Below, piece after piece: positions 1 to 64,000 of a DNA stretch of 64,000 nt. The stretch's first letter is position 1. Each line of letters starts with the position of its first letter. The DNA comes from Onchidella celtica (Eukaryota > Mollusca > Gastropoda > Systellommatophora > Onchidiidae), in contig OZ007582.1 of the NCBI GenBank assembly GCA_963931925.1, positions 33,111,730 to 33,175,729 of the forward strand. Reading direction: 5' to 3'. The notes beneath the pieces are model-generated. The model was given only the letters and a program-made list of their open reading frames with translations. It made no database searches and was not told where the DNA came from. A program made the position numbers and the translations under genes.

Positions 1-3000
1 TCAGCTGCAAGTGTCCCCATCCCAGCCAGACCTATGGTGCCTATTGACTCACAGATCTCATCTCAGCTGGCTGCAGTGTCACGTTCCTTGGCCAACTTCA
101 AGCCACGTCTTGACCCAGATACCTCATATCCCGCAGCAGATGCTGTCAGGCCTTCCGAGACACTCTCGGCATTCACATTCTCATCATCTTTACCTTCATC
201 ATCGTCACCATCCACCGCTACATCGACAACAACAGTAGCCTTGTCAGGCAGTGATGTGAAAGTGACTGGATCAGAAAGAGAGACGATGACACAGAATAAC
301 ACGTCATCAACATCAGATCCTGAAACAATTAATGATAACAATATCGATAATGAAAAAGCTGAAACTATATCAGAACACAAGGCTGAAATTGGCCACCCCT
401 CTGAAAACATCAGTGATAGTGGGAGTGTACCAACTCTGCAAACAGAACAAAAGATCTCAGAACAAACAGCAAAACCTATTTCAGAAGCCGATGGGGGCGT
501 GGCCAATTCTTTAACAAACCTAATAGTAAGTAAGTCCGCCGATCAGACTCAATCGCCTATCCAATCAGCTGAACTTTCAAAATCTGTGGTACAAACACTG
601 GGCCCGCTAACATTGACGTCTTCACCTTCTTCATTAACAACGTCATCGACTGCATCTGCCAGTACAGCGGCTCAGACATCTGTTTCTAGTGCTAGTCCTA
701 CAGTCGCTGCATCTTCATTGCCTGGAGCTGTGGCAGCTTCTATGTCGACATTTACGTCATCAACGTCTGCAGCTTCAGCACCACCCAAAGTACAATCTAC
801 CATCATACCATCCTCTGTAACGTCATCTCAGCCCCTGCAGACATCATCACCAGGGTCCAAAACAGGGTCAGCAACAACAACAACAGCACCATTATCCCAG
901 CCTGTCACTACCGCTACTACGAACTCCACAGTCACTTCAGCTGACAGTGCCATGGAAACATCTGCCAACACAACATCAACCACAGCTGCCACTGCCAATA
1001 ACATTTTCCGAAGTGGAGGGATAGAATCTCGCCCAGTTGTCCCCCCCTTGCGTATTCGCATGGACAGCCAATCACAGCCTCAGGTATATGAAAGCAGTGC
1101 CCCACAGTACCACCGATCGTCTCCCGCTGAGTTTTCCAGTGCTCCCATGAGGACTAAAGCAGAAGGAGACCTCAAGCTGGTCCTTAGGAAGTCTTCAGAC
1201 GGAACTGCAGAACTTATTTCCGGGCCATCGTTCAGAGAGAAGGCTAAACGTACATCGTCGGTAGTAGATGCTGAATCTTCAATGCCAGCATCTCGGATGG
1301 ACTCGGACTACAAGCAAATAACCTCACAGTCGACACCTACGACTCCCTCCTCAGCCCCAGTCTCAGTGCTGCCATCATCTTCATCATCATCATCAGTAGC
1401 CCCTGTAGGCATGCACAGAACATTCACACCACCATCATCATCATCTATCTCCACCTACAACATGGACAACCTTCCACACTCAACTGCAGGAATCCCTGCA
1501 CCAGGTATACCTCAACCACCACATAATGTCCGAACTTTAGACCCGCCCCCTTCCACTCTGACACATTACCCAAATATCCCCGGAACTTCTGCAGCTTTTA
1601 TGTATTCACCGCTTCCAACAACAGCTACAGCTGCATCAGCACCTTCTCATCAAATGCCACCTGTACCACCACCTCACCCGGCTTCATCAGCAGCAATGTT
1701 GCGTATGTCAGCCCCAGCATCATCGGCTGCCACTTCCGGTTTCCCAGGTGCACCGACCACTGGACGACCAGAGGCATTTACAGCCAGACCAGGATCTGGC
1801 TTTTTCAAGAACATCGGCCAGACCAGGTCACCTGACACAGAAGTTAGTGTCAAATCCAGTGGTGGGAGTACAAAGAGCAGCGGAGATGGCACTAAAAGGG
1901 TAGGCACTTCATGAGCAGATGTAAAATAACATTTATAAGTCTAGGGAAGCATGGGGAACACTGTCTTATATCTTTTCAAAGGCTGCAGTTGGAACAGTTA
2001 AGGGGGGAAGAGGGAACACTGTGAAAGACAGTTTCATTTTGTTTATTTTGTAAATATTGGAGCTGGAACAAGGAGGGGGGGGGGGGGGGGAGGGGAGAGA
2101 GAAAAGTTTGGGCTGTCTTTTATTTTTTAGATTATTGTTATCATTATTACTGATTTTTTTTTTTTATTTTTTTTTTTCTTTTAATTCTTTGACCGTTAGC
2201 AACATGAAAATTGGATTTTTTGAAATCCCATAGTACATTGATCCATTCATTTCAATTATCTTAACCAATAGATGTTAATGTACATCGTGATAGTGATCTG
2301 TAATTCAATGAGATGTGGAATGTAGAAGTTTGAGCATTGAAGAATTCACTGCAGTGCTTTTTCAGTATTGAAGAGATTAATTGTAGATAAATCTCATGAG
2401 TTTTTGTCTTGGTATAGCGAGTTATTAAAATTTAGTTGATCCAAGTGTGTTGTCAATACCAAGGGTGACAGGATCTCAGAATTTAGCTGGGAAAGAGAAG
2501 TTGTATGAAATTATATAGCTATAGTTAGGGGACCGCAAACTATAACTGACCAGTGAACACAACTCCGTATTTTCTCTATGCGACTTTGTATTTAGACTAC
2601 AAGAACAGCCAACTTTCATGTACTATATCGTCGCTGTGTTGCAAGACTCCTGTAACTAATATAAATTTTATGGGAGAGCCGAAAAACTGATTTTCTTTGG
2701 CTTATTGCCGCCAGCAAATTCTAAAGACAATGGACTTGATTATTGCAATATTGTTACTTATAGGAATTGAGCCACGAGCTTTTGACACAAGGTGCGCCAT
2801 TGATTTTCAGACCCAAAGAATGAAAAAAATGATTTTGGCCAAAAATGTTAGTTACTTGAGTCTTGCAGCATAGTGACGATATCATCAGTCAGCTGTTGGA
2901 ACCTCGTTAAAATTAGCCTTTGACACCGTTGTTATGGGATCATAGCCTTAATTTCGAAGCCAAATAGAGAAGATACTGAGTTGAATTCACCGCTCAGCTA

Positions 3001-6000
3001 TGGCTGATAGATGACTACATTTGTTTGGACTGTTTTGCCATAAAGTACTAAGCGAATACAATAATGTCACTTTGTGACTTCTCCTGGTAAGGTCTGAAAA
3101 CTGAATTCTTCTTGGTGTGCAAATGTAAATCTTGGTGATATTTTCAGTTATAGTCAATTCACAACACATAAAGGTGGGAACAGATCTTTGGGGGGTGGGG
3201 GGTTGAAAAATAATGGCTGTTGCTGGCAGTTACAATTTGTTTTTATTGTATACTATTGTAAGTAAGTGTATAAACTGTAGTAGGCAGCAAGGAGTGGAGA
3301 GAATGAATGACTGTGCGTTTCTTTTTTTTTTTCCTAGTGTTGTCAAGGTTGTTTGCATGATTGTTCTGTATATTTTGAATTGGCCGTCAGGTGTAGCTAC
3401 AATAAACTTGAACTTGAACTCTATGTAAATTACGGCACTCTCCTAAAAACAGCCACATTGGCCAGTTTTAACGAGATTCCAATAGCTGACTGATGAAATG
3501 TTCTAAATATTTCTTTTCCCAAGGCAAGAATGTATTTCGTTGTAAAACAGTTCGACAGATTCATATTTTTGTAAGAATTTGTTTCAATTTAAAACATGTT
3601 GTCAAACTGGGTATATCGTATTTCTTTAGGTTATTAAATCTTATACCACCGACATTGAAGCATTGGAGAGACTTCAGTCGACGATCGATGCTGTAGCATC
3701 CGGGGAATCGAGCTTTGAACCTGATATTGACTCACCATCTTCAAGACCAGGAAGTCGAGACAGCCGCAGTGCATCTACGCCGATGTCGGCATCAGAGTCA
3801 TCAAACCCAGCCATGCCTATGACCCCTCAAGACGGAGCTAGTTTGGCTGAAAGGGGTTATTATGGTGCTCCAGGCAATCAGATGGGAATGGGGCAGTCCC
3901 CGCAACATCAACAGCAGCAGCAACAACATCACATGCAGCAACATCCTCATCAGATGAGTCGTGGTGTGGGTCAGCCACAGTTGCAGCAACAGCAGTTGCC
4001 GCCTCGACCACAAATGCCCCCTCAGCAGCAGCAACAACAACAAGGTAACTCCTACATGCCCCAGTCACAAGCAGGGTTCTCTCCCCATCAGCCGTTCCAT
4101 CCATCACGCATGACGCGGCCACCTCTTGACCTTTTGGCACAGGTGTCACAGTCAGCTCTGTCGTCAGCGGGCACAGCCATTCCCAGCTCCACCCACCCAA
4201 CGTCACAAGAACAGCGGTCCCCCTATATGCAGGAGAGGTCGCCATCGAGGTCGTCCGAGCACAGTCCAATGCATGGTTCTCCACATCAGCCTTATCCAGG
4301 TAACAAAAACTTACCTGTGGTTTAATGTATTTCATTGCTGCGATGTTCCAAGTTGGGGTCTTTTGTTTTGAAGGTTCTGGGGCATTTGGTGCATGTTCCA
4401 CTCTTCTTCTTGTGTTTTCATTCTTGTTAAATTATTTCTTTTTTGGTTCATGGTTGTTTGCTTAGCCCACAAAGGGCTGCGTTTGGACTGGCACCACAGG
4501 GATGTTCGTAGTTGGTGGGCACTTCTAGTAGGGTCCCATTCCGTCCTATCATTTTGCTACATTCTTTCTTATTGCCTTGCCTCTTCCTAGCACAATTTGA
4601 CCGTTATCGTTTCCATATAGTTTGTTCAAACTCTTAGTACAAGGAATAGTTGAGAGGTGATGGCGATGGGTATCTATCCAGAGTAGGAAACTTCTTTGGA
4701 AAAAAGTAGTAACACAATTCTCTGTAATTGAGGGACCTTCTTCTGTCCTATCATTCTGTCTGTTGTCTTGCTCCTTCCTGACACGATGTGACTGTAATCG
4801 TTTCGAAATGCAATTGCATTCTCTAAACCCAGACCCTTTGTAAATAAATAATTCAATAGAATCCGCTGGTCATGACATCAGTTTTTACCATGCACAGGAT
4901 GCTAGATTTTCTTTAATGATTACAATGAAGAACTTAATGAAAAATGATGCCTCATTATTATCTTTTCCAGGTATGATGGGACCTCGTGCTATGGGTTCTC
5001 CCGGTATGTCACCGAAGGCTGCACAAGGTCAAACATCCCAGGCATATATGCCTGGTAGTGGCCCAGGGCAGCAGCAGTTCATGCCTGGACCAGGGGCCCG
5101 ATTCCCTCAAAGGATGCACCATGACATGTCAGGGGCCCCAGGTTATGGCATGGGAGCCCACCCTTTGTCTCCAACCAGCCCAGGAATCCATCGCCAGAGA
5201 CCCCCTCACTTTGGGATGGCTGGAGAAATGGGTCGCATGCCTCACCCAAGAGGGATGCCTCACCCCCAGCACCGAAACATGCCGCCAGAAATGATGAGCC
5301 CAGAACATGGAATGCGGCCCAGAATGCCACACCAGTTCATGTCGCCATCACACCCAGGAATGTCGGAGATGCCGCCAACATCCCATGGCATGCCAATGAC
5401 GTCTCATGCCATGACGCCTTCCCCACATGGCATGCCACAGTCTCCACATGGAATGCAAACATCCCCTCATGGACTCCAAACAGCTCCGCATGGCATGCAG
5501 CAGACCTCTCCTCACAGTATGCAGCGGCCCCCAATGATGGGACCTCATCATCCCATGATGCAAGGAGGACCGCCAGCATCGTATCCTCAAACTTCTATGA
5601 GCGGAGGTGGAGGTCCACTTGCTTCGTTGGCTAATTTCCACCCTCCTGGCCACCCAGGTGTCAACACAACCATGGGCTCACCCATGCCAGGCCCCCATCA
5701 CCAGAGGCCCCCAATGTTCCCACAAATGATGGGGGATGCACGTATGGCAGCCAGGCTGAGAATGATGGCCAATCCTGGCGAAGGACCCCACATGACCCAA
5801 CAACATTTCCGGCACATGATGATGAGAGGTATGACACCTCCTGGCTCCCAACCAGGCTCCCAGATGTCATCGCCACAAATGTCACCACACATGTCACCGC
5901 AGATGCCACCTGGGATGCAAACCCAACCTTTACGACACCTTGACAATGTGCCAGATGAGAAAAACTTTATAACTTCTTTGCCATCAAGTAGTGGTGCCAT

Positions 6001-6063
6001 GGCTCTACCAGGACTCACTGGAGATGCCAGCATCACAGCTGGAGGAAAGCCCAAAGCACAGAG
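1..6063 (+). CDS. KMT2C/D: KMT2C/D exons 1-3: disordered Ser/Thr/Pro, polyQ and His-Met-Pro-rich region
   Basis: Exons 1-1899, 3630-4299 and 4971-6063 encode about 1220 low-complexity residues. The first is Ser/Thr/Ala-rich with a poly-Ser run around 1374-1400. The second has polyglutamine tracts coded by mixed CAG/CAA around 3908-4045. The third is rich in Met, Pro, His and Gly and contains a short peptide repeat around 5385-5525. Exon 2 begins with a more structured stretch ([16 protein letters not shown]). Such low-complexity linkers are usual between the HMG box and the C-terminal domains of MLL3/4 proteins and are probably used for condensate or cofactor contacts (inference). Exon 1 ends at a weaker donor (GTAGGC), and read-through meets a stop within five codons. 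The opposite-strand open frames here mirror the biased codons and are not genes. Confidence 0.9.
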
Positions 6064-9000
6064 GTGAGTACAAAACTATTTCAGTATATCACCAGCTTCC
6101 AAAGTGGATTTAGGTTCCATGAGTCAGGTTTTATACTTAAAAAGGTTCCAACAAAATTGCTGTGCTATGTGAAACATTTCTGAGATGCCAAAGAAATCAG
6201 GTGTTACTCATACCGCTCCTGGAAATCTTTGGTGCATTTTGGCAACCTTAATTCTTGTTCGTTGTATCTCCATTTTCTGAAAAGCTGAAGATATTTTAGT
6301 ATGTAGAAGAAGTATAACAAATGCACATTTTGGCACTTGTCTAAATGCATTGTGGCACTTATCAATCTGTTTCACAATTCTGATATATTCTAACTCCTTA
6401 TCATAGTACTAATCTAACAAATGTTAGATGTCAGATTTCTCAGTTGTGTCAAACATCGAGTTGGAACAAACAAGAATTAAGGTCGCGTATATTGTCACTG
6501 GGTTGCGCAAAATCATGACATTGCTAAAAAGGTTTCAATGTTCCAAAAGTCTTGGAAATGCTACAGTTTTTACATCCACAATCTCAGGCACAAACCACCC
6601 AGCCCTGAAATTTGCAATGTTGTTGTTTAGTTAAGGAAATTGAAGAGGATCTTCATTTGTCAGTATCATAGAATACAATAGTATACAAAAAATACCATTG
6701 TAATCAAATCATCTATATCAGTTTGATCGTTCCGTATTTAATCATTTGCTTTTCTTTTTCCTCCTGAAGAATTGACCAAGACCATCCAAATATTTACATT
6801 GCGATTGACAATGTAGTCACACCTTTTTTTGTCCTTATTTGATCGGTATTTTATATCAGACCCTCATCTACTCAACATTGTCTGTCTTTGTCTCAGACCT
6901 GTACTGTGTCTGATTTATGAGTTACTGTAAGGCAGGATGCACACGAGGTGATTTCGAGCGGCCAGACATTTGGATGTTGATAACACGACATTGAGTTTCA
7001 ATGAGATTCAAGTTATTGACTGGTGGGAGATCTCACTGATACGTGACCAGTTGGCTGATGAAAATGTGCTATTGGGCACAAGGTCGGAATGTTTCAGTGG
7101 TTAAGTTTTGTATCACTGTTCTTTTAATTGTTTTCTTTTTTTTTTTCTTGTTTCTACAGACCCTTTGGACCGGGCATGTTGCCAAGTGATCCAAGTGGCT
7201 TTATGGCCACTCATCAGCCTCACCATATGCAGGCCACTAGCGACTCCGGATCAGTTGTGTCTACTCCAAGTCTCACATCACCAATGTCTGACTCGGCCAT
7301 GAGTGTCACTGGTCAGGTCAAGCTTGAACCTGGTGAAGACTCCACATCAGCAGGTGAGATATTTAAATTGTACTCAGGGAGGACTTCAGAATGCATCTCT
7401 TGACCAGATTTTCTTACAGTGATGAAATCATTGGGTATTTTCCTTATTATTGTATGTGCATATTTGGCTTTTCAAGAAAATGAGGATTGAAAGTTTGAAG
7501 ACTTTATGTAAAATCAGGGCCAATATTACATCACCAGCACATATCTCAAAAAGTTTTAACTGATTGGAATGACATTTATTCATAATAAAATTAGGAGTGA
7601 GAGAACCACTTTCTAGGCAAAACCTCAAAATAGGCAAAATGTCACATACAACAGTGTGGCAAATATCCCTCAAAATATTCCAAACTTTGGGGGCATATTT
7701 TCAAGAGATTAAGACTGGAAGATCATTTTGGCCAACAGCCTTGGGCTAGGCCATGTGAAAGCAAGGTTTTCATTTGTGCGGTTTATGAATATATGGATGT
7801 TATCAAGATTCAATAAATTCAAAGATCAAAATGAGCACATACTAGTACAACTGTGACTCAACGATATTTACAGATGGTTCTATAACCCGTGATGACATGG
7901 ACGCAGACCAGAAGGCCACTCACAATGAACTCCTGAAACAGCTATTGGGGACAAATCAAGGTCGCCAGCTTGCAACCCCCGATGTGAGTCTGCATTCATT
8001 TCTTTTTTTTCTTTTTTTTTTAACTCTTCAACAACTATTTTATTGATTTTGAACAACAAAACAAAGGAGTTGTAACTCCTGGGAGTTTAAGTTTGGGTTT
8101 AATGGGGCATCGGCATGATAATAGCTACTTTGCACCTAACTCCTGGGAAAGTCAGACCACAGGAGATTGGGGGAGATAGAAGCCCTTCCATCCAACAAGT
8201 TGTTGATCATTCTACATATTGGCATGTCAGCAATTTTTCCCATTTTGCACAAGATTTTTTGAAGTTTTGGTGAGTGTGGGATTTCTTATTCACTGACGAG
8301 CTTGTGGCAAAAACTTGTTTCTACTTATACTTTCAAAAGTGTGAAAGACATCAACATGTCATCATGCAAGAATGTAGATCTTGCTATGAGCAGTGATAAG
8401 TTGGTTGTGATGCGAAACTAACAAAATCACCGATACACCAGTACATGAGACGGACAACGAGGTGATTTAGCCGTCCTCTTCTTTAAACCACGTGCAGGCC
8501 CATCCTTTTCATTGGGAGACTACTCAAATATTTTTGAAGTATTAGCAACAGTAATAATCCAGTCGGATACTTAGCTTGGCTTTCCTACTGTACAGGCTAT
8601 TTGGAGAAGACCACTTGTTTTAATCAGTATCGTAAATTACAAACCAAGGCATAAAGATGTTCATTTGGATTTTGTATTGTTATAGTTGACAGAATTTTAA
8701 CCTTTAACCCTCTTAGACCTGGGCTTCGGAGACTAACTGTACCCTCCACCTGGCCTTCTGAGCCTTCCTATAAGCTATTCTCGCTTTAGTGGGAACACGC
8801 CACAACAGGGTTAACTTTCAAAAATGTTAAAGTTACAACACAGGATAAACTTGAATCTAATAATTTTTCATATTTATGCCTACAGAGTGAAGACAGCCTG
8901 CCGTCCCTGACACCAGAGCAACAAAGGCAACTGGATATGATAGATTCCATGCCACTGTGCAAGGAGACTGAAATTTCCACACCAGAATGGGAAAGTAAGA

Positions 9001-12000
9001 CTCCTGAGGAGAAAGAGAAAATTTTGGGTAGGTTCATTTGATTCAAGAGATGGTGGTGATCTATGCCATTGTTTTCTGAAGTTCTCTGTATGTCAGGGCC
9101 CAAGGAATTCCTTCCTTAGATTAGTATGTTTATGCTGCCTTATTCTGATGTGGCATGGTTCATTGCAGTATGAAATTAGACTAAAAATTTGTCGTGCTCA
9201 ACGCAGTGTCATTTTGCATACAGTTGTTCAGTATTTGACAGATGCAGTAGTTGCAATGCATATTTTGAATAGGCATTTGAATCTTTACAGTAATTTACTT
9301 GTAATTATTTATTGGTACTGATTTAAATCAGTGAATTTGTTTGAAGAGCAGTCACTTGCATTGAGAGGTATATATTTCAGAAATGCGGAGACAGGAGTAT
9401 GAGCAGAAACGGCAGGAATATGAGGTGTCACGTAAAAATAAGCGCAAGACATTGGGTGGAGCAACAGCAGTGCCTACAACAGAGAAGAAGAAGCGGAAAG
9501 CCAAGGGGACAGAACTTGGTGTAGAGATCCCAAAAAAGAGAAGCAAGAAGTCAAAGGTGGGTGGTGCAAGAGTTTTTGCTTGTTTTGTCGCAAAGCCATA
9601 TTACAATCTGAAAACACCCAGTTGTCATTCATTTCCACTTTTTGGTCCCAGTATCTGGCGTGACATCTGGCATGAGTTTTCAAGGAAAACTCCAAGGAGC
9701 TCAAATCCATCCCCAGATTTAAAAATAATTAAAAAACCCATTTGTTTAAAAACTATTTTGATTGTTGATGAAATTTTCTGGGCCGTGTCTAGTAAATGGG
9801 ATGTGTGTTTGTATATGTGTGAATCTGATTGTGCGCATATATGTAGTTGTGTTTCTATGCATGTAAGAGTGAATTATTATTGTATTTTCTTCCCGTAAAG
9901 CACCTTGAGACATCAGGAAAAGTGCGCTAGGTGTACTTTATTATTATTATTACTATTTTATGATTTATCGGCATCATGTATGGACAAACACTGCTTTAAT
10001 GTTACAGTAAAAAAAAGTATGATCGGCTTATTGCGATAAGGTATCTGTATTTGTTCAGTAACATACTTGGGGTGAGAATACTTAGTTTGTAAATTCAGCG
10101 TTTCAATTGTTGAGGGTTTCAGTTATTGAGATGTTTGACACATTTTTTTTTTTCAGCTCAAGGAGAACCAACTGAAAGAGCTCGAGGCCCAAGCAGAGAC
10201 GTTTCTGCAGCAACTTCACAATATGCCACCCATACAGCTTCAAGAACCCATCATTGCTACATCCTTGTCTATCCTACCTGTGAAAGGAGCTTCAAATATG
10301 ACAGGTGGGCAATTGTTATAAAACTAACCTCTTTTCAAGTGACTTACTGGAGCAGTGATACTTTGGGATTTTTTCTGACATATTGGAGCAGTGATATCTT
10401 GGGATTTCAGACTTTCTGACATTTTAGAGCAGTGATATTTTTGGATTTTAGACTGTCTGACAAATAGGAGCAGTGATGTTTTGGGATTTTTAAGACTTTC
10501 TGACATGTAGGAGCAATGATATTTTGGGATTTGAAGGCTTTCTGACATATTGGAGAAATGGTATTTTGGGATTTTAGACTTTCTGACATATTGGAGCAAT
10601 GATTTTTGGGATTTTAAACTCTCTGACATATGCATAGGGACAGTAATCCTCATTCTCAGCATGGGTGTGTGCTATATCCAGTGTCCCTATTATGTAGATA
10701 AAGCTTCTCTGCTTTCTTGGCATCACAATATATTTTGTATTTCACACTGTCAGTGTCTCATTCCTCAGGTACGTCCACTCTGAAGGGCAGGTTCTGTAGT
10801 GCATATATTGATGGTATAGAAGACATGTATGGGAGTCTGTTATTCCCTCAGCCACCACCTGGCTTGAGACCTACTGTACCATCAGCTGAGGTCATAGCAC
10901 AGAGACAGCTAGCCAATGAAAACAAGATGCGTTTGCTGCAAGGTGAGGATAAAATGAGTCAAAAATAAAGAGTGCTGTAAATTCAAAGTTCAGACTTTCC
11001 AAAACTGTAGAGAATCATATTCACACACACACAAAAAATTTGCATCTTTTGTTTCGCAGTGAGATTTTTGACAGTTAAGATAAATTGATAACGAATGGTT
11101 TCAGCCTGAAAGCACTAAATATTTATGTAACTCCCATTAGACTGTATTTTTTTACAGACAAATGAGTAAACATTAAACGAAACGTATGGCAAATGCGCAC
11201 AGTGAAGTAAAAGTCTTTTCAGTTTCAGTCAATGTATGCTATTTTGGTTGGGCATTTGAAAACAGTGCACTGATCCTGCATTGTATGGGCCCTGAGGTGT
11301 TAAAATTGTTGAATATCTGTAAGCTTAACCTTCATATCTCTGACATTAATATAGTAGTTGTTTAACTCAGTTGTATTGAACATTTATTGGGCTTAGTATG
11401 AAATTCTCAATTGGTTAGTGGATGTAGTTAAACTGACCAGGGAGTTTGACATTGAAATGGTTTCTCATTCTCGTCTAGATCCTCTTCAGTTGATGAAGGT
11501 GAAAGATGGCAGTTTGGCTGGTGCCAGACCTGGTCCCCGCACCAGTCCGAGGCTGATCTTACCTCCTCAACCAAGAATCGAGATTAAATCGGAACAGCTG
11601 AGGTAACTTTACACATAAGTAGTTTTTTGGTTGTGACATATTTGTGAGCAGTTTTTCAGTATCACATTGAAATAGAAAAGACATTACAGTTGTAGTATCC
11701 TAAAGAGCAGTAATTTCAGTATATTCTTTGAAATAAAGTAAACATTTTAGTTGTTGTGAGCAGTATTGCAGTATCACATTGAAATAAAAAAGATATCACA
11801 GTTGTGATATCCTAATGAGCAGTAATTTCAGATTATTCTTTGAAATAAAATGAACATTTTGGTTGTGATACCCTCATAAGTATTATGCTAGCATATCGTT
11901 GACATGAAATAAACACTGCGGTAGTAGGTAAGTGTATGGGTTTACAAGTAAAGATAGTGGCAAAACTATTTCATAATCGTGGCTGGACCAATTTAAACAT

Positions 12001-15000
12001 GCATCGTAGCTTAATTTCGTTCTGAGGAAATGAAGTGTGAAATATTCTATGCAGGAAAGATGTTTAATTTGCAATCATCTATCTAGCAGGCTGAACAATT
12101 GAATTGTTGGGGTGAACATGCCTATTTTGTATATGCCAAGGATAATGATGAAATATTATAAAAACCACAGAAAAAAGGGGGTGAGGAGGTTGCATCAAGG
12201 CTTGAAGCAAAGTCAAACTATGGCAGAATGAAGAAGTTGTATGTAGCAAAGCCTCGCGTAAAGAAATAGTACCGAAACGATACAATAAAACGATAGGCAT
12301 GGCAGAGAGGGGAATTCTGACCTTTCATATTTTGTTACAGAAAAGAAGAAAGAGAAACGCCTGATACCATTGTGTGTTCCTCTTCACCGGAGTTTGGCTT
12401 TAATGACCAAGAACCAGAGTATCCAGGTCTGCGACCCATTGATCCAGCTGCCAGTAGCAGATCCACTCCAGATGAAAGTGCTTCACCTGTGGTACCTCTA
12501 GTCCATCCACTGCCAGTTAAGCCAGGTAAGAACATCATAGAAAAGTTGCTTCTATTTCAGTTTTTTTGCATGCAACATGTTAAGATCAAAGAGGAAAGTT
12601 GGCCAGAAAATCTGGCGCAGGTGAAAGTTTAACTGCTATCATCATGTCTGGCCAGTTGAGTCAATTCATAAATATTTCACAGAATCACTTAAATAATGGG
12701 CTTGTCACGATCACGTGCGTGAAGATGGTCACGACCACGTGTGTGATGAGTACCTAACTTATTTACCTTTCAAACCCAGCTTACAAGCCAAGCAAGCAGA
12801 CCAGCGATCAACGGACACATGGAGTGAGATTTAAATTAAACGATATTTAATTATAAATGCATGACAAAACTTATGTCAAAACATTAAACTCATGATAATC
12901 ACATACATAATCACAAAAACAGATATTTCAAATTTACTCTTGGGGATCATGGCTATTCTCTATTCCCCGTTTCACATCTAGATCTAATCCCTCTGTCCAT
13001 AAACTTAACTACGTATACTTAATAGTCTCTGTCAACAGCTGCCCTCCTCGTTGATGCAGTTTCACGTCTCCAGAGTTCACACGATCCTTTCTAGATCTCT
13101 AACTTCGACGATAAAAGGGGAAACAGACGCCCCTGGCTTCACACAAATAAGAACACACAGTTCACACCCGCCATCGTAGATTACTAGCTCCTTGAGGGGT
13201 TATCATCCCGTCCTCAGGACTCTTCAACTTCTGCAACCACACAGCACATCGACGGTTCACACCCGCCATCGCAAATCACGAGCTCCTGAAGGGTTCCCGT
13301 CCTATCATCAGGACTCCTCAACTTCTGGTCCCCATGGCATGACCTTCCACTTGTCGCCCGGACCGATAAATTCTTCTTATTGGGAAATAAATGTGAACAT
13401 CATGGATCCCTCACACACCTAACACTTCTGGTCCCCACTGGCACGACCTTCCACTTGTCGCCCGGACCGATAAATTCTGCGTCTTCCTTTAGGAATGAAT
13501 AACTTTGGGAACCACGTGTGTCGAGCTTTTCCTCTACTTATACTCCCGAGGTCTTTGCACACGCGACTAGTTTAAAACGAGTTGTGTGTATCTATTCACG
13601 CTCGTCAACAATGTTAAAAACCGTGTTTTCCCCTGCTAAGCTCACCCCCCTAGACTCGTGGCGCACAAGGCCACCGACCTTCCTCGTGATAGTAATCTTT
13701 CATGCTAGTCAACAACTTAAAAATTCCCCTTCTCCCCTACTAAGTTTACCCCCTCTATACTCGTGGCGTACAAGGTCATCAACCTTAATCGTGACAGGCT
13801 GTTGTCATAATATGCAACGCAAGCATTTTGTGCTAAGGGGGTATATGTATATGTGCCCTGTGCTTGTCCTCAACCCTATATCTTGTGGAATCCCCGCCCT
13901 TGCCCCCTACCTTTAAAGCCAAAAAACGGGGAAAACAAAAAGAAAATCTGAAAGAATAATTAATCAAGGCTACTGTTCGGAGTATTTCGGGAGAAGCTAT
14001 GGAGTCACAAAAGGCTCTAAAATACATACCCCTAGTGCTAAAAACTTGAGGGATGTACGTACTTGTAACAACATTCGAATAATATTTGCCAAGAAAAGCA
14101 CTGATATAATTATATTATTAATATCTTTACCAGGGACCTCATCCAACTTGGATCAACAGGCAGGGGAGGCTGGAATCAAGCAGGAGCTGGCATTAGCCAA
14201 ACATGACAGCGGTGACCTTGAACTCGGGGCCCTGGAGCCAGCAGGTCGAGACCTGACGGTCAACCTACCCAATCTGACCTCTGGTCTGGCTCAACCATTC
14301 CTGGACCCAGCCCTAGATCAGCAGGTAAGATGGGCACAGTGTTTCAACCAAGGATCTGTAACTGTAGCAGCATAATAATCCATAGCTTTTTATTTATATT
14401 CTGCCTCATGCAATTCATTATCTGCATGACAGACCAGTATATCACTTAAAATAGCATTTTCTGTTTTCTTTACATATATTTTGAGTTCTACATGCTTTTA
14501 CGTTCTTATCGTGAAAAGGGTTTGGCAAAATTCGAAGCTTTTTTTTTGTATGTATAAAAATACATTTGTCTGACTGGCATATTTTTACCCTGTCCATTCC
14601 TGGCCATGTGACATACTAATATTAATATATCATAAATGACTGTTCTGTGTGTAGCTCTCTTGAGTGGCATATGGAGTTTCTCAGCATGATGAACAACATA
14701 CATAGTCTCAAAGCTGTGGGTGTCAACTTAACTTATCGTCAAAAATTGAAGCAGTACACCAAGTTTCATAATTTTTTATCTCGTAGTCACAAAGTTTTAG
14801 GTCCTTACATTTTCATCCTCCAGCTCTATTGTAGTAAGATTCATTCTGTTCCTTCATTTGTGACTTCTTCCATCCACTCCACAGGTATCAGTGACATTGA
14901 CCTTGTCCACTGGAGCTGCCCAGGACATTGGAGCTGTCATCTCAGCCATTGCTGACCTGTTGAAGATTGCTGTCCCACCAACTTATGAAATCACGAGAAG

Positions 15001-18000
15001 CCCCTCGCCAGAGCTGTTCCGCATGTCCCTCACTCGTAAGATATTACCCTTAGAAGACGATGGGGCCAATAATCAGCTCTATTATTTTACAGTGGGGCCA
15101 GTGGTTATGGTCTTTCATAAAATCTATAGATCTGTACACATCAGTGGCTGATCTTCCTGCTATTGTAGACGCAAGATCATTTTCTGTCCCATGAACCCCA
15201 GTCTTTCTAGACGGATACTATCCAAAATCTGCCCTGTCTCCAAAGGGTTAATCACAAGGCCGTATTTAAACACTGAAGTGATAGATTAAGAGAAAATGAC
15301 TGGGGGTACCAAATGATTGGTTCAGTGCAAGAAGTGATTGTCTCCATTTTCACAAGTGAGGGGACAAATTACTTTTTGCACTGTAGTACGAAGTTGTCCA
15401 GTAATGAGAAATAGGAAAAAAAATTTAACCTCAGCAATGTTGTCTACTTTGCAAAAATGTTTCTTGGAGGGAGAGAAAGGGGCTTCATTAATATGATACA
15501 TTATCCTATGTCAGTATTTGCCTAAATCCATAACATGACCAAACCTCTAATGATCTATTCTGCTAGCCCAGCAAGCTGCGCTGTTTTGTCAGTTAATGAA
15601 CACTATTAATTTCGAGGTGAACTATACGCAAACCAAAATATAAATATGGCAAAAAGGAGTTCTATGTAGTAAAGCCTCGAGTAAGAAATAATAGCGAAAC
15701 GATACAATAAGATGCATGTGTATGCAGTTTGTGTCATATATAGAAGAGCTTTAACCCTATTTTACATTTCTGTGGTTTTTAAATAATATTTCGTCAGTAT
15801 ACCCAAGCAATATACTGAACTGTTTCTGGTCTTTGTTTTTGTAACAGACAAAGAAGAAGCAGTCAACATCCACACTCTGATGTCCACAAGACCCAGATTT
15901 TGTCAGCATTGTGATGTCTTTGTATTGTGTTCTGGCATAGCCAAGTTCAAGAGGGAATTCCCAATTTTGCTGGAAACTGATCCAGTAAGTTTTGTTTTAT
16001 AATTAACCCAGTTTGGTCTGGCCTGTAGAGATTCAACTGGCCAAGGTTATAGGGGTTTCAGACTAGACCTGCATGGAAAAATAAAAGCCTATCCTTTGGT
16101 TTTGAAATATTAAGAGACATTTGATAATTAGCAGAATAAGAAAGAGGAATTACTGTGTTTTATCTCTCAATGTAATTAACTTTGTACCAAGCTCTGGACC
16201 CTAATGATATACAGCTGCACAGTAATAGATGTGGTTATAATGTTTATGAAAAAAGTAACTTAGCAGGTATTCCAGACAGTGCACTGAGCAGTTTTACTTT
16301 CCTTGCTTTATTTGAAATATTAGCTGATATGATAATAAATAACTTTCAAACAGTATAACTCAGTTGCTACAGTAAGCCGAATATTCAGCTCAAGCTCAAG
16401 TGGACACCATTTTTCTAACACTAATATCTAAGCCAGCTTCTGGAAATGTTGAATCACATCCTGGTTCATTGATTTTCTTTTACTTTAATGCCTAATGTAT
16501 TATGTCTGGTGTTTAAACTGAGTGAAAGAAAAAATTCCTTGAACTACGTGTGAATTTCATACTGGATAATATTGAGAGTTGCCGTCCACACCTACAAATG
16601 TTACCATAGGGAATGAGTTAAATCTCTGCAGATGTGACAAATATAAAAGTAATGAACATGACCAGGCACAGTTCAGAATTCTAGAAAAGCCTGTTTACAT
16701 ATTTATTCTTTGTTCTTTTGTAACCGAAACAATTCATTATTTATTGATATATTAGGTATTCTTAAAATAAGGCATTGGACACCAGATAATGTGTTTCAGA
16801 TGCAAAGCACTAAGCATTAGAGGGCCATTTAGACTGTATTTCTCGTTCTTTGTTTATCCAGGACTGTGGGGACGAAGAGATGATATTCTGTTCCATGAAC
16901 TGCTCCATGCAGTTCTCAGCAGGGCTGGAAGCTCGACAACGTCAGGCTCAGCTGCGCCTCAAAGAATTGGAATCGGCAGCGTCCACCTCTTTACCTTCAC
17001 CTCCATCCCAAACAATCAAGTTGGAACCAACAGCTTCATCTGCGTCCCTTACCCCCAATAGCGCCACTGTCGCTGCGAATGTGGACGAAATCATTGCAGC
17101 TGTTGCGGCGGATACATCGTTGTCACCAAGAGAACTGGACACTCCAGGGGATATGTCAGCTAGTCCGGGCACCCCCTCAACCACACCCACTTCCCCACTG
17201 CCGTCGACCAGTCCCGCAGCTTTGAAGGCTGCCAAACGTCACAGAAGGTCAAGCAGCCAGGTGTCAGATTATCTGAAGGTAATTTATCACTCGTAGGTGG
17301 GAAATGTCAGCTTCGCCAAGGAACTCTGCCTTTTCGAGATTTTCATCCTCCCTCTGCCCTTTGCCGACATATATTCATGTATCATCATGTACTCACAAAA
17401 AATATCAAATATGCAAGCTTACAGCGAAGTTCTGGCTTGACCAGCAGTTTCAGCATATTTTCTGCCCAGTGATGATTTTCCACTTATGATCTTCATGTAT
17501 CATTCTAACTTTATCCCAAGTAACGTAAGGTCAGCATGTAATTTTTCGTCAACACTGAATAAGGCTCATGGACTTTCCTTGAGATATTTGTGTCATTGTA
17601 GTTAGGTCTGCCTTAAAAGGAGTGAGAGGGCAGCACTGCAGTGACCTAGAAGAGATTGTTCCCGCTGTGAATAATTCTGAGATATGGAAATAAACTTTTA
17701 CCACTGTGGGTTGCCTTTTTTTTTTTTTTTAATATTATTTTTCTATTATGTTTCAGTCATTATTGTGTGCCCTGGTAAAGACACAATAGTGTAAATTTGA
17801 TTTTAGTAGAGTTGTCTGGCACAAGTGACTTTGCCAGATTTTATTTATGTACAAAAATAATAATTGTATTTAATATATTTATATTATAATATCCTTTGTG
17901 TGTTGCAGCCCCTCGTGAAAAAATGGCGGGGCCTGCGTTGGAAGAGAGGAAACCAGGACTTGTTGGATGGCATCACCAAAATCCCACCAACTCCAGCGTA

Positions 18001-21000
18001 CGAACTGGACAGCTTCTGGAAGTCCTTAGGGATGATCCACAGGCCTAAGCCAGAAATAGAGGACAAACGTAAATGTGTCCTCTGTCAGAATGTTGGAGAT
18101 GGCGAAGTCGACGGGCCCAGCAGGTGAATGTTTTGAATTTCTGAGAATTTTTTTTTTTTTAAATTTGATTTGATTTGAGATGACAGTAACCAGAATCCCA
18201 GCATGCTGTGCATCCCCAAAAGTGCTCTTCTCCCTGCTCCAAGATCCATTCGAGAGTTTTCCTCCTTATGGTCCGAATTTTCACAGAGTGTAAGGAAGTC
18301 GGCCAAAATATTTGTTTGACAGGGGTTATCTTCCTCTGAATATTTCATGTAATCTTGATCTCGAGTGGGTTTCAGTTGTTCTTGTGTTACGGCATCTAAG
18401 GCTTTATCCCACCAATGGTACATCTTGTATGTTGGTAATATGTTTGAGTTGTTAAATCATTCCCTGCAGCAACTTTTGTGGGTGTGAACAGCACTATCCA
18501 GTTTGAAATTTATGGGTGGTTCAAAGATGTTTTTCTGTCACTCATTATGAACACAAGACATAACATATTATACATCAGAGTAAAGGAAAATTGGTGAACC
18601 AGGATAGAATTCGATATTTCAAAAAGTTGGCCCAGATATTAGTGTTGGAAAATGGGTCTCCACTCGAGCTGAATATTTGGCTTTCCATAGCCAAGCATAA
18701 ACCTGTGAGCCAAATACTTACCAAAGTGAATGAGTTAAATTTATATGATTACTTTGGGTTAGTAAATTCCTGGTGAATGTGTAGTGCAGAAAAAATTGAT
18801 ACTGTTGTGCTTTATTAGGGAAATTCTTTGCTGATATTCTGTTCATTTCAGAGTTCTCATGGCAAATCTTAATTTTTTTCTGCTTTTCTTGGATACAAAA
18901 TTCAAGAATGTAAATATTTCAAATGCTATTAGGTCCTGATTGTTGTTTTTTTTTTTCACCTACATGTCTTATTCTTCGGTTTCATCACTGTCTCAAATAA
19001 TATTCAAATAGCAACAAGAATTCAAATAATAAGGAGAATTCAAATGACAACTAGAATTCAAATAACAAGGAAAAGTGAAAAATTTCCTCTCTTTTTGGAA
19101 ATTCCATTCTCACGCTAGTCTTTTGAATTTTTTACAGGTTACTCAATATGGATGTGAACAAATGGGTGCACTTGAACTGTGCACTTTGGTCATATGAAGT
19201 ATACGAAACACTGAATGGTGCACTCATGAATGTAGATGTGGCTTTCCAGCGCGGCTCATCAAGTGAATGCATGGCATGCCACAAGACTGGAGCAACTCTA
19301 GCCTGCTTTAAACCACGATGCATCAATGCATTCCATCTGCCCTGTGCAAGAGCAAAAGGCTGCATGTTCTATCAAGATAAGGTAATGTTATAATTGATCA
19401 GTTTTCCTTCAACTACTTTTTCTGAAAAAGTTTGCAGATTTGACACAGAGGTGAAAGAAAAAATACCTCCTCAATAATTTGAAATAGATGAGTAATGCAA
19501 GAGCAATGGCTGTCAGGGAATAAAAGCATGAGTTTCTGCCATGAAGTATGAAGTAGATGTATATTGAGAAGCCAAATCTCTATATCTTTGAAAAGGGGTT
19601 TCAGATCTGGTATGGTGTTCGTGCAATAGAAAGACAGCCAAAAATGTTGACATATTTCATTAAATGTGTTCAGCTGCAAATTCTGTCCATGGCCCATCAA
19701 GAAAATTTAATGTCTTAGTATAACACTTGCGATTTTCAGGTCCTTCCTCTCACCTTTTACCGTTGACCTATCACCTGGACATTGTCCATCCACCGCAGGA
19801 TGTAGCCCTCCAACAGTGACTTCCATCTTTTCTGTCTGATATTTTCTCATCCATGATGTCCCTTCTCTCTGTTTAATATCACCCTACCATCTTCTTCCTG
19901 GTCGTCCTCTTCTTCTTCTTCCTGTCCTTGGTTGCCATTCAGTGCAGTGTTGTGGCCATCTATTGTCATTGATCCTTCCCACATGTCCAGTCCTTTTCCA
20001 CTTGCAATGGATCATGGAAATGTATTATATTGTGTGTGATTTGATACTTGTGGTGCAAAGGTGGTTGGTTTTCTTCTGCTTATTTATGACATTCCTTTTT
20101 TGTTTGTTCAGACCTTGCTGTGCCCAAGTCACATTCCCAAAGTACCTCTCGGGTCTGAATTGTCAAGTCTGGTTGTTCTCAGAAGGGTCTACGTCAACAG
20201 AGATGAGGATCGGCAAGTTGCCAGGTAAGATGGGAGGGATGCAAATGTCATTTAATGTATTTTTTTCTTCATGCCGAATCTTGAGATTACACATGAAGAC
20301 TACAAGGGAAAACCGTCAGTTGGCACAAGATGAAGCTGTGGAGAAATTCGCATTTTAAAGTTTGAAAGTCCGTAAGTTGAAATCTGACTTTGCTTCTATT
20401 GCTGGACAACAGCTGGTTTTCACTTAATCGGTATGAGAGGAACAAAGCTAAAGATGTTATCTAAGAGCTGAGGGAGATTACCATAAAACTCGTATTTTGT
20501 GACAACTGACGTTTTTCCCCTGTCGTCTTCATATAGAAATTGTTCTTGTTGCTGGAGTTACGCAAATCTCAGTTGCATGGACATGAGTTCAACTTTTCAG
20601 CCCCAGAACTTACAGCTTTCTTTTGTACAAGGCTGTTGTTATGCGATCCTGGTATTTTACACAGTAAACTATAGTCGAGCAGTGAACACAGTTCAGTATT
20701 TTCTACATTCAGCTTTGTAATTCGACTGGGGTTCCCTATCATTAGCCCTTGCATTAATGAAATTGTCACAGAGAAGATGTGGTTGGAGTAAAACTTTGTA
20801 AAATTTGTTACTAACATAGTGCTTTGCAAAATGCTTTTATCTTTGGTATTGCCCCTGTGATTTTCATTCTTAAATATTGAGATATTTTTTGATACCAGTA
20901 TAATTGAATATCATGAACTAAATCAGATTTATCCCAAGGTTTTAGAACTAACTAGGTCAGTATTACTTAGATGTTAGTATGGGGGTCAAACAAGCTGATT

Positions 21001-24000
21001 GGGGCTGTTCGCATTTAAGCCGGGAAATTTTGAAATACACAGCATTGAATTGTTAATTATTGATATGGTCATTTGCGGATGTGGATGTGCAGTGTACATC
21101 CCAAAATTGATAGTGTGCTGTGGAGGTGCAGCTAAATACTATAGTGAGAGTGCGCTATCCAGCTTAGGCAGGGAAAAATGTACCAGTGAAGGGGTTAGGA
21201 GTTAAACAGACAAGGCTGGTGTAGGTGCCAGGCCGATGGCTCACCACCCATAAATTTTGCTTAACTCTGGCACAATAGATAGAATGCGCATATCCGCCAT
21301 CTTTAGTGACTGGACCCACACATCACCTTGGCATTGATTTTGATTCATTGGCTGATTTGCATTGCAAGCACATGGGGTATTGTGAACCAACCAGCAGCGA
21401 GCTAAAAGTAGATCGCTACAGTAAACAATGACACGTGTGTACATGTTCAACGGGAGACATTCGGTCAATTTTTTCACTTCCTTTACCTTGTTTACACAGA
21501 TGATAGGGAATCTGATCAGCTTGGATCCATCCTTTCCACCCCTGTCATAACAATCAACTATAATGCAACCAGCAGGCATTTTAACCGCTTAGACATATTT
21601 CGAAGCTACACCAATCAGCTGATCCACCGGCCATCTTGTGTAGGAAGATCAAAATAAAAACACTCTGTGACGTCATGCACATGCTACCTATAAGTTACAC
21701 CAGCCTTGTCTGTTTCACCTGTTGAGTAAAGTGAGATCATTGAAAAGTAATTTGATGTGCAGATATAAGCTGTAATTTTTTTCCTCATGTCCACAGCATG
21801 ATCCATCAAGAGGAAGGACACTGCAGTTTGCGCATTGGCTCCTTGATCTTACATAGCATTGGCCAATTGCTGCCTCATCAGATACTGAATGGAAAGTTCA
21901 ACTCAAAAGAATACATTTATCCCGTAAGTTGTGGCCTTCACATGTGCACAAAATAATATAAAAACAACACAGGAAATCAGTGGGGTCACAGAAAGGCTTG
22001 AAGCAAAGTCAGAATATGACAAAAAGAAAGCAGTGGTATGTAGTAAAGCCTCGCATAAGAAATACTACAGAAACGATGAATGTGAAAATCAAAGTCTGGA
22101 CTGGCAACTTAGTACTCGTAATGATTTAACATTCTGCAAATTGTTTTATTTGTTCAAATGTTTTGTTGGTTCAATTTTCCACCGTGTGATTTTTTTTTCC
22201 TGATGAAGGTTAATAAATGGAAAGCTTGATTCGTGTTCCCTTTTCCTTTGTGTTTTATTGTATCACTTCCTCATTCTTTCTTACGTGAGGCTTTGCTGCA
22301 CACAACTTGTTCTTTTGCCCTAGTTTAACTTTACACGCGCACAAGAAAAATTGCACTGTTGTGTCCAGATTTATTTTACAGTATTTGTATTTTATCTGAA
22401 TTGTAACTATTAGCTTCATAATCATCTTGAAGTACGATTAAATAGCCATGAGAATAGCTGTTAAAAGGTTTGACATAGATAATATGAGAAAAAAAGATGG
22501 TATCTTCATATTCAATTTCAGACGTATTCGTTTGGGAAATTAATTCTGCTTTCTCATATAAGGCCTTTTAAAAAATGATTATTTAGTCTCATTCTGCCTG
22601 CTGTTTCACAGTAGGAATAATTATAAGTGCATGATCTACCAGTTATGCATTGCAGAATTTGCCACTTGAGTATCGGTTAGTAATTACATTGTATGATTTG
22701 CCAGGTTGGTTTCCGCACAAGTCGGTTCTATTGGAGCTTCTACTCATTGTACAAGAGATGTCGCTACATATGCAGTATCGTGGAAAACAAAGGTGAACCA
22801 GAGTTCAAAATCCAGATAATTGACAATGAACATGATGAAAAGACGTTCACTGATACAAGTCCTGCAGGTACGCAATCCATAATCATCTGATATTGGTTGT
22901 TTTTTTTTGGTATTATATATTTCTGTTGTTCATTTCAGTTGAATCTCCTGACTCTTGAGAAATAAAGAAATTTTTTAAATTTTTTTTTCGAGTCCGTATT
23001 ATGATACTTTCAAGGACCCCATGGTTCTATTGTGATTATTCCAGATGTTAAGTAAATTAGTAAAATTTGTTTCCTTGTTATGCATAATTTTCATCAGTAT
23101 GCTCTATGACTACATACGTGTGGATGTATACACGTTATCCTAGGAATTTTTCTTTGCCAAAGTTTTCAGTCATCTAGATAAGCAAACTGATAGGAGAAGA
23201 GACCTTATGAGCCTCTGCTCACAGGGATAGGTTAGTTTGATAGTTTGAGTTTAGAGAAAGCACGTTGACACAATAGAGCTGTGTTTTCAAATGTACCGAA
23301 ATGGAAACATTAAAAACGCTCAAAGTAGTGAAATACAATGTTTTCATGTGCATGGAAATACTGTTTCTGTGCACGTGGAAACACTCTTTCTTTTTATTGG
23401 ATTCTTGACGTTTCGGTTGCCGTTTTGGTTTCGCTACATATGAAAACACAGCTTAACAGTCACATTGTACTAGGAAGAAGCAAGACAATAGACATAATGT
23501 AAGCAGAATGATAGGACAGAAAGAGACCCTAGCAGAAGCACTGGCCAGTCATCTGCCTGCGCACGGAAGTTCATGCTTGAGATACTTGAGCAGCAAAAAT
23601 TTGACAAAATATCATAAAAACCACAGAAAAACTGTGGGGTCGCAGCACGGCTATAAGCAATGTCAAAATTGGGCAAAAAGAAAAAGTTTTATGTAGCGAA
23701 GCCCTGCGTGAGAAATAAAACCCAAACGATACAAAGCAAACTAAAGAGAAGACAGAAAATACACAAATTTTCGGCTTTCGCCTTTTTCAAGTGAAAGAAA
23801 AAAGAAAATCGAACAATAAAAGATTTCAACAGGAAAAGTATAGAATCGAAGCGAAACAAGGTATGTTACTTAACTGCAAGTTCTTGCTTTGTTAGCAGCT
23901 CCAAAGCACGTCTGTCTGCCAAATGCATGGAAGCTCGAAGTCTTTTCTGTCTTCTCTTTAGTTTGCTTTGTATCGCTTGGGTTTTATTTCTCACGCAGGG

Positions 24001-27000
24001 CTTGCTACATACAACTTTTTCTTTTTGCCCAATTTTGACATTGAGCAGCAAAAGTATTGATGAGAAAAATCTCGTGTGGATGTCTTTTTTAAAAATTCTT
24101 TTTAGATCTCATCACTGCTCTACAATAATGGCATATGTCAGATTTATGCCAAAAAGGCAAATGATCATTCATTTCATTGCATCCCTGAGCATGAGTGCTG
24201 TCCGATAATATTGCAGAAAAAGAAATGTGCCTATAGGAAAATATAATAACCCAATAGACTCATAATGGTATAAGTCACCAAATGACAGGAATAGCAGCAG
24301 TTTTTTTCTCAAAAGTGTTAAAAATGACTTGTGCCATTGGTGTGGAGCGGTGATGATATGTTATGCTGTAATTTGATGATTGTTATCAATATAAGTCTGC
24401 TCTAAGTTCTATAACAAACTGTATCTAGTGTTCTGAACAGTATGGTGTAGCCATGACTCGGATAATAAAAAGAAACATATCAAACAGCATTTTTGTTTGA
24501 AAGTCTAGTGTTTTGATTAGGTGACCATTTCCAACATCGAATTGTCTGTCCTCAGCGGCCTGGATGCACATTCTGAAGCCTATAGAGAAGATGCGTCGAG
24601 ACGCAGATCTTGTCAAGATGTTCCCAACTTTCTTGGGCGCAGAAGAGCTGTTCGGCTTGAATGAACCCAATGTCGTCAAAGTCTTGGAATCTGTGAGTAA
24701 TTCTTTCTTATCATTACTGTCTTAACACAGTTGCCTAAGTCATTTTCTTTTTTTGTGTGTTTTGAGATAAAATGCTCATCTTATTCAGACGGGACTGTCA
24801 TATTGCACCGTTCAACAGTTACATTGTTTTGTTTAGTTGACTTGTGAGTTTTTAAATGAAAACCCACATCCACCTAAACCACCATTTAGACTGTTGTTAG
24901 GGGAGCGCAGTCAAATGGCAAAGCCAAATAGAGAAAATACTGAGTTATGTCCACTGTTCAGTTGTAGCTTTCTATGTAAAATACTACACTTGCCTAAAAA
25001 CAGCTACCATTACATTCAAAGTAAACAGTTTTCTTTGATTTTCAAAAAACACCAAAACATGACTTAGGCATTTGTGTTATGACCGTGACCAGCACAAAGT
25101 GCAATAGTTGCATCTATATAAGGTAGTACGATTTTATTGAATTTTGGACATACCAAGTATTGACTATGAGTAAATGTTTTTAAAAGCTATGTCTTAATGA
25201 GAACATTTTTAGGGGCAAACAGAAGATGGACGAGTTTATCAGTATCCTTCATGTCATTCTTGTAAAGTAATATTTTCATTTTCCGAAATGCAACACAAAT
25301 TGGATTGTTCTTTCATTATGCCATTTTCTGGTTTTGGTTCCATTTAGTTCTCAGAAAAGTTTGTTCATTGTAAAGATTAAGCCATGTAGTGTTTGTGTTT
25401 TTTTTGGTCCCTGTCCACAATATCATGGTTCCCAGTTGCTAAGCCCACAATATTGTGGTCACATCTCTCTAGTCCGCTAATGATAAGACCAGGAATTGAT
25501 GTTACAACTTCTTTGAGGCCTAACTGATAAGCCCACAGTATCGTAGTTTGTGACGCCTTTCTCTTTTTAGTGCTTAAGTTACTGAATTTTCCTGGAGCTT
25601 GCGCAGGCCAGCAGATTTCTGTTTCACTGGGAGGGTTAAGACAGGTCTTAGTTTCTTGATCGCCTCAGCCCTATGGCTGTTGGCTCTCAATTCTTCATTC
25701 TAAATATTGGGCATGATGTTTATATGGGATTTACTTGGGGTCACATTGGTGTAAAGGTGAGGTGCTCACCTCTAATTCTGAAGGTACCAGGTCCAATTCC
25801 CAGTCAGCACAGGCATAGTGGAGTTTTGGGAGAATATTCCTGTCCCTGATCCTATAGTATGTAGGATTGAGCACCTAGTCATCTCAGATAAGGCCAAAAA
25901 ACTTGGATGGCCCGTGTGCATGTTGTGCACGTTAAAGATACGTTGGCAGTTGGAAATCGAGAAGAACAGGCCTAATAAGGCTGCTGGCCAGGCAAAATTT
26001 TTAAAAAATAATCTGTACCACAAAAACACACAAAAAAACAAGAACAAGATAAATAAAACCAAGGAAAAGAGAGATTCAAATGCTAAGGGCAGAGATCCTC
26101 AACAAAGACCTAACACATGGGATTTACAATTCACAGCTTCCAGGAACTGATCTGCTACAAAACTACCGCTTCAAGTTTGGCCGCTCGCCACTGATTGAGA
26201 TGCCACCAGCCATCAATCCAACTGGATGTGCACGCACTGAACCAAAGTTGAGAACTCACTTTAGAAGGTGAGTGAAGTGTACACAAATGCATCTGCAGCC
26301 AAGTGTTTATCCAAAGTTCAAAGGTGTAACTCAATCAACTCAATAACAGACATACATAAAGTGACCTGTTAAAGAAATGTGGTGAGATATGGCATCCATC
26401 TAGCTACAGTGTTCGTTTGAAGTGGAATTGTGGGGGACAAAAATGATCTTCTGTATCTTTCTCTGTCTTGCTCTGTTTGCGTTGATGTGTATTATTCTGT
26501 TGCTCTTGGATGATCTAGAATTCGATGAAAGGAAAAACTGACTATTGCTAAGAAAGTAAGATGGATATGAGTTTCTTTACGCAAGCATTTGAGTACAGAT
26601 TGTCAAAACTGAAAAATGCCATGTCTGTCATGTTACATGTTTCTTCATTTCACAAGATTGTAAAACTTAACATAGGAGGTAACTTCTTCTATTAGGTGTC
26701 TCTTTTGTCATCGGGGGGGGGGGGGGGGTGAGGGGGGGGTGAGCAAGTAAGTAAATCCCCCCCCCCCCCCCCCCCCCCAAGTTAAAATTTTAAGAAGATT
26801 CAGGCTAAACAATGAAAGAAAAAAAATACTAGATATTAATTACTTCGGTTGGCCCTTTTGCGACACTGACAGCAAGTTATTGATTTGGTCAGCCAAGGGA
26901 AGTTTCCAATACTGTGTTACTGAAAACAAAAATGTGACCTTAAAAACTGTCCAAAAAATGAAATGTGGAAATCAGCACATTGTATGCAGCAGAGAAATGA

Positions 27001-30000
27001 TGGCAGATCTACTAGCCACAGAAAAGTGATTGCGTAAAAATTTCTCATCCCATTTATTACAATGTTTTTTTTTTTAATTAAATTTTTTCATTAGATTCAT
27101 TGACTTGAGGAATACACGGATGTGATTTTTAAAGTGGAGTTTCGATTACCAATGTTGAAATTGAGGCGCAGAATGAAATTTCCTGTCATACTTTTTAATT
27201 CTTCTCAAAGAAAATGAGTTGTTTTTTTTTTCTCCAGCTCAAAAGGTCAGACTGCTTTCTTCCGTTCAACTCAGTTGTGGCTCAAAATCAATGTAGAATG
27301 TAGCCAACTTCAAGACCTTTTAATATATACACACATACACCTTGATGACTTTCTGTGTGAAATATATTTTGTAAAATTTGAGGCTTTGCAGTTAAAAACC
27401 TTTCATGTTTACATTGGAGGCCTCACCACCTTGATAAAATGATACCCAAATGCATTTGTTATTTTTCTGCCAGAACTGTCATGTTTGGTTTGCTTTCATT
27501 ATTTTGTATTTATTCGTTTTCCCACCAGACCACACACTTTGCAGTCAACCAATTCTCGCTCTCTGCCATCCACCGTGACTGGTGTGAGCGGAGACATGAA
27601 CTCCCCATATCTGAAGCAGTTTGTGCACTCCAAGTCTCAGCAGTACAGAAAACTGAAGACAGACTGGAAAAGTCTAGTTTACCTGGGCAGGTCGCGCATC
27701 CAGGTAAGATAAATTTCCGGATTGACTGTGATCATTTGTATTTTTTGGTCCAAATTTTGTTTGCTTTGTGATGGTTAGATTTTTTTTTAAAATAGGAAAG
27801 CTATGGGATCATAGCATGCATTTTTTGCTGTGGCTAAGGTCGTCATACTGATAATTTTTGTTGTGCCTTTTTAACCCTCGTGCTGTGAGAGGCATCGAAA
27901 TACGGCATCGACTTTCCAGGCATTCACTCTGCACGGGTGTGTCAATACAGCAAGGTCAAGCTGACCGCGCCACACGCAAGCCGTATTTTCACACATTGGG
28001 TCACTGTCCTCTTTGAGACATTACTACCGTCTTCTTGCTCACTGTATCTCTTCTAAATCAAAGGTATTGTAACAAGGACATGTTAACCAGTGAAGCACTG
28101 GACGGAATCACAAAGTCTAAGCTTTCAAAGGCTCTCCCCACACTATCAGAAGGTGTAACATCAACATGCGAACTGTTGCTCAACAAAATTGCAGTATCTC
28201 ATTTTCCCACAAGCTGACCATCATCTAGAGTTGTCTGTATCTAAGAACCAATCAGAAACAAGTTCTGAAATGACCTTTGCCCCGGATGCCCACATTGGTT
28301 CATTAGTATATGTCAATCTGGATGAAGCCGTTTGTTTAGGGCTTGGGGGGCGTGGCTAGTTATCATGCTTCATTCTCATGAAAATTACAGCTGTCAGTTT
28401 GGTATCATAAGTCAGATCATTGGTTAGAGACTCCTGGATAAAGGTTTTGCTGGTTAATTGATTGTTAAGCTTGGTAAGGCATAGCAGTGGATGTTTTCAT
28501 ACTGATCAAATACAAACCATACCACGTGGACAGTGGTAATGTTGCCATCTCACGTTGGCAAGTGTCAGTGCAACCCAGATAAGATTCCCTGTGAGTAAGG
28601 TCACTGACCAGACTTTAAGGTACAGTACACAGGGTTAACACAGAGAAAGATGGATGTAAGTCAATGATAATGATCTTTTTATTTGTGCATACTTAATACC
28701 AAGCAAGACGAATTTAAGTTGGGGATACTGATCATTTTAATTTCATATTTAAGACAGAGAAAGACTGATGTAAATCATGGATACTCACCGTTTAAGCAGA
28801 GAAAGACAGATGTAAGTCATGGATACTGATCATTTTAAATATGCATACTTAACACTGAGAAAGACGGATGTAATAAGTCACGGATACCGATCGTTTTTAT
28901 TGTGCCTACGATCATTTTTATCGGGCCGACTTAACAGTAACACAGGGAAAGTTGGATGTAAGTCATGGATACTGATTGTTTTTAAATCTGTGTTATCCTC
29001 AGGGCCTTGGTTTGTATGCTGCTCGTGACTTGGAGAAACACACAATGGTGATTGAGTACATCGGAGACCTGATCCGTAATGAAGTGGCTAATAGGAGGGA
29101 GAAGGAATACGAGTCTCAGGTAGCGTACTCACAGTGACCCATCCGTATGACCACCTTTTCGTGACCTTAGTTCTTGTTTGTTCTGTCACCATTTTTCAAA
29201 ACTGGAGAGCTTTTAGTATGTGGAAGAGGTATAGCAAGTGCACACTTTGTCACATGTTTAAAATGTGTTTTGGCACTTGCTTAGCTGTTTCACTGTTCCA
29301 GTGTATTCTGACTTCTTATCATAATGGCTGTTGTGAGGGGACAGAAGTCAAATTACAAAGCTGAACAGAGAAAAGACGGAGTTGTGTTCACTGCTCATCT
29401 ATAGCTTACTGTGACAAATACTACTGTCCCTTTACAACAGCATAATAACCAAAGCCACCGACTCTAAATGTCGAATTTCTCATTCCAGCTGTGCTGTGAA
29501 GTATTTCTATTTGAGCAGAGGAAGTTATTGTGTTTGATGAGAGTATAGAGCAAATTTAGGCAAGAGAGTTGGGGGAGGAAAGGCATGCCATATACTGCCA
29601 CCCAAAGGAAAAATGTCATAACTGACAACATGGCCTTTATTCTACACTATTGTCTCTACGAACTTGTCTCACACATAATTCTTTTAGGTCAGAGGCAGGT
29701 GGACGTATCTGCGGCCAAAGCAGGAGTTTCTTATGTGACAAACCAATGAAAGTGACTTCGTAATCAGAGACAATAAAGTAGAAAATGGCCTTTACTGTCA
29801 GTTGTGTCATTTTTTCTTTCGGCAGGAGAAGAGTGTTTTTAATTTCTCACTTGGTTTATCTTTTGGGAATTCATGTTGAGATGTAACTTGACATTTGGCA
29901 GTTATGTGGAGTAACAGATATTCGTTTATCCTTAACACAGAACCGTGGTGTGTATATGTTCCGTATTGACAATGATGTGGTCATCGATGCCACCATGGCC

Positions 30001-31472
30001 GGCGGTCCAGCCCGGTACATAAATCATTCCTGCAACCCCAACTGTGTGGCCGAGGTGGTGGACATCGAGAAAGAAAGCAAGATCATCATCATCACAAGCC
30101 GTAAAATTGTCAAGGGAGAAGAGGTCGGTTGATGCTTGGTTTTTTGTGAAGATGGTTAAATGTATTTATTTATTTATTTATTTATTCATCCATTTATTCA
30201 TTCGTTTATTTATTTATTTCCTTTATTTATTTTCACAATTATACTGACCATATTTACCGTTTCACTTCACATTCCCAGAAGAATCTTCAGTTATGAAATT
30301 TTCGACAAAATTCAGATCCGATCATCTGTTGTTTTTTTCCTCTTTACCTATGATCTTAAGCATTGTTAAGTCTTAAAACAAGCTTTTGATGAAAACTGGT
30401 ATGCGCAGTCATAATAATTATTCTGATATTCTAGAGCAAAATATAAATGATAATGAATGGAGGGGGCCATAAAATCTTTTATTTCCTTCAGAATTGGTAA
30501 AGTTTGTATTTTAAATTTTAGCCTCTTTGTCATGTCAGTCTTGATTATTTTTTCATTGTGCTTTTCCCAGAACTCACCTTATATAGTTAGTGGCTCCCAT
30601 TTGGTGTTTGTATTATGAGTGGCAACTTGAATTAGAGGGAAATTGATGAGAATTATATCAGCAACTTCACTTCGTTCTCGTAGAATGCATTTTAATAAAT
30701 TATAAAAACCCTATTCTGCTGAATGCTCCAGCGAATGCCATCAAAACTGCAAAGGCGGCAGACCTGCCAGCTGCACCATAAAGCACCATGTTTGACATCT
30801 TGTTTTTGCAATGTTCCTGGCAATTACATTTCTCAATAATGGAAATAACTCGATATCCACAACTTTAGATTTACTTTGATCTTATTCGCTGGGGAAACGG
30901 AAAAGTTCTGTCTGCTTTGTACTTCCATTGATAATTTTTCAAGGTTTATGGTTGTAGACATAGCATTTCAAGCATTTTCACAAATTGTTTGGGAGGTGAG
31001 GGATAAAAACGGGATCTTAAACAATATAAATTTACATGAAACAAAAAAAACAAAACTCTAAAATTCACCATCTAAATCTATGTTTTCATATATACAGAAA
31101 CGGAAACTTCACGGAAAGAGCACTTCCATGTTACAGAAACGGTGTTCCATACACATGAAAACATTCATTCTATTTCCTACTTGAAGGATCTCTAATGTTT
31201 CTGTTTCAGTTTCTGTGCACATGGAAACTCAGCTTTAGTCTTTTATTTTTTCGAAATGCTAATATTTTCAAAATTGGAGTAGAGCGTCTTTGCTTAGGTA
31301 GAAAGGCAGTATTGGTTTAAATTGGAATACGGTCAGTGTCTTAGATTCTATCTTTTAATTCTGTTTCTTTCTTCAACAGTTGACTTATGACTACAAGTTC
31401 GACTTTGAGGATGACCAACATAAGATTCCTTGCATGTGTGGGGCCACTAACTGTCGTAAATGGATGAACTGA
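1..31472 (+). CDS. KMT2C/D: Histone H3K4 methyltransferase KMT2C/D (MLL3/4, Trr orthologue), 3' portion, 26 exons
   Basis: Catalytic subunit of the COMPASS-like (MLL3/4) complex, which puts mono-methyl marks on H3K4 at enhancers in the nucleus. Exons: 1-1899, 3630-4299, 4971-6063, 7160-7353, 7874-7983, 8886-9027, 9381-9556, 10157-10304, 10769-10942, 11479-11602, 12341-12525, 14134-14324, 14885-15035, 15848-15984, 16862-17278, 17909-18123, 19138-19381, 20112-20224, 21797-21923, 22705-22867, 24556-24692, 26137-26267, 27529-27703, 29003-29119, 29941-30123, 31380-31472 (stop TGA). Every junction keeps phase with GT/AG borders, and the total is 7509 nt. The frame is open from base 1, so the gene continues upstream; the family's N-terminal PHD fingers and HMG box are not here. 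The order ePHD, FYRN, FYRC, Win, SET, post-SET and the close C-terminal match identify it. Invertebrates usually have one gene for vertebrate KMT2C plus KMT2D, so I do not choose between them. Confidence 0.96.
1900..3629 (+). other. KMT2C/D intron after window exon 1: repeat fragments and G/T-runs
   Basis: No gene is seen. The intron contains a 16-base G run at 2075-2090, T-rich runs around 2154-2178, and two pieces (about 2526-2615 and 2955-3010) of a dispersed repeat found in at least six other places in the window (core: CAAAGC, AGAGAAAATAC, then TGTTCACTG and CAGCTATAG). The acceptor at 3629 is preceded by a modest pyrimidine tract. Confidence 0.6.
4503..4795 (-). repeat. Two copies of a dispersed repeat sharing the TGTCCTATCATTCTG core
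   Basis: About 4503-4612 and 4731-4795 are related to each other, with the core (C/T)(G/C)TCCTATCATT followed by a run ending in CTTCCT(A/G)(G/A)(C/T)AC. A third copy lies inverted at about 23468-23546. The unit is not coding. I do not recognise the family. Confidence 0.6.
6245..6483. repeat. Small foldback element with about 19-bp inverted ends
   Basis: The left end reads ACCTTAATTCTTGTTCGTT; the reverse complement of the right end reads ACCTTAATTCTTGTTTGTT (18 of 19). A related copy lies at about 29160-29330, where it runs on into another repeat piece, and an end fragment lies at about 48828-48870. This fits a non-autonomous DNA transposon (MITE). I see no clear target duplication. Confidence 0.6.
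7160..14324 (+). CDS. KMT2C/D: KMT2C/D exons 4-12: conserved middle with LxxLL motif, coiled coil and basic NLS-like tracts
   Basis: Nine exons (7160-7353 to 14134-14324). Exon 5 encodes the nuclear-receptor-box motif LKQLL at about residues 1306-1310 of the window protein. Exons 6-8 encode [13 protein letters not shown], then a charged helical stretch ([13 protein letters not shown]) and basic tracts ([13 protein letters not shown]) that suit a coiled coil and nuclear targeting. Exon 11 encodes [13 protein letters not shown], close to the conserved DTIV-SSPE segment of vertebrate KMT2C/D. Exons 4, 10 and 12 each hold a psi-K-x-E sumoylation consensus (VKLE, IKSE, IKQE). LxxLL motifs are known in human MLL3/4 as part of the nuclear-receptor coactivator complex; use here is inferred from sequence alone. 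Confidence 0.93.
7435..7665 (+). repeat. Dispersed repeat shared with 59325-59580 (inverted)
   Basis: This stretch of intron DNA matches the reverse complement of about 59325-59580 along its length. Shared landmarks are a segment close to GAGAGAACCACTTTC, then CAAAACCTCAAAAT, then ACAAAAT and TCACATACAA. The family is unknown and has no coding potential. Confidence 0.6.
8708..8810. mobile_element. Possible tiny TTAA-bordered MITE (piggyBac type)
   Basis: A 103-bp segment is flanked on both sides by TTAA and begins CCCTCTT and ends CAGGG, so its ends are CCCT and AGGG. TTAA borders with CCCT-like ends are the piggyBac pattern. The inverted match is only about 4-6 bp, so chance is possible. 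It sits 71 bp before KMT2C/D exon 6. Confidence 0.3.
10336..10632 (+). repeat. Minisatellite, about seven units of roughly 41-47 bp, in a KMT2C/D intron
   Basis: A unit close to TTTCTGACATATTGGAGCAR followed by TGATATTTTGGGATTTTAGAC repeats head to tail from about 32 bp after exon 8. Units differ by substitutions and short length changes. The Ser/Lys/Ile-rich open frame on the - strand is the translated repeat and is not a gene. Confidence 0.85.
11641..11870 (+). repeat. Tandem repeat of about 115-118 bp, two units
   Basis: Two adjacent units each contain CAGTATCACATTGAAATA, a segment ending in ATCCTAA(A/T)GAGCAGTAATTTCAG, and ATTCTTTGAAATAAA. Each unit also looks like two diverged half-units of about 60 bp. 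It lies just after KMT2C/D exon 10. Confidence 0.75.
12147..12300 (+). repeat. Arm of a dispersed foldback family (AAAGCCTCGCGTAA core)
   Basis: Contains AAATATTATAAAAACCACAG, then GGCTTGAAGCAAAGTC, TATGTAGCAAAGCCTCGCGT and GAAACGATACAATA. The same order of blocks is seen at 21955-22083 and 23592-23759, and in inverted arms at 15765-15800, 22235-22330 and 23943-24043. Non-coding. Confidence 0.7.
12703..13796. mobile_element. Solo-LTR-like fossil, possibly Ty3/Gypsy type
   Basis: A 1094-bp block begins TGTCACGAT and ends ATCGTGACA (a perfect 9-bp inverted end with TG and CA termini) and is flanked by the 4-bp direct repeat GGCT. It lies in the KMT2C/D intron between exons 11 and 12. It contains internal near-duplicates: a segment around 13321-13376 recurs at 13424-13480, and another around 13630-13700 recurs at 13733-13797. 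No gag or pol-like frame is present, as expected for an LTR left by recombination. The 4-bp target repeat would suit a Gypsy-type element. A non-autonomous DNA transposon with short inverted ends is the alternative. Confidence 0.5.
14885..17278 (+). CDS. KMT2C/D: KMT2C/D exons 13-15: conserved region before the ePHD with split Cys-pair motif
   Basis: Exon 13 (14885-15035) encodes [20 protein letters not shown] and the [12 protein letters not shown] segment, a recognisable block shared with vertebrate KMT2C/D. Exon 14 (15848-15984) encodes [14 protein letters not shown], and exon 15 (16862-17278) encodes [10 protein letters not shown] followed by a charged helix ([15 protein letters not shown]). 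The C-x2-C and C-x3-C pairs on either side of the intron could form one small zinc site; I infer this from spacing. The rest of exon 15 is Ser/Thr/Pro/Ala-rich and contains a fourth sumoylation consensus (IKLE). Introns 12-15 carry no other coding sequence that I could identify. Confidence 0.93.
15644..15800. repeat. Foldback repeat of the AAAGCCTCGCGTAA family
   Basis: The + arm (15644-15713) carries TATGTAGTAAAGCCTCGAGT and GCGAAACGATACAATAAG. The opposite arm (15765-15800) carries the reverse complement of the AAAAACCACAGAAA block known from 12165 and 23615. It lies just before KMT2C/D exon 14 (15848). Confidence 0.55.
17909..20224 (+). CDS. KMT2C/D: KMT2C/D exons 16-18: extended PHD finger (ePHD2)
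   Basis: Exons 17909-18123, 19138-19381 and 20112-20224. The domain starts at [11 protein letters not shown] (about residue 1990 of the window protein), continues through [34 protein letters not shown] and CMFYQDK, and ends with LLCPSH (about 2096). All expected Cys/His zinc ligands of an ePHD are visible. In mammals this C-terminal ePHD sits directly N-terminal to FYRN in KMT2C and KMT2D and contributes to chromatin engagement. The preceding segment WRGLRWKRG is also conserved. Exon 18 leads straight into the [12 protein letters not shown] start of the FYRN region. Confidence 0.96.
18085..18423 (-). other. Unidentified 112-codon open frame followed by an A-rich stretch, antisense in a KMT2C/D intron
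   Basis: Reading down from ATG at 18423, the frame encodes [18 protein letters not shown], then [26 protein letters not shown] and [20 protein letters not shown]. The composition is protein-like rather than low-complexity. It ends in A-rich DNA (AAATTT then about 12 A, near 18150). The end of the frame overlaps KMT2C/D exon 16 on the other strand, so only roughly 18165-18423 could be a separate coding remnant. It could be the 3' end of a retrocopy or a retroelement fragment. I do not recognise the protein. Confidence 0.4.
19738..19995 (-). mobile_element. LINE 3'-end fragment (RTE-like reverse-transcriptase C-terminus)
   Basis: On the - strand the stretch translates to WKRTGHV and [17 protein letters not shown], then [11 protein letters not shown]. 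This is the GHx-R, W-PR, GRP-RW pattern found at the C-terminus of RTE-like LINE polyproteins. The match fades after about 19800. It is old and incomplete. It lies about 120 bp before KMT2C/D exon 18. Confidence 0.65.
20645..20745 (+). repeat. Dispersed repeat piece (TGTTCACTG/CAGCTATAG family)
   Basis: Shares the order of blocks ACACAGTAAACTATAG, GAGCAGTGAACACAG, CAGTATTTTCT and AGCTTTGTAATT with pieces at 2526-2615, 24895-25040, 29325-29450, 54645-54750, 62030-62120 and 62330-62400. Some copies are inverted. The family is unknown and non-coding. Confidence 0.6.
21204..21715 (-). mobile_element. THAP-bearing TIR element (Kolobok-like MITE)
   Basis: A 512-bp segment has perfect 20-bp terminal inverted repeats AAACAGACAAGGCTGGTGTA (21204-21223 and 21696-21715). 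If the element proper begins at ACAGACAAGG, it is flanked by TTAA on the left and TTCA on the right. On the - strand, 135 bp inside the right end, a frame starts [20 protein letters not shown] and continues LIRFP, the pattern of a THAP zinc-finger N-terminus (MPxxC, x2-4, C, then FP). THAP fingers occur in P and Kolobok transposases, and TTAA targets are typical of Kolobok. It looks like an internally deleted copy in the intron before KMT2C/D exon 19. Confidence 0.7.
21797..26267 (+). CDS. KMT2C/D: KMT2C/D exons 19-22: FYRN and FYRC domains and Win motif
   Basis: Exon 19 (21797-21923) holds FYRN ([18 protein letters not shown]). Exon 20 (22705-22867) starts FYRC (FRTSRFYWS, then RCRYICSI). 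Exon 21 (24556-24692) continues with [15 protein letters not shown] and GAEELFGL. Exon 22 (26137-26267) has [16 protein letters not shown] and the WDR5-binding Win motif [10 protein letters not shown]. In vertebrates the Win motif reads GCARSEP; the Ser-to-Thr difference is conservative. FYRN and FYRC form one folded unit in MLL-family proteins, and the Win arginine inserts into WDR5. All junctions are in phase. A SINE lies 130-400 bp before exon 22. Confidence 0.96.
21955..22330. repeat. Inverted pair of the AAAGCCTCGCGTAA foldback family
   Basis: The + arm (about 21955-22083) contains GGGGTCACAGAAAGGCTTGA, AGCAAAGTC and TATGTAGTAAAGCCTCGCAT. The opposite arm (about 22235-22330) contains TTTTATTGTATCAC, CTTACGTGAGGCTTTGC and GTTCTTTTGCCC, its reverse complement. 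The spacer is about 150 bp. It lies directly after KMT2C/D exon 19. Confidence 0.65.
23277..23453. mobile_element. 177-bp MITE with inverted ends AGCTGTGTTTTCA
   Basis: The left end reads AGCTGTGTTTTCAAATGTAC and the right end reads as the near-reverse complement (ACATATGAAAACACAGCT). A related copy with the same order of GGAAAC and GTTTC blocks lies at about 31077-31234. I see no clear target duplication. Confidence 0.6.
23592..24043. repeat. Foldback element with about 102-bp arms at roughly 97% identity
   Basis: The arm at 23658-23759 and the reverse complement of 23943-24043 differ at only about three positions over about 102 bp; both contain AAAATTGGGCAAAAAGAAAA and TGCGTGAGAAATAAAACCC. 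The spacer is about 183 bp. Sequence from 23592 (AAATATCATAAAAACCACAG) extends the left side and links it to the copies at 12147, 15644 and 21955. A transcript here would form a strong hairpin within the KMT2C/D pre-mRNA. Confidence 0.85.
25738..26010 (+). mobile_element. tRNA-headed SINE, 3'-truncated copy
   Basis: The head (GGTGAGGTGCTCACCTCTAA, then a degraded box B in CCAGGTCCAATTCCCAG) is followed by TCCCTGATCCTATAG, GATTGAGCACCTAGTC and GCACGTTAAAGATACGTTGG, the same order as the two full copies at 54231 and 57985. It ends in A-rich DNA. It inserted in the intron just before KMT2C/D exon 22. Confidence 0.8.
26713..26778. repeat. G16 run facing a C22 run
   Basis: Sixteen G at 26713-26728, a second G8 a few bases later, a short A/T-containing spacer, then 22 C at 26757-26778. 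The runs can pair as a G:C hairpin or form quadruplex and i-motif structures. Run lengths may be assembly estimates. Confidence 0.85.
27529..31472 (+). CDS. KMT2C/D: KMT2C/D exons 23-26: SET and post-SET methyltransferase domain
   Basis: Exons 27529-27703, 29003-29119, 29941-30123 and 31380-31472. Exon 23 has [18 protein letters not shown] and SRIQ; exon 24 [20 protein letters not shown] and [13 protein letters not shown]. Exon 25 has [31 protein letters not shown] and VKGEE. Exon 26 has [18 protein letters not shown], then [13 protein letters not shown] and the stop. The S-adenosylmethionine and pseudoknot motif NHSCNPNC, the GEE-LTYDY motif split by the last intron, and the post-SET C-x-C-x4-C are intact, so the enzyme should be active. 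The donors after exon 24 (GTAGCG) and exon 25 (GTCGGT) are poor matches to consensus, but the joined protein matches the family without a gap. Confidence 0.97.
27875..28634. mobile_element. TTAA-bordered element, piggyBac-like (non-autonomous)
   Basis: A 760-bp segment flanked by TTAA at 27871-27874 and 28635-28638. Ends are CCCTCGTGCTGTG on the left and, reverse-complemented, CCCTGTGTACTGTA on the right, alignable with small gaps. No transposase frame is seen. It lies between KMT2C/D exons 23 and 24. Confidence 0.5.
28635..28998 (+). repeat. Imperfect minisatellite, five to six units of about 55-80 bp
   Basis: Each unit has GAGAAAGAYGGATGTAAGTC, then ATGGATACTGATCATTTT and often GTGCATACTTAA. 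The last unit merges into the acceptor region of the first SET exon (exon 24 starts at 29003), so the repeat supplies part of the upstream pyrimidine tract. Confidence 0.8.
29160..29460 (+). repeat. Composite repeat: copy of the 6245 foldback joined to the TGTTCACTG family
   Basis: The first half (to about 29330) follows the 6245-6410 segment block by block (GTGACCTTAGTTCTTGTT, TTTTAGTATGTGGAAGAG, CTTCTTATCATAAT). The second half (29325-29460) matches the 24895-25040 repeat (CAAAGCTGAACAGAGAAAA, GTTGTGTTCACTGCTCA). The two may be halves of one longer element. Confidence 0.55.
30163..30240 (+). repeat. Degenerate (TTTA)n microsatellite
   Basis: About 78 bp of TTTA/TTCA/TTTC units, 40 bp after KMT2C/D exon 25. 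Confidence 0.85.
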
Positions 31473-32409
31473 GCTGCCATGAGAAATCTGAAAACGGCCA
31501 GTGCAGAGATCCCATACTCGCATACCAGGCAGTAGTTGCACTAAAAAACCCAAAGATTACATAGTCATCAGTGGGCTGAGATACCTGCCGTGAAAGAACA
31601 CACTAGATCATTGAAAGAACATTGGATCATGCTGTCCACTAATGAAAGCCTTATGTTCAGTATTGAACTGCTGCCGAAGAAGTAACCAAGATTATGCCTT
31701 TCCCAAGTTTCTGTGGGGCATCACAAAGGAATGGACAATGAGAGCAGTGTGAAATAAATCTCCAGTTTTATTATAGACTGGCAGGCACCACATTACCAGG
31801 GGTAGCCAGACCACAGTGGACATGTCACATGCAGTTCTAAGACATTTCATGCGTGGTATGCCTGAGCTATGATGTGCATTGTAATTAATGGTAACTGATT
31901 CACTTGCAGCTAGTTTCCTTTAGAGGACAGGAATGCTCATACTGTCTTTTTTTAAAGACGGGGATCAGAAACGTGGCTGTGTAGGAGCGTTAAAAAGAAA
32001 TGAGTAAATACCAAATTATTGGAAATTTAAGAAAAAAATATTTCTTAGTGTGATTTTTATGTACTATTTGAAGTGAGTGTTCTTCGGATGAATCACTCAG
32101 AAGGGCTTTTGATAGTGAGTCAATTAAAGAGAAATTTAAAAAGTATTCAAATTTTATATTTTGGATATGAACCAAGAGAAATAATGAGGGAAAAGAAGTT
32201 TAGAGGCAAATTGAAAATAAATTCATAAAATAAATAACATACAATTTTTACATAATCCCTTGGCAGATGTTGGAGGTGTCTGGAAGACTAAACAAAAGTA
32301 GCACTGTATGTATAGGGATAAGACCCTTACAACTTTTAAATTTCTTATGGCTCTGAGGTATCTGAAATATATTATCTATGACACATACAATAGCCAAGTC
32401 AGGCCATCC

Positions 32410-32560
32410 CTGCCTTAAAGCAATTCGTTAACACCAATCTTGACCCATCACCTTTTCAAATTACATTGGAAAGGGTAAAATCTCTGCCTTAAAGCGTCCA
32501 CTGCGTCAACATCAATGTTGACTCCATAACCTTTTTAAAATACATTGGAAAATGTGATTT
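32410..32560 (+). repeat. Tandem duplication of about 75-78 bp in the KMT2C/D 3' UTR
   Basis: Two adjacent diverged units each contain CTGCCTTAAAGC, AACA then CAATNTTGAC, CCATMACCTTTT and ACATTGGAAA. Confidence 0.75.
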
Positions 32561-34387
32561 ACCAAATGTACAATGTCTGTCTAAATGGCACTGTGACATT
32601 TCATGTATAAGGGACAATACAGAAGGTTGTATGGCCTGCTGGAGAAGGATCTTGAAGCTGCTAAAAGTGAGTTATTCAGTAATGCATACAAAGATGGAAA
32701 AATCGATAAGTTGGAACTCGGGATCATGACATAAACCCAGAAATTTGAAACCATTAAAATGTGTATAAACACAAAATGTTAGATTTGAAAGAAGATCGTG
32801 GTTTAAGTTGTTCTAATTAAGCTATTTATGTCTGAAACATTTTTGTCATGAAATTATGCTTTGAAAACCAGTCAAATTTTAAAGCTTTAGTTATTTATGT
32901 AGCATTTTGAGAGAGCATTTCAGTGAGTTTGTGTGTATCCCATCATGGTGAAAGACACATTTTGAACAATCAACATCTAATTTTGACCTTTTACAATTAG
33001 GCGGCACAACTCTGATTTTGATTTTCTTGCAAATACAGATTGTGATTTTCATTTCACAAGATTCTTTTGTCAGTATTTATGGGATGGAGAATAGAGAGTC
33101 TGTCCCAACTTATACTGAATTACAAGAACTTTGGCCAGTCTTTTTTTTTTTTTTTAAACAAATCCACAAATACAGCTTTCTTGGCTTTCACTGGAAAAAA
33201 AAAAAAGAAAAAAGGTGGATGAATTTGGATATGAACTGTGTGGTGTGCTATAAAATTCTTGAACGTATTCATTCATTCATTCATTAATGAGTTGTAACAC
33301 TGAAGAGTAAATTAATATATACTGTACATTAATTTCTCGAACAGAAAATGTTCAGACTCTGAACTTTACGCTGCTATGGTACAGATTATTTGACAATCTC
33401 GAACGTACAAATGTAAGAAGAAGTGTAGAATAATCAGGAGAGAAAGAGAGAGAGGGAACTGAATGTGAATGCTTTATTTTTTTTTTTTTAACTGAACAAC
33501 TGTGTATTCATTACCTACTGGAACTGAGTTTGTCATACTATAATAATGTAGCAAGAGGAAATTTGTGGCATTGCTACAACAGGGCTTTTGGGTATGAAAA
33601 TTTATGCTAGGATGGGCCAGTAGGTGGTCTCAATTTTCGCAACTCTGAGTTTTACAGTATTAAGTTTTAATGTAAACCTTTCACTTGACAGCTGTGTGAT
33701 AAACAAGCCAGTGACATGGCCAAGAGGTGGTGTATATCTGCCACCCCCATAACTTATATATTACCCTCATTATGATTTCTGATAAAATACACGAGATACC
33801 CCACATACTCCATGAGTTGAATAGAACAGAAGAGGCACAGTACAAGGAAAACATCTTCAAAATTTGCAAAATGAAAAATGTAAACTGTTTGCCTTTAGTT
33901 GTTAATATAGTTGATATACAGACAGAAATGACATCAGTAAAAGTGAAGTCCAGACAAATTTTAATCAAGCTTCTTCCGAAAACATGCTAAGATTTGAACA
34001 AAAATCATACGTTAGAATTGTCCTCCTCCGAGCTGACCTCAGTCCTACAGAAGATTTTTGTCCACCCTCCTTTTTTTATATTTCATTGTGTATTCATAAA
34101 AACACGAAATATGCAAATTTACTGGCCTGTAGTGTTGTTTCGGTTCAGTTTCAGCTCTAATTATCCAGTCCCATCTATGAAAATGTGTCAGTGAAGCTGT
34201 TTTATACATTCCCTTGCAACACGTTCGCCTTGGATCAGAGCTGCTAACCCTAGAGAACCAAGCTGATTTTCTTTCAGACTGAAAGGTCAGATCGGATACC
34301 TAAGATTCTCTTCACTCCCCATTATTTTGGGTAACTGAATCCTGACCCTTTCACTTTTAACCATCGAACCATTCACAAGTGAAAAAG

Positions 34388-34645
34388 GAAATTTCAAAAC
34401 TGCAGATTTAAGCACCATATGTATAAAGAGACCTTTTGACCAATAAGTATATTCAGTTTGCCTTTTTTGTTATAGATAGATAAACGAATTCTGAAATTTT
34501 ATCTTGTTTCCAATTTTTCAGAAGTCAAATATAAGAAATTTCAGAACTTTCGATTTGAGCTTAATTTGTGCAGAGCTTTGGACCTTGAATCAAGAATATT
34601 CAGCTTGTCTTTTTTTGTTGTAAATCGTGAAAAAATGTTTGGATG
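34388..34645 (+). repeat. Diverged tandem duplication of about 150 bp in the KMT2C/D 3' UTR
   Basis: Units at about 34388-34490 and 34538-34645 share AAATTTCA(A/G)AACT, GATTT(A/G)AGC, ATATTCAG(T/C)TTG(C/T)CTTTTTTTGTT and a following GTTATAGAT/GTTGTAAAT block. Confidence 0.65.
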
Positions 34646-37600
34646 GATCTGAGTTTTACTCTTTATACATGATCGGATGCCTTTACAATATTTACAGGCG
34701 TTACTGGTGTTAAGTGCAGGGTGGAATGGTCGTAAATATCTGCTTACTGGTTGAGTTGAAGTTTTTTCTTCCCGAACTTCAACAACACAACAGTGTTCTG
34801 GTTTAAGGCTCAATGACTGCGATGGACCTCAGTTTTATCTTCAGTTGTGATCTACCAAGCTTTGTGAATGTACAAATACTGCCAGAAATACAGAAAATGG
34901 AATCTTTGTATTTATGGTAAAAATACCCATTTATTGTTACTGTAATCACTGTTTTGGTTCGCCTTGTTAAGATGTGGCAACCCTGTAACATAAGCAAAAG
35001 GTAAATATGAAACAATATGCGCAGGAACCAGATGTATGTGTGTGTGGGAAGTTGAATGGACTTTTCTCTTAACTATCGGCCAAGGAAAATGGTGATATCA
35101 TCATGTCGTATAATAAAGTTCCATCAGTCAATGCTCATAGATTTGCCATAATCTCAGCATACAAAGCCATCATCGGTGGAACTGATTTCATTGCAATATA
35201 TGGAAAGAATAGAGACTGGAATGAAAATTTTGAGATATTGAGGATAAGTGACTGATATATAGTTATTGTTTCGGGGGTGGTGGCAAGGCCCTGTGAGCGT
35301 ATCTTTGTTCAGTGCACTATGCTTGCATTACATCATGTTTGATACTTCCTAATGATATGTACATAGTCTACTAAAGGTGTTGTTAATTATGCAATGTATT
35401 TAAAAGAAATAAAGAGTGCTGGGTACTGTGTACAGATTAATGATTAACTCAGTGTATATATAATATACAATTTTTGAATTCTCCATAATTGTATTCAACA
35501 CTCAGTTAATTGTGAGTCATGGCATGACAATGTAACACTTGTTCACATTTGTTGGTAACATTATTTTGCTGGGGTCTCGCACGGGTTCAAGGGAAAGATG
35601 GTAGTTTAGTATGGTATAGTTTGACAAGTTGTTGTTTCAAGATGTAAAATGAAAATTCTTTTTTGCGCATTGCAGGGAATCAGAAAAAAATGTACTGTAT
35701 TTATTGTTAATTTTATAGGATTTACTGTGTAAAATAAATACAAAGTTTTTGCTCGGCTTTATCTGGAGGAGGATATATAAATGAGGCCAAATGCAAATGT
35801 TGACAATAATTCAGAGCAGTACCTGATATCCTTTCTTGTCTGTCGTGAAGACTACTTGAATAGGGCTTACATTTATCCAGTTAACAAATGTTTGAAAACA
35901 GGTCTAGGAATTTACAACTCGTTATTTGCTATGTAGGAATTTACAACTGGTAATTTGCTTTTGGTGGAACCTTCTACAGCTTTTGAGAATCTTTTATTGA
36001 TGTCATTAAAATCATACATAAAGATACTGAAAGTGGGCAGAATTTATGGATAATTATTTATACATCTAAAACCATTATAACACAGAATATACCATTGCCA
36101 CATCAACAATATAAATAAATATTTCAGTTGTAGATGGAAAGGATTGGAGTGTTTGCATATCTTAGAAAATTTGATGAATACAATCAGTTATCATGATTTA
36201 TCCTTTTTATTTTCATGATTGAAACATGCATAATAGCAGTGAAGTTCTGCTTTGCCACAGTTTATTCTTGTCTGAGTAGTATTTTTGGTTTGGAAAGCAC
36301 TTAGTTATGGAGAGCTTGAGCACTATCGTTGCCATGCATGAGATTAACTGGATATATATATATACAAAGTCATATGCTGACACAGGCTGGTAAAATGTAG
36401 AATATATGTGAGAGCAAAGACAGAATGAAATTTTTGCCAGGCATTGAAGAGAAAGGAAAGTGATCAGTCAGAAGTTGGTAGGTCCGGATTGCTAAAAGCT
36501 CTTAGGTGATTTCTCCTACCACTCATTAAAGTGTGCCAAAAATCTTAATTTGACCAAAAGTTCAGGAAGAGAAAAAAAATATTCCCATAGTCCATTCTCT
36601 TCAGGCTGGGCAAGATCTTATAAATGGAACAGTTGGTGTAAAAATAGACAAAGAAGGGTAAAGTTTGTGGCAGTTATTGAGCTAGATGCACTCATAGAAT
36701 AGGAGCTGATTTATTAGTATGTGAGCAGTTGAGCTTGATCATTTGCACCAAATCATACTGTGCATTGATGAGGCAAATTTCTTTATAACAGTTGATATTT
36801 CACAAAGCAATAACCAATCATCCCATTTTGTTTCACTGTGTTTTATACATTATACAGCGCACTATAATCTCTCCTCACATGCTGTGTATGGGTATTTGTC
36901 AGTATGTCTCTCTAGCAAAATATAATATGTCATCTGATCAAAGTTTATGCATTTTCATCTCCAGCAAAGTTATGTTCGGGGATAATATTGCTTCCTTTCT
37001 AATCAGAAGGCAGAGTTGTGACGATTTAATGTTACGTTTACTCTCCAGATTCACAGATGCAGGAGGGACATGCATTGATTTGTACATAAGACAGCTGTAG
37101 TTACTTTCCCTTTGAATTCTTCTTTCTTTCTCTTACATGACTCTCTAGATGTTACATTTGTCACTCCACCCACAGGGTGAAGGAGATGGGGATATAACAA
37201 TGTTGCTCTCCATTACTATGTCTTAGGAGTGGGGTTTGTAAAAATTCAGAATTGTGAAAGAATTTTTTCACAGCCAACTTCCACGTAACTATATTCCCGT
37301 GGAATTAGCGTAATTGGGAGAGATGTTAATGAGCAAATGAATATTTGTAGGAGACCTGTTGAAGAATTTAACATGTTTGATTGTGGGTGTAATTACAGAT
37401 GTAAATATAATATTAGCCAGTCAGTGCTGTGCTGCTGTTGTTGTTTTTTTTCTGTTCCTTTAACTGAAGGATGATTGTTGATTATAGAGTTTATTAAGAT
37501 GTTCATATTTGTGCTCCGAGTGGGAAGCATGAACAAGTTGCATTTTTGCTACATTAGAGATATGGTTACTTGCAATTACATGTTAAGTGTCCCATGTTGT

Positions 37601-38455
37601 AAATAGTGCAGATCTTCAGGGCAGCAGTTATTTGGTTTCCATCATTATTTATTGTTTATCATAATAATATTGTTGTGTTATGTCTTATTCTGTAGCTTAG
37701 TGTGTTCAGATGTCAAACATGTTTCCATACATAAAGTGATTGTGCTTCATATTTTTTTTTTTTAAAGTTATTTTCACTTCATAACTGTTTTTTTCATTGT
37801 TATTATTACAATAAGATTATGCCACTCAAATGCACTGTAATGTAGAAATTTTGCTGTCATAAAACTTATTTCCAGCTTTTTAAATTTTTTGTTTTTTTTT
37901 GTGTCCAATTAGCTTTTATCGCCTGCCAGGTGCATTCATTCGGAGTTCATGTATTTCTCAACTCATGAGGGATGTATATATATTGTATTTGTTTATATTG
38001 TTTTATTTATATGTCTTATACCCCTGCAAACATGGAGAAGCTGTTGGCTGTTTTGTAGACATACATACATCTGTTTTATGTTGCACAGTTACTTTGTTTT
38101 TAAGTTCTTGGATTTTAGACAATGTCCATTACCAAAGTCACGTTATAAAATTGATAACATTATACTTGTGTATTTCCTATAAACCTTTCAGTTTGCACGT
38201 GGTTTGGTGCTTTCTTCTGCAGTGGTCGGGAAAAGTGTGGGGGAGGGACTTCTTTTGTAAAGTCTTTCTAATGTTTGTGCAAAATAATGAAGAATCTATG
38301 ACTTGTTAGTTACAGTGTTAACATTTGTAAAATACATATACCTTCTATGTCCCTATATTGCTGTTCATTCAGATTTGCACAATGATAATACGAAATACGT
38401 TTTCCTAATGTCATTCTTTAATTTTTATCAGAATAAAATTTATACTTTTGTCTGA

Positions 38456-39600
38456 CACCTATGACTTGTCTGCGTATATTTTGTAACAAACTTCATTGCC
38501 TCTGAAGAAAGTGCTTGTGTTTACAGTTGAAAAGGCAAATTGCGGGTTGGATGCCGGGTCATCTTAGCATCATTATGGGCCCTGGACAAAGCAATGGACT
38601 GTGGTCCCACCCCCCTACGCAACTGCTCAGAAACTCACCCACACTTCTCGTGCATGGGGTCCCGTAAACCCTTGGGTCGCCTGGGCAAGTGCCCAGTGTG
38701 CTCATGTGTTAAGACAGCTCTGGTTGGATGCTGAGCGATAGTCTCCGTTCTCCAGCGAAACTTATTTCATTACCATATGTTTGTGATGAACTTTGCTCTA
38801 CCAAATTGTTAGTTGCGTAATTCTGTAAATTCCACCATTTTAGAAGGCTAGTCCATAGTTTAGGGGGAAAGATGTCCCATGGTGAAAGATCCAAATATTA
38901 TGAATGATAGGAAGTGGGCTGCAAAATCTTACGTGGGTGAGACACCGATGGTACTGGTGTGAACGTTTACTGAGGACCATCCAAATGATATATATGCCAT
39001 CAGCTATGAATAGCCCCTTGATGTCCTTCATGCTTTTATATGTGTCTGATCGTTTGTTGCTGTTAATCATTCACACCCTTCTTTCATTCAGTCTCATTCT
39101 CCTATTCCTCTTTAGTTCTATTTCTCAGTGTAATCGTGCAGCAGAGCAGACTGTACAGGGTCACTATACAAGAAGGGATATATAGGGCCTATCTTAGTAC
39201 ATGTACCTGTGGTCGGGGTGGGGGTGAGGGAGGGGATGGATCAAGAATTTATGCACTTCCATCCAGATTTTTTGCTTATAATACGCGACTGTGCGTCCAA
39301 TTTGATCAGTACAAAATATTTACATGCAGCTTACGTTTGTTTTTGTATCTAGCGAACGCGACATTGCAAAACAGTTCTTTTTTTTTTTTTTTGCTATTGT
39401 TGTTCTCTATTTTATACCACATTTTATGTCAACTTCCCACCAAGCCCAACTCACTCTCACAGCCACTCTACGTCTGTGTGTGAGAGCGATGTGTGTGTGT
39501 TTGAATTTTGGACAGTAATAACGTTCCAATATAATAATAATCATTTTATGCCGAAGACTTAAAATCAAATATTATTAGCCGCACCAGGTCGCACATGGAA
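38456..39600. other. Intergenic DNA between KMT2C/D and borealin
   Basis: No gene recognised. It has a GC-richer stretch at about 38540-38720 (CCCACCCCCCTACGC and a hairpin-like GGGCAAGTGCCC), a short GT-rich run near 39475-39505 and a T run near 39378-39392. The frames present are short and not protein-like. Confidence 0.5.
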
Positions 39601-39639
39601 TCCGCTGAGACACCTCATTTGATTTCAGGCGGATGTAAT

Positions 39640-39828
39640 GTTTTCATTGGCTGAAAAGTTGAAGCGGAAATTTCAATGGCGATAGGCCCTAGTGGGCTGA
39701 GAAAAACGAAGACTTAGAAAACAAATAGGAAAGGCTCAGCAAGGAACATAGGGTATAACGCAGGAAACTTGATGTTATCAAAGATAATGTTGTATGAATA
39801 GACTTACAAGCGTTTAACAAAAGTGAGA
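39640..39828 (+). promoter_or_regulatory. CDCA8: Probable borealin promoter / 5' UTR region
   Basis: Upstream of the borealin ATG there is an inverted CCAAT box (ATTGG at 39646-39650) and a GCGGAAA E2F-like core at 39664-39670, 14 bp apart. CCAAT plus E2F/CDE-type sites are common in G2/M cell-cycle genes, which suits a mitotic gene. There is no TATA box in a convincing position. This is inference from short motifs. Confidence 0.3.
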
Positions 39829-42800
39829 ATGCCACGTAAGAGAGCAACTCGTTTGAAGCCGGCAGCGAAGCCAGCGAAAGGGAAGGTGGCTATTGCCGAT
39901 GGGGTGTCTACAAAGGAGAGAAAAGAGCAGCTGGCTGTCTTTATGAAGGATTACGATTGCCAAGGTAATGTAGATCTAACTGCAAAATGCCGTATTTTTG
40001 TATTTTTAGACATCTAGACTAGCATAGAATTTATGTTGTTATCTTTGATCTTGTTGATTACAGCCTGCACTGTCCAATGCACTAGATCTAGATCTAGATC
40101 TAGACTCTAGATTATATCAGTATCTAGAGTCGCATGCCCACATATGAACCAGTAGCGGGGTGCCCTCATTAGAACCACTACTGTCAGTAAAGCAGTGAGT
40201 CTATGATGTTTCTTTCACTTCCACATTGAAGAGTAACCCCTCCTTTGTGGGAGTTCAAGAAGCCAGGCTCATATTCAAGCTTTTGCACTTTCAGTGATTT
40301 TTTTTTTATTTAGAGCCTGAACCTAGCCCAGTGGGTCCCCCATATGAACCACGGTCCCTCTAATGAACCAGTGCCTACCCACATATGAACCACTCTAAAT
40401 GTGACCAATGTTTGCACTGTAAGTAAGCCTGTTTCTTTTCAACAATGTAAAAAAAATAATCATTTAGTCTGGAAGAAAGAATGTTTATGTGAGGAAAATT
40501 TTCCACTGGTTAAGATACTGAACAAATTGATCCCTATACAAACCACTGACTGAAGTGGTTATCAAATTGGAAAGACAAACTATCCACACACTACCCCATA
40601 TAAACCACTCTGTAGGGACCTAGCCCCATACAAACCACCCATCATGATTATTAAATAGAGATAGGCCCTCATTTAAAGCACCTTTGATATGCCATCACTT
40701 AGATTATTCAAACAATCTTTACAGTAGAAATGAGCTGGTTCATCTGGGGACCAGTCACTACCCCATATAAACCACTCTGTAGGGACTGCCCCATTCAAAC
40801 CACCCATGATTATGAAAAAGAGATAGGCCCTCATTTAAACCACCTTTGTTATATGCCATTACTAAAAGTTATTCAAACAATCTTTACAGTAGAAATGAGC
40901 CGGTTCATTCGAGGACCAGTCATAAAATATGTGTGCCCCTTATGAACCACCCTGTTTTCCAACCCTCTCCTCAAAGGAACCAGCAAAATATTTATATTAG
41001 TAGGATATGACAGAGATGCCTATTCTTAGTAACCAGGTCACTTTCATGCTTAAATTAGCACAAGAGAAATGCATTTTTGATCTTCGACCTGTCACGAAGT
41101 ATTCTTATTGTAAAGCAAAAATGGCGGACGGGTTCGAAAAGTTACCTCGATTCATAAGTTTCACCGCCAATTAGGGCAACACAGTGCAAGCTTGAGTTAA
41201 ATGCTGATCACAACTCACAATCGGAGATCTTGGAACGCTCGTGGAAGCGGTCAAAAATACGAAAATTGCCTTTAGAAAACAGCAGAAACGAAATAAATTT
41301 CGGGTGGTTCATAACTGGGACTGGTTCATATGGGGGCAGATGACTCTAGATCTAGGCGCGATCAACACATCGGTGAGATCAGTGCCATAGATTTCTAGAT
41401 CTATAAACTAGTCTAGATCTAGATATCTAGATGATCTAGTTTCATTTGCCCGTGTTTCTAGACTATATGGCGAATCCACATTTTTATCAACACATCACAA
41501 TTGAATTAGTGCCTTCAAAATCAAATTTCCTGAGGAGTGAAGATTTTTGTAGGCCTAATTATTGTCATGGTTAGTTAGATCTAGTGAGTAGTGTACTTGA
41601 TATCAAGATCTGAACTTGTGTAGACCTTTGATAATAATACTGAGTGTTAAATGCCAAGCCATGCGTTTACAATAAAAAACATCCATCTCAAGGACTAACT
41701 CACTGGCCAAGGGAGGCAGGGCTGACTCCCTGCTCACGGTCATTCCGAAGGTCATGTCTTTTTTTACTTTTGGCCACGCTTATTCGCAGACGTTTGGGAA
41801 TAAGATCAGAATCTTATTCGCAGATGGATTTTTGGTTTGTGATTTTATTTAGGAAGAGCTCCTTAACTCTTCATGACCATAGGCGTAGGGGTTTTTCATT
41901 CTGACCGCAGGCAGTCAGGGAGCACTTGATTTTCACCGTAGGGTGGGTTGGAAAAACAACCACAGTACCCTTACTATAAACGCTACAGTAACAATTTTAG
42001 TTGTATGTGTGTGTTGGGAATTGAATGCTGCATCTGTCAGTGTTGTTGGAGTGTCATTTATCTAGAAACAGTGTCCAAGTAAAATACAGCACATAAAGAT
42101 GAATGAAAAATAAAAACAAACTAATTTTGTGTAACAATTTTATCACTCACCAGGTCATAGCAGGTTAACAATGGGAGATATTATATATATCCATGATCAA
42201 AGAAAAAAAATGTCCACATATAATCCAAGAGTTAGAGTAGGTCTATCATCAATAAAAAGTAATTCAAGTGATGTAAGCAGTGATAACTGATATATATGCA
42301 GCATAATCCATTTGTAGGTCAATTGTCAGAGGTTCCAGACTGAGAATCAAGACTAGATCCAGATCCCTGTTCATCATCATATACACGCCTTCATCATCAC
42401 TGAATGAAAGCTCGGAGTCAGATCTGTCCAATGCATGGGTAAATAAATCCATTGCTTGCTGAGCTGTCAATCAATGAGGCCTTTCTTCAACACCAGAGGC
42501 CATGGTTGGAACCCTTGTTCAATTGCAGTTTTGCACTGATCATTTATGTTAAACAAAAATCTCAGGCTGCAAAAAGGTGTCAAAACTGGCGCTGCACTCG
42601 CTAAACTAGGCCAAACCGGATGTAAACAGACTTATAAAAGCCTATTTTCGATAAAAATTGCCGCAAGTAGGACTGTGGTCGCTAAATATTGAATTGTCAT
42701 TTAAACAAAATACGATAGACATGGAGTAAGCCGAATGACTTGACTCGCCGGTCTTTTGGTTACAGCACCGCAGCGCGTGACTCGGCTCGCCGGACATGAA

Positions 42801-45800
42801 GAGTTAAAATGGAGTACAGTCAAGCTATCGATGAAACTTTCACCAAAACATTTTTGATGGCGAGAGCTGTCTATGGGATACAAAATCACCCAAGTACCAT
42901 AACAAGCAGGCGAGAAAGCCCTCTGAATTTTAGCGAGTGATAAAAGTCTAGAAAGATCAGATTAACTTCACAAACATACATTGAAAAGCTGAAACGAACA
43001 ATTCCTTCGCTCAGCGAGTGAGAGGCCAGTGGCGGCCACCCGAGCGTCAATCTCATTCACATGACCAAAACAAACAATACGCATCACTTCTCACTCAGAA
43101 AACGGACCAGTGTAAACAAACAGCGTGTCGAGGGGGAAATCGGAAAGCCGGAAGAGTTCGTCCTCCACTGCCACTCATTCCTTTTTTTCTATTCCAAAAA
43201 CCAACCAGAAGTAAACTCACCTGCCGAGTTGGGTGGGTGGGTGGGTGATTCGAGGCTTCGCAAGATATGATTTTTTTTAATTTTTTTTTTTTTGTCCCTT
43301 TTTTTCTGCATTTTCCCCCACTGATCATCCATCGCTGCTTTGCTCCAAAGTATAAAATTGTGACTAAAATTTTGTTAGATTTTTTACAAATTTTTTTTAT
43401 ATGAATTATTATTATTAAATATTAGCCAATTTTGTCGGGTGTGAAAACACAGAGAAAGTCAGACAGAGGGAATAAAAATGTTCAATTAACAATTAAACTT
43501 CATGGAAACAAAAAAGTAATAAAACAAAACATGACAAAGATCCAGGTTACCGTGGAGAGAGATGAGCTGTTCAGTTCACACAGAGTAAAAGAAATCATTT
43601 TACATTTTTTATTTCAGTCCCGTTCAGTGAACAGGAATGAATAAAATGAACAGGATAAAGAAATCTGGAGCACACTAGTAACATTGATCAGTTTCCCCAC
43701 AACATAAATTTTGCAAAATCGTTTTTAAAAAAAAATATTTTTTTTTCTAAAAATGAGCAATCCCAGGTCTAAAAAAAAATGCTCCGGTGTGGGATTGAAC
43801 CCAAGACAGACCGGACCCACGGTCTCTAACTGATAACCGCAGATGCTAGCCATTGTGCCATCGCAGAATGCGGGAGAATTTTTCCATAGTAGACATCACA
43901 AAACCAATAAACGCCCCATCTGCGAATAAGATCAGGATCTTAAGACGTCTGCGAATTAAGCACTTCGTTTACTTTTTATTTTTTTGTTGATAATCTGTAT
44001 TGTGTGATCCAAATGGAAACCCCTAGAGCAAGCGTTGCAAGTTAGAATTTGACTCAGCTTAATCAAATGGAGAATCAGAATAGAATGCCAAAGATTCTGG
44101 CACGATTCAGTAATTAACATTTCCCAATCTTCACTAATTCTGCTCCAGAACCATTGTCAGAGGGCCACGCTTATTCGCAGTTGTCTGCGAATAAGATCAG
44201 AATTTGATTCTGTGATTTTTATTTAGGAAGAGCTCCTTTGGATCATAATTCTGGATTGTTTTGTTGAATTTAAAAAGGCTCTTCACTCTGTAAGAAGGCT
44301 CATTTCGGAGGAAGGCCTGGTGTAAGTGTTTCTTACGGCAGTGATGCAACAGGTTGTCTTTTTTTAGCGATACTCGTCAGTTATCATTTCCTCAGTAACA
44401 ATAGAGAGACCCAGGCCAGCTTAGTTTAAACGCTTTTGCTCAGGTTTCTCGGTGGCATGATAAGTAATTAAACCCGCCTGCCGAGTCGATAAGGGGGGTT
44501 CGAATGTCTGTAAGAGCTGACCCGACCCCCCCACTGATCATCGTTGCTTTGCTCCAGTTTATAAAATTGTGAAAAGGACTTTTTTTTGTTGTTTTTATTT
44601 TTTTCGATGATATTATTAGCCAATTTTGTCAGATGTGAAATCACAGAGAAAGTCAGACAGAACAAATAAAGATGAACTAAAGTTCCATGCAAACAAAAAA
44701 GTACATACAAAACATGACAAACAGCTGAAGCAGAAGTCTGAGAAGACCCCCAAAATATATTTTCAGTAAATACAGGGTATCGGGTAGATCTAAGTTACTG
44801 TAGAGAGGGTATAGATGAAATGTTCAGTTCATACTGACTGAAAGAAATCATATACGTTTAAAATTTAATTTACATTTTTATTTCTATTCAACAACTGTCC
44901 CATTCAATGAACACGAAGAAATATAATGAAAAGGAACGAATAAAAGAAGTAATCTGGAGCACACTAGAGTAATGATCAGTTTCCCCACAACATCAATTTT
45001 TGCAAAATCCTTCGGGGGGGGGGGGGGATAAGCAGTACAGTAGACAACGGTTAAACCGAAATCGACGGGACCACGGGCTTGTTTTCGGTTTAGACAGACT
45101 TTCGGTTTAGCGATAGGAGTGAAAAGTGCCACTTTCATTAAGAGAGGCAGCCCAAATCACTATCATAGTGGACAAATAATCTAACTGCACAGGCTAAACA
45201 GACTCAACACATCCTCGCTTGCTCTGTTTTTGACTGAGAATGAGGATGAGCGATTGCTCAGGCAAAGGCACACTCGCAGTATGGATGTGCGGGTGAATGT
45301 GGACTAACTCAGAACAGGGAGACATCCATGTGGACGGACAATACAGAACTGCCGTCCTGCCGATCTCGTTACCCTACACGCTGCCATGAAATGCGCTGTC
45401 CACGACAACTAGCGTTGTCTCTCTGATGTCATACATTTTACATGAAAGGTCACTCGCAATGCTCCAGATATAACGTCTGATTTCGGACCAGTGAGGTTAT
45501 AGGCCTCCCTCCCTCTCCCCCTATCCCTGTAGTGCTGCCGCTCCCATGTAGGCCTATACTAATGGGCAGAACGAAGCATGCTGTGCTTTTTTTTCTTTTT
45601 GAGGGGGAGGGGAGTGTAGTGGGGGTGATGTAGTGGCTTGACTCGATGTATGACAAATCACAGTGGACTGGCCTCTGTATCCAGCAGTTTTCTCTTCGGT
45701 TTAACCATAGGGTTATTTCGGTTTAGCGCTAGTTTGTTAGCAAAGATAAAGAGGAATAAAATCGGGGATTCTTATTTTCCTTCGGTTTAGCGCTAGTTTC

Positions 45801-48800
45801 GGTTTAGCCATTTTCAGTATAACCATTCTCCACTGTACTATGTTTTTAAAAAAAAAAACAACTCCGGCGTGGGATTGAACCCAAGACGGACTGAACCCAT
45901 AGTCTCCGACTGATGACCACAGCTGATACTAGTCATAGCGCTGCCGCAGACCACGATAGGCTGGAGGAACTCTTCCATATGGTAGATATCACAAAACCAA
46001 GAAACTCCCATCTGCGAATAAGATTGATATCTTGTTCACAGATGTCTGCGTAATATAAGCACTTCGCTTCAGAGATGATTCAGGAACCAAGACTTTATTA
46101 CCTCTGTCATTGGTTCGCATTACATTGGTTTCAGTGTACTGTATGTATTGAGTGACTGAATACTATTTTTTTTTGTGTTGTTTAAATATATTGCATGAAG
46201 TTGCGCCCAGTCAAGCACAGTCTCCCCCCCCCCCCTCCCCACACACACACACATGTAAACAGACCACCACCATGTATATTAGTTATTACTTTCTGATCTT
46301 GTTCACTTCCTAATTAGCCGGTCTCTTGATGGGGAGCACAGACAAGAATGCTAGGGAATTAGTAATTGGTAACTCTGATTTGATTTGAAGTTTAACTGGA
46401 TCTGTGATTTTATTTGCTCACAATTTTAAATGCAGTTAAATTTTGATTGCCAAGAATGAGCTTGTTGTTTACCACAAGATTCTTGATTTGTAGCACCAGA
46501 GCGGTGCAGGTCCTGTGCTACTGTAAAGAAGAGCTTGACGCATTGGCATGAGAACGACCACTTTGCACCTTTCACGGTCTATTTGTATTTGGTATTCAGA
46601 GCTTCTACATTTCAGGAAAAGAATTAAATTTAAATAGGTCTGTATTAATTTTATTACATTGGTAAAATTCTCAAAAGTTGTTTTGTATATATTAAAAATA
46701 CATAAATAATATATTTGGAAAAAGCTTTGTGAATGTGTATGAAAAATTTCTAATTAGCTTGTAGATTTTAGCCTCTTTCAGAAAGGACAAGACGCACTAG
46801 GGTCCATGTTAATTGTTATAAGGTAATTCTTTCATGTATCTGCAGACACCATGCTTTCTTCGGATATGTATCAAATCAATATGTGTCAGCGACTCAGACA
46901 GTGTTTGCAGCTGACTTAGTAATCAACCATTAAAAACACGTGTATTTTCATTTCAGTTCAAAAGGTGTTGAAGGATATAGAGAAGAAGAAAAGAACAATG
47001 CTGGTATTTATTCAACTACAGTTTGAAAAACAGATTCAAGCTTTGCCTTCGGTAAGAAGATGCTATGTCAATTTTCCTTTTTATTTAATAAATCTGATGT
47101 CAAGAAAAATGAATAGTGCTACCTGCCTGTAAGCAGCATTTTTTATTATTCATGCAAAATTGTGTTTTAATGAACTTTGGAAGTTTGTTCAACCACAATG
47201 CTGCCTGTGGCATTTTTTGTGTTTTTGAATTGCAGAATATGATAGATGCGTGTGAATGATAAATTTATATATATATTTTCAGTACTGTATATGAATTTTC
47301 CAAGATGCATCATGCTTTTGATACTTTACCAGTGATTTGGTCAGAGCCATGAAAAAAATCAGTGGTCAAATTGAAATTTTTTGAAAGGCTGGAACAGATC
47401 CATGGATTGTGAAAACTACTTTTGTCTAACAAGATCTTTGCGTTTGATATCTCTGCTCCCCATTATTCATCATCTATTTTTTTTTTGTTCTTTCCTATGA
47501 ATTTATGTATACATCTCTTGTTCGTTTCCTCTAGATACTTTTTCTTACTACATCTGAGGACCTTGGGTGTTACTGTGTTTAAGTTTAAGGGATTGCTAAT
47601 GTTTATTGTTAGAGAAACGCTGTGGAGAATATTGAGACATTATGGAATCCCAGAGAAGATGGTGAATCTTATCAAGAGCATGTATGAGGGGACAAGTTGC
47701 AGAGTCGTACACGATGGTGAGCTTACTGACAGCTTTGATATCAAAACTGGTGTTAGGCAGGGTTGTTTGCTGTCCCCATTTCTGTTTATTCTGGTGATTG
47801 ATTGGCTTATGAAAGAAACCACCAATGGAGGAAGAAATGGCATACAATGGACCCCATGGACACAGCTGGACGATCTAGATTTTGCAGATGACTTGGCACT
47901 ATTGTCGCACACACACGACCAGATGCAAGCAAAGACTACAGCTCTAAACAAAATTTCAGAATCTATTGGATTGAGGATACACCCTGCGAAGTCGAAGGTC
48001 CTAAAAATTGTTGCACCCCCAAGCGAACAAGTCAAAGTAGGAGATCAACCACTGGAAGATGTAGAGTCCTTCTGCTATCTTGGTAGTATCATTGACAATA
48101 AGGGAGGAACAGAGGCAGAAGTCAAAGCACGAATTGGAAAGGCACAGGCAGCTTTCACGTCCTTAAGCAAGATTTGGAGAACCAAGGATATATCTCTAAA
48201 AACAAAGCTGAGGATATTCAACTCGAACGTGAAGTCAGTCCTGTTGTATGGATGTGAGACTTGGAATGCGTCCCAGGCCTGCATAAAGAGAATCCAAGTT
48301 TTCATCAACAGATGTTTGAGGAAGCTACTTAAGATCAGATGGACAGACAAGGTCAGCAATGAAATTGTTTGGAAAAGAACAAGACAGAGCCCAGTCAGAG
48401 AGGAAATTGGTAGGAGGCGATGGAGATGGATCGGCCACACTCTCAGGAGGCCAGGAAACAGCATCGCGAAGAAGGTATTGGATTGGAATCCCCAGGGCAA
48501 GAGATCAAGAGGAAGGCCGCGCGGAACGTGGAGAAGAGCCAGAGAAAATGATGTGCAACGAAGCGGAAAGACTTGGAATAATGTAAAGAGGCTGGCCCAT
48601 GATAGAGAGGGATGGAAAGTGTTTGTTGGTGGCCTATACCCTGATCCAGGGTGAGAAAGGCAATGATGATGATGAATGTTTATTGTCACCATTGATAATG
48701 TTGTGTTGTTTTTTTTCTTCACCCTAATGAACAGGAAATCAAAGACATGACCCTTAAGGATTTTGCAAGTAAGTGAGCAAAAATATTATGTGTAGCATTG

Positions 48801-51800
48801 AAATGTGAATGTATTTTTCAGAAAATAGAGATAGAACTAACAAGAACTAAGGTCACAATCTCAGATCTGTGAAGAGGCTTTTCTGACCTGCTTTGTCCTC
48901 CCTGTAGACTAGTATGGACCCTTTTCATTTACCGTCCTCCATATCACGTGATTTGCAAACAAAATGGCGGCGTGCCCCACTTGTAGGGCGGAAGCGATGA
49001 ACAACGGTCGAACGATGCCATCCTCTTGTTGGGCACCCAACTGTACAAACCCGTTACGTGCTGGTTCTGGCATAAAAATGCATCTTTTCTTAAACTGTGC
49101 ACATATTCAGATGCCATCACCAAGGCAAGTTGAGGTTTTTGCCCTACACGACGCTTTTCGAAGCCGTGCGGCTCCCCGTAAACAGCCGTAACGCGGAAGT
49201 GAAAAGGGTCTATAGGCCTGCCTGAAAACTGTTTTGAGATCGTGAGCATTGGCGCATGTCATAAAATGCTTCCATAATTCTTTCCCACCCCCACTCCCTG
49301 AATAACCAAATCTTTTTTGTTTGCTCACATTTTCACTGCAATTTAATGAATGTCTTTGGCTGGATATAGATGGGACATTTTGGTTTCATATCTCTGAAAG
49401 CAGTAAACACTTGCAGTTTGTTAGTAGGACATTTTAATTTAAAAAAAATATATTTTCTGGCGAACCGAATGTGGTTTTGGACAAGATATTCCATTCCACC
49501 GTTTCTTTTCCAGAATCTGGTGGAACATTCGAAAAGGCAAAAAGTTATCCAAAAGAAAGTGAGCAAGAATCAGTGAAGAAGCGACTGGCAGAGCTGCAAA
49601 ACTTGGCATGGTGAGAATTTGTCAGTTTGGACAGTTTTGGCTTAGATTAGAAAAGAATGTTTAGTTTAACTCCACAGGTGATTGCTGTCGCGTTTTTGTT
49701 TGCAGGAAGTATTTGTATACCAGCAGGCTACCTCAGTGTCAGCCTCTATATGTAAACTCCCTATCTTTTCGATATATATATATAAGAGGCTGATACCAGC
49801 TTATATATTGCCTTCTTTTTTTGTGTGTGTGTGTGTTTGTTTTTTTTTCAAGGATAAACAGAGATTTTGTCTTACAATATAGCACGGATTTATGTGGCCC
49901 ATGAGGTGTCCCTTTTTGAAGTTGTCAGCTAATTGGCAGATCTGAAAGAGGATAATATTGATATAATAAGAAATGTCAGTCCTGTTGAACTGACCAAATC
50001 AGTGTATGTACAGTTCATATACAAGCCCTAAAGAGTATGCTGGCAATCATAACTCTCTTGGTTTCTTATTATGCTCCCTTTGTACAGGAAAGCACCTACC
50101 AAAGATGAAGGTCTGGAAATAATCTCAGAGGAAGGCAGTGATGAGGCACCAGCACCTAACAAGCAGCCTGGCACAGCTGCTAAACCCAGGGTATGAATAA
50201 ACTACACACAGATTACAAAATAGTAGAGCTGGGAATTTTGTGTTATTTTTCCATGAATTCCAGATTATTTTTAAGTGGACAAAAAAAAATCTTTTTATTT
50301 TCACATAAGTTCATGGGGTTTTTTTTGTTTTTGTTTTGAGTCCCCAGATTCCCAGATTTTGTTTTTAAGACTGCCCCCATTTCTAACAATTTGCAGAGAT
50401 GTGTCCTCTAAAAGATACCTGTCATTATAATCTCCACCATGGTAATGGTCGAAACAGGAAGTCTGTCGTGAAGAAGGATGGAAGATTTTTGAAAAAGTCA
50501 ACTCATTGCTGGTCTCTCTTTTCCTTTTTTTTTTTTTTTTAAATGTTTTTTCTATGTATTTTTTTTTCAATAGACGTCAAAAGAAATAAATGTGCATCAT
50601 GCAATCTTCACCTACAGAATTTTTCCTGTTTTGTAGATAAATAAGTGATAAGAGTTAGTTTATCTCCTGAATACAGTAGAGTTTGGCGAAACTGGAAAAT
50701 GCAGTTGTCTGCAAGCCCACTTTTTCCATGAATCCACGGAAATGGAAGAAAGCTACTGTGTGAAATCAAAAGTCCCTGAATGATGATAGAACAAAAATTA
50801 GTCTCATTATTGTCCCAGATTGTCAAATTGCCGGGAAAGAGAAGAAGAAAATCTGAACATATTATGTCTCTAAACCAAAAACAATGTGATATACCTAATG
50901 CAGATGTTTGAGTTCTGAAGTTATAAAATTGTCATCTGTCTCAGGTACTGATGTATCGACGTCTTGGGTGGTTTTGCATTATGACCACTTTATCATTGCT
51001 CAGTCATGGTGAGATCCTTATTCTCACAAAATGGTGTATCAAATATCCTTTAATAATTTTGAAGCAGAAATGTCTTTGTCACATCCAAGAATGTCTTGAA
51101 TGACCTAAACTTTGAAAAGCTGTCCTGTAAAAATGAGAAAATTGTTGTCGTCATGCCAGCATGTGAGGTGGACAAGGAAGTAATGTATTAAGTCATGATG
51201 ATTCTTAGAAAATCTGGGAAATTTTGGACTGGTTCTGGCAGTGCATGAGACTTTATTTTTGTCCACACCCTACTGTATTTCCAATGTTTTGTTGAAAACA
51301 TGTAAATTTAGAGCAGTGTTTCTGGACCATTTTTGTCCAATGCCCCACTTCAGTGCAGCCTATCATAACCATTAAAATCGTGCATCTGTTATTTCTTAAG
51401 TTCGATGTTTTAATCCAAGCGAAATATCGAAACCACCACGATGTGAACAAGCAATGGTTTATGTATATACAGTTTAGTTAAAATACACCATGAAATCAAG
51501 ATTTCTATGAAAAATCCTTACATGCCATTCTGAGGTCCCATGCTCTACAACAAAATATTGTCAAGCACCCACCTTGAGGAAGACTGATTTAGAAATTGCT
51601 GTTCACAGTTTCAACAAACATCTTCTTTTCACAGGCCAAGAATGGAAAATCTGTTATGCCACCACCATCAACGAGGAAATCTAAGAGGACCAAAGCACAG
51701 TGAGTTTAACAGATTTACTTTGGATTTCGCATTTTCACAAAGTTTGTAGCGGATCTCAAAAATCTTGAAGCACGAATCGTTTTGAAAACAGTCCCTGAAA

Positions 51801-54800
51801 AGAAGAACAAGAACATAAACTGCCTCTGCAAAGAGATAAAAGAAATGCTGCCAAACAAGAATAAAATTTTTAAAATCTGGATGTGAACGACCCTACAGAT
51901 TTCAAATAAAGCAAAGAAGCTGCAGTGGAGAAAATATAAATACAACCACACTTTGAAAAGCTTGGAAAAACCTTGAATCTGCGCATGAAAGTTAGCTGTG
52001 AACCATGATTCAGCTTAACCATCAGAATCAGAGCTTGTTTGCTTATCTCAAATGAAAAATTTGCCTTGGTTGTGGGGAAAAAAAGAAAAGTACATTAATT
52101 TTGACCCACAAAGGAATCAAAGCCATGGTTCACTGAGTTAGTTGGGAGTTGGATGGGGACAAACTACTATGTCTTTAGGGTAGTTGGTAATTCTGTGGAC
52201 AACTGAGCAGATTTATTTTGCTGTGAGAAGACCCTCCCTGGCCATCCGAAGTTGTAGGTCATCATCATGAGACCACTGTCTTGAGTTATTCATTTTGAGG
52301 GCCCCATGTTAAACTGTTGTGATGCAGTTTTCATAAATTTTTCAAGAGAAGCAAAAAAATGTACGCTTTCTTTATCAAACTTAATAGCTACAATATTTTT
52401 AACCCTCGTCCCATCACACGTTGAGTGAACTCATCCACGTAACGCCGTGTGCGGGAATAACCAGCAGCCAGTCAGCCGACCGTTCGCATGTTGCCGATAA
52501 CCTCGGCGATCGGGTCCTTTTGAACATGCGTATAGTGTTTACTTTAGGACGCAATAACAACAATAGTGGTGGATAAATCGTAAGTGACCCCTATGATATT
52601 TGAATAAAGAACTTGTGATGATATGCAGTAAGTTCTTTTGTTAAATGAAAGGCCCAAAATCAAGAATTTTCTGCATTTACATGCCGTTTAAACACGTTTT
52701 CTCATTTTCCCAAGACCTCTGCGCTTTTTCTGTCCCCAAGTCAGGTGAAAAAATTATTTTTTAAGCCAGGCGCTTAAGTTACTAACCACATGTATCGTGA
52801 CATTGCCTTCTCCCTCCTCTACTTTGTAAAGCTTCCACATACTATGATGTTAGTTTTAGCAGGAGATTTAATTTCCAGCTCGTAGAGTACACAATATGTA
52901 CTGAATAGCGGTTTAATCAAAGCAACACAATATCTTTCTAATTACCACATCAAATAATGACAACGACCAACAACAAAGTCGGTCATTTTTCTCCCAGTTT
53001 TCTCTCATGAAAAACCTACATATGGACACCTTTATGCAGCATGCCCTAGTATTACATCTGAATTCATAATTACAGACAGAACGGTTTCTCAAATGTGCAG
53101 ATGGCCCCTTTCTTCTCATTTCACATGTAGACGACAACCAGCATCAAAGTAAAAGTTTCCCCAAGATTTTCCCCAGCTTGAACTTCAGACCGTCAGTACT
53201 ATTACATGAGTATGACGAATAGTTGCATCGTAATAAACGTAATCGGACGATACCATGTTGTTAGATATATTAGGCATGACAGGATAGATAAACACGCGAA
53301 AATAGTGTGGGGGAAAAAAAACAAGTTGCGGAAACCGAATAAACAAAACACAAGGAGCAGCACTGCCATACAATATATTGGCCTCCCGCAGGACCTGGTT
53401 TGCAATGTTGGCCTTGCGTGTTGCGCGCGAAGACCACTGTAGTGGCCTCCCGCAGGACGAGGGTTAAAAACTGTTTTTTATTCATAGTTTTCAGAATTTA
53501 ACCCACAACTTATAACACAATCTGCGGGTTGTTAAGGGCTGTAAGTATACCAAATATCTCAGTTTTTGAGAAAAGTCAAATTACTCTAGTTTACCATGCA
53601 GCCTTTGATTTATCATGTGTTAAACTATTGACTGGGCACAGAAACAGTTCTGTACAATTTGCTTCAGACTTCTGTTTCTCTTTTTGATATTATGGAATTT
53701 CTTCTCAGTTTATCTCTCCTCGGTATTTAAAAAAAAATTTTTTTTTTTTTTTCATTTAATCTCGGCTTGTTACATAAAGAAGTTGAACTTATATTTTTGT
53801 CAGTTGTGAAATCATTACATTGCTCTATGTATTTTTTTGTGTCACTGTTTCTGTAACTGTTTGGTTTTAATTCTTTTTTTTTCTCTCTGTGTGTAGATTT
53901 GCTACCCCATTGAACACTGTCTCTGGTGGAGCCTGGGGCCAGACACCCCTCGTCACGCCAAAATTCAATCCAAAGTAAGTACTGAAACATCATTCAAACT
54001 TTGTCCTGAAAGAATATAACTTGCAGCAAAATCTGGAGAACTTTTGAAGTAATTTTTTTTTTTTAAAACCATTTTGACCTGAAATAATAACAAGTGTTCA
54101 CTGCGTATATTTCTATTCTTGATGTCACACTTTGAGTTTACCGCACTTGTGCATGGTTGAATTTGGTTGCCATTCAAAGTGAGTTCATGGGTTGTTTATC
54201 TTTGCTATTAGGCTGTTGTTAAAGGACCGTAGGGGGACACGTTGGTCCACAGGCAAGGTGCTCGTCTCTCGTGTCGAAGGTACCATGTTCAATTTCTGGT
54301 CGATGCAGGCATGTTGGAAGTTTGGGATTTTCTCATATTTTCCTGTCCTTGATCCTATGGAAGTTAGGATCGAGCACCTAGTTTTCTCGGATAAGGATGA
54401 AAAACTTGGAGGGCACGTTGTGCACGTTAAAGATACCATGACAGTTGGAAATCGAAAAGAGCAGGCCGAACAGACCACTGCCCGGGCAAAATTAAATAAA
54501 ATTCATCCCTCCCACCCCCGCCCAAAAAAACCCGCCTACCATCGCTGCACTGTGGCGACAACATGCCTGCTCCAGTTGTAACTGGGCTGCAGTGACACTG
54601 ACACGAAGGCAAATTTCCCAAATGGGATTAAAAAGGTGTACAAAATACAAAATAATCACAAAGCTGAAAGAGCAAATACCTAGTTTTGTTCACTGTTCAG
54701 CAGTAGTTTTCTGTGTAAAATACCACCGTCCCCCAACAACAGCCTTGATTTTAAGGAGAGATGGCATTTTGTCTCAGATATTTGAGATGATGGTGATTAA

Positions 54801-57307
54801 TTGAAAACATGTGGTCAGTGCTTTTATACGAATGTGAATGTTGGACACCACTGTTACTATCATGGAGAAAATCCAGACATTTATCAACACCTGCCTCGGG
54901 AAGATCCTGCGAATTCGCTGGAGAAAATCCAGACGTTTATCAACACCTGCCTCGGGAAGATCCTGCGAATTCGCTGGCCTGAAGTCATCAGCAACCAGGA
55001 CCTGTGGCAGCGAACGAAGCAACAGCCTATACGTAAAGAAATTCTACAGAGGCGCTGGAGACGGATAGGACACACGCTCTGGAAACCTGCATCCAGTACC
55101 ACAAGACAAGCCCTCACATGGAACCAAGAAGATTTGTCGCACCTGGGGATAGCTGGAACGACTGGCCCAAGACCGGGATGCCTGGAGAGCTCTTGTCGGT
55201 GGCCTATGTCCCAGGAGGGATCACAGGCGGAAGTGAAGTGAAGTGAATGTTAGACAATGAACAAAGAAATAGAGAGGAACCAGAAGCAGCAGAAATATGG
55301 TTTATTAGAAGAATATTGAGAATATCATGGATGAAGAAAAAATCAAATGAGTCAGTCTTGAGAGACATCTGAAAAGATCATTAATTAAAACAATAAGACA
55401 GAGGCAACTGAAATTTTTAGGGCACATCTGTCGCCTCAGGAGCCTCGAACATCTACCAGTCACAGGGAAGATCGAAGGCAGGAAAAGCAGGGGTAAACAG
55501 AGAAAAACTTTCACTGAAAGTCTTAATTCATGGACAACAAATGAATGTCACAACAACAACTTCTTGAGGTTGGCCAATGACTGATCTGAGTGGAGAGCCA
55601 TGATCGCCAATGTCTGTTCCAGACAGGGCAACTAATGATGATTAATTTATTTGCTTCACGTGTTGGGGGGGGGGGGGGGGCATCACTGTAACAATTGACT
55701 GTTTCATTGGTTAAGTTATGCTTTTTCTAGTTGTTGCACTTCTTACATTTTTTTAGTTTGTGAGCAAAAATTCAGCCTTGACAGTATTCCAATCACTTAC
55801 TGCCTTGTATCTTCTGCTAAATTTTTCTACTGTCTGTGAATATGATGTGCATTTGTTCCTTTCATGCGTCTCCAGTCTCCCCACCACCCCAGAGAATGCT
55901 AGAGAGATCAGACCAGGTGAAAGACTGATGTCTCTGGCTGGAAGTCCTGTCCAAGTTGGAAACAGGGTAAGTCTGGTATGATGGATTATTTTGTTCTTTG
56001 TTCTTAACCCATGGAATTGAGTGTTCCATCTGTGAGTCGATGGCACAAACTTGGTTACATCTCACAGCCACCCAAATTGAGAAAAACTAGCAAAATGATG
56101 ATTGGAGCTCAAAGTAATCCAATATTTTATTTTGCCAATTTAGATTGACATTTTATTATCGGTTCGTTTTTTTTTAAATTAATTTTTTATTGCTATTTAC
56201 AGTTTCGGCACTAAAAATCTAAAATTGCGGCTGTATAATTTTTATAAAAACAAGGCGATTAGAATTAGAACGGATCTAAATGCTATTTAACTGCTTTTGA
56301 GAAAACAGCACAAAATAAATTTTCAGTATAAATCAATCAAATTTAGTTAACATTTGCAATACTGACTTCAACTCTTCGGGTGAGTCATTAAAATATTAAA
56401 TTCCAACTCCCTCAATATTTCTTCATGAATATTTGCATATTTTTATTTTATTTGACTATTCGAAATCATATTTGCATGTTTCGGAAATTTTTTTAAGGAA
56501 TCAATGTATTGGGACTAGAACGTTAAAGTTTCATTGTTTGGGAGTTGGCTGTTGCGTTTGCAGGAATCCCATTGTCAAAAATTATGTTGTTCTTGTTTCT
56601 GTTGTAGAAAAGTGTTTGTACTTACAAGTCATCCTTGTGTTTTAGTAGCCCTAGATCCCTTGGTGAATTGTGCCACCAACAGTAATTGGTAGAACCTTTG
56701 CTTGACATGATATCACTGTGCCTGGGCACTGACTAATGCATTGACACATTCATCGTCACTAGTTGGTGTTCTTGCCAGATTGGAGCCAAAATTCCAATCA
56801 CATTTGATATGCTGGCCAAATTAAAGATACTAAGCCAAGCTTAAATTAAATGCAGTGTCAGTAGTTCTAGACTCAATTTACACTCTTTTTATTGACAGAA
56901 AATGTCGATATTAAGTCAGTTATTTTAGCGGTTTTTGGCCAAAGTTTGAGATGAATTCTAACTTCAATATTGATCTTATTGATCAATAAAAATAACATGG
57001 CAGCTTTCAGTGTGAACTAGAACTGTTTATTTCTCTTTCACTGAAATACATGTACAAAATTTATCAATTTTTCCATTGTACACATTTTATTTTTCCATTT
57101 CTTTTTCCTTTTTTTTTTCAATTGTTTGGAAAATTTCAGCATTAATTTTGAATCCCAAATGTCTATTTGCAGCGAAAGGCTATGGGCGGAGATGTGAACA
57201 AAGACGAAATTGCCCACACATGGTCAGATATTGTTGGAATAGACCTGACACCCAATAGAGTGGAACGAATGTTGAGACTTGTATCTACTTCAGTAACAGG
57301 GAAATAG
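39829..57307 (+). CDS. CDCA8: Borealin (CDCA8), chromosomal passenger complex subunit, nine exons
   Basis: Borealin binds survivin and INCENP and targets Aurora B to centromeres in mitosis. Exons: 39829-39964, 46957-47051, 48735-48768, 49514-49610, 50088-50190, 51635-51699, 53897-53974, 55876-55966, 57173-57307 (TAG). Total 834 nt, 277 residues; human borealin has 280. The N-terminus is basic (MPRKRATR) and leads to the helix KERKEQLAVFMKDYDCQVQK, then KDIEKKKRTMLVFIQLQFEK and LPSEIKDMTLKDFA, aligning with the human helix that packs on INCENP and survivin. The middle is acidic then Lys/Ser/Pro-rich, with Thr-Pro sites (ATPLN, QTPLVTPKFN, TTPEN). RPGERLMSLAGSP matches the human AGERIYNISGNGSP segment, followed by a C-terminal helix resembling the dimerisation domain. 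I chose ATG 39829; an in-frame GTG lies 6 bp upstream. All introns are GT/AG and in phase. Confidence 0.93.
40122..41351. mobile_element. 1.23-kb TIR element with internal arrays of its terminal ATGAACCA motif
   Basis: The ends are 32-bp inverted repeats differing at four positions: left begins ATCTAGAGTCGCATGCCC, right (reverse complement) begins ATCTAGAGTCATCTGCCC, and both continue CATATGAACCAGT. Inside, variants of CCCATATRAACCAC recur more than a dozen times (for example near 40138, 40340, 40382, 40594, 40760 and 40936), including a tandem duplication of about 165 bp (40592-40750 and 40758-40920). No transposase frame is seen. AGATCT/TCTAGA-rich DNA lies on both flanks. It sits in borealin intron 1. 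Confidence 0.75.
41867..42803 (-). mobile_element. piggyBac-like element nested in family X copy 1
   Basis: A 937-bp segment lies between TTAA at 41863-41866 and 42804-42807. Its inverted ends are CTCTTCATGACC and CTCTTCATGTCC (11 of 12). On the - strand, about 330 bp inside the right end, a frame at 42470-42264 starts MTAQQAMDLFTHALDRSDSE and continues LSFSDDEG, which resembles the acidic N-terminus of PGBD/piggyBac transposases. The DDD catalytic core is absent, so this is an internally deleted, non-autonomous copy. Confidence 0.7.
43787..43875 (-). repeat. tRNA-like (SINE-like) stretch inside family X copy 1
   Basis: On the - strand: box-A-like TGGCACAATGGCTAGC, then about 45 bp later a box-B-like GGGTTCAATCCCAC, then a T run. 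A matching stretch lies at about 45858-45955 in copy 2. No acceptor-stem pairing is visible, so it is not a functional tRNA gene. The shared position implies it was already in the element before the two copies arose. Confidence 0.55.
44162..46066. mobile_element. TIR element family X, copy 2 (interrupted by a pogo/Tc1-like element)
   Basis: Starts GGCCACGCTTATTCGCAG, ends with CCCATCTGCGAATAAGAT and later TAAGCACTTCG, as in copy 1 and in the same orientation, 194 bp after it. Shared internal blocks include AGGAAGAGCTCCTTT, CTGCCGAGT, GATCATC with GCTTTGCTCCA, TTAGCCAATTTTGTC and ACAGAGAAAGTCAGACAG. Net length without the nested 798-bp element and its second TA is about 1105 bp. Confidence 0.75.
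45038..45835. mobile_element. pogo/Tc1-like MITE nested in family X copy 2
   Basis: A 798-bp segment flanked by TA on both sides. Ends: CAGTAGACAACGGTTAAACC and, reverse-complemented, CAGTGGAGAATGGTTATACT, with imperfect pairing over more than 20 bp. CAGT...ACTG ends with a TA target duplication are usual for pogo/Tigger and other Tc1-mariner elements. The motif TTCGGTTTAG recurs about eight times near the two ends, like subterminal transposase-binding repeats. No transposase frame is seen. Confidence 0.7.
46216..46255 (+). repeat. C-rich run plus (CA)n microsatellite
   Basis: A C-rich run followed directly by about seven CA units, in borealin intron 1 between family X copy 2 and exon 2. Confidence 0.8.
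47610..48674 (+). mobile_element. Young 5'-truncated LINE with intact reverse-transcriptase C-terminus
   Basis: Flanked by a perfect 12-bp target duplication AATGTTTATTGT (47598-47609 and 48675-48686). The frame is unbroken from the 5' border to TGA at 48652-48654 (about 348 codons). Visible motifs: HYGIPEKMVNLIKSMYEGTS, TGVRQGCLLSPFLF, the catalytic FADDLAL, YLGSIID, SVLLYGCETW, IGHTLRRPG and GRPRGTWRRARE. The 3' end is a short (ATG)n tail after a very short 3' UTR. The endonuclease and the N-terminal part of the RT are missing, typical 5' truncation. The clade is non-LTR, most like RTE and relatives. It lies in borealin intron 2. Confidence 0.9.
48913..49214 (+). mobile_element. THAP-bearing 302-bp TIR element (MITE)
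   Basis: Ends are TATGGACCCTTTTCATTTAC and, reverse-complemented, TATAGACCCTTTTCACTTCC. A 75-codon frame (48964-49191) contains, from the ATG at 49015, MPSSCWAPNCTNPLRAGSGI followed by KMHLF, which resembles a THAP finger start (MPxxC, x4, C). It therefore looks like a much shortened copy of a THAP-transposase element of P or Kolobok type. No target duplication is clear. It lies in borealin intron 3. Its ends differ from those of the THAP element at 21204, so it is a different family. Confidence 0.6.
51314..51586. mobile_element. hAT-like MITE, 273 bp
   Basis: Ends CAGTGTTTCTGGACC and, reverse-complemented, CAGTCTTCCTCAAGG; flanking 8-bp repeats ATTTAGAG and ATTTAGAA match at 7 of 8. CAGTG-type ends plus an 8-bp target duplication are the hAT pattern. 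A related copy starts at 63719 in the other orientation; shared blocks include CATAACCATTAAA, TGCATCTGTT and GAAAAATCC. It lies in borealin intron 5. Confidence 0.75.
52403..53463. mobile_element. TTAA-bordered piggyBac-like element, 1061 bp
   Basis: Flanked by TTAA at 52399-52402 and 53464-53467 with inverted ends CCCTCGTCC (perfect 9 bp). The right end carries a direct repeat, TGGCCTCCCGCAGGAC, at 53379-53394 and 53443-53458. Short frames are present, but none is a convincing transposase. It is non-autonomous and lies in borealin intron 6. Confidence 0.7.
54231..54625 (+). mobile_element. tRNA-headed SINE, full-length copy
   Basis: The head (ACAGGCAAGGTGCTCGTCTC, then a degraded box B) is followed by the body (GTCCTTGATCCTATGG, GATCGAGCACCTAG, GCACGTTAAAGATACCATG, GCAGGCCGAACAG) and a 3' part (GCTCCAGTTGTAACTGGGCT, then GGCAAATTTCCCAAATGGG). 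The whole order matches the inverse copy at 57985-58380. It lies in borealin intron 7. Confidence 0.85.
54806..55250 (+). mobile_element. LINE 3'-end fragment, same lineage as the 47610 LINE
   Basis: Translates to SVLLYECECWT, then KIQTFINTCLGKILRIRWPE, TKQQPIRKEILQRRWRRIG and HTLWKPASS, matching the C-terminal region of the 47610 LINE; near the end one frame reads VGGLCPRR-like residues. A 58-bp segment is tandemly duplicated (54861-54918 and 54919-54976). It ends with a (GAAGT)n tail. Reading frame is lost in the distal part. It lies in borealin intron 7. Confidence 0.8.
55255..55645 (+). mobile_element. LINE 3'-end fragment, second subfamily, degraded
   Basis: Begins EIWFIRRILRISWMKKKSNE and SVLRDI, continues with RQLKFLGHI-like and GKIEGRKSRGKQRKTF-like residues in shifted frames, and ends near RLANDxSEWRAMIANV-like residues and an ATGATGATTAA tail. 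This is the usual GHI, GRRGRGRQR, DR-W ending of a non-LTR reverse transcriptase. Several stops and frame changes show that it is old. It lies in borealin intron 7, directly after another LINE end. Confidence 0.75.
55664..55680 (+). repeat. G-run, about 17 bases
   Basis: An uninterrupted run of G directly after the LINE fragment. Length may be uncertain in the assembly. Confidence 0.8.
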
Positions 57308-58795
57308 AATTATATATGCCAGGTGTGAACTGGAGCTTTGGACACATTGATGCTTTGTTTGTTCTCAACACCATGTCGTTTGTAAATACACTGTATGCTG
57401 TTATATGTATTATTTCAGATTCACATGTGCTCATTCTGAAAAGCAGAGAGATCAGGCTGTAAATAATTGAAGAGGCTAGTTCAAGATCAGGGTTAAGCCA
57501 CATTTGAGTTATTTCGAGGAAAAGCCAAAAAACTTTGGGCTTAACCTTCTTCTTGCAGTGGTGTGGCCCACTTTCAAATTGAACTTGCTCAGTGCCGGTC
57601 AACAATAGGAAGATGATATTACATGTACTATAAATAGATAGCCCTTTTTATCTAGTTTCTGACAATATGTGCAGTTCTATTTTTAGCAAAATGTGACTTA
57701 ATCTCTGTCTTGAACTAACTTCTTCACCTGTTTGATTGTTTTGTAATCATGATGAATAGCAGTCTTTACACTTCAAAATTTCATTCATGCTTATCAGGAT
57801 TCTGCATTGATTGTATGAGAAGAAGCTATCAATTAAGTGCGGTCTGTCTTTGAATAGTGTCGTCTTAGAATACATGTCAATGGTGTGAGCCACAAAACTA
57901 CTCGGGTTATTTTGTTTATGGAGTAGGTGTTTAAAGTCAAATTAAATTATTCAGAAGAATGTTATTTGTATTTGTATAACTCTTTAAGCCCATTTGGGAA
58001 ATTTGCCTTTGTGCCATTGCAGCCCAATTATAACTGGAGCAGTGCAGCGCCGATCGGCGGTTGTTGTTGTTTTTTTTTGTGTCGGGGATGGGGGGGGGGG
58101 GGGATGAATTTTAATTTAATTTTGCACGGGCAGCGGCCTGTTCGGCCTGCTCTTTACGATTTCCAACTGCCAAGGTATCTTTAACGTGCACACGGGCCCT
58201 CCGAATTTTTTCGTCCTTATCCGAGAAGACTAGGTACTCGATCCTACCCCCCAAAAGGATCAGGGACACAAAAATATGAGAAAAATCCCAATTTCCAACA
58301 TACCTGCACAGCCCGGGTTTCGAACCCGGGACCCTTGGCATGAGAGGCAAGCGCCTTGCCTCCAAACCACCTTGTCCCCTCTAGACCACCTTGTTACCAT
58401 GTATTAACTCTGGACATTTGAAAGCAGGCGTTGCTTGGTGGGTGTCATATATTGTAACTTCATGGCTTGTCTGATGTAAATGTAGATTTTTTACTGTTAT
58501 AAGCATTCTATTTGTCACAGAGGGCTTTGAAAAAAATATTGATTCTATTGAACATTTCCAACTAGCTGAGACGCGCTGCGTTGCCCTGGATAAACCTGCA
58601 TCTGCCACTCCATCAGCATCCCAACCCACCCCTCTCTCTCTCTTTCTCCCTTGGATACAGTCTCCCTCACATATTGCTTTATGCACACTGTTTCTATACA
58701 ACTACAAGGAAAGTGCTCCTAACTCAGCTCTTGGAAGGCAGTCGAACAAAAGCAAAAATGAAAGGACACAACTTGAGGATGAAATAAAATTTTTT
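57308..58795 (+). other. CDCA8: Borealin 3' UTR (probable), carrying a SINE
   Basis: No gene-like frame follows the stop. Possible poly(A) signals are ATTAAA near 57940 and AATAAA at 58783 (followed by a T run). The inverted full-length SINE at 57985-58380 lies between them, so use of the first signal would exclude it. The end is a guess without transcript data. Confidence 0.4.
57985..58380 (-). mobile_element. tRNA-headed SINE, full-length copy with the best preserved head
   Basis: On the - strand from 58380: GGGGACAAGGTGGTTTGGAG, GCAAGGCGCTTGCCTCTCAT, then box B in CCGGGTTCGAAACCCGGG, then the body with GCACGTTAAAGATACCTTGG and AGAGCAGGCCGAACAGGCC. A poly-C stretch (G run on +) separates it from the 3' domain shared with the 54231 copy. 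It is about 395 bp. The intact box A/B region suggests it was recently able to use RNA polymerase III. Confidence 0.85.
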
Positions 58796-59324
58796 TTTTT
58801 TTTTACTTAACGCCTTAGCATCAATAGTTATCAATGGTCGCATTATCATGTGATTGTGGTCTAGGTATCAACTGTAACCTGTATATTATAATTTTGAAGC
58901 TTTTGGCAGTTAGCTCAGTAACTGGTGCTAAGCATTGGCAAGTCCTGAAATGTATATATATATGCATGTAGTATTGATACTTTTCACAGATATGACACTG
59001 TCTGAATGTTATTACACAACATACTTGTCTGTGCCAGATGGGCAAATTGGGTTTTGTGTGCACAGAGAAATGTTTTAGAAAGTCCAAGGATTATTTCAGT
59101 GGTTCTTGTGTTCCCAGGCCACATTCCTCCCTTTGCGATCTCAGGTTTCATCTATTTCTCCCCTATTGTGAATTGTTGTAGATCTAATAATATTTCCACC
59201 ATAATATACTCTAAACCTCAGTAATTGAATAGTCCCAAATGGGATTCACTCTGAAGCAGCACTTGTGAACTGTTAATTTGTGATTGCCCTTAAAGCCTGT
59301 GTATATGGAGGGGTATTTACCATG

Positions 59325-59580
59325 TTATTGTATGTGAGATTTTGTCGATTTTGAGGTTTTGTCATGAAAGTGGTTCTCTCATTCTTAATTTTATTTTTTA
59401 TAAGCATTATAAATTATATGGGTGTATTTTTCATAGGCATTTTTATGCAAGTTTGCTTTTGAAGTATATTGATCAAAACCCTGATTGTACACAGCTCTTC
59501 AAACGTTCAGTCCTCATATTCTCAAAAGCGCAAAAATGTACACACAACAGTATGGAAAATTCCAGACGATATACAATACA
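59325..59580 (-). repeat. Dispersed repeat, inverse copy of 7435-7665
   Basis: The reverse complement follows the 7435-7665 sequence block by block over about 230-250 bp, including the segment around GAGAGAACCACTTTC and CAAAACCTCAAAAT. Not coding. Confidence 0.6.
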
Positions 59581-59689
59581 CCTCGGACTCAACGAACTAG
59601 TGGATGGAGTGTTGGTATTTTAATATGTTATATTGGGATGTGTGTTCGACTGCATATTTTTAATAACTAGAATCTAACCCTCACTCCCA

Positions 59690-61225
59690 GACCACGCCAA
59701 ATACTAAAAAACAAACTGAATAACTTTCAACAATCAGGCCTGCAGGGCCACACTTTAATTACGCTAGTTCCCTAACAATTTCAACTAGATCTATTCATGT
59801 AGTAAGGATGAGAATCAACATCATAAAATCCAAAAATCAATAGTACTTCGTTATAAATCTAGATCTAGGTTTCCCATAATATCAGTTAACTTTCATTCTA
59901 GCCATCTAACTAGATTTAAATCAATTCCTTTCATTCTCATAAATCCCCCACTAAAGTAATAATAATGATTTCTAGTAACTTCTAGCTACTGTAAATATTT
60001 TCTATTTCCAAGATCTGGACTGTTTACTGTATTACACTTGACCTAGTCTCTGGAGACATCAGACTATCTCCAATACTAAAATTCATAGCTGGCCTAGCTC
60101 GCCAAGGAGACGTCGGCACAGTTAGATGTATAACTCTAGGATGAGCTGGCAATTCCCAGACTCACCCAGACAATTCAAATCACAGTTATATTGTATACAT
60201 TAAATGTAGTTGTAGCTCTAGTTGAAGTTTAACCATTCATCTTCAATTCCTCGCACACTCATTCTTGGTGGAGGTATAATCCTATTTTAGCGTCCAATAT
60301 TCAAAATCTCAAATAATCGTACTTGGTATAATTTAGATAGGGAAGGAGTTCCGTACTCGAGCGCCAAAGACCAGAAACTAACACAACTACCCCAGCCCCT
60401 TTTCGCCTGAGTAGTCAATCTGACTACCGCCCATTGATATGATACAAACTGACTAGACCCTCACGCCCCCAGGTCCATCTGACCATTCCATGTGTTGTGA
60501 GTTTAAATTGATAAAACTAACAAAATTAATAAGTACCGAAAAAATATATAGGACAGATTCGATAAATTCGACCGATTACGATAAATCCGAATTTTGAATA
60601 TTGGACGCTAAAATGGGATTATGCCCTTGGTGGAACATCTTCTCTCCTCTTCGAGGATAATCACGCACGCATCATCTTGGATTAGTAGTTAGCCTACATG
60701 TGCTTGATTCATCGAACAGTTACTTGGGGACGAGACTCACCATTGTGTTCTCAACCAGTTGGCCGAGAACAATTCATTACAAGCGTTCAGCACATTGTGC
60801 AAACATCAATAGCCATAGATTCTCAATCTAGATCTACATCTAGGCATCTCTTTGGTAAATTCCCTCAGGCGGAATCACGCCGAGTCCTACGCAAATGGGT
60901 TTTCTGCTTGGACTGAAGTCCCCAACAGACGAACAGCTGCTTTCCTAGTTCTACAAGGCGCTATTAATACCCCGGCCATCCATTGGCTGTCACCAAGTGA
61001 CGTAGAAAATATAATCCCACCCCCAAGTCTAAAACGAAACCATTAATCTTTTATTAATGCCCTAGTGGCTTTTATCTAAGTATCCACCATCTCCCTTAGT
61101 ATATTTCCTGCTGACTTGTTCTCGTCTATTAATAAAAATATCAGCGATATCCTATTTACTCTGTTTATCTCCGCTATCCTGTCACTCCATCTTTTCACTC
61201 TCCTGACGTCAAAATTAGGCCAATA
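59690..61225. other. Unassigned stretch of distinct composition with an internal inverted repeat
   Basis: No gene recognised. The text is richer in C and in CTAGATCTAG-type palindromes (59853, 60827) than its surroundings. It contains a 350-bp inverted-repeat unit (listed separately), a CCAAT-like ATTGGCTG with TGACGTAG near 60982-61005, and a perfect CRE-like TGACGTCA at 61204. It could be a mobile element with its own promoter, or the promoter region of a neighbouring gene. Confidence 0.35.
60279..60627. repeat. Inverted repeat, about 32-bp arms, 350 bp overall
   Basis: Left arm ATAATCCTATTTTAGCGTCC then AATATTCAAAAT. The right arm is its reverse complement with one difference (ATAATCCC). 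The interior is about 285 bp. This fits a small TIR element, but no target duplication is clear. Confidence 0.6.
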
Positions 61226-61867
61226 CAGTACACTAATTGGGTTAATTCAATGGGGGAATATTAATCTTAGGCCACTATATTAAATCGGAGTTTGGCCCTT
61301 GACATCGGTCATTTTAAAAAGTTCGTTGGATGCAAGGTTCATTGGAGCTAATTCTACACAAGCCAATCCCCCCTCTATCCACAACCTTCCCTCTGCCCCG
61401 CATTGCTTGTCTATAGGCCTACAACCACTCTTTACCCTTCCCACCCACTATCCAAGTTCAGGCGGCATTGTCTCTTTGATCATGTTCTCCCACGCGTCGG
61501 CTGCCACCTCTCCCCTCTCTCTCTGTTCATAATTTTCTCCCCGTGTGTCCACTGTCCACACCTTGCCCTGCCCGTATTATATGGCATAATATAGCCTACG
61601 GTACACTTATTTATTTCTTGTCAGCCGACAGCAGACCTTTTGAATTTCATATTTCAACTAGATTTCTAGGTAGACAAGCAATTTATTGTGAGCTTGCCTA
61701 CACTTCTGGTTCATTGGAACCAAGGGTGGGTCTGAGATTAATTCGTTCGGTAAAAGATACATGTATTTAATAAAGTCAGTGAAGGGGAAAAAAAACAGGG
61801 ATTTTTCTCTGTTCGTTGAATGCAAGGTGTTCTTTGAGTCCAAGTTCGTTGGATTCGAGGTGTACTG
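61226..61867. mobile_element. Possible pogo-like TIR element
   Basis: Left end (after TA) CAGTACACTAATTGG; right end reverse-complemented CAGTACACCTCGAATCC. The ends pair over 8 bp only. Near both ends lie related motifs, TTCGTTGGATGCAAGGT (61321) and TTCGTTGAATGCAAGGT with TTCGTTGGATTCGAGGT (61818-61862). The right-hand flank is CA rather than TA, so the call is weak. Confidence 0.35.
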
Positions 61868-62029
61868 CATTAGTTTTCCATTTGACATAACACACATTCT
61901 TTCCCAGTGTGAAGTTCCTGACTGAAATTCTTCCCGTTTGAGAATCACCAGATAAGATTTTAGCTTATTGTCATTGAATTGGCAACTTGTTGGTACAAGT
62001 CACAAAAAACCTATTGTATAATGACAGGT

Positions 62030-62400
62030 TGTTTATAGAGGATCACAGTACCGGTACTTTACACAGTAAGCTTTAGCTGAACAGCGAGCACAACCCAGAA
62101 TTTTGTCACTGCTCTACACTAATGGCTTATGTCATTTTTGATGCTTGTGAGATATTAAGAAAAAATAAAGTTTCTTTTCCCGTCATTTGGTGACAGGATT
62201 ATGATTGTATTGCATAATTACATTTTCCTATTGGTGCATTCCATTTCTTTTCCTGTAATTTTATCTGATAGCCCTCATGCCTCAGGATTGCAATGAACTG
62301 TGAGTTGCCTTTTGACATACAGTAAGTCTGATATATGCCATTATTGTAGAGCAGTGATGATATATTCTCTCTTCAGCTTTGTAATTAGACCACAGCCCGC
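62030..62400. repeat. Inverted pieces of the TGTTCACTG/CAGCTATAG dispersed repeat
   Basis: About 62030-62135 carries ACACAGTAAGCTTTAG, CTGAACAGCGAGCACAAC and CACTGCTCTACACTAATGGC. About 62325-62400 carries the inverse TGCCATTATTGTAGAGCAGT followed by TTCAGCTTTGTAATTAGAC. The block near 24110-24150 is a further relative. The two pieces may be the ends of one foldback unit. Confidence 0.5.
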
Positions 62401-63718
62401 CAGTTTCCTTACAAAAGCCCCTTTGGCTACATGGTCCGCAAAGCCTCTACCTTAAGTTTTCTGGACAAAAGGGATTTATGATTCGTGTTTTGCATAAGGT
62501 TCAAATTGCCATGCTAAAAGTAAAATGTCACTGTCAGTAGGGAATTTGAAAAAAATAACATCAAACTAAGTGTAAAACACAATTTTTTCGTTCTATTACA
62601 AAATGTATGTGAATTGATGTAATCCTGTAAAATAAAATGATTTTTAATCATACATCATTTTGGGCCTTTTTTTTCGTAATTTTTGTTTACAAGTGTAGTG
62701 TCCATGTTTTACCGGAGGTTTAACTCTGTGAGAATCACTGATATATCATCAGTTCTTCTGCTGGTCACGTTTGTGCCAATCACCAATGTATTCCTGCACA
62801 AGACTGCTGGGCTATTTTGTTTCGGGAAGAAAGACAGTCGACTTTCTATTAATATAAATTGCTGTAGTTAGTCTTCATTCATCTCCCCCACTATTTTCTT
62901 CCTGTATCGGCAAACGTGGAAAAATTCAAGGCACACAAAGAGTTAACCATATCCCTGAGCTGTGTCGGCTGATGTTGTACTGGGTCAAGTCTTGTTTTGC
63001 CTGGATTTGAGTTTGACATGGGAACTAAGGAGTGAACCTTTTCACATCATCCTGCACCTGCTGAGTGCTGGCCGTTTTACAACCCATCGATACACCGGTC
63101 TCCTGCGAGGTGCAGCCGCTCACAGTCACACACCCATTGGCGTCACCCCGTAGCACCTAGGACAACGAGCAGTTCCGTGACACATACTATTTTGGGTTGT
63201 TTTTTTGTGTTTTTAAACATTCGATTGTCATTCGTCTCTGAATAAGCTTTCAATGATACCAATAAATGCACGGTGCCTTTATCAGAAGATTTTATGAATT
63301 TTCAAAAACACCCCCGAAATAGTGCGTACACAGGCATTAGCCGCTGTAAAGAAGAAATTTACAATGGGCATGCGAGAGCCATGATCCCCGCGATGCGAAA
63401 AGGTTAAGTGAGACTGAAACAATTCAGGCGCTTCAAAGTTGTCTCGGGTAAGTTGAAGTTGAAGGAAAGAGACCTGGCACATCGAGTCAAAACAGACTTG
63501 AGTCAGTGCACAATCAGCCTTGAAGTGATTAGATCACAAATTCACATTCAAATCATCTTGATACAAAAATTTTGAGACTTTTTTTTTGGTAAGTCACAAA
63601 ATATGCTATCAATTCTCGTTTAGGCTCTGGCAGAAAGTTTCTGAATTCATGACCACTCCAGTCATTACTGTACTTTGATACACAAACATTTCTTCAAAAT
63701 AAACTGGGTTTTGACATA
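62401..63718. other. No gene seen
   Basis: Between the repeat pieces and the hAT-like MITE I see only short frames without family character, AATAAA hexamers (for example 62631) and T/A runs. The CCCATTGGCGTCACCCCG stretch near 63130 is GC-richer but not recognisable. Confidence 0.4.
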
Positions 63719-63930
63719 CAGTGGTGTTTCTCAATGTGGGGTGTGGAACTTCAGAATGGGGCACAGGGATTTTTCACAGAAATTTTAATTTCGTAGTGGA
63801 TTTTAACTGAACTGTATTATAGACAAACTGTTGTTTATGTCGTGCTGGTGATTGATTTCCTTGTTTAGCTTGGATGAAAACACGGAACAGATGCACAACT
63901 TTAATGGTTATGCGCAGCTTTGCCGGTTTG
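63719..63930. mobile_element. hAT-like MITE, inverted relative of 51314-51586, one end lost
   Basis: Starts CAGTGGTGTTTCTCAATGTG and runs through GGGGCACAGGGATTTTTCAC, TTCAGTTAAAATCCAC (on the - strand) and TTTAATGGTTATG, the reverse order of the 51314 element. The match stops about where another element-like end begins (63935). Confidence 0.6.
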
Positions 63931-63934
63931 TATA

Positions 63935-64000
63935 CAGGGTGAGTCAAAATTATATTAACGCTAGTATGGGAAAAATCATTTATTCAGAATTTACTGAACA
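63935..64000. mobile_element. Possible Tc1/mariner-type end running out of the window
   Basis: TA followed by CAGGGTGAGTCAAAATTATA. CAGGGTG...CAAAA after TA is a frequent end of mariner-like and related elements in invertebrates. Only 66 bp are visible. Confidence 0.35.

What the first reader, a model, noticed from the sequence alone, without database searches (positions are those of the whole stretch)
39965..46956. Borealin intron 1 is a layered nest of at least five DNA transposons
The first borealin intron holds, in order, a 1.23-kb TIR element, two sister copies of family X in direct orientation, a piggyBac-like element inside copy 1 and a pogo/Tc1-like element inside copy 2. Together they fill about 5.3 of 7.0 kb. 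The nesting gives a relative timeline: family X first, then the TTAA and TA elements. All termini were read directly from the sequence.
Basis: partly seen in the sequence, partly recalled or inferred. Interest (0 to 1): 0.7.

Follow-up and report, generated by a model that had tools for sequence, protein, structure and literature searches.

The report
Nest of transposons in borealin intron
The first intron of a borealin gene is about three-quarters filled by five small transposon insertions, two of them sitting inside older ones; this is an ordinary kind of genomic debris, unusually cleanly dated, and it includes a family whose ends are built from repeated mirror-image units.

Summary
Intron 1 (39965-46956) contains five DNA-transposon insertions: element A (40127-41346), X copy 1 (41772-43967), a piggyBac-type element inside it (41867-42803), X copy 2 (44163-46066) and a pogo-type element inside that (45038-45835). 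They cover 5,320 of 6,992 bp. All are multi-copy. Relatives lacking the nested elements show the empty sites: one TTAA in X1 relative L091, one TA in 8 of 13 X2 relatives. A is absent from two clean paralogous sites.

Distance from leave-one-out consensus agrees with the nesting: X about 0.11-0.13, pogo-type 0.080, piggyBac-type 0.042, A 0.006. A, which nesting cannot place, is the youngest.

One correction: the X copies are not sisters but two subfamilies with different left interiors. The piggyBac label is supported by a longer copy with the same ends and three PF13843 pieces (L052). The pogo label rests on ends and TA only. A and X have no identified transposase.

X is the most unusual part: 9-bp target duplications, unequal outer 7-mers, and ends of up to five mostly alternating 12-bp inverted units, resembling the nematode Tm1 Mutator/Foldback family. 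Overall a new member of a known kind; interest is modest.

The parts
39965..46956 (+). borealin intron 1 (host gene context)
   Evidence: GT...AG read; exons 1+2 match borealin chains in the PDB, best E 0.002
40127..41346 (+). element A, 1,220-bp TIR element, no coding capacity found; TA at 40125-40126 and 41347-41348 (CTAG on both sides)
   Evidence: both ends cleanly found in 17 of 20 fetched genomic copies (L028 and L031 gave no pair, L018's right end is spurious); two clean empty sites; window copy 0.006 from consensus
41772..43967 (+). X copy 1 (subfamily X1), interrupted by the piggyBac-type element; 9-bp duplication TTTACTTTT at 41763-41771 and 43968-43976
41867..42803 (.). piggyBac-type non-autonomous element, 937 bp, flanked by TTAA (41863-41866, 42804-42807), nested in X copy 1
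   Evidence: TTAA intact on both sides in 13 of 20 rows; empty site GAGCTCC-TTAA-AATGG in L091; longer copies L052 and L053 interrupted at window 42322/42324; L052's extra stretch carries three PF13843 pieces
44163..46066 (+). X copy 2 (subfamily X2), interrupted by the pogo-type element; degenerate target duplication (TCAGAG shared)
45038..45835 (.). pogo-type non-autonomous element, 798 bp, flanked by TA (45036-45037, 45836-45837), nested in X copy 2
   Evidence: TA intact on both sides in 17 of 20 rows; unoccupied site in 8 of 13 X2 relatives
41779..41824 (.). X copy 1 left end: alternating inverted 12-bp units (> < >)
43916..43960 (.). X copy 1 right end: two 12-bp units (< <) recognised at up to 2 mismatches
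44170..44195 (.). X copy 2 left end: units > <
46008..46050 (.). X copy 2 right end: units < > recognised
   Evidence: inverted-repeat arm I1

Best explanation
Intron 1 of borealin collected five independent cut-and-paste insertions of non-autonomous DNA elements, presumably each moved in trans by a transposase encoded elsewhere. Two Foldback/Mutator-like X elements of different subfamilies came first, copy 1 leaving a 9-bp target duplication. Later a pogo-type element entered a TA in X copy 2, and then a piggyBac-type element entered a TTAA in X copy 1. Most recently, element A entered a CTAG site upstream of both. Shown here: boundaries, target duplications, empty sites and the order. Inferred: that transposases supplied in trans moved them, and which transposase moved A and X.
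For: Multi-copy families with the same ends at unrelated places. Empty sites: L091 carries GAGCTCC-TTAA-AATGG uninterrupted; 8 of 13 X2 relatives carry (G/C)CAG-TA-CT(A/T) uninterrupted; L023 and L032 carry the flanks of A copies L016 and L019 with a single CTAG. X's 9-bp duplication exceeds mismatched flank pairs (10 pairs, 2,000 permutations, p = 0.0005 at 9 bp; 11 lengths were tried). L052, a longer piggyBac-type copy with the same ends, carries PF13843 pieces. K2P distance of the window copies from leave-one-out consensus: X2 0.127, X1 0.109, pogo-type 0.080, piggyBac-type 0.042, A 0.006.
Against: The X copy 2 duplication is degenerate (TTGTCAGAG against CTTCAGAGA). No transposase was tied to A, X or the pogo-type family. 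In 2 of 3 fetched X1 relatives (L089, L090) the piggyBac site differs by a stretch of about 27 bp; only L091 matches it exactly. The pogo site is unclear in 1 and not recognisable in 4 of 13 X2 relatives. 66 of 97 exact X left ends on C1-C4 have no exact right end within 20 kb in the correct order. The X1 consensus rests on 4 rows. No orthologous empty introns in sister species could be examined. The pogo-before-piggyBac order rests on divergence alone.
Confidence: 0.93

Rival explanations
1. X copies 1 and 2 are the two halves of one event: a tandem or local duplication of a single X, or the two long arms of one large foldback element.
For: They lie 195 bp apart in the same orientation and share ends.
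Against: They are only 64-75% identical where they align. Their left interiors are different sequences, each with its own large genomic family (1,789 and 2,126 first-look candidates, of which 40 each were scored). Copy 1 has its own 9/9 target duplication. Elsewhere in the genome left and right ends pair at about 0.94-1.48 kb (21 of 31 pairs).
Confidence: 0.03
2. The 'nested' pieces are internal parts of larger X variants, not later insertions.
For: None found; X1 and X2 do differ internally, so internal variation exists.
Against: Uninterrupted sites in X relatives, flush TTAA or TA ends, and many copies of both elements at other places. None of the 13 X2 relatives aligned to the interior of the pogo-type element (matches above 30 bits), and in the 3 X1 relatives the stretch in place of the piggyBac-type element is about 27, 27 and 0 bp.
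Confidence: 0.02
3. X belongs to a superfamily other than Mutator, for example P-type like Galileo or Merlin-type, and only resembles Foldback/Mutator elements.
For: No transposase was found. Of 35 MULE-domain hits on C1-C4 taken from the 150 listed, none lies within 5 kb of a listed X end (nearest 7.8 kb).
Against: 9-bp duplication, unequal outer 7-mers and internally repeated ends of variable unit number match Tm1, which its authors call a Mutator/Foldback family (PMC3169594, title, section 5 and passages). By recall, P-type duplications are usually 7-8 bp.
Confidence: 0.3

Closest known systems
Tm1, a Mutator/Foldback family of root-knot nematodes (PMC3169594; section 5 and passages read)
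   Same: 9-bp target duplications; unequal 7-bp outermost motifs at the two ends; ends made of a variable number of short (13-15 bp) units, so the two ends of one element differ in length; a non-coding copy of 1,080 bp; a nested insertion in one described copy.
   Different: In Tm1 the units are described as tandem repeats; in X the 12-bp units mostly alternate in direction, so each end could fold on itself. Unit sequences and outer motifs differ. No X-ended transposase copy was found here.
Foldback-type element Tetris of Drosophila virilis (PMC4079207; passages read)
   Same: Non-autonomous, ends with a variable number of internal repeats, 8-10 bp duplications; placed in Mutator by its authors from the duplication length and from other foldback elements.
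   Different: Tetris ends reach 1.7 kb with about 220-bp repeats; X ends are tens of bp.
piggyBac superfamily
   Same: TTAA duplication; a longer copy with the same ends (L052) encodes DDE_Tnp_1_7 (PF13843) pieces.
   Different: The window copy lacks the 1.6-1.7 kb that L052 and L053 have at 42322/42324, so it looks like an internal-deletion derivative.
pogo superfamily (PMC7386202; passages read)
   Same: TA duplication and a short TIR (at most 40 bp in most pogo families); that pogo ends often begin CAGT, as here, is recalled.
   Different: 798 bp and non-coding; no transposase linked to these ends.
MER6, a Tc1/mariner MITE carrying a SINE domain (PMC6887750; abstract read)
   Same: Precedent for SINE sequence inside a DNA element, as the B-box-like motifs in X might be.
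   Different: In X neither ARAGORN nor folding supports a tRNA-like structure.

Membership tests
piggyBac (element 41867-42803) | TTAA target duplication, single TTAA in the empty site | tested here: met
   13 of 20 rows have TTAA intact on both sides (L054 was not given to that call); L091 empty site
piggyBac (element 41867-42803) | transposase with DDE_Tnp_1_7 domain in family members sharing the ends | tested here: met
   L052 has TTAA and the family ends on both sides and three ORF pieces matching PF13843, E 2e-21, 2e-15 and 2e-9; L053 was not tested against Pfam
pogo / Tc1-mariner (element 45038-45835) | TA target duplication, single TA in the empty site | tested here: met
   17 of 20 rows (L058 gave no pair); 8 of 13 X2 relatives empty
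pogo / Tc1-mariner (element 45038-45835) | DDE_1 transposase between the same ends | tested here: inconclusive
   DDE_1 is common in this genome (150 hits listed) but the loci could not be cut out, so no link to these ends was tested
Mutator/Foldback (X) | 8-11 bp target duplication | tested here: met
   9/9 in window copy 1, L077, L085 and L089; 8/9 in L087 and L091; not seen in L081 and L082; degenerate in window copy 2; right ends spurious in L078 and L079; no usable pair of ends in the other 7 of 16 fetched copies; p = 0.0005 over 10 pairs
Mutator/Foldback (X) | terminal inverted repeats with internal repeats of variable number | tested here: met
   mostly alternating 12-bp units, up to 5 per end, across 18 copies examined; some ends too diverged or truncated to find
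Mutator/Foldback (X) | MULE-type transposase in an autonomous member | tested here: inconclusive
   MULE domains are present in the genome (150 listed of 453 candidates) but none of the 35 compared on C1-C4 lies within 5 kb of the listed X ends
PIF/Harbinger or Tc1/mariner (element A) | 3-bp or TA target duplication plus the matching transposase | tested here: inconclusive
   TA present 18 of 18 on the left and 17 of 18 on the right; 2, 3 (TAG) or 4 bp (CTAG) cannot be told apart; no transposase found
borealin (host gene) | sequence match of exons 1-2 to borealin | tested here: met
   best PDB match borealin, E 0.002; no Pfam match at E<=1; later exons not tested

The most novel reading that the evidence does not exclude
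X is a lineage of Mutator/Foldback-type elements whose ends are self-complementary arrays: a 12-bp unit repeated mostly in alternating direction, with up to 5 units per end, differing between copies and between the two ends of one copy. Each end could extrude a hairpin, and the units would gain or lose copies by slippage or hairpin-templated repair while multiplying transposase-binding sites.
Probability: 0.4. Interest if true: 0.45.

Novelty: new member of a known kind. Interest (0 to 1): 0.3.

Why it matters
The locus is a clean stratigraphy: two nested insertions with empty sites, and sequence divergence that dates the layers in the same order. It also brings out four repeat families of a 1.14-Gb genome. 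X shows the composite-end, 9-bp-duplication plan described for Tm1 in nematodes, which suggests that this kind of end may be wider spread than the few cases I read about. It does not change any general view of transposons or of borealin.

Tried and rejected
Autonomous partner of A. The long A copy on C2 holds a 421-aa ORF with hAT-like motifs (my reading from memory; Pfam shows only a sub-threshold zinc finger in the adjoining frame). Three other copies of that protein at 99% identity lie at places not in the A lists (lists limited to the candidates scored), so it is more likely a separate element inserted in A. The long A copy on C5 holds a repeat-rich ORF; of 8 near-identical genomic copies of its C-terminal part only this one lies in a listed A copy, so it was rejected too. 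Other long A copies (for example on C17, C13 and C11) were not read.

Autonomous partner of X. MULE-domain hits do not coincide with the listed X ends. Only 150 of 453 candidates and the first 100 places of each end were listed, so the test is weak.

tRNA-derived parts of X. B-box-like motifs occur on both strands of the X2 consensus, but ARAGORN finds no tRNA, folding is no better than shuffles, Rfam finds nothing above gathering scores, and the motifs were not seen outside X in the sequence held at that time. Left as a remark.

A longer target duplication for A. Real flank pairs are no more alike than mismatched pairs beyond TA (the lowest p among 11 lengths is 0.05).

Literature. Four phrasings of 'CTAG target' gave 0 papers. 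A search for palindromic or cruciform MULE ends listed 10 of 20 papers and I saw no matching title among them. Further searches were seen as listings of 12 of 75, 10 of 10, 12 of 597 and 10 of 20. I make no claim that X is unpublished.
Full report
What was checked. The intron runs from GT at 39965 to AG at 46956. The 77 aa of exons 1 and 2 match borealin chains in the PDB (best E 0.002; 7 of 9 hits listed at E<=10 are borealin), although no Pfam family matched at E<=1.

Element A (40127-41346, 1,220 bp). Its two ends each match dozens of places (45 rows for the left 501 bases from 39965, 75 rows for the right 501 bases, the latter inflated by internal repeats). Twenty copies were fetched. Both ends were cleanly recognised in the window copy and 17 of the 20; L018 gave a spurious right end, and L028 and L031 gave no pair. 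Ends are GAGTC...GACTC. TA precedes on the left in 18 of 18 (CTA in 15) and follows on the right in 17 of 18 (TAG in the same 17). Two A copies have clean paralogous empty sites: the flanks of L016 meet in L023 as GATCTAGGTTAAT, and those of L019 meet in L032 as GATCTAGGTAGAA, with one CTAG where the filled sites have two. A third (L023 filled, L016 empty) is blurred by extra TCTAGA repeats. The duplication is therefore TA, TAG or CTAG; the three left-side exceptions (TTA, ATA, GTA) speak against a full 4 bp. A prefers CTAG/GATCTAG sequence, carries an array of CATATGAACCAC-like motifs (family D1), and its longest open frame found is 80 aa within the repeats. The window copy is 0.006 from consensus.

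The piggyBac-type element (41867-42803, 937 bp). Genome search gave 29 rows. Twenty loci were fetched; 19 of them and the window were given to the end test, and of the 20 rows 13 have TTAA intact on both sides (L053's left end there is spurious). The twentieth, L054, was fetched for weak matches (72-77% over up to 94 query bases) and gave no alignment above 60 bits; its frame of 292 aa matches PF13843 (E 3e-26). L052 and L053 are interrupted at window 42322/42324 by 1.6-1.7 kb of extra sequence; in L052 this carries three PF13843 pieces (L053 was not searched). The window copy thus looks like an internal-deletion derivative of a piggyBac element. X1 relative L091 reads GGAAGAGCTCCTTAAAATGG without a gap, exactly the two window flanks with one TTAA. 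L089 and L090 differ there by about 27 bp.

The pogo-type element (45038-45835, 798 bp). The first look gave 1,479 candidates, of which 40 were scored and matched (the window included). Of 20 rows with both ends found, 17 have TA on both sides (L058 gave no pair, L072's right end is spurious). Eight of 13 X2 relatives carry the site (G/C)CAG-TA-CT(A/T) unoccupied; in L087 it is unclear and in four it is not recognisable. The label pogo rests on the ends and TA; DDE_1 transposases are common in the genome (150 listed) but none was tied to these ends.

Family X. Copy 1 (41772-43967) and copy 2 (44163-46066) share ends and about 0.7-0.8 kb in all at 64-75% identity. Between the left end and about 43209 or 44466 no alignment was found, and each version is repeated genome-wide (1,789 and 2,126 first-look candidates, 40 scored in each case). 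They are members of two subfamilies, not sister copies. Target duplications of 9/9 were found in copy 1 and in L077, L085 and L089, and of 8/9 in L087 and L091; none was found in L081 and L082, the right ends of L078 and L079 were spurious, copy 2 keeps only TCAGAG, and in the other 7 of 16 fetched copies no usable pair of ends was found. Over 10 flank pairs, spurious ends included, the 9-bp match is higher than in mismatched pairs (0.633 against 0.381, p = 0.0005; 11 lengths were tried and 8 bp gave 0.004), with copy 1 entered one base out of register, which makes the test conservative.

The ends of X. The outer 7 bp are unequal (GGCCACG on the left, CGAAGTG at the right end read inwards). 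Inside lie 12-bp units CTTATTCGCAGA mostly in alternating direction, up to five per end, for example > < > at the left of copy 1 and < > < > < at the right of L089; some ends break the alternation (< < at the right of copy 1, > > at the left of L083) or are too diverged to show a unit. The same rule found 7 units in 122,240 bp of other loci and 12 in the shuffled control. Exact 19-mers of the right and left end occur 326 and 298 times, 0 for the reversed controls. On C1-C4, where both listings are complete, 31 of 97 left ends have a right end (99 in all) in the correct order within 20 kb, 21 of the pairs 0.94-1.48 kb long, against 1 pair in the wrong order (one right end is used twice). The 66 left ends without an exact partner may have diverged right ends or be fragments; this was not tested. 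This plan is close to Tm1 of root-knot nematodes: 9-bp duplications, asymmetric 7-bp outer motifs, a variable number of 13-15-bp repeats (PMC3169594, section 5 and passages). The authors of the Drosophila foldback element Tetris suggested Mutator for it from its duplication length and its foldback structure (PMC4079207, passages), and Mutator duplications are given as 8-11 bp (PMC6446971, passages). I call X Mutator/Foldback-like; membership is not shown because no transposase was linked.

Order of events. Nesting gives X1 before the piggyBac-type and X2 before the pogo-type element. Kimura distance of the window copies from leave-one-out consensus agrees: X2 0.127 (13 rows, the window and 12 of 13 fetched X2 copies; L078 was left out), X1 0.109 (4 rows), pogo-type 0.080 (21 rows), piggyBac-type 0.042 (17 rows), A 0.006 (11 rows; copies without one alignment over 80% of the query were dropped by the filter in the A, piggyBac-type and pogo-type sets, and L053 and L054 were not given to the piggyBac-type set). 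Means of the other copies are 0.124, 0.090, 0.064, 0.041 and 0.014. The pogo-before-piggyBac step and the place of A rest on divergence alone.

Assessment. It is a textbook nest of known kinds of non-autonomous DNA elements, with one family (X) whose ends are unusual in detail. The interest is modest.

Noticed in passing
window 47413-48654: Open frame of 413 aa with reverse-transcriptase domain (RVT_1) in the stretch after borealin exon 2; 95% identical over 363 aa to the ORF of a non-LTR-type element that interrupts a piggyBac-type copy in L051.
   Followed up: partly
L092:2257-4202 (C2 of the genome): Two adjoining frames of a hAT-like (my reading) protein with a sub-threshold zinc finger, inside a long A copy; three further copies at 99% identity with open frames of 518-719 aa suggest a recently active element.
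   Followed up: partly
L093 (C5 of the genome): Long ORF with 24-bp and 66-bp coding tandem repeats followed by a short Cys-containing stretch found in 8 near-identical genomic copies and 140 more distant matches; no Pfam family above cut-off.
   Followed up: partly
window 43771-43885 (minus strand) and 44440-44515 (plus strand): X holds B-box-like motifs (GGTTCAATCCC, GGTTCGAATC) about 43-44 bases after A-box-like ones by my own count on the X2 sequence, facing each other; possibly relics of tRNA-derived SINEs, but ARAGORN and folding do not support it.
   Followed up: partly
window 40082-40126 and 41347-41450: TCTAGA/GATCTAG repeat tracts next to element A; similar tracts flank several other A copies, so A may prefer or help spread this simple repeat.
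   Followed up: partly
L054:1-1329: Two open frames resembling a piggyBac transposase (150 and 292 aa); the 292-aa one matches PF13843 with E 3e-26. Only weakly similar to the window's family in DNA; its ends were not tested.
   Followed up: no
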